From Rheinheimera sp. D18 (lineage in GTDB: Bacteria; Pseudomonadota; Gammaproteobacteria; Enterobacterales; Alteromonadaceae), in assembly GCF_004345025.1 (NCBI RefSeq), contig NZ_CP037745.1, positions 310,001 to 374,000 on the forward strand: 64,000 nt of DNA. Reading direction: 5' to 3'. Made by a program: the position numbers and the translations under genes. How positions within the stretch are numbered: the stretch's first letter is position 1; each line of letters begins with the position of its first letter. The notes under the pieces were generated by a model. The model made no database searches and had not been told where the DNA came from. It saw only the letters and a list, made by a program, of their open reading frames with translations. Below, one piece after another: positions 1-64,000 of this stretch.

Positions 1-6
1 TATAAT
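1..6 (+). promoter_or_regulatory. Probable -10 box of the rplM-rpsI promoter
   Basis: The window opens with a perfect TATAAT. Its -35 lies outside the window, so only half the promoter can be checked. Transcription would begin near position 13, leaving a leader of about 130 nt before rplM, which fits the structured leader seen there. Confidence 0.5.
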
Positions 7-12
7 CCGCGC

Positions 13-130
13 CCGGCCTACGTTACAGCCTAATACTGCCGTTAGCCCGGTGGTTTTTGTACTCGAAGGGGTACGCTAACGACACAAGTTGCAACAGCCC
101 TGCACTGTGTCAGGTGTAACTAAGTTATTT
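13..130 (+). promoter_or_regulatory. Structured 5' leader of rplM
   Basis: Two nested inverted repeats fall between the -10 box and rplM. CGTTAGC (40-46) pairs with GCTAACG (75-81), and GTAC (59-62) pairs with GTAC (71-74), making one stem with a 12-nt bulge on the left. A second stem pairs GACACA (81-86) with TGTGTC (106-111), with TGCA (90-93) and TGCA (101-104) inside. Ribosomal protein operons are often autoregulated through such leaders, and L13 is known to repress rplM-rpsI in E. coli. The role here is inferred from position and pairing. Confidence 0.5.
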
Positions 131-142
131 TTGGATAAATGA

Positions 143-571
143 ATGAAAACTTTTACCGCTAAGCCAGAAAGCGTAACACGCGACTGGTACGTTGTTGATG
201 CGACAGACAAAACACTGGGCCGTATCGCAACAGAAATCGCTTCCCGTTTACGTGGCAAGCACAAGCCAGAGTACACTCCGCACGTTGATACCGGTGATTA
301 CATCATCGTTGTAAACGCAGAGAAAGTAGCTGTTACAGGTGCTAAAGCGCAGAACAAAATGTATTACTCTCACACTGGCTTCCCAGGCGGCATCAAGGAA
401 ATCAGCTTTGAGAAATTGATCGCGAAGAAACCAGAAATGGTTCTGGAACTTGCTGTTAAAGGCATGTTACCAAAAGGCCCACTGGGCCGCGCTATGTTCC
501 GTAAGTTGAAAGTTTACGCAGGCGCCGAGCATCAGCATGCTGCTCAGCAACCGCAAGTATTAGATATTTAA
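143..571 (+). CDS. rplM: 50S ribosomal protein L13
   Basis: L13 is an early-assembling protein of the large ribosomal subunit that binds 23S rRNA. The 142-residue length matches the bacterial family. The N-terminus ([20 protein letters not shown]) and the ARG/LYS-rich core with [10 protein letters not shown] near residues 110-120 are typical of L13. It lies 12 bp upstream of rpsI, the universal L13-S9 pair, so both should be co-transcribed from the promoter at the window's left edge. A structured leader precedes it and may mediate autoregulation. Confidence 0.98.
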
Positions 572-583
572 TCGGAGCATATC

Positions 584-976
584 ATGGCACAGAATCAATA
601 TTACGGAACTGGTCGTCGTAAAAGCTCAACGGCCCGTGTATTCATTAAAGCTGGTACTGGTAAGATTACTGTTAACCAACGCGAATTAGCCGAGTATTTC
701 GGTCGCGAGACAGCTTGTATGATTGTTAAACAGCCATTAGAGCTAGTTGAAATGGTTGAAAAGTTTGACTTATACATCACTGTTAAAGGTGGTGGTATCA
801 GCGGTCAAGCTGGCGCTATCCGTCACGGTATTACTCGTGCACTGATGGAGTTTGACGAATCATTGCGTCCTGCACTGCGTAAAGCAGGCTTTGTAACGCG
901 TGATGCACGTAAAGTTGAACGTAAGAAAGTGGGTCTGCGTAAAGCACGTAAGCGTCCACAGTACTCAAAACGTTAA
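584..976 (+). CDS. rpsI: 30S ribosomal protein S9
   Basis: S9 sits in the head of the small ribosomal subunit, and its C-terminal tail reaches toward the P-site tRNA. The 130-residue length is standard. The N-terminal [15 protein letters not shown] and the basic tail ending KRPQYSKR are diagnostic of the family. It follows rplM by 12 bp and has its own ribosome binding site (GGAG). A strong hairpin terminator lies just downstream, so rplM-rpsI form a two-gene operon separate from petABC. Confidence 0.98.
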
Positions 977-995
977 TCGTTTTATTACAGTACAG

Positions 996-1024
996 AAACC
1001 CGGCACATGTTGCCGGGTTTTTTA
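996..1024 (+). terminator. Rho-independent terminator of rplM-rpsI
   Basis: An inverted repeat AAACCCGGCA / TGCCGGGTTT closes on a short loop and runs into a T-rich tract, 20 bp after the rpsI stop. This is a canonical intrinsic terminator. Confidence 0.9.
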
Positions 1025-1168
1025 TTTGCAGCACCAGAGCTAAACAGCGAGTAAACTAACGGTTATACCCTGTTATACAACGCAAACAGTTAAGATAATA
1101 GCTATTCACATTGCCTTAATCCTTGTGTAAAGCAAGGCTTTTCATTATGATCTACCTCATTTTACAGT

Positions 1169-1174
1169 TATAAT
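1169..1174 (+). promoter_or_regulatory. Candidate -10 box for petABC
   Basis: TATAAT lies 58 bp upstream of petA, in the 200-bp gap after the rpsI terminator. No good -35 hexamer is visible at 16-18 bp spacing, so the promoter may need an activator or the match may be chance. A weak hairpin (CCTTG 1121-1125, CAAGG 1133-1137) lies upstream. Confidence 0.4.
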
Positions 1175-1231
1175 AATTGCTGAAATTCAGCCGCTTAAAT
1201 TTTGTTTAAGTGTTAACGTGGAGACGAGTGG

Positions 1232-1822
1232 ATGAGCAACGCGCCCGTAGATCAAGGTCGCCGCCGCTTCCTTACCATTGCAACCTCGGTCGTAGGGGGT
1301 GTAGGTGCTGTCGGAGCTGCTGTACCTTTTATAGCTTCGTGGAACCCAAGTGAGAGAGCTAAGCAAGCTGGTGCAGCAGTAACTGCTGATATCAGCAAAT
1401 TAGAAGAAGGCCAGCTAATACGTGTTGAATGGCGCGGTAAGCCAGTTTGGTTAGTAAAACGCAGCCAAGTATCACTAGATCAATTACCTCAGCTAAATAG
1501 CATGTTACGTGATCCTGAATCAGCAGATGAGCAACAACCTGCTTACGCGCAAAATATTTATCGTTCGAAAAAGCCGGAGATTTTTGTTGCTGTAGGTATT
1601 TGTACTCACCTTGGTTGTTCACCAACCTATATCCCTACCGACTTTGACGCCCACGTTGAGGGTGTACACTCTGGTTTCTTCTGTCCATGTCATGGTTCTA
1701 CTTATGACTTAGCGGGCCGCGTGTTCTCTGGTGTACCAGCGCCGAAAAATCTACAAATTCCACCTTATATGTTTATTGACGACAATACTTTAGTAATTGG
1801 CGAAGATGAGGGGACAGTCTGA
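1232..1822 (+). CDS. petA: Ubiquinol-cytochrome c reductase, Rieske iron-sulfur subunit
   Basis: This subunit of the cytochrome bc1 complex takes an electron from ubiquinol and passes it to cytochrome c1. It carries a twin-arginine-type N-terminus (RRRFL, residues 10-14) followed by a hydrophobic anchor at about 18-36. The Rieske motifs are CTHLGC (124-129) and CPCHG (151-155). By family knowledge C124, H126, C151 and H154 bind the 2Fe-2S cluster, while C129 and C153 form a disulfide. The 196-residue length is normal. Its stop overlaps the petB start by 1 nt, the first of three tightly coupled genes. Confidence 0.97.
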   Translation: MSNAPVDQGRRRFLTIATSVVGGVGAVGAAVPFIASWNPSERAKQAGAAVTADISKLEEGQLIRVEWRGKPVWLVKRSQVSLDQLPQLNSMLRDPESADEQQPAYAQNIYRSKKPEIFVAVGICTHLGCSPTYIPTDFDAHVEGVHSGFFCPCHGSTYDLAGRVFSGVPAPKNLQIPPYMFIDDNTLVIGEDEGTV

Positions 1823-3096
1823 TGTTTAAAAATCTGATGAACTGGATTGAATACCGTCTGCCATTTATGGAAAAGATGAACCTGCATGTTATGCAGTATC
1901 CAGCACCAAAAAACTTTAACTTCTGGTACTTCTTTGGCTCATTAGCCATGCTGGTATTAGTTAACCAAATTCTGACCGGTGTTTGGTTAACCATGAACTA
2001 TGAACCCAGTGCTGAAGGCGCTTTTGCATCCGTTGAGTACATTATGCGTGATGTGGATTACGGCTGGTTGTTACGCTATATGCATTCTACTGGCGCGTCA
2101 GCGTTCTTTGTTGTGGTTTATCTGCACATGTTGCGCGGTATGATGTACGGCTCTTACCAGAAACCACGCGAACTGCTGTGGATTTTCGGTATGCTAATTT
2201 TCTTAGTATTAATGGCTGAAGCCTTTATGGGTTACTTGCTACCATGGGGACAAATGTCTTTCTGGGGCGCTCAGGTTATTATCTCCATATTCGGTGTAAT
2301 ACCGGGTATAGGTGACGACCTGACATTATGGATCCGCGGCGATTATGTTATCTCTGGCGCAACCCTAAACCGTTTCTTCGCCTTACACGTTATTGCGTTA
2401 CCATTGGTGTTGGTTATATTGGTGTTTTTACACATTATGGCATTACACGAAGTGGGCTCGAATAACCCAGACGGTATAGACGTAAAACGTGATAACGATG
2501 GTTCAGTTGAACAAACTGAAGCAGACAAGAAGTTTACTTTCCACGAGTACTTCACCAAAGGTGGCAAGAAAATCATTGTTGATGCTATTCCATTCCACCC
2601 ATATTACACGGTTAAAGATTTAGTCGGTGTAGCTGGCTTCTTATTAATATTTGCTTGGATAATTTTCTTTATGCCAGAAGGCGGCGGTTTCTTCCTTGAA
2701 CCACCAAACTTTGAAGCAGCAAACCCAATGAAAACACCAGAGCATATTGCACCAGTTTGGTATTTCACTCCATTTTATGCAATTTTGCGTGCGGTGCCTG
2801 ATCAATTATTTGGCGCAATTTTTATGTTCTTAGCCATTATTGCATTGGCATTATTACCGTGGATAGACCGTGGTTCGGTGCGCTCAGTGCGCTATCGTAG
2901 CGGTTTACATAAAGCTAACTTAATCTTGTTTTGTATTAGCTTTATCGCACTAATGGTATTAGGTGTGCTACCGGCAACACCTACGTACACCATATTGGCC
3001 CGCATCTTCTCGTTTACATATTTTGCTTACTTTATTTTACTGTGGATATACAGTAAAAATGAGACAACCAAACCGTTACCAGTGAGGTTAAGTTAA
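1822..3096 (+). CDS. petB: Ubiquinol-cytochrome c reductase, cytochrome b subunit
   Basis: This is the membrane subunit of the bc1 complex, holding hemes bL and bH and the two quinone sites. The 424-residue protein has the long hydrophobic helices expected. Histidine-bearing segments in helices B and D are visible (LRYMHSTGASAFF and NRFFALHVIALPL). It also has a PEW-like Qo region, here APVWYFTPFYAILR near residue 310. It overlaps petA by 1 nt and petC by 1 nt, so translation is probably coupled across the operon. Confidence 0.97.
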   Translation: MFKNLMNWIEYRLPFMEKMNLHVMQYPAPKNFNFWYFFGSLAMLVLVNQILTGVWLTMNYEPSAEGAFASVEYIMRDVDYGWLLRYMHSTGASAFFVVVYLHMLRGMMYGSYQKPRELLWIFGMLIFLVLMAEAFMGYLLPWGQMSFWGAQVIISIFGVIPGIGDDLTLWIRGDYVISGATLNRFFALHVIALPLVLVILVFLHIMALHEVGSNNPDGIDVKRDNDGSVEQTEADKKFTFHEYFTKGGKKIIVDAIPFHPYYTVKDLVGVAGFLLIFAWIIFFMPEGGGFFLEPPNFEAANPMKTPEHIAPVWYFTPFYAILRAVPDQLFGAIFMFLAIIALALLPWIDRGSVRSVRYRSGLHKANLILFCISFIALMVLGVLPATPTYTILARIFSFTYFAYFILLWIYSKNETTKPLPVRLS

Positions 3097-3833
3097 TGAT
3101 TAAGCATATTTTCTCAGCAGCCTTACTATGCATATCAGCTAGCGTGTTTGCCTCTGGTGGCGGCGTACATTTAGATAAAGCACCGATTGACCTGACCGAT
3201 AAAGCGTCGCTGCAAAACGGCGCTCGTATGTTCCAAAACTATTGCTTGGGTTGTCACCAGATGCAATATCAGCGCTATGCCAGAACCTTCCGCGATTTGG
3301 ATATTCCAGAAGACGTTGGTATGGAAAACCTGATGTTTACTGGTAAAAAAGTGGGTGACCATATAAAAAACAATATGGCAACTAAGGACGCAGAAAAATG
3401 GTTTGGTGCAGCGCCACCTGACCTAACTAACGTTGCTAGGGTACGTGGGCCAGATTGGCTATATACCTACTTACGCAGTTTTTATGCTGACCCATCACGT
3501 CCGTTTGGCGTGAATAATGAAGTATTTCCATTGGTAGGTATGCCGCACGTACTGCAAGAGTTACAAGGCACACCTTATAAAGCATACGAAACACGCTTAG
3601 TTGATGGTGAGTCAAAGGACGTTTATGCTGGCATTAAAACTGACGGCAAAGGCGAACTTACTACTGAAGAGTATGATAGAGCCGTCGCAGATCTGGTAAA
3701 CTACTTAGAATATGTTGGCGAGCCGTCAAAATTAGAAGCAAAAGCACTTGGAATTAAAGTAATGGTATTTCTGCTTATCTTCTTTGTCGTTGCTTACCTA
3801 CTGAAGAAAGAATATTGGAAAGATGTACATTAA
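3096..3833 (+). CDS. petC: Ubiquinol-cytochrome c reductase, cytochrome c1
   Basis: Cytochrome c1 accepts the electron from the Rieske protein and passes it to a soluble cytochrome c in the periplasm. A cleavable signal peptide ends near residue 19 (VFASGGG). The heme motif is CLGCH (C50, C53, H54). A C-terminal membrane anchor (about 222-238) ends with a basic tail. The 245-residue length is typical. It is the last gene of petABC. The order rplM-rpsI-petABC-sspAB is widely conserved in gammaproteobacteria. Confidence 0.96.
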   Translation: MIKHIFSAALLCISASVFASGGGVHLDKAPIDLTDKASLQNGARMFQNYCLGCHQMQYQRYARTFRDLDIPEDVGMENLMFTGKKVGDHIKNNMATKDAEKWFGAAPPDLTNVARVRGPDWLYTYLRSFYADPSRPFGVNNEVFPLVGMPHVLQELQGTPYKAYETRLVDGESKDVYAGIKTDGKGELTTEEYDRAVADLVNYLEYVGEPSKLEAKALGIKVMVFLLIFFVVAYLLKKEYWKDVH

Positions 3834-3860
3834 CTAGTTAAATCAACTAGATATGTTTAT

Positions 3861-3890
3861 GGGGGCCTTAGCGCCCCTTTGCTGTTTTTT
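3861..3890 (+). terminator. Probable terminator between petC and sspA
   Basis: GGGGC and GCCCC arms flank a short loop, followed by CTTTGCTGTTTTTT. The stem is short and the T-tract is displaced by a few bases, so termination may be partial and some read-through into sspA is possible. Confidence 0.55.
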
Positions 3891-3908
3891 ATTTTACTGG
3901 AGGAAGAC

Positions 3909-4547
3909 ATGGCTATCACTGCCAATAAACGCCCTGTAATGACGTTGTTCTCAGCAGCTGATGATATGTTCAGCCATCAAGTACGTATTGTACTTGCTGA
4001 AAAAGGCGTAACTGTCGATATTCTTCAGGTCGCACAAGATAATTTGCCGGAAGATTTATATGAAGTAAATCCTTACGGCAGCCTGCCGACATTGCTTGAC
4101 CGTGAATTGGCTTTGTATCAAGCCAATATCATTATGGAATATCTGGACGAGCGTTTTCCTCATCCTCCGTTGATGCCTGTGTATCCAGTTGCACGTGGCC
4201 AAGCACGGTTAATGATGTACCGTATTGAAAAAGATTGGTATCGTTTAGCCGCTTCAGTTTTAAATGGCGATGAGAACGCAGCAACTGCCAGACAAGAACT
4301 AAAAGAAGGTTTATTGTCAATTGCTCCGTTGTTTAATGAAACGCCGTATTTTATGAGTGAAGAATTTGGTTTAGTTGACTGTTATATGTCAGCTCTACTT
4401 TGGCGCTTACCAGCATTAGGTATTGAGCTAATTGGCCCAGGTAGCAAAGAACTGAAAAACTATATGACACGTATTTTTGAACGTGACGCATTTCAGGCAT
4501 CTTTAACTGATGTTGAGCGCGAGATGCGCAGAGGAACGAAGCTGTAA
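3909..4547 (+). CDS. sspA: Stringent starvation protein A
   Basis: SspA is a glutathione S-transferase-fold protein that binds RNA polymerase and helps gene expression during starvation and acid stress. The 212-residue sequence has the thioredoxin-like N-terminus (LFSAADDMFSHQVRIVLAEK) and the NPYGSLPTLLDRELALY segment of the family. An in-frame start exists 30 bp upstream, but GGAGGA lies 5-10 bases before the ATG at 3909 and the protein then begins MAITANKRP, as in homologues. It overlaps sspB by 1 nt. Confidence 0.95.
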   Translation: MAITANKRPVMTLFSAADDMFSHQVRIVLAEKGVTVDILQVAQDNLPEDLYEVNPYGSLPTLLDRELALYQANIIMEYLDERFPHPPLMPVYPVARGQARLMMYRIEKDWYRLAASVLNGDENAATARQELKEGLLSIAPLFNETPYFMSEEFGLVDCYMSALLWRLPALGIELIGPGSKELKNYMTRIFERDAFQASLTDVEREMRRGTKL

Positions 4548-4966
4548 TGAAGATGACACCAAACCGCCCCTATTTGCTTAGGGCGTTTTACGAGTGGATT
4601 GTAGATAACAACTGTACGCCATATTTAGTGGTAGACGCGACCGTAGATGACGTGAAAGTACCAACCCAATTTATCCAGAACGGACAAATTGTGCTAAACA
4701 CCGCACCGTCAGCCGTGGGTAATCTGCAGTTAGGTAACGATGCTGTTACCTTTAGCGCTCGGTTTGGTGGACAACCGTTTGCGTTGTATATTCCGGTAAC
4801 CGCCGTTTTAGCTATTTATGCTCGCGAAAATGGCGCTGGCACCGTATTTACACTGGAAGAAGAGGAAGATGAAGCAGAGATTTTTGATGAAGATCTGAAT
4901 CATGAACCAGAACCGCCAGAACCAACCAAACCTAAACGCGCTTCGCACCTGAAAGTAGTTAAGTAA
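4547..4966 (+). CDS. sspB: ClpXP adaptor SspB
   Basis: SspB delivers ssrA-tagged proteins to the ClpXP protease. The folded substrate-binding domain covers residues 5-110 (RPYLLRAFYEWIVDNNCTPY, then VPTQFIQNGQIVLN). A very acidic linker (EEEEDEAEIFDEDL) follows. The C-terminal ASHLKVVK peptide is the ClpX-docking tail of the family. At 139 residues it is somewhat shorter than the E. coli protein, mainly in the linker. Its start overlaps the sspA stop. Confidence 0.95.
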   Translation: MKMTPNRPYLLRAFYEWIVDNNCTPYLVVDATVDDVKVPTQFIQNGQIVLNTAPSAVGNLQLGNDAVTFSARFGGQPFALYIPVTAVLAIYARENGAGTVFTLEEEEDEAEIFDEDLNHEPEPPEPTKPKRASHLKVVK

Positions 4967-4971
4967 CATTA

Positions 4972-5001
4972 GCTACCGCTAACTTAATTTTTAGCGGTAG
5001 C
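4972..5001. terminator. Hairpin between convergent sspB and ilvY
   Basis: A perfect 11-bp inverted repeat, GCTACCGCTAA / TTAGCGGTAGC with an 8-nt loop, sits between the two convergent genes and includes the last codons of ilvY. There is no clean T-tract on either side, so a terminator role is likely by position but not proven. Confidence 0.5.
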
Positions 5002-5868
5002 AACTTGCCAAAATGCTTGAATAAGTGGCTCATGCAGTCGCTTGTTTAGCATACAAACGCCAAGATCAAATGGCTCAAACCGATAATCCAATTCTATATT
5101 CCGTACTCTATCTTTTACAGGGCTGTTAACTACTACCGCATCTGCAACTAATGCAATGCCCGTTCCCAACGCTACCATTGATACCATAGCTTCGTGGCCA
5201 TCTACTTTGGCAACAACTTGAGGTACAACCGCCATTTGCTGTAGCCAGTTGTCAAAGCGACTACGTGCAGGGCCATGCTCAGGCAAAATCATTGGGATTT
5301 TCTGCCAAGGAACGGGCGTTTGTTGTAGTAAATCATTCACTTTGCAGGGAATGTTAGGTGCGATTAGCTGCACCGGAAGGCTAGCAATACTGCGAAAGGC
5401 TAAATTAGTGGGTAACTGCAATGGGTGAGCAGCTAGCGCAATATCAACTTCGCCTAAGCGCACTTTTTCAATAGCCGATGCTGCGTCACCTGTTGTTAGT
5501 TTTAGTTCTGCCTTTGGGCATATTAACCTGAAACGATCTAAGATCGTTGGTAAGTGACTATAACTTGCGGTAACGGTGCAAAATAGCCGAATTTCACCAG
5601 TAAGCTCGGCACTGGCCAGTTGTAAATCTACCTGTAACTGATGCCATTCATCTAACCATAATCTTACGAACTGTTGAAAACGCAGGCCAGCAGCCGTCAA
5701 TTTTACCGAGCGTTTATCACGAAAAAATAATTCGGTTGCTAACTCTGCCTCTAACCGCTGGATCACGCGAGTTAATGTCGGTGGGCTAACATACATTTGT
5801 TCGCTGGTTTTACTAAAATTTAAACTGCTAGCAAGGTGCAGAAATAGCTGAGCGCTGCGTGTATCCAT
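4984..5868 (-). CDS. ilvY: LysR-type activator of ilvC
   Basis: IlvY activates ilvC when acetohydroxyacid substrates accumulate. The 294-residue protein has the LysR layout. A winged helix covers residues 1-60 (MDTRSAQLFLHLASSLNFSK, then SPPTLTRVIQRLE), and a substrate-binding domain runs from about 90 to 290. It is divergently transcribed from ilvC with 135 bp between them, the conserved ilvY/ilvC arrangement, and a long palindrome in that gap is the likely operator. Orthology rests on the family plus this context. Confidence 0.9.
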   Translation of the reverse strand: MDTRSAQLFLHLASSLNFSKTSEQMYVSPPTLTRVIQRLEAELATELFFRDKRSVKLTAAGLRFQQFVRLWLDEWHQLQVDLQLASAELTGEIRLFCTVTASYSHLPTILDRFRLICPKAELKLTTGDAASAIEKVRLGEVDIALAAHPLQLPTNLAFRSIASLPVQLIAPNIPCKVNDLLQQTPVPWQKIPMILPEHGPARSRFDNWLQQMAVVPQVVAKVDGHEAMVSMVALGTGIALVADAVVVNSPVKDRVRNIELDYRFEPFDLGVCMLNKRLHEPLIQAFWQVATAKN

Positions 5869-5877
5869 AATAAGTGT

Positions 5878-5925
5878 ATTGCAAAAAGTGAAATATAGAC
5901 TTGTTAATATATCACTTCACGCAAT
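5878..5925. promoter_or_regulatory. Candidate IlvY operator
   Basis: Nested inverted repeats share one centre (5901.5). ATTGC (5878-5882) pairs with GCAAT (5921-5925), AAGTGA (5886-5891) with TCACTT (5912-5917), and ATAT (5893-5896) with ATAT (5907-5910). The element starts 10 bp upstream of ilvY and ends 78 bp before ilvC. A LysR regulator between divergent genes typically binds such a site. The sequence symmetry is direct; the assignment is inference. Confidence 0.55.
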
Positions 5926-6003
5926 TAAAACCAGTAGGTAGTATCAACCTATTCAAGCAAGCCTTAGCTGGCAGCTGTTAATACCCATTTTAGGATAAGT
6001 TGT

Positions 6004-7485
6004 ATGGCTAATTACTTTAATACACTGAATTTACGCCAACAGTTGGCTCAACTGGGCCAATGCCGTTTTATGGATAAAGCTGAGTTTATAGAAGGCTGCG
6101 AACTAATAAAAGGTTGGAATATCGTCATTGTTGGTTGCGGTGCTCAAGGCTTAAACCAAGGTTTAAATATGCGTGATTCCGGCTTAACAATTCGCTATGC
6201 GCTGCGGGCTGAAGCGATTACCGAACAGCGTGCATCCTTTATTAAAGCGACGAGCAATAATTTTGCTGTGGGTACCTACGAGCAGTTAATTCCTAGCGCA
6301 GATTTAGTCCTGAACTTAACACCAGATAAGCAACATAGCGCAGTAGTTGAAGCCATTATGCCATTAATGAAGCAGGGCGCGACGCTAGCCTATTCACATG
6401 GTTTTAATATAGTGGAGGAGGGTAAGCAAATTCGACCGGATATCACGGTAATAATGGTAGCACCTAAGTGCCCAGGTACCGAAGTGCGCGAAGAATATAA
6501 ACGCGGCTTTGGCGTACCAACATTAATAGCCGTGCATCCAGAAAATGACCCCAATGGGCAGGGATTGGCTATTGCTAAGGCTTATGCTTCTGCTACAGGC
6601 GGCGACCGTGCCGGTGTATTACAGTCGTCATTTATCGCTGAAGTTAAGTCAGACTTAATGGGCGAGCAAACGATTTTATGCGGCATGTTGCAAACGGGGG
6701 CAATTTTAGCCTTTGATAAAATGATTGCTGATGGCATTGAAGCCGGTTACGCGGCCAAACTTATACAATACGGTTGGGAAACAGTAACCGAAGCATTAAA
6801 GCACGGCGGTATTACTAACATGATGGACCGTTTAAGTAACCCCGCAAAAGTTAAAGCCTTTGAGTTAGCAGAACAACTTAAGCAGACATTGCGGCCGTTA
6901 TTTGAAAAACATATGGACGATATTATTAGCGGCGAATTTTCGCGTACCATGATGATCGATTGGGCTAATGACGATAAAAACCTATTAACATGGCGAGAGC
7001 AAACCCGAAGTAGCGGTTTTGAGCAAGCGCCGGTGTCTGCAGAAACTATTGCTGAGCAAGAATATTTTGATCATGGCACCTTGCTTGTTGCCATGGTGAA
7101 AGCCGGCGTTGAGTTGGCATTTGAAATTATGGTTGATGCCGGTATTGTAGCTGAATCCGCCTACTACGAATCGTTGCATGAAACACCTTTGATTGCTAAT
7201 ACCATTGCGCGTAAGCGGTTGTATGAGATGAATGTTGTTATTTCGGATACCGCAGAATATGGTAACTACTTATTTTCGCATGCGGCAGTGCCATTATTAA
7301 AAGATACGATTAATAACTTAACTAGCGACTACATAGGCCAAGGTTTAGTCGGCCGATACGGTGTTGATAACCTAAAGTTGATTGCAGTAAATGAGGCAAT
7401 TAGGCAGCATCCTGTTGAAGTTGTAGGTAAAAAATTGCGAGGTTATATGACTGCTATGAAGCGTATCGTCGAGCTGCAGCAATAG
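6004..7485 (+). CDS. ilvC: Ketol-acid reductoisomerase, class II (long form)
   Basis: IlvC isomerises and reduces acetolactate or acetohydroxybutyrate with NADPH and magnesium, in valine and isoleucine synthesis. The 493-residue length marks the class II enzyme with a duplicated C-terminal domain, as in E. coli (491). The dinucleotide-binding loop is [10 protein letters not shown] near residue 46, and the arginines following it suit NADPH. A conserved [18 protein letters not shown] stretch sits near 157. Regulation by the divergent ilvY is expected. A terminator lies 88 bp downstream. Confidence 0.97.
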
Positions 7486-7572
7486 AGTGATGAATGAAGT
7501 GGTTAGTAGCCTAGCAAGTATAGCAAAGCTGCTATGCCAATAACGGTGTTACACGTGGACCTTGGTTGTTTT

Positions 7573-7596
7573 GCCCTGCTATGCGGGGCTTTTTTT
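7573..7596 (+). terminator. Rho-independent terminator of ilvC
   Basis: A 7-bp stem GCCCTGC / GCGGGGC (one G-T pair) with a TAT loop is followed by seven T residues (7590-7596). It lies 88 bp downstream of the ilvC stop. Confidence 0.88.
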
Positions 7597-7689
7597 AGCA
7601 AGTAACTTAAACCGAGCATAAAATGTAACTCGTACAAGTTAAGTTAGTTATTGACGTGAATTACCGAAAAATATTGAAGTTAGTGTGCT

Positions 7690-8013
7690 GAAGGAGTTGG
7701 CCGCAAACTGCGCGGCCTCTCTAATATTCTTTCGTCATCCTGACGATACTGTCCGTAGTAGCTCTTCCTTGGCCCCATCCTAGGGTGTTCCTAAAGCGTC
7801 TTGCTTGTCCTGCTATCCTTAAGCATCGTCATCCTGACAATGCGCTCTCATCCTAAGAGTTCCTTTATCTTTCTCGCTACTTCCAGCGCCAGTGATGAAA
7901 CTGAAAAAAGCATACTCTTCCTGAGCGTGTCCTGTTATTCATCCTTGTGCTATCCTAGCAATCTACTGCATCCTGCAGCTGTACCCTACATCCTGTTGGG
8001 TCTATCCGTTGAC
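7690..8013 (-). ncRNA. csrB: CsrB/RsmZ-type CsrA-sequestering small RNA
   Basis: Read on the minus strand, this 320-nt stretch contains 18 GGA triplets spaced mostly 8-20 nt apart, many in loops of small hairpins. Clear examples are TCGTCA-GGA-TGACGA (7732-7746), TGCTA-GGA-TAGCA (7948-7960) and CTGCA-GGA-TGCAG (7966-7978). Others are ACCC-A-ACA-GGA-TGT-A-GGGT (7983-8001) and a 4+4 bp stem with one mismatch at 7823-7843. Four sites read CAGGATG, the classic CsrB repeat. Stem sequences differ while the loop is constant, as in RNAs that titrate CsrA. The predicted start is G8013, 7 nt after a GATAAT box, and the 5' end GTCAAC folds against GAC with a GGA in the loop. The 3' end is uncertain: a GGCCGC / GCGGCC hairpin (7699-7717) lacks a T-tract. 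No protein-coding alternative is convincing. Confidence 0.85.
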
Positions 8014-8019
8014 AAAGCT

Positions 8020-8025
8020 ATTATC
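8020..8025 (-). promoter_or_regulatory. Predicted -10 box of the csrB-like RNA
   Basis: On the minus strand the sequence reads GATAAT, 6 nt before the predicted first base at 8013. The -35 region (about 8043-8048, TGCTTT) is poor, as expected for a promoter that needs an upstream activator. AT-rich DNA at 8080-8135 separates it from the UvrY-type box. Confidence 0.55.
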
Positions 8026-8182
8026 AACTTTTCAGCTTTGTTAAAGCAGTGGTTTTTTTGAATTAACTTGCTGTAAGAATAATGTAATTTGTGAAATTTA
8101 ATTTTTAATTGTTTAATTTCATTATGTTACGGTGTTTACTGCTATTTCATCTTAATGTGAATAGCGCTTAAACTCAGTCATT

Positions 8183-8200
8183 TGTGAGATATATCTCACA
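8183..8200. promoter_or_regulatory. UvrY/GacA-type binding site upstream of the csrB-like RNA
   Basis: A perfect 18-bp palindrome TGTGAG-ATATAT-CTCACA matches the GacA/UvrY box form TGTRAG-N6-CTYACA. Its centre is about 178 bp upstream of the predicted csrB start, close to the known distance of these boxes from csrB/rsmZ promoters. It resembles a CRP site, but the TGTGA/TCACA arms are 8 bp apart instead of 6. It also lies 68-85 bp upstream of the DyP peroxidase start. Confidence 0.75.
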
Positions 8201-8267
8201 AAGTGGCAGGCTTAAAGGTTGTTTTATCTTACAGAAGAATTGGACTTAGTGATTTAAAGGAATAGAT

Positions 8268-9191
8268 GTGGCAAGAGAACAGTTGGGAATATGTGCTGAA
8301 GCAAATTTACATGGTACTTATCTGCTATTAAATGCTTTTGAGGGCCATGAAAAGGTATTGCGTTATAAGTTAGCACGTATCTCGCAGTTGTTTGATCGTT
8401 TGGCGGGGCATTTTTCTGAGGCGATGTTAACGGGCATGGTTGCTGTAGGCAGTAATTATTGGGATGTGCTTTATCCTGATGCCAGGCCCGCCGCCTTAAA
8501 AACCTTTCCAGAGATAGATGCGAATGATATTGGTATGGCGCCAGTACCTATAGATCTATTGATCCAAATTCGTTCAGACCGGCTTGATGTTAATATTATT
8601 GCTTGTCAGCAAGTATTACAGCTATTGCAAAGCCACGTTGAAGTGCAAGAACAGCTGCAAGGTTTTCGTTATTTAGATGGCCGTAACCTTACTGGTTTTA
8701 TTGATGCACCTTATAATCCTGGAACACGAACTAGACGGCCGGTTGCGTTAATAAATACTGAGCAACAACCTGTTTTTGCTGCAGGTAGTTATTTATACCT
8801 ACAATATTTATGTTTTGATCAGCAAGCATGGCAACAATTAGCGGTAGTAGACCAAGAAGAAATTATGGGCTGTTATAAAGTATCTGGTAAGCCCTTACCG
8901 GCAGAATTGTTGCTTGCAGATAGCCATTTTGCCGTTATGCAAAAACACGGCGAACAAAATACCATGGTACTACAACAAAATATGCCGTTTTATCAGCTAA
9001 AACGTCAGGGCTTAATTCAAATGAGTTTTGCCGCTAGTCCTGAAGCATTGAATGAGCAACTATATCAACGTTTAGGTATAGCAGAGCATGCGGTGGGGGC
9101 AGACTTACTGCTGGCTTATCATCATATTGAATTGAGTGCAGCGTTCTTCGCACCCTCTATCAGTTTTCTTGAGTTATCAGCCACAGATTAA
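8268..9191 (+). CDS. DyP-type heme peroxidase, YfeX-like, with altered active-site residues
   Basis: Dye-decolorizing peroxidases use a b-type heme and hydrogen peroxide. The 307-residue length and layout match the YfeX/class P branch. The motif region YLDGRNLTGFIDAPYNP (about residues 145-161) corresponds to the GXXDG motif, and DSH near residue 222 corresponds to the heme-ligand histidine. The GXXDG glycine is alanine here. The usual distal arginine before the Q-x-x-P-Y/F segment appears to be glutamine (VLQQNMPF). No signal peptide is seen. The start is GTG, preceded by AAAGGA. It stands alone, downstream of the csrB control region. Confidence 0.85.
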   Translation: MAREQLGICAEANLHGTYLLLNAFEGHEKVLRYKLARISQLFDRLAGHFSEAMLTGMVAVGSNYWDVLYPDARPAALKTFPEIDANDIGMAPVPIDLLIQIRSDRLDVNIIACQQVLQLLQSHVEVQEQLQGFRYLDGRNLTGFIDAPYNPGTRTRRPVALINTEQQPVFAAGSYLYLQYLCFDQQAWQQLAVVDQEEIMGCYKVSGKPLPAELLLADSHFAVMQKHGEQNTMVLQQNMPFYQLKRQGLIQMSFAASPEALNEQLYQRLGIAEHAVGADLLLAYHHIELSAAFFAPSISFLELSATD

Positions 9192-9204
9192 ATTTAAGCT
9201 TTAA

Positions 9205-9672
9205 TTACACTTTCTCAAATAATTCAGTAACCTTAGTAAGCGTAAAATCTATATTTTTTACGCTTATAGGAGCAATGAAAATCGTATCATCACCCGCGAT
9301 AGTTCCCAGTACGCCTTCCGCTTTGCCTACCGAGTCAAGTAATCGTGCAATAAGCTGTGCTGCACCAGGGCTAGTACGAATAATGATCATCACGTCGTTA
9401 TGCTCAATATCTAATACTAGCTGTCGCAATGGGCTTTTAGTGGTTGGTACGCCTAATTCTGATGGCAGGGTGTAAACCATATCTTGTCTGGCGTTACGCG
9501 TGCGAACGGCACCGTATTTACTTAACATGCGTGATACTTTTGACTGGCTAATATTGTCAAAGCCATCGTTTTTTAACGCGTCAACAATTTCACCTTGAGA
9601 ACCAAAGCTTTCAGTTTTTAATATTGATTTAAAAGCCTGAATTAACGCTTCTTGCTTAGCTTGTTTAGTCAT
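9205..9672 (-). CDS. argR: Arginine repressor
   Basis: ArgR is a hexameric repressor of arginine synthesis genes that needs L-arginine as co-repressor. The winged-helix N-terminus ([20 protein letters not shown]) covers residues 1-75, with [16 protein letters not shown] as recognition region. The C-terminal oligomerisation and arginine-binding domain contains [11 protein letters not shown]. An ORF extension of 20 residues upstream exists, but starting at MTKQAKQ gives 156 residues as in E. coli. It is divergent from mdh, the usual gammaproteobacterial arrangement. Confidence 0.95.
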
Positions 9673-9860
9673 ACCGTGCTCATTTTTGTAATTTATTGCC
9701 ACTATCTTAACAAAGTTCGTCGCTGGCGACACTTTGTGAAGTAAACTAGATTAAAATTCGCTAAAATGCCTAAACTTTAAGCTTAAGCTATTTGTGTTTT
9801 TTACGCGGTTTCAGTATTGTTGGCGCGTTTTTCATTCAATCGTTATCGAGGGAAATAATC

Positions 9861-10799
9861 ATGAAAGTAGCCGTTTTAGGTGCCGCCGGTGGTATTGGTC
9901 AGGCATTATCATTATTACTGAAGCTAGACTTGCCAGCAGGTACAGATCTCGCATTGTACGATCTAGCGCCAGTAACACCGGGTGTTGCGGTTGATTTAAG
10001 TCATATCCCTACCGCGGTTAAAGTAACTGGTTATGGTAAAGAAGATTTAAACACGGCGTTAGCCGGTGCAGATATTGTTATGATCCCTGCTGGTATGCCA
10101 CGTAAGCCTGGCATGGACCGTTCAGATTTATTTAATATTAACGCCGGTGTAGTAAAAACGCTTGCTGAAGCTATTGTACAGCAATGCCCTAAAGCACTAG
10201 TGGGTGTAATTACCAACCCAGTAAATACTACGGTAGCAATTGCTGCTGATGTATTTAAAAAAGCGGGTACTTATGATGCGCGTCGCTTATTTGGTGTAAC
10301 CACGCTTGATGTTATTCGTGCTGAAACCTTTGTTGGTGAGTTAAAAGCTAAAAACCCAACTGAAATAGCTGTGCCAGTAATTGGTGGCCATAGCGGTACT
10401 ACTATTTTACCTCTGTTATCTCAGGTTGCAGGCGTAAGCTTTAGCGATGACGAAGTTGCGTCATTAACGCATCGTATTCAAAATGCCGGTACTGAAGTGG
10501 TAGAAGCTAAAGCGGGTGGCGGTTCAGCGACGTTATCAATGGGCCAAGCTGCAGCGCGTTTTTGTCTATCTTTAGTGAAAGGTTTACAAGGCGAAAAAGT
10601 AACTGAGTATGCTTATGTTGAAGGCAACGGCGAACACGCTCGTTTCTTTGCTCAGCCAATAACCTTAGGTAAAAATGGTGTGGAAGCGTTGTTGCCGATA
10701 GGCACATTAAGTGCTTTTGAGCAAAAAGCGATGAACGATATGCTAGGTACCTTGCAAGCAGATATTACGCTTGGCGAAGAATATGTAAAAAATAATTAA
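9861..10799 (+). CDS. mdh: Malate dehydrogenase
   Basis: Mdh oxidises malate to oxaloacetate with NAD in the TCA cycle. The 312-residue enzyme begins [20 protein letters not shown] with the dinucleotide fold, shows the [14 protein letters not shown] segment, and has the catalytic histidine in VIGGHSG near residue 177. It is close to the E. coli enzyme in length and motifs. The ORF is open 69 bp further upstream, but GAGGGAA lies just before the ATG at 9861. It is transcribed divergently from argR. Confidence 0.97.
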
Positions 10800-10810
10800 G
10801 TTGGTTTTTG

Positions 10811-10840
10811 CATAAAAAAAGGCGCTGATGCGCCTTTTCT
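10811..10840. terminator. Bidirectional terminator between mdh and ispB
   Basis: AAAAGGCGC and GCGCCTTTT arms around TGAT form a stem with A/T runs on both sides. It can therefore terminate mdh on the plus strand and ispB on the minus strand. Confidence 0.85.
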
Positions 10841-10861
10841 ATTATATACACTTAACTGCGA

Positions 10862-11833
10862 TTAGTGCGTTCTGGATACGGCAATATCGGCTAGTGCCAG
10901 TAGAGCTTGTTTGTAAGCAGATTCCGGCAGCGTTGCCAGCGCTTGACGCGCTTTCTCTGCTTCTTGTTCAGCAAGGTTGCGCGTGTAGTGAAACGCTTTG
11001 GTGTCGTGCAGTGCTGTCATAATGGCATCAAGATGCAGCATGCCATTACCTTGCTCTATCGCTTCACTAATTAGCGCTTTTTGCTGTGCCGTGCCGTGTT
11101 TTAGTGCATGAATAAGCGGTAAGGTAGGTTTGCCTTCAGCTAGATCATCACCGATATTTTTACCTAGCTCTAAGGCGTCAGCTTGATAATCTAAAACGTC
11201 ATCAATTAACTGAAAAGCAGTACCAAGGTGCATACCGTATAATTTCATACTGTTCACTACAGCTTCAGGTTGCTGTGTAATAATGGCGGCTAATTGCGTA
11301 GCAGCTTCAAACAGTTTTGCTGTTTTGCAGTAAATAACCTGCATATAGCTTTGTTCAGTGGTATCTGGATCGTTAACGTTCATCAGCTGTAGCACTTCGC
11401 CTTCAGCGATGATGTTAGTTGCGTCAGCTAGCACATGCATAATACGCATGTCATTTAATGACACCATCATTTGGAATGAACGGCTATACAGAAAGTCACC
11501 AACTAGTACGCTAGCTTGGTTACCAAACACTGCGTTAGCTGTTTGTTTACCTCTTCGCAGCGTAGATTCATCTACGACATCGTCATGCAGTAAAGTTGAG
11601 GTATGAATAAACTCAATAATGGCCGCAACGGTAATGTGGGCGCTGCCTTCATAGCCAAGAGCTCTAGCCGCTAATACCGCAAGTAATGGCCGTAAGCGTT
11701 TACCACCACTATTAACGATGTAGATGCCTAATTGATTGATCAAGGCAACATCGGAGTTTAGTTGTGAAAAAATATGTTTATTAACCGCAGCCATATCGGC
11801 AGATGATAACTGCTGGATCTGTTCGAGCGTCAT
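10862..11833 (-). CDS. ispB: Octaprenyl diphosphate synthase
   Basis: IspB builds the long polyprenyl chain of ubiquinone and menaquinone from farnesyl diphosphate and IPP. The two aspartate-rich motifs are DDVVD (in LLHDDVVDESTLRRG, near residue 84) and DDVLD (in FQLIDDVLDY, near 211). The 323-residue length matches the family. A TTG codon 9 bp upstream is possible, but the ATG at 11833 gives MTLEQIQQLS, like E. coli MNLEKINEL. It is divergent from rplU-rpmA, as in E. coli. Confidence 0.95.
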   Translation of the reverse strand: MTLEQIQQLSSADMAAVNKHIFSQLNSDVALINQLGIYIVNSGGKRLRPLLAVLAARALGYEGSAHITVAAIIEFIHTSTLLHDDVVDESTLRRGKQTANAVFGNQASVLVGDFLYSRSFQMMVSLNDMRIMHVLADATNIIAEGEVLQLMNVNDPDTTEQSYMQVIYCKTAKLFEAATQLAAIITQQPEAVVNSMKLYGMHLGTAFQLIDDVLDYQADALELGKNIGDDLAEGKPTLPLIHALKHGTAQQKALISEAIEQGNGMLHLDAIMTALHDTKAFHYTRNLAEQEAEKARQALATLPESAYKQALLALADIAVSRTH

Positions 11834-11946
11834 GAAAAACAACTGCTTAAGCCAAAGAATGGCTGCAATTCTACACCATCAGGCACAGAGTCCCAACTCA
11901 AAACTAGATCCTTTTCTAACATCAGTGATCTTTTTTATATTACTAC

Positions 11947-11975
11947 TTGCGGGGGTATAGGAAATTGCGTACAAT
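11947..11975 (+). promoter_or_regulatory. Promoter of rplU-rpmA
   Basis: TTGCGG (11947-11952) and TACAAT (11970-11975) are separated by exactly 17 bp. Transcription would start near 11982, about 60 bp before rplU. This is the best-formed sigma70 promoter seen in the window. Confidence 0.7.
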
Positions 11976-12043
11976 TCGCGCCCTGTGAATTGAATTAACA
12001 CGCCCCTTAAAAAAGCGATGGCGTGCTTTGTACGGAGTTAACT

Positions 12044-12352
12044 ATGTACGCGGTTTTCCAAAGTGGTGGCAAACAGCACCGTGTGACGGAAGGTCAGACT
12101 CTACGTCTTGAAAAATTAGACTTAGAAACCGGCGCAACAATCGAATTTACACCAATGATGGTCGCTAATGGCGAACAAATCAGCATCGGTGCACCTTTAG
12201 TTGAAGGTGGTAAAGTAGTAGCGGAAGTGGTCACTCATGGCCGTGGCGATAAAATTAAAATCGTTAAATTCCGTCGTCGTAAGCATTCACGTAATCAGAT
12301 GGGCCACCGTCAGTGGTTTACTGAAGTGAAAATTACCAGTATCAGCGCGTAA
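12044..12352 (+). CDS. rplU: 50S ribosomal protein L21
   Basis: L21 binds 23S rRNA domain I near L20. The protein from the ATG at 12044 ([20 protein letters not shown]) is 102 residues, the standard length. The basic segment [20 protein letters not shown] is diagnostic. An in-frame ATG 21 bp upstream lacks the ACGGAG site that precedes 12044. It is followed after 15 bp by rpmA. Confidence 0.97.
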
Positions 12353-12367
12353 CAGGAGTATCGACAC

Positions 12368-12625
12368 ATGGCAAGCAAAAAAGGTGTAGGTAGCACTCGT
12401 AACGGTCGTGATTCAGAAGCTAAACGCTTAGGTGTTAAACGTTTTGGCGGTGAGTCTGTATTAGCTGGTAGCATCATCGTGCGTCAACGTGGTACTAAAT
12501 TCCACGCTGGCACTAACGTTGGTATCGGTAAAGACCATACTTTATTCGCTTTAACCGAAGGTAAAGTGAAATTTGAAGTTAAAGGTGAGCACAATCGCAA
12601 GTTTGTGAGCATCGTCAGCGAATAA
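12368..12625 (+). CDS. rpmA: 50S ribosomal protein L27
   Basis: L27 lies near the peptidyl transferase centre, where its N-terminus contacts tRNA. The 85-residue protein starts [20 protein letters not shown] with no N-terminal extension, and contains [14 protein letters not shown]. It follows rplU in the same operon and is ended by a clear terminator, separating it from cgtA. Confidence 0.97.
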
Positions 12626-12642
12626 GCTGAAAATCTTCAAAG

Positions 12643-12668
12643 AAACCCCGCCTCGTGCGGGGTTTTTT
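12643..12668 (+). terminator. Rho-independent terminator of rplU-rpmA
   Basis: AAACCCCGC / GCGGGGTTT form a 9-bp stem with a 5-nt loop, followed by a run of T residues. It lies 17 bp after rpmA. Confidence 0.92.
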
Positions 12669-12770
12669 ATTAAATAAACTGTGATATAGGTGTCGAAATG
12701 TGTTTTTCGGCATGTTTTAATAACCTAAGTTATACTTGTTCTAGTTAGCAATTGGCTAGAATTAAACTGA

Positions 12771-13949
<1,179 letters not shown>

Positions 13950-13960
13950 GGTATCTGTAA

Positions 13961-14458
13961 ATGATAATTTCGATGATAGCAGCTATGGCAGACAACCGGG
14001 TAATTGGTAAAGATAACCAAATGCCGTGGCATCTGCCCGCAGATTTAAAGCATTTTAAGCGCCTTACTCTAGGTAAGCCTGTGGTAATGGGGCGGAAAAC
14101 TTTTGAATCTATAGGTAAGCCCTTGCCAGGTCGACGAAACGTTGTCATCAGCCGTACTGCGCCATTGGATAATCGTGGCGCCGAGTGGGTAACCAGTTTG
14201 GCGCAAGCGTTCGAATTATTAGCAGGGCAAGCTGAGGTAGTGGTTATCGGTGGTGCCGAAATTTATAAGCAATGCTTACCAGTAGCACAGATTTTATACC
14301 TGACTAAGATTGATTTAAATGTAAGCGGCGATGCATTTTTTCCGGATTATCAATCGAGTAGTGCAGGGGCTTGGCAAGTAATAGATGAATATGAGCAGCC
14401 TGCTGATTCTGCTAACCCTTATGCATGTCGTTTTGTTACGTTACAACGAGTAATTTGA
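13961..14458 (+). CDS. folA: Dihydrofolate reductase
   Basis: FolA reduces dihydrofolate to tetrahydrofolate with NADPH, and is the target of trimethoprim. The 165-residue protein starts MIISMIAAMADNRVIGKDNQ and has the active-site PWHLPADLKHFKR segment, in which D27-type acid is kept. VVMGRKTFESIG and VVIGGAEIYKQ (NADPH binding) are present. It is 11 bp after cgtA and probably co-transcribed. Confidence 0.96.
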   Translation: MIISMIAAMADNRVIGKDNQMPWHLPADLKHFKRLTLGKPVVMGRKTFESIGKPLPGRRNVVISRTAPLDNRGAEWVTSLAQAFELLAGQAEVVVIGGAEIYKQCLPVAQILYLTKIDLNVSGDAFFPDYQSSSAGAWQVIDEYEQPADSANPYACRFVTLQRVI

Positions 14459-14530
14459 TTTTGGCTTAATTTGCACCAGCACAAACATGTTGTTAATATA
14501 ATTCATGTGATGTTCAGCGAGGAGTAGTGA

Positions 14531-14911
14531 ATGAGATTATTGCCAACTATAGTTTGTGGTGCTGCGGTAACACTGTCGTTATTAATTGCACCGGTTGCAG
14601 TAGCCGATGATCAGTTAGCTGTGTCAATGTGTGACTATGTAACTGCAGATGATAAAAACCGTTTACGTAAGGTACTGAGTGATTATCGACTGCGGCTACG
14701 CAATATTTATGATGGTGTGCTGTGCAATGGCGATAGCTTGCTGCGTCATGCGTTTAAAAGTAACGCAGTAGACGTTGGTGAGTTTATTGCTAAGCAGTTA
14801 CCAGGTACGGCTATCGCAAACGCTGGAGATATAGCTTGGGCCGAAGCCAATGGGTATTCTGCGTCGCCATTGTTAGCGGTATTAAAAGCTCGCGCCGGTG
14901 AAGGTGATTAA
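14531..14911 (+). CDS. Small secreted protein, DUF3718-like
   Basis: A signal peptide (residues 1-25, LLIAPVAVADD) precedes a 100-residue mature protein with two cysteines (C34 and C65). Internal features are YVTADDKNRLRKVL and NGDSLLRHAFKSNAVDVGEF. I recognise the overall pattern as DUF3718, a small periplasmic family of Alteromonadales-type bacteria with no assigned function. A GAGGAG site precedes the ATG. It sits after folA with its own terminator. Confidence 0.7.
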   Translation: MRLLPTIVCGAAVTLSLLIAPVAVADDQLAVSMCDYVTADDKNRLRKVLSDYRLRLRNIYDGVLCNGDSLLRHAFKSNAVDVGEFIAKQLPGTAIANAGDIAWAEANGYSASPLLAVLKARAGEGD

Positions 14912-14951
14912 GTTAGACGTTTATATTACTGACAACCTCATTTTAACTGAG

Positions 14952-14987
14952 CAATAAAAAAACCGCGTATTCGCGGTTTTTTATTGC
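14952..14987. terminator. Bidirectional terminator between the DUF3718 gene and the chemoreceptor
   Basis: CAATAAAAAACCGCG / CGCGGTTTTTTATTG form a long near-perfect stem whose outer arms are A and T runs. It can therefore act on both convergent transcripts. Confidence 0.9.
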
Positions 14988-15001
14988 TGTTACAAATTAC
15001 A

Positions 15002-17014
15002 TTATACTTTAAATTGCTCAACTGATACGCGCAGCTCTTCTGCTAAACGTGCTACTTCATGACTAGATTCAGAGGTTTGTTCTGCGCCTGATGCAGTTTC
15101 TTCAGCGATAGATACAATAGATTCCAATAGTTTACTGATCTCATGCGATACATGGTTTTGCTCTTTAGCAGCATCAGATATTTGCTCACTCATATCGTGG
15201 GCTAAATGTACCGCTTGAGTAATTGAGTCAAGTGCCAACGTTGCTACTTCAGTTTTATCTACGCACTCTTCTGCTTGTTTTTTACCTTTATTCATTGCTT
15301 CTACTGCCGCCTGAGCGCCACTTTGCAATACTTGGATCATTGCTTGAATTTCTTGGGTAGAGGCCTGAGTTTTACTGGCTAATGAACGGACTTCATCTGC
15401 AACTACCGCAAAGCCTCGGCCTTGTTCGCCTGCGCGCGCAGCTTCAATTGCTGCGTTTAATGCCAGTAAGTTAGTTTGCTCTGCTATGCCACGAATAACG
15501 TCTAAAATGCTACCAATTGATGCACTATCTTTATGCAGTTTATTGATCACCACTGAGGCTTGGTCAACTTCGCGTGATAGTTGAATAATAATTGCTTTGT
15601 TCTCAAGAGAAATACCTCTAACACGTTCAGCTTCGTTGTCGGCATTTTTAATTTCAGCCAATGCGTCGTTAGAACTTTGCAGCACGCCTTGAGAGGTACT
15701 GCTCATTTCGGTGGTTGCAGTTGCCGCTTGGGTAACCTGAGATTTCTGTTCGCGAATGGCTTGAGTTGTTTGCACGGTAATGGCTGATGTCTGCTCTGAT
15801 GCTGCAGCAAGCTGAGTTGAGCGAGAAATAATACCTTGTATTAGCTGTTGCAAATTGCCAATTACGGTATTGCAGTTACGTGCTAAGTCACCAAACTCGT
15901 CTTGTGCGCTATCATCGAGTTTTTGTGTCATATCGCCCGATGCCACCACGCTTAAAATCTGGTTAACTTTGGTCAACGGTATTGAAATGCTGCGCACCGT
16001 TAATGTAGCAATAATAATAGAAAATATAATTGAAAGTAGTACCACTATGAATATAGTAGTAATAGCATTTGATACGCCAGTGGCAGAATCGTTTTGAATC
16101 ATTTCTGCAGCTTTACTGGCTTGATTTAATAGCCGAGCAAGGCTTGCCATACCATTGGTGGCTTGCTCTTCAGCAGAGGCCAGTAAAGCGGTTGCATCGG
16201 CAGTGCTTTGCAAACGCTTAAGCTTAATATTGGGGATGCCATTATTTTCATTTAATAGTGTGTTTATTTGGCTTATTTTTTCTTGTAATTCATTTACTAG
16301 ATTAACCTTACCGTTAGTCTCGGTTTGTATTACTGCAAATTGCTCATTTAATTCTTTTAAACGAAAAGCAATTTCATTGTTGATGGTATTCGCGGTGGCA
16401 TCAGATGCCGTACGGTTTAAATCAACTACGTTACTGATCAGGGTATTAATACCGGTTTCAATACTGGTAGCGGCTTGATAAGAGCGAGGAAAACGTTTTT
16501 GTACATCCCGGGTGTCGGTGAAATCTAGAATAAGTGAAGCCATATCATCGGCGTGTGTTTCTAAGTCTACCAACTTATTATCAATGTCATCACGTAAGCG
16601 AAGGCTATTATTTAGTTGCTCAAATAAACGTGTTGCTGCTGGCGTAAAGTTGCTATATGACTCATTGACTGCAGCTGCGGCTGATTTCAGTGTTGCTTCA
16701 TCTTGCACTGCTGTTGCTAGTCGTTTAGCCGCTTGCTGATAGCGTTCTTGTTCGGCATCAAATTGGCGCCGTAGCTGCTCAATTTCAGATAGTGTAGTGG
16801 CGTTAAAGGCTTGTAAGTTAAGTTTGCTCATTACTACAAACTCACTTTGCATTGCGGCACTGTTCTCTAATGCAGGGATAGATACTTTATTTACTTCAGC
16901 GGTTGAGGTACTGATACTGCTTAAACTGCCGTAAGCAGTTATACCAATAAGTAATAGCAGTAGCGAGATAATACCAAATCCGCCTTTAACTTTTAATGCA
17001 ACGGTTAACTTCAT
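15002..17014 (-). CDS. Methyl-accepting chemotaxis protein
   Basis: This is a transmembrane chemoreceptor that signals through CheA/CheW. From the ATG at 17014 it is 670 residues. TM1 covers about 8-30, a large all-helical periplasmic ligand domain covers about 32-315, and TM2 about 318-340. A HAMP domain and the cytoplasmic signalling hairpin follow, with tip motif [20 protein letters not shown]. The receptor lacks the NWETF-type CheR tether. A start 21 bp upstream is possible, but GGGAG precedes 17014. The ligand cannot be told from sequence. It stands alone, with no che genes nearby. Confidence 0.93.
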
Positions 17015-17088
17015 AACAACTCCCACTTTTTGCATTAGTAATGCACCTTAATTTAAGATGCTAAGCTGAACAAGTTTGCACAACGCAA

Positions 17089-17907
17089 TTAATTATACTG
17101 TGTCGGTTTAAAACCTACGACACTATAACGTTGTTGGGTTTCAATACAATATGCGGTGAGAGTATTTCCCCAAACACAGCCAGTATCCAGTGCATGTATA
17201 TTAGTAACGGGACTATAACCATTTAACGACGCCCAGTGGCCAAAAAATAGCTCAGGTTGCAGTTTACTGCGCCAGAATTCATACCAAGGTATTAACTTTA
17301 ACTGATTTCGCGGATGGCCCTTTTCTTTTAACTGTAACGAACCGTTGGGTCGGCAAAAACGCATTCGGGTGCAGCTATTAATAGTGAATCGCCAACGCTC
17401 TTGCTCCGTTGTGATATCTGCAAGGCTATTAGGTTTATTTCCATACATATGCTGCAATAGAAGCAAAGGTGCAGTACGAAGTTGATGCTGTACTTCCTGT
17501 GTCATTTCAATGGCCTGTTTAACTGACCATTGCGGTGATAAGCCGGCATGCACTAGCATATAACGCTGATCTTCACTGATGTGAAGCAGCGGCTGTTGGC
17601 ATAGCCAGTGAATCAGATCGTCCAGTTCTGGGCTAGCAAATACTGGCTGGAGTAAGTCCTGTGCTTTTACTTCACCGACACCATAGTAACAAGCAATTAG
17701 ATGGAGATCATGATTGCCTAATACAGTAACAGCAGAGCTGCCGAGACTTTTAACAAACTGTAGACATTCTAAGGATTGCGGACCTCTTGCTACTAAATCA
17801 CCACAAAACCAAAGTTTATCTTGCTGTGGCTGGTAATTAATATGCTGTAGCAACCGTTGAAGGGCATCATAGCAACCTTGCAAATCGCCAATGACGTAGG
17901 TAGCCAT
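17089..17907 (-). CDS. apaH: Bis(5'-nucleosyl)-tetraphosphatase, symmetrical
   Basis: ApaH cleaves Ap4A to two ADP and also removes Np4 caps from RNA. It is a metallophosphatase with GDLQGCYDAL (8-17), GDLVARGPQS (about 36-45) and GNHDLHL (about 65), the three metal-binding motifs. The 272-residue length is standard. It is the last gene of the block pdxA-rsmA-apaG-apaH, and its start overlaps the apaG stop by 1 nt. Confidence 0.96.
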   Translation of the reverse strand: MATYVIGDLQGCYDALQRLLQHINYQPQQDKLWFCGDLVARGPQSLECLQFVKSLGSSAVTVLGNHDLHLIACYYGVGEVKAQDLLQPVFASPELDDLIHWLCQQPLLHISEDQRYMLVHAGLSPQWSVKQAIEMTQEVQHQLRTAPLLLLQHMYGNKPNSLADITTEQERWRFTINSCTRMRFCRPNGSLQLKEKGHPRNQLKLIPWYEFWRSKLQPELFFGHWASLNGYSPVTNIHALDTGCVWGNTLTAYCIETQQRYSVVGFKPTQYN

Positions 17908-18284
17908 TAATTAAGAATATTAGGCATGGCTAGTCTAAACAAGGGTATGGCGGCATGAAACCGCTCCATTTGTTCGGTGGCCATTTCATAATGCCCTTGC
18001 ATGGTGCCAACCGGTGTTTCTAGTATTGCGCCGCTGGTATAACGGTAGCTGCTACCTGGTGCTAAGTTAGGTTGTTCACCAACAACGCCGTCGCCTTCTA
18101 CTTCAGTTTGCTTGCCATTGGCATCGGTAATAAGCCAGTAGCGGCGCAACAGCTGAAGAGGCTGGTCGCTATGATTACGAATGGTAATTGTGTAGGCAAA
18201 AACAAAACGCTCTGCTGCCGGATCAGATTGCGCAGCAATATATAATGTTTCTACTTCTACTGGCACATTAAAATGAGACGTCAT
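17907..18284 (-). CDS. apaG: ApaG protein
   Basis: ApaG is a small immunoglobulin-like protein, linked to magnesium and cobalt handling, whose biochemical role is not settled. Motifs [35 protein letters not shown] and GTMQGHYEM fit the family. The ATG at 18284 gives 125 residues as in E. coli and overlaps the rsmA stop in an ATGA arrangement. A longer ORF start at 18311 would lie inside rsmA and is less likely. Confidence 0.94.
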
Positions 18285-19093
18285 AAACCAGACTCTTGTT
18301 GCTGCAGCCATTGTGCAATGTGTATAAAATCATTCACGCTTAGTTGTTCAGGTCGTAATCCGGGGTTTAAGCCAAGCTGCTCTATCTGCTCCGCCGTCGC
18401 AAAGTTGCTAAAACAATTGCGCAGTGTTTTACGGCGTTGATTAAACGCTTCTAGGCAAACACGGTTTAATACTTCTGCCGCCACTGGAGCTCGGCTTGCA
18501 ATGGCCCTAGGAATTAAGCGTACGACTGCAGAATCTACTTTTGGCGCAGGTTTAAAGGCGCCGGGGCCGACTTGAACTACGGGGATAGCCTCACAGTAGT
18601 ACTGTGTCATTACACTTAAGCGCCCAAAAGCTTTACTACCATGAGTGGCGGTCATGCGCTGCACAACTTCCTTTTGTAACATAAAATGCATATTTTCAAT
18701 TAAATCAGCATATTGAAAAAGGTGGAACAATAAAGGAGTGGAGATATTGTAAGGCAGATTGCCAAACACTTTCATTTTTTGGCCATTTTTTACCAAGCTG
18801 GTGAAATCAAACTTCATTGCGTCAGCTTGGTAAATCGTCAGTTTGTCTGCTAATTGTGGGTGTTGTTGTAACCGCTCGGCTAAATCTCTATCCAGTTCAA
18901 CTACAGTTAAGTGCCTAGCTATTTCGGCGACAGGCTCTGTTAGCGCGCCAAGGCCTGGGCCAATTTCAACTAAAACATCGTTAGGTTTAGGCGCTATGGC
19001 TTTAACAATACGGCCTATAACCTGAGGGTCATGTAAAAAGTTTTGGCCAAAGCGCTTACGGGCGCGGTGCCCTTGGTGTACGTTATCAGTCAT
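18281..19093 (-). CDS. rsmA: 16S rRNA dimethyladenosine transferase
   Basis: RsmA (KsgA) dimethylates two adjacent adenines in the helix 45 loop of 16S rRNA, a late step in 30S assembly. It shows [10 protein letters not shown] (13-22), the SAM-binding [12 protein letters not shown] near residue 42, and the catalytic NLPYNIST near 115. The 270-residue length is standard. Its start overlaps the pdxA stop by 8 nt, and its stop overlaps apaG. Confidence 0.97.
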
Positions 19094-20081
19094 TTATCGT
19101 CATCGTTTTAGTGGCCATTATAATTGCTTGGTTCACAGCATGAAATAAGCTACCGGCGTCGGCTTTGCCTGTCCCCGCTAAGTCCAGAGCAGTACCATGA
19201 TCTACAGACGTTCTTAGTAAGGGCAGGCCTAAACTAATATTTACTGAACGACCAAAACCCATGTGTTTTAGTACGGGTAAGCCTTGATCATGGTACATAG
19301 CAAGTACGGCGTCGGCGTCGTTCAAGTATTTGGGTTGAAACAAGGTATCGGCGGGTAGAGGACCAATTAAATTCATACCTGTCGCGCGCAGCTTATCTAG
19401 GGTAGGAATAATAATATCGAGTTCTTCACGGCCAAGATGGCCATCTTCACCCGCATGTGGGTTTAAACCGCAAACATAAATTTTTGGTTGCGCTATAGCA
19501 AATTTCTGTTGTAAATCATGATGCAAAATACCAATAACCTTGGTTAGGCGTTCAGCGGTAATAGCTTTGGCCACATAAGCTAGAGGAATATGGGTTGTTG
19601 CCAAAGCTACTCGTAGTCCTTCTGTAGCCAACATCATTACAACATAGGGGGTATTAGACTGTAACGCGAAGAATTCAGTATGGCCGCTAAAGGGAATTCC
19701 CGCCTTATTGATAATACCTTTGTGTACTGGGCCAGTGACAATAGCGTCAAATTCACCACTTATAGCTTTTTCGCCGGCAAAGGTTAGGGTTTGTATGACG
19801 TAGCCACCGTTGGCCGCATTAAGCTGCCCAGTGATCACTGGTTCTTCTAGTGCGAAATCAACTATCGTTAGGCTACCTGCTTGCTGTGCTTTAGGGCTGA
19901 TTGTTGCATTGTAAGGTAGCAACCGTAACGGCAGTTGTAGCTGCGCAGCGCGCTCAATTAAAAGTTCGGCATTGGCACAAACCACCAGTTCAACCGGCCA
20001 ATCTTGCTGCGCCAGTTTTATTACCAGATCAGGGCCTATGCCTGCAGGTTCTCCCGGAGTAATGCCAATGCGTAGTGTCAT
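19086..20081 (-). CDS. pdxA: 4-hydroxythreonine-4-phosphate dehydrogenase
   Basis: PdxA oxidises 4-phosphohydroxythreonine in the DXP-dependent pyridoxal phosphate pathway. It shows [13 protein letters not shown] at the N-terminus, [20 protein letters not shown] (about 130) and [16 protein letters not shown] (about 262), which carry the metal-binding histidines. The 331-residue length is normal. It starts immediately after the surA stop (no gap) and is probably co-translated with it. Confidence 0.96.
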
Positions 20082-21371
20082 TTATTTCTCCGACATGACT
20101 TCAATATGCGCTTCAGCACGTAATTCGCGTAGCCAGTTACTCGCTTCTTCGTTGTAGCGGCGATTAAAAATCATTCGGTACACTTGTTCGCGCTTTTTAT
20201 CAGCTGTAGCGTCTACGGTGCGTTTATCTAATACTTGGGCGATATGCCAACCATGTTCAGTGCGAAATGGCTCACTAATCTCATTTATTGCTAATCTGTT
20301 TAGAGTGTCTCGAAATGCTGGTACAAAAATACTGGGCTCACTCCAGCCTAAATCACCGCCGTTTAATTTAGAACCCGGGTCTTCAGAGTGCTGCTTTGCT
20401 AACTCTGCAAAATCTGCCTCGCCAGAGCGAACTTTTGCGGCAAACTCTGCCAACATGCTGCGGGCACGGTCTTCGCTAACGATAATTGACGGCTTAATAA
20501 GTATATGACGAGATTTTATTTCGTTGATGTCGGCTACGTTTTCACCGCGAATATCAAAAATTGTGAGGATGTGAAAACCAGCACCAGAACGCAGTGGCCC
20601 AATAATATCAGTTTTTTTACGGCCGCGAATAGCTTCAGAGAACAAGGTTGGCATTTCGTTAATATTCATCCAACCAAGGTCACCACCTTCGAGGGCGTTA
20701 GAACCTGAAGACGATGCTATTGCAATGCGCTTAAAGTCACTGCCGTCGCGTAAAAGTTGCATAACTTTATCTGCACGATCTTTGGTCTCAGTAATATCTT
20801 CTGCGGTTGCTTGGCTTGGAATAGCAATAAGAATATGACCGATATTGTACTGCTCGTTACTCGCGCCCTGATCTTCCATCAGCTTTATTAAGCTATCGAT
20901 TTCTTGAGGGCTAATATAAATACGCCGTTGCACGTTAGCACGCACCACTTCGCCGGTAATCATTTCATCGCGAAGCCGCTCACGAAACCGCTCGTAATTA
21001 CCTTCTTCGTTAATAACTTGTTGACGAAAAGCATCTAACGATAACTTTTCATTTTGGGCGATATTACGGATAGTATCGTCCAACTGTGCATCACTTATTT
21101 GCATGCCCATACGCTGAGCCATTTGCAATTGTAAGCTGGTAAGAATTAAACGTTCGGTTGCCTGAGTGCGCAGAGCAGCGTCAGACGGTAACGTTTGGTT
21201 TTGTGCGGCGGCATTGCGTTTAACCCGCTCAACAATGTCTGCAATATCACTTTCTAACACCACACTGTTATCCACTATGGCGGCAACGCTGTCTATTTCA
21301 CGTTCAGTAGCGAAACTGCTAATACTGACACAACACAGCAGTGTTGCAGTGATAAGTCGAAATAACTTCAT
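20082..21371 (-). CDS. surA: Periplasmic chaperone and peptidyl-prolyl isomerase SurA
   Basis: SurA chaperones outer membrane proteins to the BAM complex. After a signal peptide (1-22, ISSFATEREI) it has the N-terminal chaperone domain (about 25-170). Two parvulin domains follow (QYNIGHILIAIP at about 172, SRHILIKPS at about 286), the second with SEDPGSKLNGGDLGW. The 429-residue length matches E. coli. It follows lptD by 11 bp, an order tied to its job of folding LptD. Confidence 0.96.
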   Translation of the reverse strand: MKLFRLITATLLCCVSISSFATEREIDSVAAIVDNSVVLESDIADIVERVKRNAAAQNQTLPSDAALRTQATERLILTSLQLQMAQRMGMQISDAQLDDTIRNIAQNEKLSLDAFRQQVINEEGNYERFRERLRDEMITGEVVRANVQRRIYISPQEIDSLIKLMEDQGASNEQYNIGHILIAIPSQATAEDITETKDRADKVMQLLRDGSDFKRIAIASSSGSNALEGGDLGWMNINEMPTLFSEAIRGRKKTDIIGPLRSGAGFHILTIFDIRGENVADINEIKSRHILIKPSIIVSEDRARSMLAEFAAKVRSGEADFAELAKQHSEDPGSKLNGGDLGWSEPSIFVPAFRDTLNRLAINEISEPFRTEHGWHIAQVLDKRTVDATADKKREQVYRMIFNRRYNEEASNWLRELRAEAHIEVMSEK

Positions 21372-21382
21372 AAATTCCTACA

Positions 21383-23644
21383 TCAATTAGTTAGTAAGTA
21401 CGGTCGGCGATAATTAAAAATGCCGTTTGAAAGCATATCTGTCACACCAAAACCGGCGCTGTCGCCAAAACCTTTGAGAACAAACTGTATGCCTACACTA
21501 CTGTCCAGTTGGCTTGCTTGGGCAAAATTACCAACTGGCAGATTAAGATCGGTCATAACCTGCCGCTTTGCAACCAGTCGCACGGCCCAGCAACAGGATT
21601 CATACTGCATACCAAAGCTCAGATCTATCATACGACGATTTGTCAGATCACGATAGTAACTACCGACCAGCTGCCAGTTATCGGTTACTGGCATCGTGCC
21701 AAGCACACCGAGTTGTCGAATTTCCACTCCTGAGACTGCACGGCTGAACCTATGGTTCAACTGGAAAAGACTTTTATCACTTGCTCGGTAGTCTAGCGAC
21801 GCACTGCTTTTCATCACTTCGTTGCTATCAACATCATACTGTACTGCTGAGCTAAAGTACCATTTACGATACCAATGCCAAATAAGCTCTGCTGCCAGCA
21901 TAGATTCAGATGAGCTAAAATCTTCCAGCAGGTCTGCGGACATGCTCGGTTGTTTTAAAAAGAAGATTTGGCCTAAACTAAAGCGAAATAACTCGTTATC
22001 AACATTATCATAAAATCGGCTGGTCCAGCCAACAGTTAGCTGGTTGGCTTCGTTAATTCGATCTAAACCAGAATACCGGTTGATACGAAACAGGCCATAA
22101 TAATCGTCTTGCAAGCGGGTGGTATCGTACAAGCCAATCGGGCTTTGTTCACGATACGGAATATATAGATATTGAATTTGTGGCTCGAATGTTTGTAAGG
22201 CCGGTGCACCAAACCAATCATATTCACGCTCAAAATTTAATCGAGAGTGTAAACGAATTTTAGGTACTGTACGTGTCACTGATGGATCAATCTCTAAGCT
22301 ATTGTCGCTAGTATGCTGCTGATAATAGGTATAAAGCAGACTCGCTTCGGCAGTAAACTCGAATGCCGGAGTCACAAAGGGTAGGCTGATACTAGGTTCA
22401 AGGTGCAGACGATTAGCACGATCTATGGCAGCTTCGTCATTGTAAAAATGCGCATACTGCGCTTGCCAAGCAAAATTAATACCAGGAAACAGGGCTACTG
22501 GTTTTGCCGAGGTGAGACTTAGCTCTGGTAATGAGCTGTAAGCCTTGTTGTAATTACCCAAGATCTCGAAGCTTTGTACTCTAAGCTGCGAATGTACTTG
22601 TTCGCCGTAATAGTTTAATGCTGCTTCGCGTAAAAGTTGTGTGTCACTTTGGTTGCTATAATCTGAGCCCAGCTCACTAATATAAGCATCATCACTTACG
22701 TCGGTAACATCAATAAAAGCCCGGAGCCTTGGCGTTAGATCACTTAAGTGGCTAAAGTGGCTAAGATAACGCGCGCCAAAATCATTATCTTTCTCGTTGT
22801 CAGAGTTCAAGTACTCAAGTTGCAAACTGCCTTGATGGGCTTCAGTTAGGTAACGAAACTCAGATTTTAGCTGTGCGCCGCGTTTACTCATGTAGCGCGG
22901 TGTTAACGTTAGGTCATAATTAGGTGCCAAATTTAGATAATATGGCAGTTCAAAATCAACGCCTAATTTTTGTGAGCTGCCAATCTTCGGCAATAATAGG
23001 CCGCTACGTCGCTGTTCGTTTACTGGAAATGTAATATAGGGCAGATATAAAACAGGAATATCTTTAATTCTAAATATGGCGTGGTGAGCTTCCCCCCAGC
23101 CTTCATCAGCTTCAATGTTAATTTCTTTGGCGTGTAGTGCCCAACTATTATCGTTGCTGGGACAAGTAGTAAATAAAGCCTGCTCAAGTACTAGCTGGTC
23201 TTCAGATGCGGTTAATTGTTTTGCATAACCTCGGCCAGCCTGGGCGGCAAATTGATAATTTGCGTCGTCTAAACTAGCTTGGTTGTGCGCTAAGTCGGCA
23301 GTAAAACGGCTGGCACTGACCTGCAGTACTTTATTGAAATAAGTTAAACCGCCATCAGCAGTCATATTCTGTGCGGTGCTACTAAAATTAGCTCGAGGTG
23401 CTAACAACAAAGTATCACGATAGGTTATTTCAACATTGCCAATAAAATGCGCCTGCTGATTATCTGTAAGGGTAACGTTATCTGATGAAATACTGATCGT
23501 TGGGTCGGCGGCATTTAACTGGGCAAGAATTTTCGGTTGCTCAACTGGCAGATAACATACCTCAGAAGAAACGGTGTCAGCATGCGCTACAGATAAGGTT
23601 TTGAAAACCAATAGAAAAAAAACCACCGCTAACCCATGTTTCAT
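21383..23644 (-). CDS. lptD: LPS-assembly protein LptD
   Basis: LptD, with LptE, inserts lipopolysaccharide into the outer leaflet. A signal peptide (1-22) is followed by a periplasmic jellyroll (about 50-215, related to LptA) and a 26-strand barrel. The four cysteines expected for its two disulfides are visible: C29 (SSEVCYLP), one in TTCPSNDN (about residue 160), and the adjacent pair in ESCCWAVRL. The 753-residue length is normal. It heads the lptD-surA-pdxA-rsmA-apaG-apaH block and is divergent from djlA, as in E. coli. Confidence 0.96.
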   Translation of the reverse strand: MKHGLAVVFFLLVFKTLSVAHADTVSSEVCYLPVEQPKILAQLNAADPTISISSDNVTLTDNQQAHFIGNVEITYRDTLLLAPRANFSSTAQNMTADGGLTYFNKVLQVSASRFTADLAHNQASLDDANYQFAAQAGRGYAKQLTASEDQLVLEQALFTTCPSNDNSWALHAKEINIEADEGWGEAHHAIFRIKDIPVLYLPYITFPVNEQRRSGLLLPKIGSSQKLGVDFELPYYLNLAPNYDLTLTPRYMSKRGAQLKSEFRYLTEAHQGSLQLEYLNSDNEKDNDFGARYLSHFSHLSDLTPRLRAFIDVTDVSDDAYISELGSDYSNQSDTQLLREAALNYYGEQVHSQLRVQSFEILGNYNKAYSSLPELSLTSAKPVALFPGINFAWQAQYAHFYNDEAAIDRANRLHLEPSISLPFVTPAFEFTAEASLLYTYYQQHTSDNSLEIDPSVTRTVPKIRLHSRLNFEREYDWFGAPALQTFEPQIQYLYIPYREQSPIGLYDTTRLQDDYYGLFRINRYSGLDRINEANQLTVGWTSRFYDNVDNELFRFSLGQIFFLKQPSMSADLLEDFSSSESMLAAELIWHWYRKWYFSSAVQYDVDSNEVMKSSASLDYRASDKSLFQLNHRFSRAVSGVEIRQLGVLGTMPVTDNWQLVGSYYRDLTNRRMIDLSFGMQYESCCWAVRLVAKRQVMTDLNLPVGNFAQASQLDSSVGIQFVLKGFGDSAGFGVTDMLSNGIFNYRRPYLLTN

Positions 23645-23809
23645 GCAGTTACTCTTGCCTTACTTGTATTTAAATAGCGTCATTGTATTGCGAGCTTGCT
23701 ATGATAAATCAATTTTAGAAATCCTGCTAATCCGATATAGTATTAGCGGCATGTAGCGGCGTTATTATTGCGTTTGTATTGGTTGTTGGTTTAAAAATAA
23801 GGGTGTGAT

Positions 23810-24619
23810 GTGTGGGGTAAAATTCTTGGTGCATTATTCGGTTTGGCGTTACTGAGGCTACCAGGATTAATTATTGGCCTTTTGCTCGGGCACTGGTTTG
23901 ATAAGGCGTTTCGGCAGCAGTTTGAGCAAGGTGGCGGCTTTAGCGGTTTATTTAGAGACAGTGCTGATGAACAAGGATTATTTCATTACACTACATTTTC
24001 TACAATGGGGCACATTGCTAAGGCCACAGGTACGGTAACCTCGGTGCATATTCAACATGCAACCGCCTATATGAACCAGTTAGGTTTAAATAACCTTCAA
24101 CAAAAAGAGGCTCAAGCTGCGTTTCGTGATGGTAAAGCGGCAAGTTTTCCGCTAAGGCAACAGCTACAGCAGTTTTATTATGCTTATCGACGACATAAGG
24201 ATGTGCTGCAGTTATTTCTTGAAATTCAATTAAGTATTGCTTGTATTGACGGTAATATGACGGCCAGCCAATATGGCTTACTGCAACAGGTTGCGGGTTA
24301 CCTTAACTACAGTGCTGCGCAGTTAGAGCGATTATTGCAGGCACATCAGGCACAAAGCCGTTTTTCTTCACGTACTAATTTTAGCCGTGGCCAAACCGCG
24401 AAAGATACGTTGGCAGATGCCTATCAGCTATTGGGTGTATCCGCGGATGTTAGCGATAGCGTATTAAAGAAAGCATACCGTAAATTGATGATTCAGCATC
24501 ATCCTGACAAGTTGATGGCCAAAGGGGTACCTGCAGAAATGTTAGATGTTGCTAAACGCAAAACTCAGGACATTCAGTCTGCCTATGAACTTATTAAACA
24601 GCAGCGACATAATAGATAA
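23810..24619 (+). CDS. djlA: Membrane-anchored DnaJ-like co-chaperone
   Basis: DjlA is a type III J-domain protein that stimulates DnaK at the inner membrane. An N-terminal transmembrane segment (about 4-25, with glycines as in the family) precedes a TerB-like central domain. The C-terminal J domain starts at about residue 200 and carries the HHPDKL motif. The 269-residue length fits E. coli (271). The start is GTG, preceded by AAGGG. Convergent with the next gene, only 1 bp apart. Confidence 0.93.
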   Translation: MWGKILGALFGLALLRLPGLIIGLLLGHWFDKAFRQQFEQGGGFSGLFRDSADEQGLFHYTTFSTMGHIAKATGTVTSVHIQHATAYMNQLGLNNLQQKEAQAAFRDGKAASFPLRQQLQQFYYAYRRHKDVLQLFLEIQLSIACIDGNMTASQYGLLQQVAGYLNYSAAQLERLLQAHQAQSRFSSRTNFSRGQTAKDTLADAYQLLGVSADVSDSVLKKAYRKLMIQHHPDKLMAKGVPAEMLDVAKRKTQDIQSAYELIKQQRHNR

Positions 24620-24620
24620 A

Positions 24621-25400
24621 CTACAAACCGACTGAGCCAAGCCAGCCGTATATTTCTTGAAACACCCATTGTTGCACATCCGCATTATAGCCAGAGCCAT
24701 TAACTAAACGCTGTCGGTATAATGCTTTTAAATGTTTATTTGCTAACTGACGCCTAAGCTTTAATTGGCTTGTTACCATAACGTTATCTTGTTGGCTGCT
24801 AATATCTAGTGTGGGCACCTGATGTGTTGCTAGTGCTTTAGCGATGTTACGATTTAATGTTGCCTCAGGAAGAAAAGCGCCAAGCATAATAAAGGCGGCG
24901 GGTTCAGCTAGCTGATTTGTGGAAAAAAGTTGGTTGAGTAGCGCTGCGCTAGTGCCTTGGGCAATAATAATGGTAACACCACTATGCAATTGAGCTTGTT
25001 TTTGAGCTGCATTCAATCGTTGTAATAGCGCTTGTTGGTAGCTATCTAGGCTTTTTTCATTTAATTCAACGGGTAATGTAGGCGGCATTATTGCTAGCGT
25101 GTACCAGCCGTAACTGTTTAGCTGCTGGCGCAGTAGATCTATGTGCTTGGGGCTTGCTGCATGCTCATTACCATCAGGTAATAAAATTGCAGTGCCCTTA
25201 GTATAGCTGGTTAAGGTTTCACGCTGCAGCGACATAAAGGTTTGTTGCTCATCTATGTTTAATGCTACAACTTCATCTGCTGGCAACTGACGTATTATGT
25301 CTGCAGCATAGTTTTGTTCAGTAGACGGTACCGCTAAAATGATTGATGACATTGTCAAACAATACATTATGAGTAAATAGCTAATAACGTTTTGTCGCAT
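24621..25400 (-). CDS. Secreted DUF3530 family protein, alpha/beta-hydrolase-like
   Basis: A signal peptide (about 1-23) precedes a region with an alpha/beta hydrolase-like pattern. TAILLPDGNEHAASPKHIDL suits the strand and loop that begin the fold. GWYTLAIMPP follows, then IIIAQGTSAALLNQLF where the nucleophile elbow would be. The elbow reads QGTSA, so the usual GxSxG serine is not clearly kept. I recognise it as DUF3530, of unknown function. It is convergent with djlA. Confidence 0.7.
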   Translation of the reverse strand: MRQNVISYLLIMYCLTMSSIILAVPSTEQNYAADIIRQLPADEVVALNIDEQQTFMSLQRETLTSYTKGTAILLPDGNEHAASPKHIDLLRQQLNSYGWYTLAIMPPTLPVELNEKSLDSYQQALLQRLNAAQKQAQLHSGVTIIIAQGTSAALLNQLFSTNQLAEPAAFIMLGAFLPEATLNRNIAKALATHQVPTLDISSQQDNVMVTSQLKLRRQLANKHLKALYRQRLVNGSGYNADVQQWVFQEIYGWLGSVGL

Positions 25401-25453
25401 ACTGATGATCCATAGCTCGGCTTAACAGGCTATCGGCAGCGCAGCGGTTTACT

Positions 25454-25792
25454 TTAACTGTTATTAGCAGCTACGGTTGTTGTGATAATGTATTTTCGAA
25501 AGGTGTATAGAACTTGGGATTTATAGTCAAATTTAATATAGTTTGGCTGCTGCTCGAGAATTGTTACATCAGCTGAGTCGGGCAGAATAAAACAAAATTT
25601 GGTAGGTTTAAATTCAACTAGTGCTTTAGCCATTTCCTGTAAATGTTCATTTTCAGCTAAACGCGCTACTTCTGATTCGGCATTGCAAACATGAGAGTTT
25701 GCGCTCAACGACACCAGTGGTGTTTGCTCAGCTGATACCGAAAAAAGCGCAAATAAACTTGCTACATTTAGCAGATAATGGCATTTAGACAT
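25454..25792 (-). CDS. Hypothetical secreted protein
   Basis: The 112-residue protein has a signal peptide (residues 1-21, ALFSVSAEQ) and a small mature domain with two cysteines (in SHVCNAES and TKFCFILPD). I do not recognise the family. The ATG at 25792 is preceded by TTGGAG; a TTG 12 bp upstream is the alternative. It sits between the DUF3530 gene and the ompA terminator, on the same strand as both neighbours, with no obvious promoter. Confidence 0.65.
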   Translation of the reverse strand: MSKCHYLLNVASLFALFSVSAEQTPLVSLSANSHVCNAESEVARLAENEHLQEMAKALVEFKPTKFCFILPDSADVTILEQQPNYIKFDYKSQVLYTFRKYIITTTVAANNS

Positions 25793-25925
25793 TGTAAACT
25801 CCAAGCACGCTATTAGATCAAACTACATTATTGTAATACTACATAAGGTTAGCGGCGAGCGATGATGCTAGCATAATTAGATTATGCAGAGTTAGCAAAA
25901 ATATTAATTACCATTAATTTAGGCT

Positions 25926-25955
25926 AAAAAAAAGCCGCTGTTTGACAGCGGCTTT
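25926..25955 (-). terminator. Rho-independent terminator of the ompA-like gene
   Basis: On the minus strand AAAGCCGCTG / CAGCGGCTTT form a 10-bp stem with a 5-nt loop, followed by a T run. It lies 17-46 bp after the stop codon. Confidence 0.92.
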
Positions 25956-25971
25956 GAGTTAAAACAATTGC

Positions 25972-27051
25972 TTAGCGTAATACTGGCTCTTTAATTTTAG
26001 CCGTTACTTTAGCTTCAATGCGCTGGTTAGCTGCGTGTGCTGCACGAGTCGAACCTTCAACGCGAGGACGTGTAACACCGTAGCCTACTGCGCTGATACG
26101 TGATGAGTCGATGTTGAAGTTTTTCTTCAGCATGTCTGCAACTGCATTAGCACGACGCTCTGATAAACGCATGTTATATGCTGGATTACCAATGTTTGAC
26201 GCGTGACCTTCAATTTTTACTGTTGATTCAGGGAAGCGCTGCATAAACGCACCTAAGTTTTCAACATCAACGCGCTGGCTTTGTGGTACTACTGCTGAGT
26301 CGAATGGGAAACGAACTTCAATATCAATATCGCCTACTGATGCCATCTTCTCTTGGTAAATAGTACAGCCTGTTGCGTCTACTTTATGGTTCGCCGGTGT
26401 ATTAGCACATTTATCTACGTTATCTAATACGCCGTCAGCGTCTGAATCTAGTTGTGCAACTGGTGCTGGAGCAACTGGAGTAGGCGCTGGTGCTGGTGCT
26501 GGAGCGGCTGCTGCCGTACCAAACACATAAGTCATACCCAATTTTATTCCCGCGTCAGCATAAGACTTATCGATACCTTGGAAACGATTAGCTTCAGCAA
26601 ACAGTGCGAAGTTTTGATTAAAGAAATGCTTGTAACCAACACCTAGGTTTAATGCCGTTGTGTTTCTTACTGCATCAATGCGATTTAAACCACCTACGAT
26701 ATAAACTGACGGCAGTTGAGCTAAATGGTACATTGCGGCGATACCCAGACGTTTACCATCAGCATCTGAACCATCTAACTTTGAGCTTAAGTCTAACTTG
26801 GCATACTCAGCACGTAATGCCCACTGTTCCGTTAGGTAGTAACCTAACTCTAAACCGTAGCCCCAGTCTTTTTCCATGTAATTCCACGCAGCAGATTCAG
26901 TTTTATCTGTATCTGGCATGTAGTATTCTGCGAAAATTGAACCAAATACGCGTTCTTTTAAATCTGCAGAACTTACAGCGTCGGCCATTACTGCACTACT
27001 AAATAATGGCACTGCTGCCGCTACTGCTAAAAACGTTTTATTAAGTTTCAT
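25972..27051 (-). CDS. OmpA-family outer membrane porin
   Basis: This is an abundant-type outer membrane protein linking the membrane to peptidoglycan. From the ATG at 27051 it is 359 residues. A signal peptide (1-23) is followed by an eight-strand barrel domain (about 30-190) and a proline/alanine linker (PAPAPAPTPVAPAPV). A thrombospondin-3-like calcium motif (DSDADGVLDNVDKC) and the OmpA C-terminal peptidoglycan-binding domain (NPAYNMRLSERRANAV) complete it. AAGGAG precedes the start. Two TATAAT boxes upstream suggest strong expression. Confidence 0.92.
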   Translation of the reverse strand: MKLNKTFLAVAAAVPLFSSAVMADAVSSADLKERVFGSIFAEYYMPDTDKTESAAWNYMEKDWGYGLELGYYLTEQWALRAEYAKLDLSSKLDGSDADGKRLGIAAMYHLAQLPSVYIVGGLNRIDAVRNTTALNLGVGYKHFFNQNFALFAEANRFQGIDKSYADAGIKLGMTYVFGTAAAAPAPAPAPTPVAPAPVAQLDSDADGVLDNVDKCANTPANHKVDATGCTIYQEKMASVGDIDIEVRFPFDSAVVPQSQRVDVENLGAFMQRFPESTVKIEGHASNIGNPAYNMRLSERRANAVADMLKKNFNIDSSRISAVGYGVTRPRVEGSTRAAHAANQRIEAKVTAKIKEPVLR

Positions 27052-27073
27052 CCATTTCTCCTTAGGCTCATCT

Positions 27074-27087
27074 TGCACTAAAGTGCA
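27074..27087. promoter_or_regulatory. Palindrome in the 5' UTR of the ompA-like gene
   Basis: TGCACT-AA-AGTGCA lies about 23 bp upstream of the start codon. In mRNA it would form a small hairpin near the ribosome binding site. E. coli ompA mRNA is known to be stabilised by 5' hairpins; the role here is inference. Confidence 0.35.
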
Positions 27088-27143
27088 TTATCAAATGCGC
27101 TTCGTACATATCATTTAAATAATTTAAAAACATTATTGAACTT

Positions 27144-27160
27144 ATTATACATCGATTATA
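27144..27160 (-). promoter_or_regulatory. Two candidate -10 boxes for the ompA-like gene
   Basis: On the minus strand TATAAT occurs at 27160-27155 and again at 27149-27144. The -35 elements are poor. Both would give a 5' UTR of about 90-105 nt that includes the palindrome at 27074-27087. Confidence 0.45.
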
Positions 27161-27195
27161 TGAACGGTGGGTTAATGTTGTAGTACTTTTTTAAA

Positions 27196-27849
27196 TTAAA
27201 AAGGGCAAGCAGCAAAACATATTAAGGGCTGTCCCGTATCTGGGTGGTAAAATGTCAACTTTTCAGCATGCAACAATAAGCGACTGGCGGCTTGATAAGA
27301 GATGTCATCGGCGTAAAATTTATCACCGAGGATTGCGTGACCTAACCACTGCAAATGCACTCTTAGTTGATGTGAGCGCCCAGTAACTGGCGTTAATTTA
27401 AGTCGTGTTGAACTTTGATCACGCTGCAGTACCTGATAATGCGTTAATGAAGGCTTGCCATATTGATAGCATATTTTTTGTTTTGGTCTATTTGGCCAAT
27501 CACAAATTAATGGCAAATCAATACTGCCTGTATCTGCTTCTACGCTACCTTTTACTCGAGCTATATAATGCTTTTCGGTTTCGCGTTGCTGAAATTGGCG
27601 ATTAAGTTCGCGCTGGCTAGCAGCGGTTAACGCCATTAATACTACGCCTGAGGTGGCCATATCTAACCGATGAACAATACGAATGCCAGGCCAAACTAAC
27701 CGAGCACGATATTCTAGACTGTCTTTATGTTCGGGCGCTTTGCCAGGCACAGTAAGTAAGCCACTGGGTTTATTAAACACCACCAGCACATCATCCTGAT
27801 ATAAAATATCTAAATAAGGCGACATTGGTGGTGCATAATGCAGCAACAT
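27196..27849 (-). CDS. rluA: 23S rRNA/tRNA pseudouridine synthase RluA
   Basis: RluA makes pseudouridine 746 in 23S rRNA and 32 in several tRNAs. The protein is 217 residues (E. coli 219). The motif HRLDMATSGVVLMAL (about 59-73) carries the catalytic aspartate. The later segments CDWPNRPKQKICY and PVTGRSHQLRVHL are diagnostic of RluA. It starts 2 bp after the rapA stop, the same rapA-rluA order as in E. coli. Confidence 0.95.
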   Translation of the reverse strand: MLLHYAPPMSPYLDILYQDDVLVVFNKPSGLLTVPGKAPEHKDSLEYRARLVWPGIRIVHRLDMATSGVVLMALTAASQRELNRQFQQRETEKHYIARVKGSVEADTGSIDLPLICDWPNRPKQKICYQYGKPSLTHYQVLQRDQSSTRLKLTPVTGRSHQLRVHLQWLGHAILGDKFYADDISYQAASRLLLHAEKLTFYHPDTGQPLICFAACPF

Positions 27850-27851
27850 AA

Positions 27852-30764
27852 TTAATCGTGGCTTACAACAATTAGCCGAATAGCATCTAGCTTTAACCGT
27901 GCTTTGCTAATGTAATCGGCTATTTGTAGTTGTTGATTGTGTAATGCGTTAATTTCATCTTGGCGCACTGATGGATTAAATTTTTTTAGCGTAACTAAAC
28001 GCTGTTGTTGCTCATACAATGTTTGCTGCGCGTGTTGTTGTGCTTTACCGACAATAGTATCTAACTTGGTTTGCGCTAAGCTGGTTGCCTTGGCAATTAA
28101 GGGGTGCACTGTAGTTTGTAATGCGCTGGCTAGCTTGCTCGCATTTTGTCGGCCAATTGGCTTTAGCTGCTTATTTAATTGCTCAAAGCTAACGTTTTCA
28201 GAAAGATTATTGCCATTTTTATCTAGCAGTAAGCGTAGTGGGGTTGCAGGTAAGTAACGATTCAGTTGTAACGTAGCTGGAGCACTGGCTTCAACAATAA
28301 AGTTTAATTCTAATAAATAACTGCCAACGGGTAGCGCTTTGTTTACTAGAATAGCAACAGAGCTACTGCCATGGGGCTCGGTGGTCAAAATATCTAACGT
28401 ACCGCGAACCATTGGATGGTCCCAGCTTAATAATTGAATATCTTCTTCTGCTAGTGCGGTTGCTCTATCAAAAGTAACAGTTACACCATCATCACCTAAC
28501 CCAGGATAGCTGGTGCAGTGCATGTGTTCAGAGTGTGAAAGAATGATGCTAGTATCATTGCGGTCATCTTGATTAATACCCAGCATATCCCAGGCTTTAA
28601 ACATTAACATAGGCAGAGCGGTGTCATTATCTTGTGTTGCCAGCTGTTCTGCCAATGCTTTTGCTGCGGCGCCACCACCAGAGTTTATTTCCAGCAGTTG
28701 ATCTCGGCCTTGCTCTAATTTTTGTTTTAATGCAGCGTTGAGTTGCTGAGTTTGCTCAATAATATTGGCAAGTAGTTGTGTGTCGATATTTGGTTGAGTT
28801 AATAGCGACAATAATTGGGGGGAAAAATGTTCAAATACGACACGGCCAGTTTGGCACGTATGTTCTATGGCATTTAACCCGTGCTGATACCATTCCAACA
28901 ATACCTGCTGACTATGATTAGTAAAATACGGTAAATGAATTTGAATATCTTCACGTTGGCCAATTCGGTCAAGACGGCCAATTCGCTGCTCTAATAAATC
29001 TGGATTGAGCGGCAAATCAAATAATACTAAATGATGCGCAAACTGGAAATTACGGCCTTCACTACCTATTTCCGAGCAGACTAATAACTGTGCACTATAT
29101 TCTTCTTGAGCAAAATAAGCGGCGGCTTTATCGCGTTCCAGTATTGTCATCCCTTCGTGAAACACAGCGGCACGAATACCTTCACGCACGCGCACGGCTT
29201 CTTCTAACGCAATTGCGGTTTCGGCATGAGCGCAGATAAGTAAAAACTTATCATGCTTGTGTTGTTTCAATAGGTTTAATAAGTAGTCAACACGTGGGTC
29301 GAATTGCCACCAATTACTGTTGGTATCAAGCTGTTGTAATACTTGCTCAGGAAATAAGTTGGCCCGAATTCGCTGGGCTTCTGTCAGTGACGGATTAAGG
29401 CTAAAGTGCACTTTTAATGCGTTTTGATATTGTTCTGGTAATACAAGCGGGGTCAGATGAGCATGACGCTGAGGAAAACCTTTCACACTGGCACGACTAT
29501 TACGAAATAGTATACGGCCAGTGCCGTGATGATCTAACAGCTGAGACAATAATCGTTGACGAGCTTGAGCTTGCAGTTCTGCGCTAGCATCCACATCGTT
29601 TATTTGTTTAAGCTCACTACTAATATCGCTTTCAGTTAACGCTTGACGCAGTGCGGCAGCTTCTGCAGTAGTTAAAATACGCTGCTCTAATAGCGGAATA
29701 GCTACAGTAGCAATATGCTGGTAGCGCTGCTCCTCCTGCAAAAATGCGTCGTAGCTATGAAAACGAGCAGGGTCTAGCAGCTTTAATCTGGCAAAATGGC
29801 TTTCATGGCCTAACTGATCGGGTGTGGCCGTTAACAGAATAAGCCCTGCCGTATTTTGCGCTAAGTCGCTAATGCGTTGATATTCTTCACTTGGGTTATC
29901 CTCGCTCCACTGTAAGTGGTGCGCTTCATCCACAACCAATAAGTCCCACTGGCTTTGTGTTGCTAATTGGTGCCAACGAGGTTGGTTTTTTAAGAATGAT
30001 AAACTACATAATACCAGCTGTTCAGTATCAAACGGATTGGGGTTATCCAAGGCTGACTGTTCACAGCGTTCTTGATCAAATACCGAAAAGTGCAAGTTAA
30101 AACGGCGTAGCATTTCTACTAGCCACTGATGTTGCAATGAATCGGGTACCACAATCATTACTCGGCTAGCAAGGCCGCTAATCAGTTGCTGATGTATAAT
30201 AAAACCAGCTTCAATAGTCTTGCCTAAGCCTACTTCATCGGCAAGCAATACACGCGGCGCATGGCGCTGTGCCACTTCGTTAGCAATATGCAACTGATGT
30301 GGAATTAAGCTAACACGAGGCCCAGATAAACCCCGTAGTGGGTTTTGTTGTTGTTGATGCACATGCTGCCAAGCTTGATAACGTAAGCTAAACCAATCAA
30401 AGCGGTCTATTTGGCCGGCAAATAAACGATCTTGTGGCTGATTAAAGCTAATAAAGTGATCAAGAAATGTTTCTCTTAGCTCAATATAGCTGCCATCGTC
30501 TAAACGCGTACCGCAATATACTAAGGTGTCGTGTTGTTCTTTAATGGCACTGACGAGTATTTTAAAATCATCAGCGCTTGCCACTTCGTCGCCAACGTTA
30601 AATTGTACCCGAGTTAATGGGGCTTCTGCTTGGGCGTAAAGGCGGGTTTCGCCACTGGCTGGAAATAAAAGTGTTAAATGACGGCCTTCCAGCGCAACTA
30701 TAGTGCCTAAACCTAAATCGGATTCTGTATCGCTAATCCAGCGTTGTCCCAGAGCAAACTTCAT
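27852..30764 (-). CDS. rapA: RNA polymerase recycling ATPase RapA
   Basis: RapA is a SWI2/SNF2 ATPase that binds RNA polymerase and aids its recycling after transcription. The 970-residue length is standard. It has the N-terminal Tudor-like region (FALGQRWISDTESDLGLGTI), a Walker A motif LADEVGLGKTIEAG (about residue 175), a DEAH box (VVDEAHHLQW), the LLTATP motif, and motif VI (LEQRIGRLDRIGQ). It is upstream of rluA in a two-gene operon. Confidence 0.96.
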   Translation of the reverse strand: MKFALGQRWISDTESDLGLGTIVALEGRHLTLLFPASGETRLYAQAEAPLTRVQFNVGDEVASADDFKILVSAIKEQHDTLVYCGTRLDDGSYIELRETFLDHFISFNQPQDRLFAGQIDRFDWFSLRYQAWQHVHQQQQNPLRGLSGPRVSLIPHQLHIANEVAQRHAPRVLLADEVGLGKTIEAGFIIHQQLISGLASRVMIVVPDSLQHQWLVEMLRRFNLHFSVFDQERCEQSALDNPNPFDTEQLVLCSLSFLKNQPRWHQLATQSQWDLLVVDEAHHLQWSEDNPSEEYQRISDLAQNTAGLILLTATPDQLGHESHFARLKLLDPARFHSYDAFLQEEQRYQHIATVAIPLLEQRILTTAEAAALRQALTESDISSELKQINDVDASAELQAQARQRLLSQLLDHHGTGRILFRNSRASVKGFPQRHAHLTPLVLPEQYQNALKVHFSLNPSLTEAQRIRANLFPEQVLQQLDTNSNWWQFDPRVDYLLNLLKQHKHDKFLLICAHAETAIALEEAVRVREGIRAAVFHEGMTILERDKAAAYFAQEEYSAQLLVCSEIGSEGRNFQFAHHLVLFDLPLNPDLLEQRIGRLDRIGQREDIQIHLPYFTNHSQQVLLEWYQHGLNAIEHTCQTGRVVFEHFSPQLLSLLTQPNIDTQLLANIIEQTQQLNAALKQKLEQGRDQLLEINSGGGAAAKALAEQLATQDNDTALPMLMFKAWDMLGINQDDRNDTSIILSHSEHMHCTSYPGLGDDGVTVTFDRATALAEEDIQLLSWDHPMVRGTLDILTTEPHGSSSVAILVNKALPVGSYLLELNFIVEASAPATLQLNRYLPATPLRLLLDKNGNNLSENVSFEQLNKQLKPIGRQNASKLASALQTTVHPLIAKATSLAQTKLDTIVGKAQQHAQQTLYEQQQRLVTLKKFNPSVRQDEINALHNQQLQIADYISKARLKLDAIRLIVVSHD

Positions 30765-31002
30765 TCTGTACTCAATCAGTTAAAATGGCGCGCTATGGTA
30801 CTAGGAATCAGGTTGGGCTGCATCTGAATTTGCAATTAATAACACTGCTGATTTTTAGTTTTTTATGAAAAATGTTTAATAGTGCTATGAGTGTATGAAA
30901 TTACGTTAGATTTTGCTTTTGCTCAGGCAAAAAAACGCGTGTTGCACTATGCTTGTTTTATGGCACAACTCATAAACTTGTTTCAGTTAAGGGGATAGCC
31001 GT

Positions 31003-32394
31003 ATGGCGCGAAAAAAAGATAATGAAAAAAAAATCTACGTTCTCGACACTAATATTCTGCTACATGAACCCTTTGCCTTCCTAAACTTTCAAGAGCATGA
31101 CGTTATCATTCCAATGACCGTATTAGAGGAATTGGATCATATTAAAGATCGTAACAAAGACGTTAGCCGCGATGCCAGAGTAGCAATACGCGCACTAGAA
31201 GATGTGTTAAAAGATGCTTCGCCCGATCAAATGCTACAAGGTGTCGCCATACCTAGGCAAAGTGAACAAAACCAAGGTGGTCACTTGTTTATTATTAATG
31301 ACCATCATATTTCTGATGAAATACCCGGTCTGCCCGGTGGAGAAAATGATCATCTCATCATTAATACTGCACTTTATCTGCAGCGGGAGAAAAGCCCAAC
31401 TAAAGTTATTCTTGTAACCAAAGATATTAATATGCGGCTAAAAGCCAAGGGCGCTGGGCTTAAGCTGGTTGAAGATTATCGCACTGACCAGTTAATTGAC
31501 GATGTTCGTTTTTTGTATAAAGGTTATTACGTTTTTTCTGGCGAATTTTGGCGCCAGGTTGGTGAGTGTCGCAGTGAAAATGCCGGCAGAAGCACCTATC
31601 ATTATGTGAGTTGCAGCTTGTTACCCAATGCTTATGTTAATGAATACCTAATTGATGAGGCTGAAAGCTTTGCCGGCAAAGTGGTATCAATTACTGAGAC
31701 AGAAATTTGTATTCAGGATTTTGGCTACGAACAGTTAATGCATCGTCAAGCTTGGGGTATCAGGCCGAAAAATATTTATCAGGCAATGGCGATGCAGGCT
31801 TTGTTAGATCCTCACTTAGACTTAGTTATTCTAACTGGCCCTGCAGGTTGTGGTAAAACACTTATTGCGTTGGCAGCTGCGCTTGAACTGGTAATTGAAA
31901 AAGGCATGTACGACAAAGTAATTGTTACTAGAAATACGCCAGAAATTGCTGAATCTATTGGCTTTTTACCTGGTACAGAAGCAGAAAAAATGGCGCCTTG
32001 GTTGGCGGCGATTACCGACTCATTAGAGGTACTTCATAAAACTGATGAGCATCCGCACGCTAGCGTGAATTACATTATGGAAAAAGCGAACATTCAATTT
32101 AAATCGGTTAATTTTATGCGTGGTAGAAGTATTCAAAATGCGATTGTAATTTTAGATGAGTGCCAAAATTTAAGCGCCGCACAGTTGAAAACTATTATTA
32201 CGCGCTGCGGCGAGGGCACTAAACTCATTTGCTCGGGTAATTTGTCGCAGATTGATAGTAACTATTTAACTGCGGTTACGTCAGGGTTAACCTATATTGT
32301 AGAGCGATTTAAAAACTTTGAAGGCAGTGCAACTATTAATTTAAATGGCGTGGTGCGTAGCCGCTTAGCGTCTTTTGCGGAAGTAAATTTATAA
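31003..32394 (+). CDS. PIN-PhoH family ATPase/ribonuclease
   Basis: The 463-residue protein fuses an N-terminal PIN nuclease domain (VLDTNILLH at about 13, TVLEELDHIKD at about 38) to a C-terminal PhoH ATPase. The ATPase has Walker A GPAGCGKTL at about 279 and Walker B VILDECQN at about 382. Such PhoH2 proteins act as RNA-unwinding ribonucleases in mycobacteria; the function in gammaproteobacteria is not established. It begins with a lysine-rich N-terminus. It stands alone between rapA and an unrelated sensor gene. Confidence 0.88.
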   Translation: MARKKDNEKKIYVLDTNILLHEPFAFLNFQEHDVIIPMTVLEELDHIKDRNKDVSRDARVAIRALEDVLKDASPDQMLQGVAIPRQSEQNQGGHLFIINDHHISDEIPGLPGGENDHLIINTALYLQREKSPTKVILVTKDINMRLKAKGAGLKLVEDYRTDQLIDDVRFLYKGYYVFSGEFWRQVGECRSENAGRSTYHYVSCSLLPNAYVNEYLIDEAESFAGKVVSITETEICIQDFGYEQLMHRQAWGIRPKNIYQAMAMQALLDPHLDLVILTGPAGCGKTLIALAAALELVIEKGMYDKVIVTRNTPEIAESIGFLPGTEAEKMAPWLAAITDSLEVLHKTDEHPHASVNYIMEKANIQFKSVNFMRGRSIQNAIVILDECQNLSAAQLKTIITRCGEGTKLICSGNLSQIDSNYLTAVTSGLTYIVERFKNFEGSATINLNGVVRSRLASFAEVNL

Positions 32395-32500
32395 GCAAAT
32401 AAGTTGAAATGCTAGCCTAGTTAACTAATGATGCCGTTCAACTGAGCTGGTTATGGTTATAATAGCCGCGAAATTAGGTCTAACAATGCAAGGAAGCTGC

Positions 32501-33559
32501 ATGAAAAACCCTGTCTACATCGAATATCGTCGTAGCACTAAGCTCGGCATCATACTATTACTGCTATTGTCCACTTTTGGTGCTTTAGTGCATTACTTTC
32601 GCAGTGTTGACGATAAGGTATTACAAACCAAGTTACGTTTAGCTGCAGCTAGTAATCAGGTTGATAGCGAATTTGTACCTATACTGGCGTTTATGGAAGC
32701 GGTACGGCGGGCTTCATTATTAAAGCTATCTATACCTGCAGAGCCAACAGAGGATATGTTGCCTTTGCTGCAACTAGACAGTGGTGTAACTGAGCAAGCG
32801 TCGCTGATGCAACTGGATGGCACTGTAAACGCTGAATTAATGATGTTACAGCGGTTACAACCTTACTTTGAATTAGCGAAAGAAACTCAACCCTATCTGG
32901 TTGGTATGTACTACTTATCAGAGCAAGGCTTTGCTTACAATGGCCAGCTTAAATGGTCCGATTATATTGCCGATTATTTGGTGCAATGGCAAAAAGATAG
33001 TAAACCTGAGCCGAACTATGAACGTGGGCAGATATTTTTTTCTAGTTTTTTGCAGCAACAGGCCGCAGTTATGTTGCCACTTTACGCTGACGATAAAAAA
33101 CTTGGTCGATTTGTATTTGCCATTGAATTGGCGCCGCTATTAGCGCCAATTTATCAGCAGCACAAGGATGCTGAGTTTATGCTGTTAGATCAGTTTGGTC
33201 AGCTAATAAGTAATTCAATGACGATGCCTGTGCAGAATATTGATCAACATATGTTGCAAGTGCAGCGTCTAAGTTCTATGCCATGGTCATTAGGTTTGTT
33301 AGAACATAAAGCTAATGTATTTGCCGCCGGAGTTAAAGAGTTTGTCTGGCATTGGTTGAGCTATGCGGTGTTATTCGGCGTTTTCTTATACGCACTACAG
33401 TATCGTTATCGGCTGCGTATTTTATCGCCATCTAAGCGTTTGCTGGTGCATATAGAGCGTCTATCTAAAGGCAGCAGCCAAGGCGTGCAGCGTATACCTT
33501 ATGGTTGGCATGACATATTTGAACGTATTAGTCGGTTAAGGCAAAATCCGCCGTCATAA
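32501..33559 (+). CDS. Orphan two-TM sensor-like membrane protein without output domain
   Basis: TM1 (about residues 14-34) and TM2 (about 285-302) flank a 250-residue periplasmic domain, the layout of a Cache/dCache-type sensory module. I cannot name the fold with confidence. After TM2 only about 50 residues remain, with RLLVHIERLSKG resembling the start of a linker, and no kinase, GGDEF or MCP domain follows. The ATG at 32501 has AGGAAG 6 bp upstream. An ORF start at 32453 is possible but less likely. It overlaps the convergent transglutaminase gene by 6 bp. Confidence 0.65.
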   Translation: MKNPVYIEYRRSTKLGIILLLLLSTFGALVHYFRSVDDKVLQTKLRLAAASNQVDSEFVPILAFMEAVRRASLLKLSIPAEPTEDMLPLLQLDSGVTEQASLMQLDGTVNAELMMLQRLQPYFELAKETQPYLVGMYYLSEQGFAYNGQLKWSDYIADYLVQWQKDSKPEPNYERGQIFFSSFLQQQAAVMLPLYADDKKLGRFVFAIELAPLLAPIYQQHKDAEFMLLDQFGQLISNSMTMPVQNIDQHMLQVQRLSSMPWSLGLLEHKANVFAAGVKEFVWHWLSYAVLFGVFLYALQYRYRLRILSPSKRLLVHIERLSKGSSQGVQRIPYGWHDIFERISRLRQNPPS

Positions 33560-34477
33560 TAGCTGGTATCCGAAATGGTCATTTCGGGTATATATTTCAT
33601 ACTGTGGTGCAATCTGTCCGGGCGCTAATTGTGCCGGGCCAGTTGCATCGACTAGCAGGTAATCTCGTCCTTCGATACGCACACTCATATCATCGGTAGT
33701 GGGGGTTAACTGCACAGCTAGAAGTGCGTGTTCAGGCAAATAAACCATGGCCAGACGCACATCAGGCAAAAGCATCCGTAGTAATGCCGCCAATAAAACG
33801 GCTTTACTGTCACAATCGCCACGGTTTTCTTTTAGTAACTTTAAGGGTGGGTTAAAGCTCTCGCCAGACGACTGTGCTCTATTAGATAAATCCTGATAGG
33901 GAATTTGCTGTATCCAGCTGGTTAGCATAGCTAAGGATTGGCGAGTGGGCATGTTAACTAACGTATCGTGCCAAGCGGTAGCTAACGGCAGTAGATCTTG
34001 CAGGCTATCCTGCATCAATCGTTGATGATCCGGAATAATAACCAGCTCGCCCCACGGCAGTTCTAGTTGGTGATAGTATTGTTGATGCAAATAAAATGCG
34101 GTGCGTTCCTTTGTCAGTTGCGCCAGTTCGGCATTCAACTGCTGCCGTAATGTGGTGTCAGCAGTTTGTAGCTGGTAATTCAATAGGTCGGCAGGGGGGA
34201 GTTTACGCAGCTTTGCGCCCGGATATTGCGCAACATGGGCGCGTAAATCGCGCCAGAGATAGTGCTGCAGCATAACCGGTTTAAACGCGCGAAACTGCCG
34301 AAAGTGATTAGTTAGATTCTTGTTTTCAATAGCAAAACGTAACTGCTGTGCTTGCCCCATGCTGGCATAGCGGTAAGTAAACTGCGTGTGTTCAGGCAAT
34401 TGTTGCATATTCAATTGCATTGGCGCCGCTATAGTTAATGGCGCCGCAAGCAACATGCACAGTAAAAGTTGTTTCAT
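33554..34477 (-). CDS. Secreted transglutaminase-like cysteine protein
   Basis: A signal peptide (1-17) precedes a domain of the transglutaminase/papain-like group. The catalytic triad is visible: cysteine in NRGDCDSKAVL, histidine in PEHALLAV and aspartate in VDATGPAQL. Family members act as peptidases or crosslinking enzymes, and the substrate is unknown. The start codon follows the stop of the GlyGly-CTERM-like gene directly (TAA then ATG), so the two are translationally coupled. It runs convergently into the orphan sensor gene by 6 bp. Confidence 0.8.
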   Translation of the reverse strand: MKQLLLCMLLAAPLTIAAPMQLNMQQLPEHTQFTYRYASMGQAQQLRFAIENKNLTNHFRQFRAFKPVMLQHYLWRDLRAHVAQYPGAKLRKLPPADLLNYQLQTADTTLRQQLNAELAQLTKERTAFYLHQQYYHQLELPWGELVIIPDHQRLMQDSLQDLLPLATAWHDTLVNMPTRQSLAMLTSWIQQIPYQDLSNRAQSSGESFNPPLKLLKENRGDCDSKAVLLAALLRMLLPDVRLAMVYLPEHALLAVQLTPTTDDMSVRIEGRDYLLVDATGPAQLAPGQIAPQYEIYTRNDHFGYQLL

Positions 34478-35128
34478 TTAACGCTGACACCTCTTAAAGC
34501 CTACTCTCGAATAGAACATTAAGCATAATACTAGCAGTGAAAAGATACCAGTTGTGCCGCCAGATACTACAACTGTGGTGTCAGTTATATAGCTGTCGCG
34601 GTCGTAATCTTCTAACGGAAGATAATCGAGGTTGCTATCGTCAAAGCCTGAAATTTCGGCTAGCAGATAGCCGGTGTTCGCATCGAACAAGCGAATGGTT
34701 AGTAGATATTCATCGGCTGGAAAACGACGTTCTAAAACCGTATCTACGGCTAACCAATCATTATTGCTTTGGCGAAATAGCTCAAAAACGCTACTGGTAT
34801 AATATATTTTTTCACCACCGTAGGTCGGCAGTAACGAAAATTCGGCGAATACTTGTTGGTAAGGCATAGAGGTATCTGCATCAAACTCCACTTCTAGCTG
34901 ATGAAAATAGCCGTTGTTATTAATATCGCCGCTGATCAATATATCAACACTATTAAACCAAACATGGCTTTGATAAGACTGCGTGGTAATGGCAAGTTTT
35001 TTTGGTGACGAGCTTGATTTTGCCGTGCTGTGGCGTTCGCTGCTGCTACTCAACGTTTCAGTCGCATTAACCGGTAGAGCTAAAGCTAGCAGCAAACAAC
35101 TTAATAACTGTAGGTTGATATTTTTCAT
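34478..35128 (-). CDS. Surface protein with GlyGly-CTERM-like tail
   Basis: A signal peptide (residues 1-20, LPVNATET) precedes a serine-rich linker and a beta-rich domain. The C-terminus has the sorting-tail pattern: SGGTTG, a hydrophobic segment (IFSLLVLCLMFY), then a basic end (RVGFKRCQR). That is the GlyGly-CTERM form processed by rhombosortase, and the body resembles what is annotated as choice-of-anchor H. The start at 35128 is fixed by AAGGAG; the open frame extends upstream to 35347. Coupled to the transglutaminase gene. Confidence 0.7.
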   Translation of the reverse strand: MKNINLQLLSCLLLALALPVNATETLSSSSERHSTAKSSSSPKKLAITTQSYQSHVWFNSVDILISGDINNNGYFHQLEVEFDADTSMPYQQVFAEFSLLPTYGGEKIYYTSSVFELFRQSNNDWLAVDTVLERRFPADEYLLTIRLFDANTGYLLAEISGFDDSNLDYLPLEDYDRDSYITDTTVVVSGGTTGIFSLLVLCLMFYSRVGFKRCQR

Positions 35129-35213
35129 AACCAAATCTCCTTTTGCTTTGTTACTATTACAGGCTGCGCCGATGAATTTTGGCTGAACTTCAACGTAAAG
35201 GATGTGTAAAGCA

Positions 35214-36056
35214 ATGAAACTGATACGCACTGTTGTTGCACCAAGCAGCGTTAATGCAATTGATTTACTCGTACAGCAAGTGCCTGAGCTGTCTAAAGGG
35301 CGGTTGAAGGATGCGATGGCTAAAGGTGCGGTGTTATTAAATAGCAAGCCGCAAAAGCGCTTACGCCGAGCCCAAACTAACCTGCAAGCCGGACAGCAGT
35401 TACAAATTCATTATGATGACGATATTTTGCAGCGTAGTTGCACCGCACCAACACTGATAAGTGATCAGCAACAGTATAGTGTGTGGTTTAAACCTGCTGG
35501 CATGTTGTCGCAGGGCAATGAGTGGGGCGATCATGTATCGCTATTACGTAGTGTTGAGCAACATTTCTCCGCTAAGCGGCCGGTGTTTTTATTACATCGA
35601 CTGGACCGTGAAGCCAGTGGTTTGGTGTTAATTGCGCATAGTAAACCTTCAGCTGCAGCGTTTAGTAAATTAATTGCCGAGCATAAAATAAGTAAGCGCT
35701 ACTTAATAAAAGTAAAAGGTGTGTTGGCAGATAATGTATTGCAGCCGGGCAAAATAGAATTAGCGCTAGATGGAAAAGCTTGTTTAACCCAGTTTTCTTT
35801 ATACCAGGTTGACTTTGAAGCTCAGCAAAGCTGGTTAGAAGTAGATTTAATCAGTGGGCGTAAACACCAAATTCGTCGTCATTTTGCCGCACTGGGTCAC
35901 CCGGTTATGGGCGATCCAGAGTACGGTGAAAATAATAAAAATAGCACAGGATTGGCATTGCAAGCGGTTAGTTTAAGCTTTGTTTGCCCGAAAGCTCGTC
36001 ACAGCGTCAGCTACACTTTACCTGAGCGTCTTCGTCTTTTAGCCGTTAGTGCTTAG
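35214..36056 (+). CDS. RluA-family pseudouridine synthase with S4 domain
   Basis: An N-terminal S4 RNA-binding domain (about 12-70, SKGRLKDAMAKGAVLLN) is followed by the synthase domain with HRLDREASGLVLIAH (about 126), whose aspartate is catalytic, and GRKHQIRRHF. It belongs to the RluA/RluD group, but the target cannot be told from the sequence. The chosen ATG gives 280 residues; an ATG 12 bp upstream is possible. It is distinct from rluA at 27196-27849. Confidence 0.82.
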   Translation: MKLIRTVVAPSSVNAIDLLVQQVPELSKGRLKDAMAKGAVLLNSKPQKRLRRAQTNLQAGQQLQIHYDDDILQRSCTAPTLISDQQQYSVWFKPAGMLSQGNEWGDHVSLLRSVEQHFSAKRPVFLLHRLDREASGLVLIAHSKPSAAAFSKLIAEHKISKRYLIKVKGVLADNVLQPGKIELALDGKACLTQFSLYQVDFEAQQSWLEVDLISGRKHQIRRHFAALGHPVMGDPEYGENNKNSTGLALQAVSLSFVCPKARHSVSYTLPERLRLLAVSA

Positions 36057-38096
36057 TTAGTTTAAGTTATCGGCGCTAGTCGCCGGTAATACCCTGTTAT
36101 TGTATCGCAGCACCATACTACCTAAGCGTATTGCATTTAATAGATCCTGCCGAACCATATTACCGCGCCATTCACAGGCTCTTGGTTGTGTACTGCTTAT
36201 GGACATTACATATTCGCTGGCGTCGTTATGATTGTTAGTACACAGTGCCCAGCTTGACCATAGAGCCTCACGTAGTGCAGTAATTTCTAGCGTACGCCAC
36301 GGTTTTTCAAGCAGCTGCGCTAAAGGAAGATGCAAGCTAAGTAAAGATTGTTCAGCAGAGATCTCTTTTAATCTAGGTTTGAGTTGCTGTAGTAAACTAG
36401 TTTGTAAGGTACTAACTGATGCTTCGTCACCGCTTGCGGCTAACCATAACACGTCGTCATAAATACAGCTTGCGAGCAGTGTATTACTTGGTTGTTGGTG
36501 TAAAAAGTTTTGCCATAAATGCTGTAGCTGCTGTTCGCCATGCTGGCGCTTTAACTCTGGGCTATTGGTTAAGGCGTAAGCTAGTATGCTGACATCACTT
36601 GTTACTGAATGAAGCTGTATACGCTGACAAAAATTTGTCCAATTAGGTGTAGACAGTGTTAGCGTTTTTTTTGCTAATACCTTACGTCGCCATACCCAAA
36701 TAAAAACCACTGCTAATATTAAGACTAATAATGCTATAGCAACGATATATAGCTTAATTCTTTGTTTTTGTTCAACATTTATTTGTTGTGTTTGCTTTAA
36801 TTCGGCTTGTAGTGTTTTACTTGCCGTTACTTGGTATAGCCCCTGATTAATTAAGTCTAACTGCAGTTTGCTTTGTTCAGAAAGTTGTTCAAAACGTAGT
36901 GCGCTGGCTTGTATGCTATGGTTGTAAGCGTTAGCCCACTGGCGATCATGTGCTGCCATTTTGGCTGAAACATCATGGAAACGGTACCTTAAATAAGAAG
37001 CAGCTTGCGGCATTTGTGGGGCAAGCTCTTGCAGGTGGTGATTAGCTTGCTGGTATTGCTGCTGTTTTAGTAATAGCTCTATTAATGCTAGTAAGGTTTC
37101 GTGCGAGTACGATGATATTTGTTGTTGGCTAAACAACTGTAATGCATGATTAAAGTGCGTTAATGCTAAGTCTGCATTATTTTGCAATGCCGCTAACCGG
37201 CCTAAAGATAATGTAACAACGCCAATGCGCAGTACGTCGTCCATCTTACGTGCATGCTCTAGAGCTTCATTTAAATAATTCATCGCTTGGTCTGCGGTAG
37301 TTATGTCCTCTAAATAGGTATCAGCAATATAAATTAAGCTGTAAGTGTAGTTGGCAGTGCGCTTGAGTTGTTTGTACAAGGCGCTAGCTTGCTGTAAATG
37401 GTCGAGTGCTTGTGTGTGATATTGAATTTTTCGATAGGCCATGCCAAGCCGAAGATGAATAGACGCAAGTGCGTCGGTATCTTGCAAGCGGGTTGCTAAT
37501 TCTAACGCTTCGTTTAAGTGCTGGTATGCTTGGCTATAGGCGTTGTTTTGCAGCATTAACCTGCCCAGCGTAATATGCGCCTTAAGCTCAGCATCAGGTT
37601 GCAATTGTTTTAATGCTAGCTCTAGGCTGCGTTGGGCGTAAGGGATTGCCAGTGGAATATTGCCTAATTGGTTATAGGCTTGGGCAAAGCTTTGCAACAC
37701 ATCACTGTATAACGCCATGCTGTCGTTATCGTCAGTATGTTGTAATAACTGTTCAGCGCTTTCTAATTGGGTAATGGCAATAGTAGTATCGCGGTATAAA
37801 ATGCCATAAACCTGCGCTTTTAATAAGTAACCGTAGGCTTTAAGGTAGGCAGACTGTGCAGATTCTATTGCGCGATTTACCGCGTCCATCGCTGAGTCTT
37901 TATTAAGCAGTCGCATTTGAGTTTCGGTTAACACTAGCCAGTCTTCAGTGCTTCTGCTGGCTACTGGCATTGCTAATAGCTGCTCACTCACTTGCTCAGA
38001 ATTGGTTTTTGCTTCGGCTAAACGAACTAATAGCGGTTCTGCAGCGTATGTTGCAGGCAATAGTATTAATAAAAACGATAAGATAATTAATCGCAT
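36057..38096 (-). CDS. TPR-repeat membrane protein with uncharacterised cytoplasmic domain
   Basis: A signal peptide (1-19) leads a long periplasmic array of tetratricopeptide-like repeats (about 60-380, for example AIPYAQRSLELALKQL and AYQHLNEALELATRL). A transmembrane helix follows (about 450-468, IVAIALLVLILAVVFIWVW). The C-terminal 200 residues lie in the cytoplasm and have no clear motif; a degenerate GGDEF-like fold is possible but GGDEF is not present. The start is ATG at 38096; a GTG at 38105 is the alternative. I cannot assign a function. Confidence 0.7.
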   Translation of the reverse strand: MRLIILSFLLILLPATYAAEPLLVRLAEAKTNSEQVSEQLLAMPVASRSTEDWLVLTETQMRLLNKDSAMDAVNRAIESAQSAYLKAYGYLLKAQVYGILYRDTTIAITQLESAEQLLQHTDDNDSMALYSDVLQSFAQAYNQLGNIPLAIPYAQRSLELALKQLQPDAELKAHITLGRLMLQNNAYSQAYQHLNEALELATRLQDTDALASIHLRLGMAYRKIQYHTQALDHLQQASALYKQLKRTANYTYSLIYIADTYLEDITTADQAMNYLNEALEHARKMDDVLRIGVVTLSLGRLAALQNNADLALTHFNHALQLFSQQQISSYSHETLLALIELLLKQQQYQQANHHLQELAPQMPQAASYLRYRFHDVSAKMAAHDRQWANAYNHSIQASALRFEQLSEQSKLQLDLINQGLYQVTASKTLQAELKQTQQINVEQKQRIKLYIVAIALLVLILAVVFIWVWRRKVLAKKTLTLSTPNWTNFCQRIQLHSVTSDVSILAYALTNSPELKRQHGEQQLQHLWQNFLHQQPSNTLLASCIYDDVLWLAASGDEASVSTLQTSLLQQLKPRLKEISAEQSLLSLHLPLAQLLEKPWRTLEITALREALWSSWALCTNNHNDASEYVMSISSTQPRACEWRGNMVRQDLLNAIRLGSMVLRYNNRVLPATSADNLN

Positions 38097-38214
38097 AGTC
38101 AGCACTGTAATTTTTTCAGCAGTTTAGCCTGAATTGATGATAGCAACCATAGCTAGCGGCGCACTTCACTTATTAAAGTTAACTATGCTTTAGCAGGTTT
38201 AATTATGAAACGGC

Positions 38215-38628
38215 TTAGCGGTAACTAATATCTTTATACATTGGCGCCAACAGTGCCAATAATTGATTCTGGGCACTGATGCTAATGTTCTGGCGCTGCA
38301 TTACCTTAGTTAAATTTTCAACTAACGCATCGTAGTTAGCTAGCGTAATATTAAAGCCTTTATGACTATCTTGCATGGTGCCGCCGCTATAAATACAAGG
38401 GCCACCAGTTAGCTGGCACAATTGCTCGGCTAATAAACGTCTAAAACGTTCAATGTCAGTGTCCGCAAAATGGTGCACGATACGTTCGTCATTAGCAATT
38501 TCGTTTAATAATGCGTCGGTTATTAAACTAATTCCGGCGTCACCGCCTAACTGCTGGTATAGGCTTGGTCTTGTATGTTGGCTGCATGCGCTGAGAAATA
38601 ATAGCGTTGTAATTAGTATCCATTTCAT
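38215..38628 (-). CDS. Group 1 truncated hemoglobin predicted to be a lipoprotein
   Basis: The protein has 137 residues. A lipobox (FLSAC, C15) after a short hydrophobic leader predicts a lipid-anchored export form. The body fits the truncated hemoglobin family: SLYQQLGGDAGISLITDALL, then RFRRLLAEQLCQLTGG, and MQDSHKGFNIT with H89 as the likely proximal heme ligand. Group 1 proteins bind oxygen or NO. It starts directly after the DUF3034 stop (TAA-ATG) as last gene of a four-gene operon. Confidence 0.82.
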   Translation of the reverse strand: MKWILITTLLFLSACSQHTRPSLYQQLGGDAGISLITDALLNEIANDERIVHHFADTDIERFRRLLAEQLCQLTGGPCIYSGGTMQDSHKGFNITLANYDALVENLTKVMQRQNISISAQNQLLALLAPMYKDISYR

Positions 38629-39462
38629 TTACCACGCTCCTTCAATAGACAAATAATAACCTTGCTGATTGTTAAAACCGGCGATACTGCCAAGGTCTAC
38701 GTAGCCTGCGGTTACAGAAACATGTTTATTAATAAACCAAGCAATAAACACATCGCGCCAATGTTGTTCATCGGCAAAGCTTAATTTGTTAGGCTTTTGT
38801 TTAAATTCTACGCCTATGGCAACATTATAATTTAACAGTAGAGCAGCTGAACCTTCGAGCATTAGTTGGTAGTTGTTATTGGTTTCGCTACCAAACCCCA
38901 GTAAACCCGTTTGATTTGCTTTAGTCGCCCGCGCTGTTGCATTAAGCAGTAAATTACGACCGGCAATCTGGTTAAAGAGTAGCTTGGTTGCAGATAAGTA
39001 GAAATCGACGCCGCTATCATCACGTGCGCCAACTGCTTTTGGCAGCGCGAAGTCACGATGCTTTTTGTACTGAATTCCCAGGCTTATTTGTGGCAGGGCG
39101 GTATACAATAGTTCGCCCGCAATGTGGTATTTTACGCCAAAGATATCTTGGCCCAGTTCACCACCTAAGCTATCAAGCTTTAAGGTTTGCCTGGCGATGG
39201 ACCATTCCCAATTGTTATCATACGTAAGGCTAGCGCCAAAGGTGTTAAGCGTAAAATCATCAACACCAACCACACTAATAAACGACGTCACTGCCCATTC
39301 GTCACTACTGGCATAACCGTTAATAACAGCCCAAGGTACAATACCGCCGCCAGCGCTACCCTCAATTGAGCTAGTGCCGCCGGTAGCAATAATTTTACTA
39401 TTAGCCATGCTTTTCGGGCTAAACACTAAGATAACTGCCGCCAGTAATATCATTATTTTCAT
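38629..39462 (-). CDS. DUF3034 family outer membrane barrel-like protein
   Basis: The 277-residue protein has a signal peptide (about 1-20, SPKSMANS) and many alternating polar/apolar strands. Its C-terminus ends with an aromatic residue (YYLSIEGAW), as for outer membrane beta-barrels. GGTSSIEGSAGGGIVPWAVI near the N-terminus is typical of what I recognise as DUF3034. Its function is not established. The start overlaps the stop of the GGDEF-EAL gene (ATGA). It is third in the operon. Confidence 0.72.
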   Translation of the reverse strand: MKIMILLAAVILVFSPKSMANSKIIATGGTSSIEGSAGGGIVPWAVINGYASSDEWAVTSFISVVGVDDFTLNTFGASLTYDNNWEWSIARQTLKLDSLGGELGQDIFGVKYHIAGELLYTALPQISLGIQYKKHRDFALPKAVGARDDSGVDFYLSATKLLFNQIAGRNLLLNATARATKANQTGLLGFGSETNNNYQLMLEGSAALLLNYNVAIGVEFKQKPNKLSFADEQHWRDVFIAWFINKHVSVTAGYVDLGSIAGFNNQQGYYLSIEGAW

Positions 39463-41789
39463 TTAGAGCCTTCTGTCTCGGTGTTGCGCTGTTGTTGCGT
39501 GAATTGCATTAACCATGCTGAAAACTGCTCGGCAACCAACGGTTTAGCAAAGTAGTATCCTTGAACTTTGTCACAACCACACTGGATTAGATGTTCTAAC
39601 CCCGCTTTATTTTCTAAGCCCTCGGCCGTTACTGTAAAGCCTAAGCTATGCGCTAGTTTGGTGGTTGCCGCCACAATAAGCGCGTCGTTTGTGTTGTGTT
39701 CAATGTCTTTAATAAAGGCGCGATCAATTTTAACTTCGTGTACGGGCAGTTGTTTTAAATAAGCTAGAGATGACTGGCCGGTGCCAAAGTCATCGATTGA
39801 CAGTGTAATACCAAGCCCCCGTAAGCGCTGTAATTGTTGTATAACTGTGCTGGCATCTGCCATGACCGCGCTTTCGGTTACTTCTAGCGCTAGTGCTGCT
39901 GCGGGTAAGTTATGTGTCGTTAGCAGGGCGTAAATGTCATCAGCTAACTTTGGGTTTAGTAAATCGGATACCGATAGGTTTACAGCCAATTGCACCGGCA
40001 TAGCATGCTGCCACCAGTAAGCGGCTTGTTTTATTACTTCAGCTAGCATCCAATTACTAATCAGGCCAATATTACCTGAATGCTCAGCTAGCTTAATAAA
40101 CTGATCCGGTGGGATGAAACCAAATTCGGGGTGTTGCCAACGAATTAGGGCTTCGGCGCTACTGCATGTTTGCTGTGGAATATCGACTTTAGGTTGATAC
40201 ACAGCAAAAAACTGGCCGTTTTTTAATGCATTAGGTAAATCACGAATTAGCGTTAGTTCGCGCTGATGGCTTTCGTCTTGGCCTGGTGTATAAAACGCAA
40301 TATGGTTTGCTGCGCCTCGTGCATTGCCCAGGGCAATGTCGACACGGCGTAATACGTCATTTATACCCGTCTCGCTGACACTAAAATGATAAATGCCGAC
40401 TGTTAGCTTTAAGTTAATGGTTGAACGTTGCAGCATATAACCATCCAGTAATGGCTTGAGCAAAAGCTGTACTTGTTCAATTGATACATGACTATCGTAG
40501 AGCAGTAAAAACTCATCACCACCTAGTCGTGCTAATAGTTTTGGTGTTGGTGCAATTTGCTTTAAGCGTTCAGCAAGTTGCTGCAAAAGTAAGTCGCCGT
40601 TACTAAAGCCTAATATATCGTTAATATGTTTAAACCGCTGAATATTAAGCTGTAACAGGCAGCTGTTTGGCTTGGTTAACCAAGGTTGCAGCAAGCGCTC
40701 GGTTGCTAAACGGTTATAGCAGCCGGTTAAGCTGTCATGCTCCGTACTAAAAATAAGCTGCTGTTCTCGTTGGCGAATATCTTGCTGCATAGTGACCAGT
40801 GTACGGCTAAGCAAACCTACTTCGTCGTTGCCTTCTGCAGGTGGTGTAGCGTCAAAGCCTTGGCCGATCCGCTTAGCAAAAAGGCTTAGCGCATTTAGTG
40901 GCCCGGTAATACTTCGAGCAAAAATAATGGCAACCAGCAAAGCCAACGCAAGCGATGCACTAAAAATAAGTAACAGCTGTTGGCGAAACTGTTGATAGCT
41001 ATCTAACCAACGCGCATTAGGTAAGTGCTGCACTGCCCATAGTTGCTGCTGTGCATCAAGCGCCGTTGCCAAAGAGGTGTAGTCTTGTTCGGTGTTATTT
41101 TGTGCCGTACCAGCTTGTGCAATAAGCACTGGCATAACGCGAGGCAAGCGTTGCTGGTTATCCAGATCTAGAGTTGAGGTAAATAACGTGAAATTATTAT
41201 TCTTGGCGGCAATAAAGCTAATATCTAAACCAGTAATACCGGATATTTGTTCTGCCAGTGTACTGTCTAAAGGAAACCCCATGCCCACCCAAGCAATAAG
41301 ATTGGGTGCTTTAACTGGCGCGAGTACTAATTGATATGCTTGACCTGCTAAATGAATAATATCGGTAACAGGTATGCTATTTTCAGTTTGGGTTTGGCTA
41401 AATAAAGGCGTTATATCTACTGCCGTAATGCTTGGCTCTGAACTAACCAGTAAATCGCCGCTGGTATCAATTAATAGCATTAGGCTGGCATTAACGCGGC
41501 TGCCATGGTTAGCCAGTGCTGATGCTATGGTTTCTTGCTCTTTTGTTGCCACTGCGCGACGAAAACCAAAATCGGTAGCAAGGATCTGCACACTGTTGCT
41601 CAATTGGCTGGCGCGGTTATTTAGTGCTTGTTTTAGTACTTTACTTGCAACGTTAAGTATTTGGCGAGCTTGAGTTTCGCTATCACGCTTTATCGTATTT
41701 AGCGTTGCTAAGCCGGTTGCTGTAGCTAGTAAGCTAAGTAACAGCAACATCACTAAGATAAATTTGGTGCGCAAAGATCTAAATATCAT
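39459..41789 (-). CDS. Membrane GGDEF-EAL c-di-GMP turnover protein
   Basis: From the ATG at 41789 the protein is about 776 residues. TM1 lies near the start. A periplasmic sensory region (about 30-270), TM2 and HAMP (about 275-340) lead to the GGDEF domain with intact LARLGGDEF, and then an EAL domain. The EAL set is intact: AEALIRW, LAVNLSVSDLL, LEVTESAV, DDFGTG and EGLE. It may therefore act as cyclase or phosphodiesterase. An alternative TTG at 41813 overlaps the upstream gene. It is second in the cupredoxin-to-hemoglobin operon. Confidence 0.9.
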   Translation of the reverse strand: MIFRSLRTKFILVMLLLLSLLATATGLATLNTIKRDSETQARQILNVASKVLKQALNNRASQLSNSVQILATDFGFRRAVATKEQETIASALANHGSRVNASLMLLIDTSGDLLVSSEPSITAVDITPLFSQTQTENSIPVTDIIHLAGQAYQLVLAPVKAPNLIAWVGMGFPLDSTLAEQISGITGLDISFIAAKNNNFTLFTSTLDLDNQQRLPRVMPVLIAQAGTAQNNTEQDYTSLATALDAQQQLWAVQHLPNARWLDSYQQFRQQLLLIFSASLALALLVAIIFARSITGPLNALSLFAKRIGQGFDATPPAEGNDEVGLLSRTLVTMQQDIRQREQQLIFSTEHDSLTGCYNRLATERLLQPWLTKPNSCLLQLNIQRFKHINDILGFSNGDLLLQQLAERLKQIAPTPKLLARLGGDEFLLLYDSHVSIEQVQLLLKPLLDGYMLQRSTINLKLTVGIYHFSVSETGINDVLRRVDIALGNARGAANHIAFYTPGQDESHQRELTLIRDLPNALKNGQFFAVYQPKVDIPQQTCSSAEALIRWQHPEFGFIPPDQFIKLAEHSGNIGLISNWMLAEVIKQAAYWWQHAMPVQLAVNLSVSDLLNPKLADDIYALLTTHNLPAAALALEVTESAVMADASTVIQQLQRLRGLGITLSIDDFGTGQSSLAYLKQLPVHEVKIDRAFIKDIEHNTNDALIVAATTKLAHSLGFTVTAEGLENKAGLEHLIQCGCDKVQGYYFAKPLVAEQFSAWLMQFTQQQRNTETEGSK

Positions 41790-41802
41790 TAGCTTAGCGC
41801 TA

Positions 41803-42435
41803 CTAATGGCCAAAGCCGCGTTTGGGCGCGGTTGGTAAGGCTTTTTGTTCTACCGGCAGTGTCAGCTGCTGTTCGGTGTTCGTTGTCAGTGTGATGCTGG
41901 TAATCTGTTGTGGTTGCTTTTGCCAAGGATGCCACAGTTTAAGTTGATAATTACCTGCTGGTAGATCAGAAAAAGCAGCGGTTCCTGCTCCATCAGTTAC
42001 CGCAAGCAAAGGGCTTGCGCCAATATAAATATACGCTTGCATATAGTCATGAATATTACAGCCTAATACCACGATACCTTGTCGATCAAAGATGACAGGT
42101 TGTTCAGGCGTATCTGCATATAATTGTATTTCAAAGGTTTTGGCGTCTGAAAATGAATAAATATGATGCCGAGTTTTGTCTTTATTTGGAAATTCAATGG
42201 CGCTATTTATTGGTGCAGCAGTAACAAAGGGTACAAACATTAAACCTTGTTGCGCAATGCTGATCTGAGGTTGGTTCAGCTGCGGTATCGGCTGCTCTGC
42301 TATCAGCTCAATAACCGCATTAGCTAACGGGCTTGCAGCCTGATCTTGCACCTTAATTTGCAGCGTATTGGCAGCGGCATTGCAGCAGAAGAGTGTGGTG
42401 GCAAGAATTAGAGTTTTATATAAGTCCGAATTCAT
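41803..42435 (-). CDS. Periplasmic cupredoxin-like protein
   Basis: A signal peptide (1-22, CNAAANTL) precedes a domain with a type-1 copper ligand pattern: H90 or H91 (KTRHHIYSF), C126, H129 and M132 (GCNIHDYM). This is the plastocyanin/cupredoxin pattern that often appears in proteins annotated as methylamine utilisation-like. Its role here is electron transfer or copper sensing by inference. It is the first gene of the operon and its stop overlaps the TTG alternative start of the GGDEF-EAL gene. Confidence 0.78.
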   Translation of the reverse strand: MNSDLYKTLILATTLFCCNAAANTLQIKVQDQAASPLANAVIELIAEQPIPQLNQPQISIAQQGLMFVPFVTAAPINSAIEFPNKDKTRHHIYSFSDAKTFEIQLYADTPEQPVIFDRQGIVVLGCNIHDYMQAYIYIGASPLLAVTDGAGTAAFSDLPAGNYQLKLWHPWQKQPQQITSITLTTNTEQQLTLPVEQKALPTAPKRGFGH

Positions 42436-42674
42436 AATAATGCCGACAGCATAAAAATTTCCTTAACTTTAGTGATAGCGCAGAATAAGCTCAGATCCAC
42501 TTTATGTTATATCGTACTAAGCATTAAAACCCTACAACCTTATCGGTTTTATTGCTGTTGTTACATATTTACTAACAAATTGCTATTGGTCGCAGTGTGT
42601 TCGGTAGTGGTAAGCTTACATTATTAGTACATAAATACAGGTTAGCCATGGTTAACCTGCTAATAGGGTTTTTT

Positions 42675-43604
42675 ATGCAACTTATTGTTACGGCTATTAG
42701 TAAAGCGTACGCCTCGGTGCAGGCGGTAAAGCAAGTAAGTTTTCAGATTGACAGTGGCGAAATATTCGCACTGCTTGGGCCAAATGGCGCTGGAAAATCC
42801 TCTATTATTCGTATGTTAGTGGGCATGACTAAGCCTGATAGCGGCAGCATTATGATTAGTTATCAAGATCAGCAGTTTGATCATGTACCGCGCCGGTTAT
42901 TAGGATACTTGCCTGAAGACCGCGGTTTATATCCAGATAAAAGTATTGAAAAAAATCTGCTGTATTTAGCGCAATTACACGGCTTAAGTAAAAGCGTTGC
43001 GTTACAAGAAATGGACTATTGGCTTGGCGAGTTTGAACTTCTTGAGCGGCGCCACGATGAGCTTAAGCAGCTATCAAAAGGTAATCAACAAAAGGTACAG
43101 TTAATAGCGGCAGTGTTGCACAAGCCGGCGCTGGTAATTCTTGATGAACCATTTTCAGGCTTAGACCCGATTAATCAAGAAAAGGTAGTGTTGTTTCTGC
43201 AGCAATTAAAACAACGCGGTATGACAGTGATCCTTAGTGCGCATCAAATGGCGATGGTAGAAAAGCTAGCCGATCACATGCTGTTAATGGCGCAAGGTCA
43301 GGTGGTTTTAGCCGGTACCTTGCAACAAATACAGCAACAGGGGCAAGGGCCGCGCGAGATGAAAGTAGGTTTTAATAGTGCTGTAAGTTTAGAGCAGTTA
43401 CAGCAGCTGCCGGCATTGTTATTAGCACAACCGTTGCAGGCTAATCACTATATGCTTACCTTGGTTAACGATGTTGGTGTATCCGAATGCTTAAAGCAAT
43501 TGTTAGCCTTGGCTGAGTTAACTCAGGTAGAAATGCAAACCGCGGACTTACACCAGCTCTATTTGGCGGCAATGACAAAACATAATTTGCAGGTGACAGT
43601 ATGA
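42675..43604 (+). CDS. ABC transporter ATP-binding protein, NatA-like
   Basis: The ATPase of an ABC-2 type exporter. Walker A GPNGAGKSS (about 39), signature LSKGNQQKVQL (about 137), Walker B LVILDEPFSGLDP and the H-loop SAHQM are all present. The ATG at 42675 gives 309 residues. The ORF is open 78 bp further up but the extension has no homologous features. It overlaps the permease gene by 4 nt. The C-terminal 80 residues match the DUF4162-like end of this group. Confidence 0.88.
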   Translation: MQLIVTAISKAYASVQAVKQVSFQIDSGEIFALLGPNGAGKSSIIRMLVGMTKPDSGSIMISYQDQQFDHVPRRLLGYLPEDRGLYPDKSIEKNLLYLAQLHGLSKSVALQEMDYWLGEFELLERRHDELKQLSKGNQQKVQLIAAVLHKPALVILDEPFSGLDPINQEKVVLFLQQLKQRGMTVILSAHQMAMVEKLADHMLLMAQGQVVLAGTLQQIQQQGQGPREMKVGFNSAVSLEQLQQLPALLLAQPLQANHYMLTLVNDVGVSECLKQLLALAELTQVEMQTADLHQLYLAAMTKHNLQVTV

Positions 43605-44779
43605 TTTCGCGTCAAAGTTTAATTGTTGCCCGCTGGGAGTTTTTGCGGTTTTTCAAGTGGAAGCAGCAGTTGGTATCTTATTTAATGATGTTAGCCGTGG
43701 TCGCAGCCATTTCATTGTGGGGCTTTTTTAATGATGAAACTAAAAAGCAATATAATATTGCGGTACCGGCTAACTTTAGCATTGAAAATACTAAACTATT
43801 TCAGTTTCAGCGGCCCAGTATCGACTTAAATACACAGCTTGAGCAAATGAAAAGTGATCAGTCTTGGCAGGCCGTTGTTACCGAACAAGAGGGTGAGATT
43901 AGCTTATATACGCTTACCGGTAAAAAATGGTTACAACAGTTAGAGAAGGTGTTGCAGCAACATTACCGACAGCAAGCTGCGCTGAATATAGGGTTGTCAG
44001 CAGAGCAATTAGCAACACTAGAGCAGCCCAAAGTTATAGCTATGCGTTATTTAGACCAAGCTTATAAGGGTAAAGATACACCGGAAAAAATGATTGCCAT
44101 GGGCACGTTAATCTTGCTGCTGGTGGGGTTAAGTACCGCGTTTGGTCAGGTGCTAATGAGTATTACTGGCGAAAAGCAACAACGGGTTACCGAACAATTA
44201 TATGCCATAGTTACACCGCAACAATGGATGGATGGTAAGGTATTAGGCCATAGCTTTAGTGCAATGAAAGCTATGCTAACGTCGGCATTGGTTATGCTAA
44301 TAGGTTTGGCGGTAGTCAGTTTGTTTTCGTCAAAACCGGTAGATTTAAGCTGGCTAAATGTTGGTGTAATACTCTGGTTGATACCGTTTGCGCTGGCGGG
44401 AGTGTTGCTTTGTGCTAGCTTTATGGGCGCTATTGCCGCGTCTATTGATGACCCCAATAATAGCGGGAAAAGTGCAGTAATGTTGCTTACTTGGTTGCCA
44501 ATGGTATTTACCTTTATGGTAATAGATAGCCCGTCAGGCCTTGGCATGACACTGCTTAGTTTTATACCTTTTACCTCGTTTGCAGCCATGCCAGTGAAAA
44601 TGGCCATGATGACCGTGCCTTGGTGGCAGCCAGTGTTATCATTAGCGCTGCTGGTCGCAACTGTTTACTGGATGCGTCGTGTTGCCGGGCGGGTGTTTTT
44701 GCGTGGCATGCAAATGTACGGTAAAGAGCCATCTTGGGCTGATATAGTGCGCTGGGCGCTGAGCAATAAAACCGAGTAG
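43601..44779 (+). CDS. ABC-2 type permease, NatB-like
   Basis: The 392-residue membrane partner of the preceding ATPase. One N-terminal TM (about 23-44) is followed by a large extracytoplasmic region (to about 165), then five further membrane segments, as in NatB-type Na+ or drug efflux permeases. The substrate is not known. It overlaps the ATPase gene by 4 nt (ATGA). There is no regulator next to it. Confidence 0.85.
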   Translation: MISRQSLIVARWEFLRFFKWKQQLVSYLMMLAVVAAISLWGFFNDETKKQYNIAVPANFSIENTKLFQFQRPSIDLNTQLEQMKSDQSWQAVVTEQEGEISLYTLTGKKWLQQLEKVLQQHYRQQAALNIGLSAEQLATLEQPKVIAMRYLDQAYKGKDTPEKMIAMGTLILLLVGLSTAFGQVLMSITGEKQQRVTEQLYAIVTPQQWMDGKVLGHSFSAMKAMLTSALVMLIGLAVVSLFSSKPVDLSWLNVGVILWLIPFALAGVLLCASFMGAIAASIDDPNNSGKSAVMLLTWLPMVFTFMVIDSPSGLGMTLLSFIPFTSFAAMPVKMAMMTVPWWQPVLSLALLVATVYWMRRVAGRVFLRGMQMYGKEPSWADIVRWALSNKTE

Positions 44780-44864
44780 ACTGTCGCGTTTATGGCGAGC
44801 GTCTATTGAACTTATAGTCGTTCGCCCAAACTAACGCGGTAGAGCTTGGTGAATTGAGGTAAAT

Positions 44865-45167
44865 ATGTTTTCTTCGTTTAAACAACAAAGCGGCCAATGG
44901 CAGCAAATGTTTGCCCGTCGCCAAAGTGCAGGGCCGCTGCAGCGGTTGCTAGCTTGGTTTATTTTAGGTGTTATGTTACTCGCTGGCGCAGCTATTTTAA
45001 TCTTTATGCTGTTATTAAGCTGGATTTTAATTCCTATTTTTCTGTTTCGTCAGCGGGCCAAGATTAATGCTTGGCAAAAACAGCAACAGGCCGCAGCTGA
45101 GCAAGCGTCAGCGCAGCAGGGCCATACTGTGATTGAAGGCGAAGTGATTAACAAGCGTGAAGATTAA
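44865..45167 (+). CDS. Small membrane protein, unknown
   Basis: 100 residues with one or two membrane segments (about 27-60, LLAWFILGVMLLAGAAILIF), and a C-terminal coiled-coil-like stretch rich in Q and A (KQQQAAAEQASAQQ) ending VIEGEVINKRED. The VIEGEVI end is common in small proteins of this group. I cannot assign a function. It lies 85 bp after the ABC permease and is convergent with the TerB-like gene. Confidence 0.7.
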   Translation: MFSSFKQQSGQWQQMFARRQSAGPLQRLLAWFILGVMLLAGAAILIFMLLLSWILIPIFLFRQRAKINAWQKQQQAAAEQASAQQGHTVIEGEVINKRED

Positions 45168-45173
45168 ATTAGG

Positions 45174-45638
45174 CTACTGGCTGTTGTCACAAACAGCCAG
45201 TTTGGCTTGAATGTAATCGCTATGGCGAATAAACAATAAATCGGCAATTTTACGTAACATCGCTTCTTCATTTGGGTCTAGAACCTTATCAGCGTAAGCC
45301 TGCTGCCATAGGTTATCTAACAAAGCTAAGCGCGAGTCATAACTTAATTGTTTTAATTGGCTAGTAAACTGATGCAGTGAAATTGCGTCTTTAGCTTGTT
45401 GCTTGGCTAAAGTAACTGCGGCGTTAGCATCGGTATCTGACAGAGCAAATTCTTGCTTAACATAATGCTGCGCTAAGGCAAGTTCGGTTTCGTCGCTATT
45501 AAAGTCGGCGTAGGCAACCATCAACATTAATGAAACACAGGCTAATTGCGCATCAGTTAAACCATAAGTTAGGTTGCCGCTACTGGTCGTTAGGTTGTCG
45601 TTAACTTTATCAAATAGCGTTTTAAACAGTTGAAACAT
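45174..45638 (-). CDS. TerB-like protein
   Basis: 154 residues, helical, with a TerB-type pattern: VSLMLMVAYADFNSDETEL and DKVLDPNEEAMLRKIADLLFI, the second like the DG.....E..ll..ia..L signature. TerB domains are often linked to tellurite resistance and membrane-associated stress complexes, but a stand-alone copy gives no firm role. Convergent with the small membrane protein gene (6 bp gap). Confidence 0.75.
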   Translation of the reverse strand: MFQLFKTLFDKVNDNLTTSSGNLTYGLTDAQLACVSLMLMVAYADFNSDETELALAQHYVKQEFALSDTDANAAVTLAKQQAKDAISLHQFTSQLKQLSYDSRLALLDNLWQQAYADKVLDPNEEAMLRKIADLLFIRHSDYIQAKLAVCDNSQ

Positions 45639-45802
45639 CGTTAGTCCTAATTTGTAATAAATGCGCGAATTAGAGCCAAAAATTAGGCTAAAGTTCGAGT
45701 GTTAGGTCAATCTGCGCGCGCTTCATTATACACAACTTGAAAAGCCGTAAACTACCCCGCATTAAGCTTACAGCATATTGCAGTATTAATTTGAGGTGTT
45801 CT

Positions 45803-46624
45803 GTGGCTGTATTTATTACCCTGTTGTTAGGTGCAGCAATAGTCGCGTCAATATTATTGATACCAAGCTGGCGCCATTATCAGCGTAGCCAGCTAATGGC
45901 AAAACCTTTTCCTGCGCCGTGGCGCGAGATATTAAAACGTCACTTCCCCTATTTTCGGGCATTACCGGCAGATTTACAGTTGCAGTTAAAAAAGCATATT
46001 CAGGTGTTTGTGGCAGAAAAACAGTTTATTGGTTGTGAAGGCTTAACAGTTACTGACGACATGAAAGTGGTTATTGCCGCACAGGCTTGCTTGCTATTGC
46101 TTAATCGCCCTGATTATTACTATCCCAAGTTACGGCAAATTTTAATTTATCCTGCGGCGTTTATCGTTAACGCTAAGCAAGCGGATCATGCCGGCGTAAT
46201 GCATGAGCAGCGTCGGGTATTATCGGGCGAATCCTGGGGCTTAGGTAAAGTAATTTTAAGTTGGGCTGCAACATTAGATGGCGCGGCTAACCCTACCGAT
46301 GGTCGTAATGTGGTTATTCATGAGTTTGCGCATCAGTTAGATCAAGAAAAAGGTGTCGCCAATGGCGCACCGCTATTGCAGCGTAGCGGCGATTATCAGC
46401 AATGGTCAGGTGTCATGGCAACAGAGTTTAGCCAGTTACAGCAACAAGCCCAAACAGGGCAGCAAAGCTTATTTGATCACTATGGTGCAACTAACCCCGC
46501 GGAGTTTTTTGCGGTAATAAGCGAAGTGTTTTTTGAACAACCGCAGCAACTATCTGCGCTTCACCCACAGCTATATCAGCTATTAAGCCAATTTTATCGG
46601 CTTAATCCATTAAGTTGGTGTTAA
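45803..46624 (+). CDS. mtfA: Zinc-dependent peptidase MtfA
   Basis: MtfA is an aminopeptidase-like metalloprotein that in E. coli binds the repressor Mlc and tunes the glucose PTS. The zinc motif is HEFAHQLDQEKG. This protein has an N-terminal membrane segment (MAVFITLLLGAAIVASILLI). The GTG at 45803 has GAGG 7 bp upstream and gives 273 residues; an ORF extension to 45737 is possible. It ends overlapping a small convergent gene by 4 bp. Confidence 0.85.
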   Translation: MAVFITLLLGAAIVASILLIPSWRHYQRSQLMAKPFPAPWREILKRHFPYFRALPADLQLQLKKHIQVFVAEKQFIGCEGLTVTDDMKVVIAAQACLLLLNRPDYYYPKLRQILIYPAAFIVNAKQADHAGVMHEQRRVLSGESWGLGKVILSWAATLDGAANPTDGRNVVIHEFAHQLDQEKGVANGAPLLQRSGDYQQWSGVMATEFSQLQQQAQTGQQSLFDHYGATNPAEFFAVISEVFFEQPQQLSALHPQLYQLLSQFYRLNPLSWC

Positions 46625-46809
46625 AAGCCATCCCGAAAAAACACGTATTTAATGATCTGAGCACCCACCAAAATAACCATTAACGGAATAATATAACGGC
46701 TTAGCTTGGCATTTTTTTCTTCGTCGCGGCTGCCGTATTTTTCTGTCAAAGTAACCACAATAAATAACGCGGCAAAGAGTAATGCTAAAATAATAATTAA
46801 GGTGGTCAT
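46621..46809 (-). CDS. Small membrane protein, unknown
   Basis: A 62-residue protein with two hydrophobic segments (residues 2-22 and about 41-55) joined by a charged loop (EKYGSRDEEKNAKLSR). TTTGGAG lies before the ATG at 46809. I do not recognise a family. The strong SD and clean membrane topology make it likely to be real. Convergent overlap of 4 bp with mtfA. Confidence 0.6.
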   Translation of the reverse strand: MTTLIIILALLFAALFIVVTLTEKYGSRDEEKNAKLSRYIIPLMVILVGAQIIKYVFFRDGF

Positions 46810-46946
46810 GATTTGCTCCAAAGTAAACTATGGCAAAGCTTAACTGGTTTAAACTCGAGTTTCAAAAAAACATATAGGCCATCTGTGCGGCGATCTAGGC
46901 GGCATGTTATGCTGTGCGTAATACATTAATGTTAAGGAAATGAGTG

Positions 46947-47918
46947 ATGTTACTGGCAGTGGTGGCGTTAATTGCAGGGCTAGTTTTGTTAGTGTGGAGT
47001 GCTGATCGGTTTGTTGGTGGCGCTGCTGCAACCGCGCGTTATGCCGGTATGCCGCCATTATTAATTGGTATGTTAATTGTTGGCTTTGGCACCTCGGCAC
47101 CCGAAATGGTGGTATCGGCTATGGCCTCCGCTGACGGGAACCCAGCCTTAGCGCTAGGTAACGCGTATGGTTCTAACATTACTAATATTGCGCTTATTTT
47201 GGGCTTAGTTGCACTGCTGAGTCCTATTGCGGTGAACTCACAGGTATTGCGCAAAGAATTGCCGATACTGATGCTGGTAACATTATTTGCCGGTTGGCAA
47301 CTGTTCGACCATCAGCTTAGTCGTCTTGATGCTTGGTGTTTATTAGCGGTGTTTTTTGCGTTAGTTAGCTGGTCGATATGGCAGGGTATGCGAAACCCTC
47401 AAGATACCATGGCTATCGATATGCAAGGTGAGCTTGCGCAGAGCAGCAGTATGACGTTAAAACAAGCCATTATGTGGTTAGTTGTTGGCTTGGTACTGTT
47501 AATTGCTGCGTCACGCTTGTTGGTTTACGGCGCCGTATTTATTGCGCAAAGCCTAGGCGTTAGTGATTTAATTATTGGTTTAACCGTGGTCGCAGTAGGT
47601 ACGTCGTTACCTGAATTAGCGTCGTCACTTATTGCGATTAAAAAGGGCGAGCACGATATTGCGCTGGGCAATATTATTGGCTCTAACTTATTTAATACCC
47701 TAGCCGTGGTGGGCATAGCTGCAGCAATTAATCCGATGGCAGTAGATGCCGTAGTATTAACCCGTGACTGGACTTTAATGGCCGTGCTAACCGCAGCCGT
47801 ATTTGTGATGGGTTACGGTTATAAGAAGCAGGGCCGAATAAACCGGCTTGAGGGCGCAATTTTATTAACGATATTTGTTGGTTACACCGGTTATTTAATC
47901 AGCACAATTATTGTCTAG
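46947..47918 (+). CDS. Calcium/sodium antiporter, CaCA family, YrbG-like
   Basis: A membrane exchanger of the Ca2+/cation antiporter superfamily with ten TM helices in two inverted halves. Each half carries an alpha repeat: GFGTSAPEMVVSAMAS with LGNAYGSNITNI, and VAVGTSLPELASSLIA with LGNIIGSNLFNT. The acid residues in each repeat bind the ion. The 323-residue length fits YrbG (325). ATG at 46947 is preceded by AAGGAA; GTG at 46944 is possible. Confidence 0.9.
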   Translation: MLLAVVALIAGLVLLVWSADRFVGGAAATARYAGMPPLLIGMLIVGFGTSAPEMVVSAMASADGNPALALGNAYGSNITNIALILGLVALLSPIAVNSQVLRKELPILMLVTLFAGWQLFDHQLSRLDAWCLLAVFFALVSWSIWQGMRNPQDTMAIDMQGELAQSSSMTLKQAIMWLVVGLVLLIAASRLLVYGAVFIAQSLGVSDLIIGLTVVAVGTSLPELASSLIAIKKGEHDIALGNIIGSNLFNTLAVVGIAAAINPMAVDAVVLTRDWTLMAVLTAAVFVMGYGYKKQGRINRLEGAILLTIFVGYTGYLISTIIV

Positions 47919-47943
47919 CACTGTCAAAATGGCGGTGTAACCA

Positions 47944-47976
47944 CCTAAATAGCGCTATTATTTAGCGCTATTTAGG
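47944..47976. terminator. Perfect 14-bp hairpin between convergent genes
   Basis: CCTAAATAGCGCTA / TAGCGCTATTTAGG pair perfectly with a 5-nt TTATT loop. It covers the last codons of the DUF2891 gene (minus) and lies 26 bp after the CaCA exchanger. No T-tract follows on either strand, so it may block or protect 3' ends instead of acting as a classic terminator. Confidence 0.5.
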
Positions 47977-49043
47977 GCATGAATGGCAAAACTGCCTAGC
48001 CAATGGCCACCTTCGTAGCTGTCGCCAATTAGGTTTGGATAAGAGTACGCGACATGTTTATCGGCTAGTTTCCGTAAATGCGCATATTGTGGGTATTGTT
48101 TTGCTAAGGCGTATAAATTCCAAGCACGGCTAAAATTCAACCCATCTAGATGTACTAACTTGCCATCGGTTCTGTCACTTACTTCACCTACTGCCAGTTG
48201 ATAATCTTTGTCAGCCAGCTGCGGCATAAAATTATTTAGCCAAGTTAAAAACTGCGCTGCTGGCAGTACGCGCTGCATTAAGCCCATTTCCTCTAAACAA
48301 GGTGAGATAAAATCGTAGCCACTTGGCTCCCAACTTATTGGGCAGTTTTTATCCTGCATAAAGTAGTGTTTAGCGCGCTCGGCGATAAGTTGTTGTAGTT
48401 GGATGTGTTTATTAATAACAGCATAGTCGTAAGCGAAACTTAAACCAAAAGCGGTATTTGGGTGCTCACCTACGCGAACTGGGTATAAAAGCCGCGGCAA
48501 AAAAGCTTGGTAGCGAGTGACAATAAGATCGGCCAGCGGTTGTAAGTTTTCCGCTAATTCAACGGCCAGAGGGTCTTGCCATGTCCGCAGTTCCGCCGAT
48601 AGCTTTAATAACCACGCCCAACCATAAGTGCGCTCGAACGAGGCATTAATATCTTTACCGAAAAACTCAACTTCTTGCGCTACTTTTTCAACAGTTAAAT
48701 TGCGTTTTAGCACGGCTTTTACTTGTTCTGCTTCTGCTAATTCTGGAAATTGCCGCAGTAAGCTAACCATAGACCAGTAACCATGAGCTGCGCTGTGCCA
48801 GTCAAAACAGCCATAAAATATCGGGTGTAGCACTGACGGTTCTTTTAAGTCGGCCGCACTAGATAATACCTGCCCTGTTTTATACGGGTAGGGCGTTTCT
48901 ACACAGTGTAGTGGCAGTGCTATAAGTTTATTAGCTTCGGCTAAGGTTAGGTGGTGGCTAGTATTAGGTTCGACAGCGCTGGCTTGGCTACACCAGTTAA
49001 CGCCAACAAATATAACACTGTAAATTAGGGTACGAATTTTCAT
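47958..49043 (-). CDS. Secreted DUF2891 family protein
   Basis: 361 residues with a signal peptide (1-23, CSQASAVEP). I recognise the pattern HPIFYGCFDWHSAAHGYWSM (about 92), helical repeats with GWAWLLKLSAELRTW, and NLIGDSYEGGHWLGSFA at the C-terminus as DUF2891. The all-helical toroid-like pattern resembles glycan-active enzymes, but no activity is established. It is convergent with the CaCA exchanger and divergent from the S46 peptidase. Confidence 0.78.
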   Translation of the reverse strand: MKIRTLIYSVIFVGVNWCSQASAVEPNTSHHLTLAEANKLIALPLHCVETPYPYKTGQVLSSAADLKEPSVLHPIFYGCFDWHSAAHGYWSMVSLLRQFPELAEAEQVKAVLKRNLTVEKVAQEVEFFGKDINASFERTYGWAWLLKLSAELRTWQDPLAVELAENLQPLADLIVTRYQAFLPRLLYPVRVGEHPNTAFGLSFAYDYAVINKHIQLQQLIAERAKHYFMQDKNCPISWEPSGYDFISPCLEEMGLMQRVLPAAQFLTWLNNFMPQLADKDYQLAVGEVSDRTDGKLVHLDGLNFSRAWNLYALAKQYPQYAHLRKLADKHVAYSYPNLIGDSYEGGHWLGSFAIHALNSAK

Positions 49044-49210
49044 AACATTACCTTATTGGGCTAAAAGTCGATTAAGTTTATACCTAATGCCTAAGCAAAT
49101 AATTATTTAAGCCTAAATTTTCCCTGCTGAGCCGATCTGGGTTGCACCCTAACCTTTAACGTGGATAATTTAGCCAGCATTACAAATACAACTAAAATCT
49201 TGAGAGCATT

Positions 49211-51442
49211 ATGAAAGCAATTTATTTATTAAGCGCTGTCGCCTTAGGCGCAAGCTTATGCGTTTCTGCTGATGAAGGGCAGTGGCAGCCACATCAATTA
49301 GCTGAGTTACAAGCAGAGTTAACCGCTAAGGGCATTGCCATTCCGGGTAAGCAGCTGGCAGATTTAAGCCAATATCCAATGAGCGCTATTGTTAGTATGG
49401 GCTATTGCTCGGCTTCTTTTGTCTCACCTAACGGCTTAGTGGTAACTAACCATCACTGCGCTTACAACGCTATTCAAAATAACTCGAGTAAAGAAAACAA
49501 CCTAATTGAAAAAGGCTTTTTAGCCAAAACAATGGCTGAAGAGTTATCAGCTGGCCCACAAGAGCGTTTATATATTACTGAAGCGGTAACTGATGTTACC
49601 GCACAGGTTTCGGGTAGCTTGGCGGCAGGTTTGTCGGGGGAGGCGCGTTATAACGCCATTGAAGCAAACCGTAAAGCACTGATAAAAAGCTGTGAAGCCG
49701 ATCCTAACTATCGCTGCTCGGTAGTAAGCTTTCATCATGGTTTAGAATATTTTCAAATTAAACAGTTAATGTTACAAGATGTGCGCTTAGTGTATGCACC
49801 GTCTGATGCGGTCGGTGGCTTTGGTGGTGATATCGATAACTTTGAATATCCGCGCCATAGCGGTGATTACACCTTTATTCGCGCCTATGTTGGTAAAGAC
49901 GGTAAACCAGCGCCTTATTCGGTTGATAACGTACCCTATCAAAGTAAGCATTTCTTAAAAGTAAGTGCCAGTGGCGTGCGCCAAGGCGATGGTATTTTAT
50001 TAGCGGGTTACCCGGGTAGCACCAGTCGCTATCGCTTAGCCGACGAAATAGCCTTTGCTGCAAACTGGCAATACCCAGCGCAGGTGAAAACCTATCAGCA
50101 AATTATTGATACCATTGACCGTTTAAGTGCGTCAGATGCCGATATTCAAGTGAAATATGCGTCCACGGTTAAAAGCTTAAACAACCGCATGAAGAAACTG
50201 CGTGGTTTACTTGATGGTTTTAAAGTTACCGATATTCATGCCATTAAACAGCAGCAAGAGCAGGCGTTAACGGGGTGGATTAATGCCGATAAAGCCCGTA
50301 GTCAATATCAGCAAAGCATTACTGCGTTACAGCAGGTTATTGATGCTGACCAAGCTTTTACTCAACAAACCTATTATTTTGAAACCGCTAAGCGCAGCGA
50401 TCTACTGCAAACTGCCATACTGTTATATCGTCTGGCCCAAGAAAGCCAAAAACCTGATGCCGAACGTGAAATGGGCTTTCAGCAGCGCGATTTAAGCATG
50501 ATTGAAGGGCGTTTAGCGCGGATGGAAAAAAGCTTTCACCCGACGATGGATTTAGCCATTTGGTCAGAGCAATTAGCTGAGTATTTAGCGCAGCCTGATA
50601 GCGTGCGTGTAACCGAGCTAGATACGGTATTAGGCCTAAATGCAGGTATGAGCCAAGCAGAAGTCAGTGCCAAGTTAATAACTTTATATAGCCAAAGTAA
50701 ATTAGGTAGTATCGCAGGCCGCACCAGCTGGCTAGGTAAAGCGCCAGCTGACTTTGTGCAAAGCGATGACCCTTTTATTCGTATTGCAGTGGCTATTTAT
50801 GACAAAAATAAAGCTTTGCAACAGCAAGAAAAAGAATTAAATGGTCAGCTATCGGCAGTTCGTCCAGCGTATATGCAAGCGCTTATTGCTTACAATAAAA
50901 CTCAAGGTAAGCCAGTCTATCCTGATGCTAACAGCACCTTGCGCATTTCTTATGGCTCGGTAGATGGTTACCCAGCACAAGATGGCGTATATAAAACACC
51001 GTTTACCTCGGTACAGGGGCTAATTGCTAAACGCAAAATGGAAGCACCATTTATCGTGCCAGAAAACCTGGTTACAGCTTATCAAGCAGGTAACACCGAA
51101 GGGTATTTTTATGCTGACTTAGCTGCTAAGCAATCTCAGCCTTGGCTGTGCCGTATATTTAGTTGCCCACAGCCTGAGATAAAAGCTTTTAACTCGGTGC
51201 CCGTTAACTTTTTAACCAGTGCCGATACTACCGGCGGTAACTCAGGTTCAGCGGTAATGAACGGCAAAGGTGAACTAGTAGGCTTAAACTTTGATTCGAC
51301 GTATGAGTCGATCACTAAAGACTGGTATTTCAACCCAGAAATTACCCGTGCCATTCATGTCGATATTCGCTATGTATTGTGGCTAATGCAATATGTTGAT
51401 GGCGCCCAAAATCTGCTAGATGAAATGCAAATAGTGAGATAA
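49211..51442 (+). CDS. S46 family dipeptidyl-peptidase
   Basis: S46 peptidases release dipeptides in the periplasm (DPP7 and DPP11 group). After a signal peptide (1-20), the chymotrypsin-like halves flank a helical domain. Catalytic candidates are H81/H82 in VVTNHHCAYN, D219 in RHSGDYTFIR, and S678 in TTGGNSGSAVMNG. The 743-residue length fits the family. The residue that sets acidic versus hydrophobic specificity cannot be assigned by eye. A terminator-like hairpin follows. Confidence 0.93.
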   Translation: MKAIYLLSAVALGASLCVSADEGQWQPHQLAELQAELTAKGIAIPGKQLADLSQYPMSAIVSMGYCSASFVSPNGLVVTNHHCAYNAIQNNSSKENNLIEKGFLAKTMAEELSAGPQERLYITEAVTDVTAQVSGSLAAGLSGEARYNAIEANRKALIKSCEADPNYRCSVVSFHHGLEYFQIKQLMLQDVRLVYAPSDAVGGFGGDIDNFEYPRHSGDYTFIRAYVGKDGKPAPYSVDNVPYQSKHFLKVSASGVRQGDGILLAGYPGSTSRYRLADEIAFAANWQYPAQVKTYQQIIDTIDRLSASDADIQVKYASTVKSLNNRMKKLRGLLDGFKVTDIHAIKQQQEQALTGWINADKARSQYQQSITALQQVIDADQAFTQQTYYFETAKRSDLLQTAILLYRLAQESQKPDAEREMGFQQRDLSMIEGRLARMEKSFHPTMDLAIWSEQLAEYLAQPDSVRVTELDTVLGLNAGMSQAEVSAKLITLYSQSKLGSIAGRTSWLGKAPADFVQSDDPFIRIAVAIYDKNKALQQQEKELNGQLSAVRPAYMQALIAYNKTQGKPVYPDANSTLRISYGSVDGYPAQDGVYKTPFTSVQGLIAKRKMEAPFIVPENLVTAYQAGNTEGYFYADLAAKQSQPWLCRIFSCPQPEIKAFNSVPVNFLTSADTTGGNSGSAVMNGKGELVGLNFDSTYESITKDWYFNPEITRAIHVDIRYVLWLMQYVDGAQNLLDEMQIVR

Positions 51443-51447
51443 ATTGA

Positions 51448-51470
51448 GGCGGGTTATCCCGCCTTTTCTT
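51448..51470 (+). terminator. Rho-independent terminator of the S46 peptidase gene
   Basis: GGCGGG / CCCGCC with a TTAT loop is followed by TTTTCTTTT. The LysE-family gene starts 14 bp later. Confidence 0.85.
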
Positions 51471-51483
51471 TTATGAGAAACCT

Positions 51484-52107
51484 ATGGTTAATTTGGCGTT
51501 GTTAGGGGCTTTCATTCCTACCTTTTTGTTTGTTTCAATCACCCCTGGCATGTGTATGACATTAGCCATGACGTTAGGCATGAGCCAAGGCGTGCGGCGC
51601 ACATTCTGGATGATGTGGGGCGAAATGCTGGGTGTGGCATTGGTGGCAATTTTGGCCGTGTGTGGTGTTGCTGCCATGATGCTGCAATTTCCAGAAGTGT
51701 TTCAGGGTTTTAAAGTAGTGGGTGCGGCTTATCTTAGCTACATTGGCGTACAAATGTGGCGAGCAAAAGGCAAGCTTGCTTTGCCTAAGGCTGATCAGAC
51801 GGCGCAATTAATGCCGCGGCGTACGTTATTTAATCAAGGTTTTATTACTGCTGTATCTAACCCAAAAGGGTGGGCTTTTCATATGGCATTGTTACCGCCG
51901 TTTATTGATAGCCAGCTTACCTTTTGGCCGCAATTATTGGTACTGGTGGCCATTATTCTACTGCTTGAGTTTTTATCCATGCTGGCTTACGCCAGTGGTG
52001 GTAAAGCGTTGGGCGCATTTTTCCAGCAACAAAACAAAGTACAGTGGTTAAACCGTATTGCTGCTAGTTTAATGTTTGCCGTCGCGCTGTGGATGTTATT
52101 AGGCTAG
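51484..52107 (+). CDS. LysE family amino acid exporter
   Basis: 207 residues with six predicted TM helices. The N-terminal FIPTFLFVSITPGMCMTLAM and QGVRRTFWMM segments are typical of the LysE/RhtB family, as is the later NPKGWAFHMALLPPFID. Such proteins export amino acids or related metabolites; the substrate is not known. It follows the S46 peptidase gene after a terminator. Confidence 0.9.
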   Translation: MVNLALLGAFIPTFLFVSITPGMCMTLAMTLGMSQGVRRTFWMMWGEMLGVALVAILAVCGVAAMMLQFPEVFQGFKVVGAAYLSYIGVQMWRAKGKLALPKADQTAQLMPRRTLFNQGFITAVSNPKGWAFHMALLPPFIDSQLTFWPQLLVLVAIILLLEFLSMLAYASGGKALGAFFQQQNKVQWLNRIAASLMFAVALWMLLG

Positions 52108-52263
52108 TTTTGCTCTGCCTACCTTGTCTTATTTAAACCCTTAGCTTATTTGTTAGTGCTAATAGCGCTGTTATATCCTGCTATACTTTAATTTAGAATC
52201 TGCTAATATAATGCTTGTATATTGCCTTTTACTAATATTCAGCTAACTTAACCGAGGTTAATT

Positions 52264-52506
52264 ATGTCGCAATCAACAGCAACAACTAATATTGAAACAT
52301 TAGTATTTCGCTTTGCCGGTACTTTTATCCTGCTAAGCGTATTATTAGCGCACTTTCATTCGGCCAATTGGCTATGGTTTACCGCTTTTGTTGGAGCAAA
52401 TTTATTACAGGCGTCGTTTACTGGTTTTTGTCCGTTAGTCATTATGTTGCGTAAGTTAGGTGTTAAATCAGGTTGTGCATTCCCGCTTAAAACGGTAGAG
52501 AAATAA
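52264..52506 (+). CDS. DUF2892-type small membrane protein
   Basis: 80 residues with two TM helices (about 15-33 and 38-55) and the segments [19 protein letters not shown] and [19 protein letters not shown]. This is the pattern of DUF2892, whose members often accompany rhodaneses or efflux systems. It lies 13 bp upstream of the RND adaptor gene and is probably co-transcribed with the pump. Confidence 0.8.
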
Positions 52507-52519
52507 GACAAGGCTAATC

Positions 52520-53629
52520 ATGAATAAACTGATTATTGCAGCAATTATCACCCTGCCACTAGTGCTTAGTGGTTGCGGTGAGGCACCGGCACCACGACAA
52601 AAGACAGCAGCTGCGGGTATTGAGAATTTGCAGCGAGTAAATGCGGAGCACGCACAAATTAATGACGAAATTGAATTGGACGGCATTATTGAGGCGGTTA
52701 ATCGTGCCGTAGTATCAGCCCAAACCAGCGGTCGAGTGCTGGCATTGCCGTTTGATGTTGGTGACGTTGTGCTTGAAGGCGAAGTTATTGCCGGTATTAC
52801 CGATACTGAACAGCAGGCTGCTTTAAGTAATGCCAAAGCCCAACTTGCTGAAGCGCAAGCGCGCTTTATGGAAGCTGATCAGCAGCTAAAGCGTATTAAA
52901 GATGTGTTTGAGCGCGGAGTGGTATCAAAAGCCGAGTTTGATCAGGCTAAAGCCGCGCAAAAAACTGCGGCGGCCAGAGTTGAGTCGGGTAAGGCAGCGA
53001 TTAACAATGCCGAGCAAGGCTTGGTTTATACGCAAATTCGCGCGCCTTATAGCGGCATTTTAGTGCAGCGTCTAGTTGATGTTGGCGCTACGGTGGCACC
53101 GGGCACACCATTGCTTGAAGGGGTGTCGCTTAAAGATTTACGGGTGGAAGTAGATATTCCCGAGCACTACATAGTCGCGCTACGTCAGCATAATAAAGCG
53201 CGTATTATTCTGAATAACGGCGCCTCTATTACTGCGAAAAGCTTGCGGATCCCGCCATCAGCAAATGCCGCAACTCACAGTTTTCGCACCTTGCTTGAAC
53301 TACCTGAAGCTGAGCATGAACAACCTGAAGCTGAGCATGAACAACCATTATTTCCGGGCACTCTAGTCAAGGTGGCATTTGCCATTGGCAACAGCGAGCA
53401 AATTCTATTACCGAATAGCGCTATCGCAAAGCGGGCTGAAATTAGTGCAGTGTACGTGTTTAACGGTGCGCAACAGCTTGAGTTTCGCTATGTACGAACA
53501 GGTAAAATCTTAGCAGACGACAAGGTTGTTATTTTGTCGGGCTTACAGCATGGCGAGCAAGTTGCTTTAGACACCGTTGCCGCGGCCAGCGTATATAAAA
53601 CGCAACGTTTTGCTGCGCAAGATAAATAG
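52520..53629 (+). CDS. RND efflux periplasmic adaptor lipoprotein
   Basis: The membrane fusion protein of a tripartite pump. A lipobox (LSGC, C19) anchors it. A biotinyl-lipoyl-like domain (SAQTSGRVLALPFDVGDVV), a helical hairpin (about 95-155) and beta-barrel regions follow. Near residue 262 a tandem repeat of EAEHEQP arises from a 21-bp direct repeat in the DNA. It precedes the RND permease by 8 bp; no outer membrane factor is nearby, so a TolC elsewhere is needed. Confidence 0.92.
   Translation: MNKLIIAAIITLPLVLSGCGEAPAPRQKTAAAGIENLQRVNAEHAQINDEIELDGIIEAVNRAVVSAQTSGRVLALPFDVGDVVLEGEVIAGITDTEQQAALSNAKAQLAEAQARFMEADQQLKRIKDVFERGVVSKAEFDQAKAAQKTAAARVESGKAAINNAEQGLVYTQIRAPYSGILVQRLVDVGATVAPGTPLLEGVSLKDLRVEVDIPEHYIVALRQHNKARIILNNGASITAKSLRIPPSANAATHSFRTLLELPEAEHEQPEAEHEQPLFPGTLVKVAFAIGNSEQILLPNSAIAKRAEISAVYVFNGAQQLEFRYVRTGKILADDKVVILSGLQHGEQVALDTVAAASVYKTQRFAAQDK
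53303..53344 (+). repeat. 21-bp tandem duplication in the RND adaptor gene
   Basis: CCTGAAGCTGAGCATGAACAA occurs twice in direct succession (53303-53323 and 53324-53344), apart from reading frame with no insertion or loss. It adds one copy of seven residues in frame. A recent slippage event is the simplest cause. Confidence 0.85.
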
Positions 53630-53637
53630 GGGAAATT

Positions 53638-56600
53638 ATGTCGACTAAACCCCTTGGTATTGCTGGGCGCATAGCTAACGTTTTTTTGCTGTCTGAAATT
53701 ACCCCACTGTTAGCCTTAGTGGGCTTATTACTAGGACTATTTGCCTTAGCAATAACACCGCGCGAAGAAGAGCCACAAATTAACGTCACTTTTGCCAACG
53801 TTATTATTGCCTTTCCCGGCGCTAGCACCAAAGAGGTTGAGTCTCTGGTAACCGTGCCGGCAGAAAAAATAGTGTCTGAAATTGCCGGTGTGCAACATGT
53901 TTATTCTATGTCGTCACCCGGCATGGTGGTGCTTACCGTACGTTTTGAAGTGGGTGAGCCACGCACCGATGCCATTGTGCGTTTGTATAATGCGTTTTAC
54001 TCTAATAAAAATGCTTTGCCCTATAACCTTGGCGTATCGCAACCGTTAATTCAGCCGAAGGGTATTGATGATGTGCCCATTGTTACTGCCACCTTGTGGA
54101 GCCATAACCCTGAGATCGGCAGTGCCGAATTACTTAATATTGCCCATGGTATGGAAGCGGAGTTGCAGCGAGTGCCTGGCACCCGAGAAATTAAAACTAT
54201 TGGTGGCGCGCCTGCTGTTGCCCTAGTGCATTTTGAGCCTGCGCGTTTGGCATCGTATCAGTTATCACTTACCGACATACGCAACGCGTTATTCGCGGCG
54301 AATACGTCTGCCGCTGCCGGTAATCTTGTTAGTCAAAACACCGACATTCAGCTACAAGTAGGCACGTTTTTAACGTCAATAGAGGATATTGGTCAGTTAG
54401 TAGTGGGGGTATTTAATAACGCGCCAATATTTTTGCGTGATGTCGCTAGCGTATCCTTGGGTGCAGACACACCTAGTAGCTATGTGGCCTTTGGTGTTGG
54501 CGCTGCCAGTAATATTGATGCCGCAGGTAATTATTCCGCTGTTACCATAACGGTAGCAAAAAAGCCGGGTGAAAATGCAGTCGAAGTTGCTAATGGTGTA
54601 CTGACACGCTTTGAGCAAATGCAGGGCATTTATTTACCAGATAGTGTTGAGGTTACTTTTACCCGCAACTACGGCGTTACTGCAGAAGAAAAAGCCCAAG
54701 CGCTAATTAAAAAACTGATTTTTGCTACCTTATCGGTCATTGTCTTAATATTTTTTGTACTGGGCCGGCGTGAAGCGGTTGTAGTGGGTGTGGCGGTAAT
54801 TGTTACGCTGGCTATTACCTTATTCGCTTCTTGGGCGTGGGGCTTTACGCTAAATCGTGTGTCACTGTTTGCACTGATCTTCTCCATTGGTATTTTGGTC
54901 GATGACGCCATCGTGGTAGTAGAAAATATTCATCGCCATATGACGCTTGGCGGTATGTCGTTAAAACAGTCTATTCCACTAGCAGTAGATGAAGTGGGCG
55001 GGCCAACTATTTTGGCTACCTTTACCGTTATTGCTGCATTGTTACCAATGGCTTTTGTTACCGGTTTAATGGGCCCGTATATGCGGCCTATTCCAATTAA
55101 TGCGTCTATAGGCATGCTAATAAGCCTAGCAGTGGCCTTTATTCTTACACCTTGGTTATTTTTAAAGTTATTTAACAAAGACGCTATAACGGCACACGCA
55201 CCAGAGCAACAAGCTAGCCGATTACATAATTTCTTTGCACAATTACTTACGCCCTTTCTTAATGCACGAAGTGGCCGCGGTAAGCGGGTAATGCTGTTGG
55301 CTGGTATTGTGTTATTAATCGCTGTTTCTATGGCGTTAGTAGCTAGTCAGCATGTGGTGATGAAAATGCTGCCGTTTGATAATAAAAGTGAATTTGAGCT
55401 AGTAGTCGATATGCCAGAAGGCACTAGCCTAGAACAAACTTATGCCACCTTGCAGGCATTAGCTAACGATTTACAAGCCTTGCCTGAACTGGATAACTAT
55501 CAGCTGTATGCAGGCACCGCGGCGCCTATTAGCTTTAATGGCTTGGTACGGCAATATTATTTGCGTAATCAGCCATTTATGGGTGAAATTCAGGTAAATC
55601 TTAGCCATAAAGATAAGCGTACTCGTAAAAGCCACGCTATTGCTTTAGAGGCACGGCAGCTTATCGCACAAACTGCCCAGCAATATAATGCTAATGTGAA
55701 AATTGTTGAATTACCGCCGGGCCCTCCTGTGCTGGCGCCATTAGTCGCAGAAATATATGGCTTAGATTATCAGCGCCAACTAGAGGTTGCGGCTAATGTA
55801 AAAGCCGTATTTATGGCCACAGAAAACGTGGTTGATGTTGACGATACGGTAGAAGCATCGCAGCAAAAGTGGATATTAGTGGTCGACCGCGCCAAAGCAG
55901 CAAAGCTAGGTGTTAATCAAGCGACTATTGTTGCCGATATTAATGCCGCGGTTGCTGGTGAAGATGCGTCGTTTTTACACGATGATTATACGGCAGTGGC
56001 TATTCCTATCCGCTTAACTTTGCCTAGTGGCGCGAAAAGTGATTTGCTAACAATACAAAATTTACGTGTACGCTCTATGTCGGGTGAATTAATAGCGTTA
56101 TCTGAATTAACCCAACTGGTTAAGCAGCAGCGCGAGCAAACTATTCACCGTAAAAACTTATTACCGGTTGTGTATGTTACTGGCGATGCCGCGGGTGACA
56201 CCGACAGTCCGCTATATGGTTTAGCCGCCATGTCGGCAATGCTTGAACGTACACCAGTATCCGCAGAAGACAAAATAATTGAGCAATACTTTACCAGTCA
56301 GCCAGAAAGCCCTTATCAGTGGAGCATAAAATGGGATGGCGAGTGGCAGGTTACTTATGAAACCTTCCGCGATATGGGCATCGCTTATTCTATCGGGCTA
56401 ATTATGATTTACCTGCTAGTAGTCGCGCAGTTTAAATCGTATTCAATACCGCTAATTATCATGGCACCCATTCCTTTAACCATTATTGGTATTATGCCCG
56501 GCCATGCGTTATTGGGGCAGCAGTTCACTGCACCGTCGATGATCGGCATGATCGCCCTCGCGGGTATCATAGTTAGAAACTCTATCTTGCTGGTCGACTT

Positions 56601-56850
56601 TATTCAGCAACAGGTTGCGGCAGGTAAAAACTTACAGCAAGCTACGATAGAAGCCGCAGCAGTGCGCTCAGTGCCCATTGCGTTAACCGCAGTAGCAGCC
56701 ATGATGGGCGGCTTCTTTATTCTTGACGACCCGATATTTGGTGGCTTAGCAGTTTCGCTTATTTTTGGTTTGCTCATATCAACATTGCTAACACTGCTAG
56801 TAATACCCGTGGTGTACTACGCGTACCACTACAAAACCGAAGCTAGTTAA
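53638..56850 (+). CDS. RND family multidrug efflux permease
   Basis: 1070 residues, 12 TM helices with two large periplasmic loops. The TM4 proton-relay motif GILVDDAIVVVENIHRHM is present. The layout is that of the HAE1/CzcA-like group, and the substrate is not known. It is the second gene of the adaptor-permease pair and ends at a strong terminator. Confidence 0.94.
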   Translation: MSTKPLGIAGRIANVFLLSEITPLLALVGLLLGLFALAITPREEEPQINVTFANVIIAFPGASTKEVESLVTVPAEKIVSEIAGVQHVYSMSSPGMVVLTVRFEVGEPRTDAIVRLYNAFYSNKNALPYNLGVSQPLIQPKGIDDVPIVTATLWSHNPEIGSAELLNIAHGMEAELQRVPGTREIKTIGGAPAVALVHFEPARLASYQLSLTDIRNALFAANTSAAAGNLVSQNTDIQLQVGTFLTSIEDIGQLVVGVFNNAPIFLRDVASVSLGADTPSSYVAFGVGAASNIDAAGNYSAVTITVAKKPGENAVEVANGVLTRFEQMQGIYLPDSVEVTFTRNYGVTAEEKAQALIKKLIFATLSVIVLIFFVLGRREAVVVGVAVIVTLAITLFASWAWGFTLNRVSLFALIFSIGILVDDAIVVVENIHRHMTLGGMSLKQSIPLAVDEVGGPTILATFTVIAALLPMAFVTGLMGPYMRPIPINASIGMLISLAVAFILTPWLFLKLFNKDAITAHAPEQQASRLHNFFAQLLTPFLNARSGRGKRVMLLAGIVLLIAVSMALVASQHVVMKMLPFDNKSEFELVVDMPEGTSLEQTYATLQALANDLQALPELDNYQLYAGTAAPISFNGLVRQYYLRNQPFMGEIQVNLSHKDKRTRKSHAIALEARQLIAQTAQQYNANVKIVELPPGPPVLAPLVAEIYGLDYQRQLEVAANVKAVFMATENVVDVDDTVEASQQKWILVVDRAKAAKLGVNQATIVADINAAVAGEDASFLHDDYTAVAIPIRLTLPSGAKSDLLTIQNLRVRSMSGELIALSELTQLVKQQREQTIHRKNLLPVVYVTGDAAGDTDSPLYGLAAMSAMLERTPVSAEDKIIEQYFTSQPESPYQWSIKWDGEWQVTYETFRDMGIAYSIGLIMIYLLVVAQFKSYSIPLIIMAPIPLTIIGIMPGHALLGQQFTAPSMIGMIALAGIIVRNSILLVDFIQQQVAAGKNLQQATIEAAAVRSVPIALTAVAAMMGGFFILDDPIFGGLAVSLIFGLLISTLLTLLVIPVVYYAYHYKTEAS

Positions 56851-56865
56851 GCAAACCTAGCCAAT

Positions 56866-56901
56866 AAAAAAGCCCTTGTACATTGCTGTCAGGGGCTTTT
56901 T
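56866..56901. terminator. Bidirectional terminator between the RND permease and PEP-CTERM genes
   Basis: AAAAAGCCCTT and AGGGGCTTTTT form a stem with a long loop, with A and T runs on both outer sides. It suits both convergent transcripts. Confidence 0.8.
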
Positions 56902-56918
56902 CGTTTAGCTAATTAAGC

Positions 56919-57560
56919 TTACTTTTTAAAGCGACGTAACATCAACAAGCCTAAGCCTAATAAGGCAATGCTAGCTGGTGCTGGCACTTTAGCTGGCTCA
57001 TCAGCCACTGGCTGTGATGCTGCTGTGCCGTATACGCTTAAGTTAGCGCTGTATAAGTTGAAGTTATTTGCACCGAAAGCTTCTTCAGAAAACCAAAGAC
57101 TGAATTTTTTGCTATCGACAATATCGTTAAATAACGATGATAACGTGTTCGCATCAAACACAAACGTTTGCTGAGTGATACCGCTTGCGCGAGTCAGTTT
57201 TGTTTGCTCGGCCAAGGTAGCACGTTGGCCATTGCTTGCAGGCAATATGCGCCAATCTTCGTTAAAACAAAAAATAAAACAATAGCGGTTATTAGTGCCA
57301 GAGAAAGTTAAATCAAGCTCAAAATGGCTAATCGTAGCAAAATCTAATGCTGAAAAGTCAAACACGTCAGCAAAACGTTGACAGCCACTTGAGGTGTCTT
57401 TAATCGTTATGCTATTGGCATTTTTGGTATCACAAGATTTTGTGCCCATTGAACTTGGGATATAGCTTGTGGTGCCATAGTTATGTTCAATATTACCAAT
57501 TAGACCAGCAAAGCTGCTGCTGCTAAACAGTAAGACTGCAGAAAATAACAATTTATTCAT
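56919..57560 (-). CDS. PEP-CTERM sorting domain protein
   Basis: 213 residues with a signal peptide (about 1-18, SSSSFAGLIG), a beta-rich body with four or more cysteines, and the C-terminal sorting tail VPAPASIALLGLGLLMLRRF plus KK. This is a PEP-CTERM-type signal processed by exosortase with exopolysaccharide export. GGAG precedes the ATG at 57560. The function of the body is not known. A glycosyltransferase lies beside it. Confidence 0.8.
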   Translation of the reverse strand: MNKLLFSAVLLFSSSSFAGLIGNIEHNYGTTSYIPSSMGTKSCDTKNANSITIKDTSSGCQRFADVFDFSALDFATISHFELDLTFSGTNNRYCFIFCFNEDWRILPASNGQRATLAEQTKLTRASGITQQTFVFDANTLSSLFNDIVDSKKFSLWFSEEAFGANNFNLYSANLSVYGTAASQPVADEPAKVPAPASIALLGLGLLMLRRFKK

Positions 57561-57890
57561 GTAAAACTCCATATTTTTTAACGTAACGTATTGTTTATAA
57601 ATGACTAATTTTAGTTATGCATTAATCGAGCCAATTTTACAGTCTCTGCTGTAGCCTTAGTGGCGTCTAGGGCGTTAAAAAAATGGATATTGAACGGCAA
57701 TGAAATTTGCAATGAGACGTAAAAAAAACTGACAGCTGAGACGAAAGGCACTTTGTTTAGCTGCTTAGCTGAATACAGAAAATTACAATTTATGTAATTA
57801 TGTTGTAAATGTAGAGTCGGTAAATATGCTAGAATGCTGTGCTATTCATTGCACATCAACGCAACAAAATACCGAGTTAACTGCAGCATT
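57561..57890. promoter_or_regulatory. Divergent intergenic region with a sigma70 promoter
   Basis: This 330-bp stretch separates the PEP-CTERM gene from the glycosyltransferase gene. TTGTAA (57803-57808) and TATGCT (57825-57830), 16 bp apart, form a candidate promoter for the glycosyltransferase. Transcription would start near 57837, after the ORF's earliest ATG (57834), which supports a start at 57891. Nothing else is clear. Confidence 0.45.
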
Positions 57891-59015
57891 ATGCCTAATA
57901 TCTATATTGTTTACCGCGCCATGTTCTCTACCGATGGCATTATGCATACCATAGGTGGTATCGAAAATTACATTTTAAGCCTTTGTGATGTTTTTACACA
58001 GCAAGGTTGGCAATGTCATATCGTACAACCAGCCAAGCAGGGGTTCTCGTTACAGCAACAAAATTATACTATTCATGGCGTCAATACTGGCCTGTATCGC
58101 GGTAACTTTAAAAAGTATGCACTAGCCAATTGGGTGCGTAAACAGGCAGATAAACAGAATGATATTGTAATTTTTGCTACGGACTCTTATGCGGTAACCA
58201 TGCAAGGGTTTAAAACCCTTGCCATTCAACACGGGATCTCGTGGGATAAGCCAAGAGCAAGCAAACAGTCAATAATACAGTTTTTTTCATCGCTGCTAAA
58301 TCAGTATAAATATTTGTCTTATATTAAACCTAAGTGCAGCTTAGTTTGTGTAGACCATAATTTTGTTAATTGGTATCGCACTTGGTTTAATATCGATAAA
58401 CAGCATATAAAGGTTATTTATAATTTTTATAATGAAAAGATTGGCGAAAAAGAGTTTGCTGAAAAGTGGTCGTCTGAAAATTCAAAACTAAATATTATTA
58501 TAGCCCGCCGCTTTGTCGATTATCGCGGCATTAAACTTATCGCCCCCATTATTAAACAACTTTTGCCACAATATAATGTGCAAGTAAGCTTTGCTGGTGA
58601 TGGCCCGCTAAAACCTTATTTAGAAGCGTTATTTGCTAATGAAGCAAAAGTAACGTTGATGCAATATGGGCCAAACGAAAGCTTTAACGTGCATAAAAAC
58701 CAGCATATTGCGATTATTCCTACCTTAGGCTCAGAAGGCACATCTTTGTCTATGATTGAAGCTATGGCCGCTGGCTGCATGGTTATTAGTAGTGACGTTG
58801 GTGGCTTATCTAATATTATTATTAACGGTTTTAACGGTCGGCTTGTTATACCTAATACACTAGAATTTACTCAAGCGTTAACCGCCAGCTTAAGTAATTA
58901 TCAGCAAAGTAAAACTATGGCGTTGAATGGTCTGAAATCGATTGAACACGCATGCTCAAAGGCAACCTGGGCCAAAGATTGGCTAGATACTGTTAATACA
59001 TTACGCTTGGCCTAG
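57891..59015 (+). CDS. Glycosyltransferase family 4
   Basis: 374 residues of the GT-B fold. The N-terminal domain has HTIGGIENYILSLCD (about 19). The C-terminal nucleotide-sugar site shows LNIIIARRFVDYRGI and the EX7E motif of GT4 in SEGTSLSMIEAMAAG. It likely adds a sugar to a lipid-linked or exported glycan. The ORF is open to 57834, but the promoter position favours 57891. Convergent with the cystine transporter by 4 bp. Confidence 0.86.
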   Translation: MPNIYIVYRAMFSTDGIMHTIGGIENYILSLCDVFTQQGWQCHIVQPAKQGFSLQQQNYTIHGVNTGLYRGNFKKYALANWVRKQADKQNDIVIFATDSYAVTMQGFKTLAIQHGISWDKPRASKQSIIQFFSSLLNQYKYLSYIKPKCSLVCVDHNFVNWYRTWFNIDKQHIKVIYNFYNEKIGEKEFAEKWSSENSKLNIIIARRFVDYRGIKLIAPIIKQLLPQYNVQVSFAGDGPLKPYLEALFANEAKVTLMQYGPNESFNVHKNQHIAIIPTLGSEGTSLSMIEAMAAGCMVISSDVGGLSNIIINGFNGRLVIPNTLEFTQALTASLSNYQQSKTMALNGLKSIEHACSKATWAKDWLDTVNTLRLA

Positions 59016-60391
59016 GAAATTGTCTGTAGTGATTGTTTTTCAGACAGCTTGAGCACTTTGCTAGTAACTACGCCAGATACCATTGCACCTGATACATTCA
59101 ATGCCGTGCGAGCCATATCAATTAACGGCTCTATAGAAATGAGTAAAGCGACTATTTCTATAGGCAACCCCATAGTAGGTAATACCACTAACGCGGCAAA
59201 AGTTGCACCACCGCCGACTCCAGCAATACCAAAAGAGCTAATAACAACAATACCCACTAATGACGCGATAAATTCGAATGTCATAGGATCAATACCGACG
59301 CTTGGTGCTACCATCATCGCCAGCATGGCAGGGTAAATACCGGCACAACCATTTTGGCCAATTGTCGCACCAAAAGAGGCAGATAAATTAGCAATAGCGG
59401 GTGGCACGTTAAGCTGGTTAACTTGAACATCAATATTCATTGGTATTGAGGCGGCTGAGCTGCGTGAGCTAAAAGCGAAGGTTAATACTGGCCAAATCTT
59501 TATAAAATATTGCTTAGGGCTAACGCCAACTAAACCGATTAAGAAACCGTGTATAACAAACATTATTAAAATGGCGATATAAGAAGCAATAATAAACGCC
59601 AACAAGTTAAGAATATCGTTACTACTTGAGTTGGCAACAACACTCGCCATAAGCCCAGCAACACCATAGGGCGTTAAGGCAATAACCATCTTAACTAAAC
59701 TCATAACAATGGCTTGCAAGGCGTTAACACCGCTGCGAATAGGAACAGCAAGTTCATTTCGCTCTAGCATTACCTTACGGGCAGCAATACCTACTAATAC
59801 GCCAAAAATAACCACCGCTATAATTGAGCTAGAGCGCAGGTTGCTTAAATCGGCAAACGGGTTTTGTGGAATAAAATTTAACAGCATTTGCGGTACTGTT
59901 AAATCGGCTATATTCGCTGCTTTGCTTTGCAAAGCTGTCATTTGCGTCGCCTCACGGCTACCTGCTACTAAGCCTTCGATACTAAGATCAAAGCCATAGG
60001 TAACCGCAATACCCACCAGCGCAGCAATGGCAGTCGTAAATAATAAGATAGAGATGCTAATAAAAGAAATTTTACCTAACGAGCCTTGGTTTTCAAGCTT
60101 AACTACCGCAGCAATCATAAAGATCAGCACTAAAGGCATAATGAGCATTTTTAATAGCCCAACATAACCTTGGCCCACTATGGCAACCCAACCTAATACA
60201 TCTTTTATAACCTGCGGCTGCTCGGCAAATAGAAACTGCAAAACTAAACCAAATACACTACCCAGAATTAAGCCTAATAAAACGCTGCGTGATAAATTTT
60301 TATTTTTTTGCGAGAAAAGATAGATCGCGAACAATAAGCCAACAAAAATCGCTAACATAAAATATGCAGCAACTGACGCTGTAACTGGCAT
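59012..60391 (-). CDS. L-cystine transporter TcyP-like
   Basis: A DAACS symporter with ten TM segments. It closely follows the E. coli YdjN/TcyP pattern, including VKLENQGSLGKISFIS-like, IPQNPFADL, FAFSSRSSAASIPMN, FGATIGQNGCAGIYPAMLA and GVGGGATFAALVVLP. The 459-residue length fits. The substrate assignment is by family resemblance. A LysR gene lies upstream on the same strand; no link is established. Confidence 0.88.
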   Translation of the reverse strand: MPVTASVAAYFMLAIFVGLLFAIYLFSQKNKNLSRSVLLGLILGSVFGLVLQFLFAEQPQVIKDVLGWVAIVGQGYVGLLKMLIMPLVLIFMIAAVVKLENQGSLGKISFISISILLFTTAIAALVGIAVTYGFDLSIEGLVAGSREATQMTALQSKAANIADLTVPQMLLNFIPQNPFADLSNLRSSSIIAVVIFGVLVGIAARKVMLERNELAVPIRSGVNALQAIVMSLVKMVIALTPYGVAGLMASVVANSSSNDILNLLAFIIASYIAILIMFVIHGFLIGLVGVSPKQYFIKIWPVLTFAFSSRSSAASIPMNIDVQVNQLNVPPAIANLSASFGATIGQNGCAGIYPAMLAMMVAPSVGIDPMTFEFIASLVGIVVISSFGIAGVGGGATFAALVVLPTMGLPIEIVALLISIEPLIDMARTALNVSGAMVSGVVTSKVLKLSEKQSLQTIS

Positions 60392-60489
60392 AGTATCCTC
60401 ATCAAAATAACTAGGGAGCAGGATACTCTAGCGCTTAGCGAAAATTTAAGACAATACGCTTTAGCTATGACTTAGATGAAATAGTTATG

Positions 60490-61404
60490 CTAAAACAAAG
60501 TGTAGGTAGGCTTAGCTGCTTTATCTAATAATAGCGAGGTTAATCGTTTTAAACCCTTGCCTTTATTGGTTAGCTTCCAAGCGAGATATAGATCTTCCGT
60601 TGGTCTTGGCTCAGTGAGTTCTATTATCACCAGCTCGCCTGAGCTTAGCTGATTTTGAATTAAATACTTTGGTAGATAGCCAATACCAATACCGGCGCTA
60701 ATAGCGGCAACTTTCTGGCTGACAGAGCTAACAAAAAAATGCTGGCTGCCTTCGATAATATTAGCCGACCAGAGAATTTCATTTTTAGCAGAGTCATGCA
60801 CTATGATGCTTCTATAGCAGCTTAACTCGCTTGGTTGCATAGTTTTGTTGATGCTAGTCAGCGGGTGCGATTTATGAGCAACTAAAACATTAGCAAGCTC
60901 GGTTAATTTAACGGCCCTTATGCCTTTTTGGTTAGGCACAGGCCCTGGGGCGCCGATAACTAAATCTACCTTATCTTCTATTAACACCTCCCAAGTTCCA
61001 CTAATTACTTGTTCTTGAATATCTATCTCTACGTTTTGATGCTCAGTTAAAAACTGGTTTATCTGTTGCAACACCGACTGTATATCAATTATGGCATCGC
61101 AGGCAATGCGAATTCGTGGCTCCCAACCATTAGCAATGGTTTGGGTTTGTTCAGACAGGGCGTTAATGGCATACAGAATTTCTCGGCCTTCGGCCAATAA
61201 ATGTTTGCCAGCAGGGGTGAGCACGGCACGGCGACCTTGGCGTTGAAATAAGGTGACTTGCAGCTGCTCTTCTAACTTTTGCACCACATAAGATAGCGCT
61301 GACGGCACTTTGTTTAATTGCTCTGCGGCTGCAGCATAACTACCACGATACTCAATAGCGTCTAAAATCACTAAGGCTTCTATACTAATAAGGTTTTGAG
61401 TCAT
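60490..61404 (-). CDS. LysR-type regulator, YhaJ-like
   Basis: 304 residues with an N-terminal winged helix (SIEALVILDAIEYRGSYAAA, then VPSALSYVVQKLEEQL) and the LysR effector domain. The HTH resembles E. coli YhaJ, which activates yqjF and yhaK in response to aromatic compounds. Here it is divergent from a broken doxX (yqjF-like) and a yqjG homologue, which supports a role as their regulator. Confidence 0.82.
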   Translation of the reverse strand: MTQNLISIEALVILDAIEYRGSYAAAAEQLNKVPSALSYVVQKLEEQLQVTLFQRQGRRAVLTPAGKHLLAEGREILYAINALSEQTQTIANGWEPRIRIACDAIIDIQSVLQQINQFLTEHQNVEIDIQEQVISGTWEVLIEDKVDLVIGAPGPVPNQKGIRAVKLTELANVLVAHKSHPLTSINKTMQPSELSCYRSIIVHDSAKNEILWSANIIEGSQHFFVSSVSQKVAAISAGIGIGYLPKYLIQNQLSSGELVIIELTEPRPTEDLYLAWKLTNKGKGLKRLTSLLLDKAAKPTYTLF

Positions 61405-61427
61405 TACTGGTCACCTAAAACAACTGT

Positions 61428-61440
61428 TCAAATTATTTGA
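61428..61440. promoter_or_regulatory. LysR-box between the YhaJ-like gene and doxX
   Basis: TCAAAT-T-ATTTGA is a perfect palindrome of the T-N11-A form. It lies 24 bp upstream of the LysR start and 92 bp upstream of the doxX remnant. It is the likely operator of the divergent regulator. Symmetry is seen in the sequence; the role is inferred. Confidence 0.5.
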
Positions 61441-61531
61441 GCAAATTACGCAAATTTTAGGGGTTATTAAATAGCTAAGTAATGCTTACAATGGCTACAT
61501 ACTTAATTAATCACAAACTAAGGTGAACAAA

Positions 61532-61770
61532 ATGACTATGAAGAACATTATCAATACAATCACAAAAACTGAACAATCTGTAGTGGCCTTACCATTACCA
61601 TGATTGTTGCTATCTTTACGGTGCATATTAATAATGGCTTATTTATGAGCAACAACGGTTATGAGTTTGGTTTATCACTATTAGCTATTACTGTTGCTTT
61701 ATTAGTGCAAGGTGGTGGTAAATTCTCTGTAGATAACCAAATTCAGCATGCTTTAAATACAAGTAAATAA
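61532..61770 (+). pseudogene. Broken doxX (yqjF-like) gene
   Basis: An N-terminal piece (starting MTMKNIINTITKTEQSV, 61532-61603) ends at an early stop, and a C-terminal piece in another frame covers about 61588-61770. The latter reads MIVAIFTVHINNGLF, then NNGYEFGLSLLAIT and QGGGKFSVDNQI. These are the ends of a DoxX protein of about 140 residues, with the middle (heart of TM1-3) missing. The junction changes frame, so the gene cannot encode a full protein. It sits where yqjF should be, before yqjG. Confidence 0.8.
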
Positions 61771-61834
61771 TTCACGTCTAACTTATTAAAGGGCCATCAA
61801 TGAATGGCCATTTTTCTATGCTAAGGAGGTTGTA

Positions 61835-62788
61835 ATGGGCTTAATAGTAAACGGTAAATGGGTTAACGAATGGTATGACACCAAAAAGAGCGACGGTAAG
61901 TTTGTACGCCAAGCTAGTGTATTTAAAAATCAAATTTCAGCAGAAGCTAATAGCAAGTTTACGCCAGAAGCGGGGCGTTACCATCTGTATATATCTTTAG
62001 CTTGTCCTTGGGCGCATCGTACTATGATATTTCGCAAGCTAAAGCAACTTGAAGACGTCATTTCTTATAGTGTAGTAAAGCCAGAGATGTTAGATAAGGG
62101 CTGGGAATTTGGCGCTGATGGCGATCCTCTCTATCATTTAGATTATGCTTATCAATTGTATTTAAAAGCCGACCCTAGCTACGAGGGGCGAGTGACAGTG
62201 CCTATTTTGTGGGATAAAAAAACACAAACTATCGTGAATAACGAATCTGTTGATATTATTCGCATGTTTAATAGCGCCTTTAATGAATTAACCGGCAATA
62301 ACGACGATTATTATCCAGCTGCACTGCAAGCTGAAATTGACCAGGTGAATGCACGTATTTACGATACGGTAAATAATGGCGTATATAAAGCCGGTTTCGC
62401 CACCTTACAAAGTGCCTATAATGAAGCCTACCTAGCCTTGTTCGATAGCTTAGATTGGTTAGAGCAGCGCTTATCTAAGCAACGTTATTTAGTTGGTGAG
62501 CAAATTACAGAAGCCGATTGGCGCTTATTTACCACTCTTATTCGCTTCGATGCTGTTTATCATGGTCATTTTAAATGTAATAGACAAAAACTTAGCGAGT
62601 TTCATAACTTAAGCAACTATGTAAACGAGCTATACCAAGTGCCTGGCATTAAAGAAACCGTGGATTTGGAATACAGCAAAATTCATTACTACGCCAGCCA
62701 TACCAGCATTAACCCAACCCAAATAGTGCCACTAGGCGCCGCTCAACACTTCGACGCCCCACACGATCGTGATCGGCAATATAATTAA
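61835..62788 (+). CDS. yqjG: Glutathionyl-hydroquinone reductase, YqjG-like
   Basis: A Xi-class glutathione S-transferase that reduces glutathionyl-hydroquinones. The catalytic cysteine lies in SLACPWAHRTMIFRKLK (C54 by my count). Typical segments DKGWEFGADGDPLYHLDY, VPILWDKKTQTIVNNES and GEQITEADWRLFTTLIRFD follow. The 317-residue length is normal. AAGGAGG lies before the ATG. It follows the broken doxX and shares the divergent regulator, as yqjF-yqjG do in E. coli. Confidence 0.92.
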   Translation: MGLIVNGKWVNEWYDTKKSDGKFVRQASVFKNQISAEANSKFTPEAGRYHLYISLACPWAHRTMIFRKLKQLEDVISYSVVKPEMLDKGWEFGADGDPLYHLDYAYQLYLKADPSYEGRVTVPILWDKKTQTIVNNESVDIIRMFNSAFNELTGNNDDYYPAALQAEIDQVNARIYDTVNNGVYKAGFATLQSAYNEAYLALFDSLDWLEQRLSKQRYLVGEQITEADWRLFTTLIRFDAVYHGHFKCNRQKLSEFHNLSNYVNELYQVPGIKETVDLEYSKIHYYASHTSINPTQIVPLGAAQHFDAPHDRDRQYN

Positions 62789-62803
62789 AAGAGTTTTGTA
62801 ACC

Positions 62804-62825
62804 AAAGCCCCTTAATGGGGCTTTT
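62804..62825 (+). terminator. Rho-independent terminator of yqjG
   Basis: AAAGCCCC / GGGGCTTT with a short TTAAT loop is followed by TTTT. It lies 16 bp after the yqjG stop. Confidence 0.88.
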
Positions 62826-63010
62826 AATCGGTACCACAGAATAATAATAGCTATATAACTGCTAAAGATTGTTCTAGGTTACTTTATGTTCAAATGAGTA
62901 TTACTGTGGCAAAGGATAGGTTGTAAATACAGATTTACGATCCTCTACTGATCCTCAGTGAAGAAATTCTAAGTCTGTTAGTAAGGATTAACTGATAAAG
63001 GCTTTAAAAA

Positions 63011-63087
63011 TGGTGGCCCCAGCTGGACTCGAACCAGCGACCGATCGATTATGAGTCGAGCGCTCTAACCAACTGAGCTATGGGGCC
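63011..63087 (-). tRNA. ileX: tRNA-Ile2 with CAT anticodon (lysidine type)
   Basis: On the minus strand a full cloverleaf runs from GGCCCCATAGCTCAG (5' end at 63087) to an encoded CCA (63013-63011). The anticodon loop reads ACTCATAA, giving CAT. The GGCCCC acceptor and the CGACTCATAATCG stem match E. coli tRNA-Ile2, not the elongator or initiator methionine tRNAs. By family knowledge the C is converted to lysidine by TilS so that it reads AUA. Confidence 0.9.
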
Positions 63088-63220
63088 ATGTGCAACTTTT
63101 ATATTGAGAGCTCAATAAGTAGCGGCAGGCAGTATAAAAACTTTTGGCTGCTTTGTCATCCAGCTTGTGACATTAAGTGTGGCAACTGCTGTTTTTTTAA
63201 GCTTATAGCGTTAAAAGTAA

Positions 63221-63245
63221 CAAAGGCGCTAAAATAGCGCCTTTG
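63221..63245 (-). terminator. Terminator downstream of rpoD
   Basis: CAAAGGCGCT / AGCGCCTTTG form a 10-bp stem with a 5-nt loop, 24-48 bp after the rpoD stop. On the minus strand it is followed by TTACTTTT, a moderate T-tract. Confidence 0.8.
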
Positions 63246-63268
63246 TATTAGGAGTACATCGGCCTTAT

Positions 63269-64000
63269 TTACTCGTCAAGAAAGCTCTTTAATACTTCTG
63301 AACGTGATGGATGACGTAGCTTACGCAGTGCTTTTGCTTCAATTTGACGAATACGCTCACGAGTTACGTCAAATTGTTTACCTACTTCTTCTAACGTGTG
63401 GTCGGTATTCATATCGATACCAAAACGCATACGAAGAACTTTTGCTTCACGCGCGGTTAAACCGGCTAACACTTCATTGGTAGCGTTTTTCAGGCTTTCT
63501 ATGGTCGCAGAATCGAGCGGTGATTCACCGGTCGCATCTTCGATAAAGTCACCTAAGTGCGAATCTTCATCGTCGCCAATAGGCGTTTCCATTGAAATAG
63601 GTTCTTTAGCAATTTTTAACACTTTGCGAATTTTGTCTTCTGGCATTAGCATGCGTTCTGACAATTCTTCTGGTGTTGGTTCGCGCCCCATCTCTTGCAG
63701 CATTTGCCGTGAAATACGGTTTAGCTTGTTGATGGTTTCAATCATGTGTACTGGAATACGGATAGTACGGGCTTGGTCAGCGATTGAGCGTGTAATAGCT
63801 TGACGGATCCACCAAGTAGCGTAAGTTGAAAACTTATAACCACGACGATATTCAAACTTATCTACTGCTTTCATCAAGCCGATATTACCTTCCTGAATTA
63901 AATCAAGGAACTGTAAACCGCGGTTGGTGTATTTTTTCGCGATAGAGATAACCAGACGTAAGTTAGCTTCAACCATTTCTTTTTTCGCACGGCGGGCTTT
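63269..64000 (-). CDS. rpoD: RNA polymerase sigma factor RpoD (C-terminal part, cut by window edge)
   Basis: The primary sigma factor. The window holds regions 2 to 4. Region 2 shows [20 protein letters not shown] and [18 protein letters not shown]. Region 3 has [18 protein letters not shown]. Region 4 has [18 protein letters not shown], the -35 recognition helix-turn-helix, ending [14 protein letters not shown]. The open frame runs through the window end at 64000, so the N-terminus lies beyond. It is the last gene seen and is followed by a terminator and tRNA-Ile2. Confidence 0.97.

Follow-up and report, generated by a model that had tools for sequence, protein, structure and literature searches.

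Csr small RNAs have been described in several of the bacteria that offer the closest comparisons with the locus reported here. In Shewanella oneidensis, northern blots, q-RT-PCR and deletion mutants established that CsrB1 and CsrB2 are BarA/UvrY-dependent, and the UvrY/GacA box of Shewanella was given as TGTAAGN6CTTACA (PMC3171408). Pseudoalteromonas fuliginea carries three Csr sRNAs per genome, designated Pf1, Pf2 and Pf3, and according to the authors Pf1 and Pf2 have no sequence relatives outside Pseudoalteromonas (PMC9927453, PMC11882849). The Aln1a-c RNAs of Alteromonas macleodii are rich in A(N)GGA, were proposed to sequester CsrA, and were the most highly expressed in the data set concerned (PMC5864184). 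E. coli csrB is preceded by the repeat TGTGAGAGATCTCTTACA centred at -183/-182 (PMC4682653), and SELEX with CsrA yielded the consensus RUACARGGAUGU, whose GGA usually sat in the loop of a hairpin (PMC7652899). Among the open-licence literature matches listed, none reports a Csr RNA in Rheinheimera, Alishewanella or Arsukibacterium. Here we describe a locus of Rheinheimera sp. D18 that very probably is a csrB gene, its product a predicted BarA-UvrY-activated, CsrA-sequestering RNA; this RNA belongs to a well-known class and not to a new one.

The window analysed (64,000 nucleotides of contig NZ_CP037745.1, positions 310,001 to 374,000) carries ilvC at 6004-7485 on the plus strand (NCBIfam NF003557, 937.8 bits) and, on the same strand at 8268-9191, dyp, which encodes a Dyp-type peroxidase (TIGR01413, 124 bits) and is divergent from the RNA. 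The gap between the end of ilvC at 7485 and the start of dyp at 8268 measures 782 bp, in line with the approximately 780 bp of an earlier note on this DNA, and argR (9205-9732, minus strand; NF003457, 264 bits) belongs to the neighbourhood in relatives. A comparison of ilvC with a plasmid collection returned 60 records, mostly enterobacterial and 60-80% identical, and nothing on the RNA. The predicted transcript of about 324 nt occupies 7690-8013 on the minus strand, with a 5' end that probably lies at about 8013-8018 and a 3' end at about 7680-7699, and is recognized by its GGA counts, its match to the Rfam CsrB model RF00018 and its conservation in the genus. A recount returned the 18 GGA triplets and four CAGGATG sites that the earlier note had reported, together with 15 AGGA and 9 AGGAT. 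Once minus-strand stretches starting at 7600-8400 are set aside, no 324 nt of the window, on whichever strand, contain more than 7 GGA or 3 AGGA. When the 7690-8013 stretch was dinucleotide-shuffled (n=2000), it gave 9.8 +/- 2.2 GGA with a maximum of 16, and the same kind of shuffling gave a mean of 0.8 and a maximum of 4 for AGGAT and a mean of 0.05 and a maximum of 2 for CAGGATG. Base composition accounts for part of the raw GGA count; since mononucleotide shuffles (n=2000) reach 19 GGA, that count is less special than the AGGAT and CAGGATG motifs and the placement of the triplets in hairpins.

At the gathering threshold, an Rfam search of the whole window returned only a tRNA. Under a permissive search, the best match in the gap was RF00018, at 7664-8018 on the minus strand (36.6 bits, E 2.4e-8), aligned end to end over model positions 1-356 of 356. 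The covariance check proposed in the earlier note thus gave a significant full-length match, though one short of the 71 bits set as gathering score, and the ilvC-dyp locus is the only RF00018 match at E <= 0.001 in the whole 3.3-Mb genome. Of 98 genomes sampled from the GTDB family, 28 have a match at E <= 0.001, possibly an undercount because the family-wide search ran stricter filters, and none (0/98) exceeds the gathering score; a low score therefore seems typical of the family and may reflect the make-up of the RF00018 seed. Other genera of the family yield a graded series of RF00018 matches. Two genomes have more than one, three in G095 and two in G061, and these might be csrB paralogues in a large-genome genus.

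Upstream of the predicted RNA, a pattern search located a perfect palindrome, the UvrY/GacA-type inverted repeat TGTGAGATATATCTCACA at 8183-8200, which is kept in relatives and whose centre lies about 178 nt upstream of the putative start at 8013. No other site in the window matches with one mismatch or fewer. At that tolerance, however, one or more matches turn up in 35 of 100 shuffles of the window; the palindrome by itself is therefore weak evidence, and the argument rests on its being conserved and on its spacing. Across the genome, TGTRAGNNATNNCTYACA has one exact match (8183-8200), the reversed pattern has none, and three further sites appear with one mismatch; near two one-mismatch palindromes, at C1:23578 and C1:2553755, no Rfam match was found at E <= 1. 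The spacing was examined with a script whose settings favour hits (a relaxed box, the longest GGA chain and an accepted distance of 170-260 nt). The RF00018 search of the family returned 30 loci for 32 matches, 29 of them other than our own, and 27 of these 29 have a box followed by a GGA chain, L027 and L028 being without. The first GGA falls 190-200 nt after the start of the box in 24 of the 27 box-bearing family loci, and in 19 of 23 non-duplicate genus loci. In E. coli K-12, the distance from the start of the box to the annotated 5' end of csrB is 191 nt, and the RNA has 22 GGA.

These results bear directly on the question of ancestry. It is conceivable, if unlikely, that the ilvC-dyp RNA is a CsrB-like CsrA sponge of independent origin, a product of convergence on GGA hairpins that does not descend from enterobacterial csrB. 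Such an origin would agree with the RF00018 score below the gathering level and with a genomic place unlike that of E. coli csrB, which lies at yqcC-syd, and repetition of GGA hairpins could by itself generate partial model scores; a de novo origin was indeed proposed for Pf1 and Pf2 (PMC9927453, PMC11882849), one of the two reports leaving common ancestry possible (PMC9927453). Convergence is harder to reconcile, however, with an RF00018 alignment that extends over the full length of the model, with a palindrome at about the distance found at E. coli csrB, and with the graded matches in other genera of the family.

The GATAAT box that the earlier note placed at the predicted start is present at 8020-8025 on the minus strand and reads CATAAT or CATACT in relatives; its -35 element is poor, which would not be surprising in a promoter that depends on an activator, and this is probably why a promoter scan returned no promoter pair at the 8020-8025 -10. 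Between the UvrY box and the promoter, an alignment of 13 sequences (A2) revealed an AT-rich element at 8071-8089, TTTACAATAATATTACA in most aligned relatives, with two TTACA half-site-like units, which might be an extra binding site for UvrY or an IHF-type protein. Within 8183-8268, the end of the UvrY-type box and the GTG start codon of the divergent dyp lie 67 bp apart, and dyp could therefore be co-regulated. At the other end of the gene, a hairpin with the arms GGCCGC...GCGGCC (7699-7717, minus strand; helix 10 of the analysis below) is kept in aligned relatives. The letters after it in this genome, AACTCCTTC, form no U-run, and for that reason we infer the 3' end and termination; a terminator scan found none on the minus strand at the 3' end of the RNA. 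Tails after the hairpin are C/U-rich in relatives, and in a diverged genus member, G107, a hairpin is followed by UUUUUCUUUU, a clear U-run.

Base pairing was assessed in an alignment (A1) of 23 homologues from 23 of the 31 genus genomes. L056 (from G123, a 28-base match) and the loci of G098, G099, G104, G105 and G107 are not in it, the G063 locus (L039, the same as L025) and the G017 locus (L043, the same as L020) were removed as duplicates although L025 and L020 are themselves absent through an oversight, and L055, L057, L058 and L059 were left out as repeats of loci already present; because of these omissions, the covariation counts rest on the easier-to-align relatives. RNAalifold predicted 48 pairs, 21 of them with compensating double changes. 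Ten local helices (44 pairs) were chosen mostly from this prediction, and hence lean towards it; helix 9 was added by hand, and RNAalifold columns 13-16/339-342 and 31-32/48-49 and the outer pairs 297-312 and 299-311 were omitted from the local-hairpin count. In the ten helices, 94.7% of cells are paired, compared with 24.7-46.1% when the helices are slid by 1-3 columns, and double changes occur in 21 of the 44 pairs, compared with 9.7 +/- 1.6 in shuffles, none of 500 being as high. The GGA hairpins with variable but compensating stems that the earlier note had picked out in a single sequence are therefore borne out in the alignment.

Individual hairpins illustrate how the stems have diverged. 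The GGA-capped hairpin GCATTGTCA-GGA-TGACGATGC at 7823-7843 on the minus strand has 9 bp and uses other stem letters in relatives, e.g. ACTATTAC...GTAATAGT; its stem keeps 7 or more pairs in every row but one (22 of 23), the exception being L037 with only 4, and its letters differ between two clades. This hairpin was excluded from the ten-helix count because its register shifts by one base between clades. The 3'-proximal hairpin TCGTC-AGGAT-GACGA (7732-7746, minus strand) is helix 9, one pair of which is unpaired in 12 of 23 rows. By eye, the Arsukibacterium-type rows (L047-L050 and L052-L054) contain three extra GGA hairpins that are absent from the Rheinheimera-type rows, and L021 has two further ones, the extra-hairpin region corresponding to A1 columns 125-190; GGA hairpins thus behave as modules that are gained or lost. 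The single-sequence folding energy of the RNA is not exceptional (z = -1.45, with 8 of 100 shuffles as good). The GGA triplets, the hairpins and the box given in the earlier note hold up; the folding energy and the outcome of the terminator and promoter scans leave the case weaker than that note implied.

The RNA adjoins dyp in all 31 genus genomes, our own included. A DNA search found it in 26 of the 31 (again counting our own) at 70-93% identity over the matched parts, the match spanning about 105 bases or less in 10 of the 26. All 26 DNA-matched loci have a UvrY-type box, then 11 or more GGA in a chain, and dyp alongside, and ilvC is visible in 11 of the 26 within the 1.5 kb inspected on each side. 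The other five genomes (G098, G099, G104, G105 and G107) carry the palindrome and then a GGA array beside dyp, such that this combination located every one of the genus loci missed by the DNA search (5/5). A scan of named genomes with a DNA pattern taken from the RNA returned 19 stretches, with the box and GGA chain in 12, among them Rheinheimera (R. nanhaiensis, R. baltica and R. lutimaris) and Arsukibacterium, and in none of the other 7. One of the 7 is L106 (R. pleomorphica), whose box is not visible because the stretch starts 46 bases before the match; L092, L093, L095, L102, L103 and L105, also without box and GGA chain, are records of unrelated organisms and were taken as chance matches or mislabelled contigs. 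A scan of genome contigs by Dyp protein gave 27 pattern matches, none a confirmed relative. The GGA and hairpin architecture, whose conservation in relatives the earlier note had proposed as a check, is accordingly kept, with compensating changes.

Elsewhere in the GTDB family, the same RNA type adjoins other genes. Some csrB-like arrays are very large: L007 (G043) has 47 GGA in 560 nt, L018 (G081) has 33 in 487 nt, and L014 (G045) has 35 in 542 nt, in which a pair of hairpins, judged by eye, is repeated about four times in tandem. A single box in the locus precedes each of these three arrays. Within the genus, L139 (G105) has 28 GGA over about 450 nt; E. coli csrB, for comparison, has 22.

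The genome also encodes the expected protein partners. It has one csrA gene (66 aa, 118.6 bits), UvrY scores 355 bits against a cut-off of 280, and BarA scores 894 bits against a cut-off of 890, only just over; from these matches, the known BarA-UvrY-CsrA circuit is encoded. By analogy with the known CsrB pathway, BarA would phosphorylate UvrY, and UvrY-P would bind the palindrome at 8183-8200 and switch on a promoter some 180 bp downstream of it. Through its 18 GGA motifs, many of which sit in short hairpin loops, the transcript (about 320 nt) would sequester CsrA dimers, thereby releasing CsrA-repressed mRNAs as reported for E. coli and Shewanella. The CAGGATG loops fit the CsrA SELEX consensus. 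Transcription, UvrY dependence and CsrA binding are thus predicted from the pathway, and the interpretation of the earlier note, an RNA of CsrB type, is supported by the RF00018 match and the conservation of hairpins and GGA. That note mentions neither the UvrY/GacA-type palindrome nor the genes for CsrA, UvrY and BarA, nor a further Csr-type RNA in the genome.

A second putative Csr-type RNA was reached through the one-mismatch palindrome at C1:3103634 and a downstream AGGA cluster. It is about 317 nt long with 9 GGA (G000:C1:3103149-3103465, equivalent to L084:1650-1966; minus strand), and combines a UvrY-like box with a canonical terminator. Its folding is strong (z -3.59, with 0 of 100 shuffles as good), and Rfam returned no Csr match there at E <= 1. 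On one side it is flanked by yihA and a cytochrome c gene, and on the other by yihI and a gene that has no NCBIfam match and was labelled methyltransferase-like in this analysis. E. coli csrC sits between yihA and yihI, and the second RNA thus seems to occupy the csrC position in the same genome as the ilvC-dyp RNA. It resembles E. coli CsrC in this position and in running in the same direction as yihI, and differs in having the cytochrome c and methyltransferase genes inside the block, the comparison being one of gene position and direction.

By DNA search, the second RNA is present in 27 of the 31 genus genomes, our own included, 10 of them matching only at E 2e-5 to 6e-4, and the surrounding gene order was inspected for L124-L135, which make up 12 of the 27, and for G099. 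G098, G107 and G123 have a box and GGA array at the yihA-yihI place, and G115 is the genus genome outside these three and the 27 DNA matches. An alignment of 12 sequences gave 65 pairs, 4 with double changes; as the aligned sequences are close, the structure receives little covariation support. Beyond the genus, an order-wide YihI search matched 86 of 119 genomes, and 50 upstream stretches of the 86 were examined (30 loci of up to 1.5 kb and 20 with about 2.5 kb; for L156 and L159, which lie near contig ends and were both negative, the scanned part included yihI). A density of at least 10 GGA per 250 nt was found upstream of yihI on the sense strand in 17 of 50 and on the antisense strand in 0 of 50, while 33 of 50 gave no support. 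The GGA-dense stretches are distributed over families f18 (4/4), f6 (5/5), f25 (3/6), f1 (2/6), f21 (1/6), f10 (1/2) and f5 (1/1), with none in the other ten families, and a UvrY-type box appeared in one of the 50 (L182). Coding content aside, a GGA-dense place upstream of yihI therefore appears to be common to several other families, in a minority of the 50 stretches.

The coexistence of two such RNAs raises the question of whether the first still functions. That the ilvC-dyp copy is a decayed or silent csrB whose job has passed to the yihA-yihI RNA would accord with its 3' hairpin lacking a U-run in this genome and with the canonical terminator of the second RNA, but we consider it very improbable, as this genome retains the box, the -10, the 3' hairpin and the majority of the hairpins in the alignment, and the RNA is present in 31 of 31 genus genomes. 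A broader proposal can also be entertained, and we regard its chances as even: that a two-RNA design, comprising csrB with a near-fixed spacing of the UvrY box and csrC at yihA-yihI, predates the split between E. coli and this family, while the number of GGA hairpin modules evolves fast by tandem duplication and thereby tunes CsrA capacity. If true, an ancient two-RNA design would speak against Csr RNAs having arisen de novo again and again in the order.

The protein-coding potential of the gap appears slight. Its only ORF of at least 60 aa, at 7801-8061 on the plus strand, is an 86-aa frame with a TTG start, and no ORF in the gap is conserved throughout the genus. By tblastn, the frame is interrupted by stops in L032, L035, L036, L037, L044 and L045, and in most other relatives the alignment breaks up into short pieces. 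In one subgroup (L025/L039, L038, L040 and L041), the frame stays open over 64-76 aligned residues at 39-47% identity, weak evidence for a protein because the DNA is conserved for another reason. The earlier statement that the gap has no credible protein gene agrees with the six interrupted frames and is qualified by the open frame of this subgroup. A protein-coding or untranslated region that is GGA-rich on its other strand by chance could point to the existence of this ORF and to its open alignment in the subgroup, but is scarcely credible against the interruption of the frame in six other relatives, the constraint observed on minus-strand base pairs and GGA, and the location of the same RNA type beside other genes elsewhere in the family.

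For the Rheinheimera/Arsukibacterium group, the ilvC-dyp locus, taken as a csrB gene, is a candidate for the output of the BarA-UvrY-CsrA circuit. Judged by the Rfam gathering score, Csr RNAs go unlisted throughout the sampled genomes of the GTDB family, 0 of 98 passing the cut-off. Considered jointly, this locus and the yihA-yihI RNA open questions of how old Csr RNAs are and how they turn over to testing. Four points stand out: that the Rfam threshold misses these RNAs across the family, that the promoter geometry is nearly fixed, that the hairpins are modular, and that an RNA occupies the csrC position.

Comparison with the known systems places the RNA among them while marking its own features. 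Alteromonas macleodii Aln1a-c differ in that three RNAs arise from one 404-nt intergenic region (PMC5864184). Pf1 of Pseudoalteromonas fuliginea is alike in having 21 GGA and a GacA-type box, a likeness drawn from its description (PMC9927453, PMC11882849). CsrB1 and CsrB2 of Shewanella oneidensis share a GacA box upstream and AGGA/ARGGA motifs, as well as a BarA/UvrY dependence that is predicted here, and differ in being about 420 nt long, in lying as two copies split by a transposase gene, and in occupying another genomic place (PMC3171408). E. coli CsrB differs in having 22 GGA compared with 18 here, and in its place at yqcC-syd as opposed to ilvC-dyp, the Rheinheimera RNA in addition scoring below the gathering level and lacking a U-run. 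The two are alike in their GGA hairpins, in their length class (about 324 compared with 369 nt), in having CsrA, UvrY and BarA as partners, and in a UvrY inverted repeat situated about 180-190 nt upstream.
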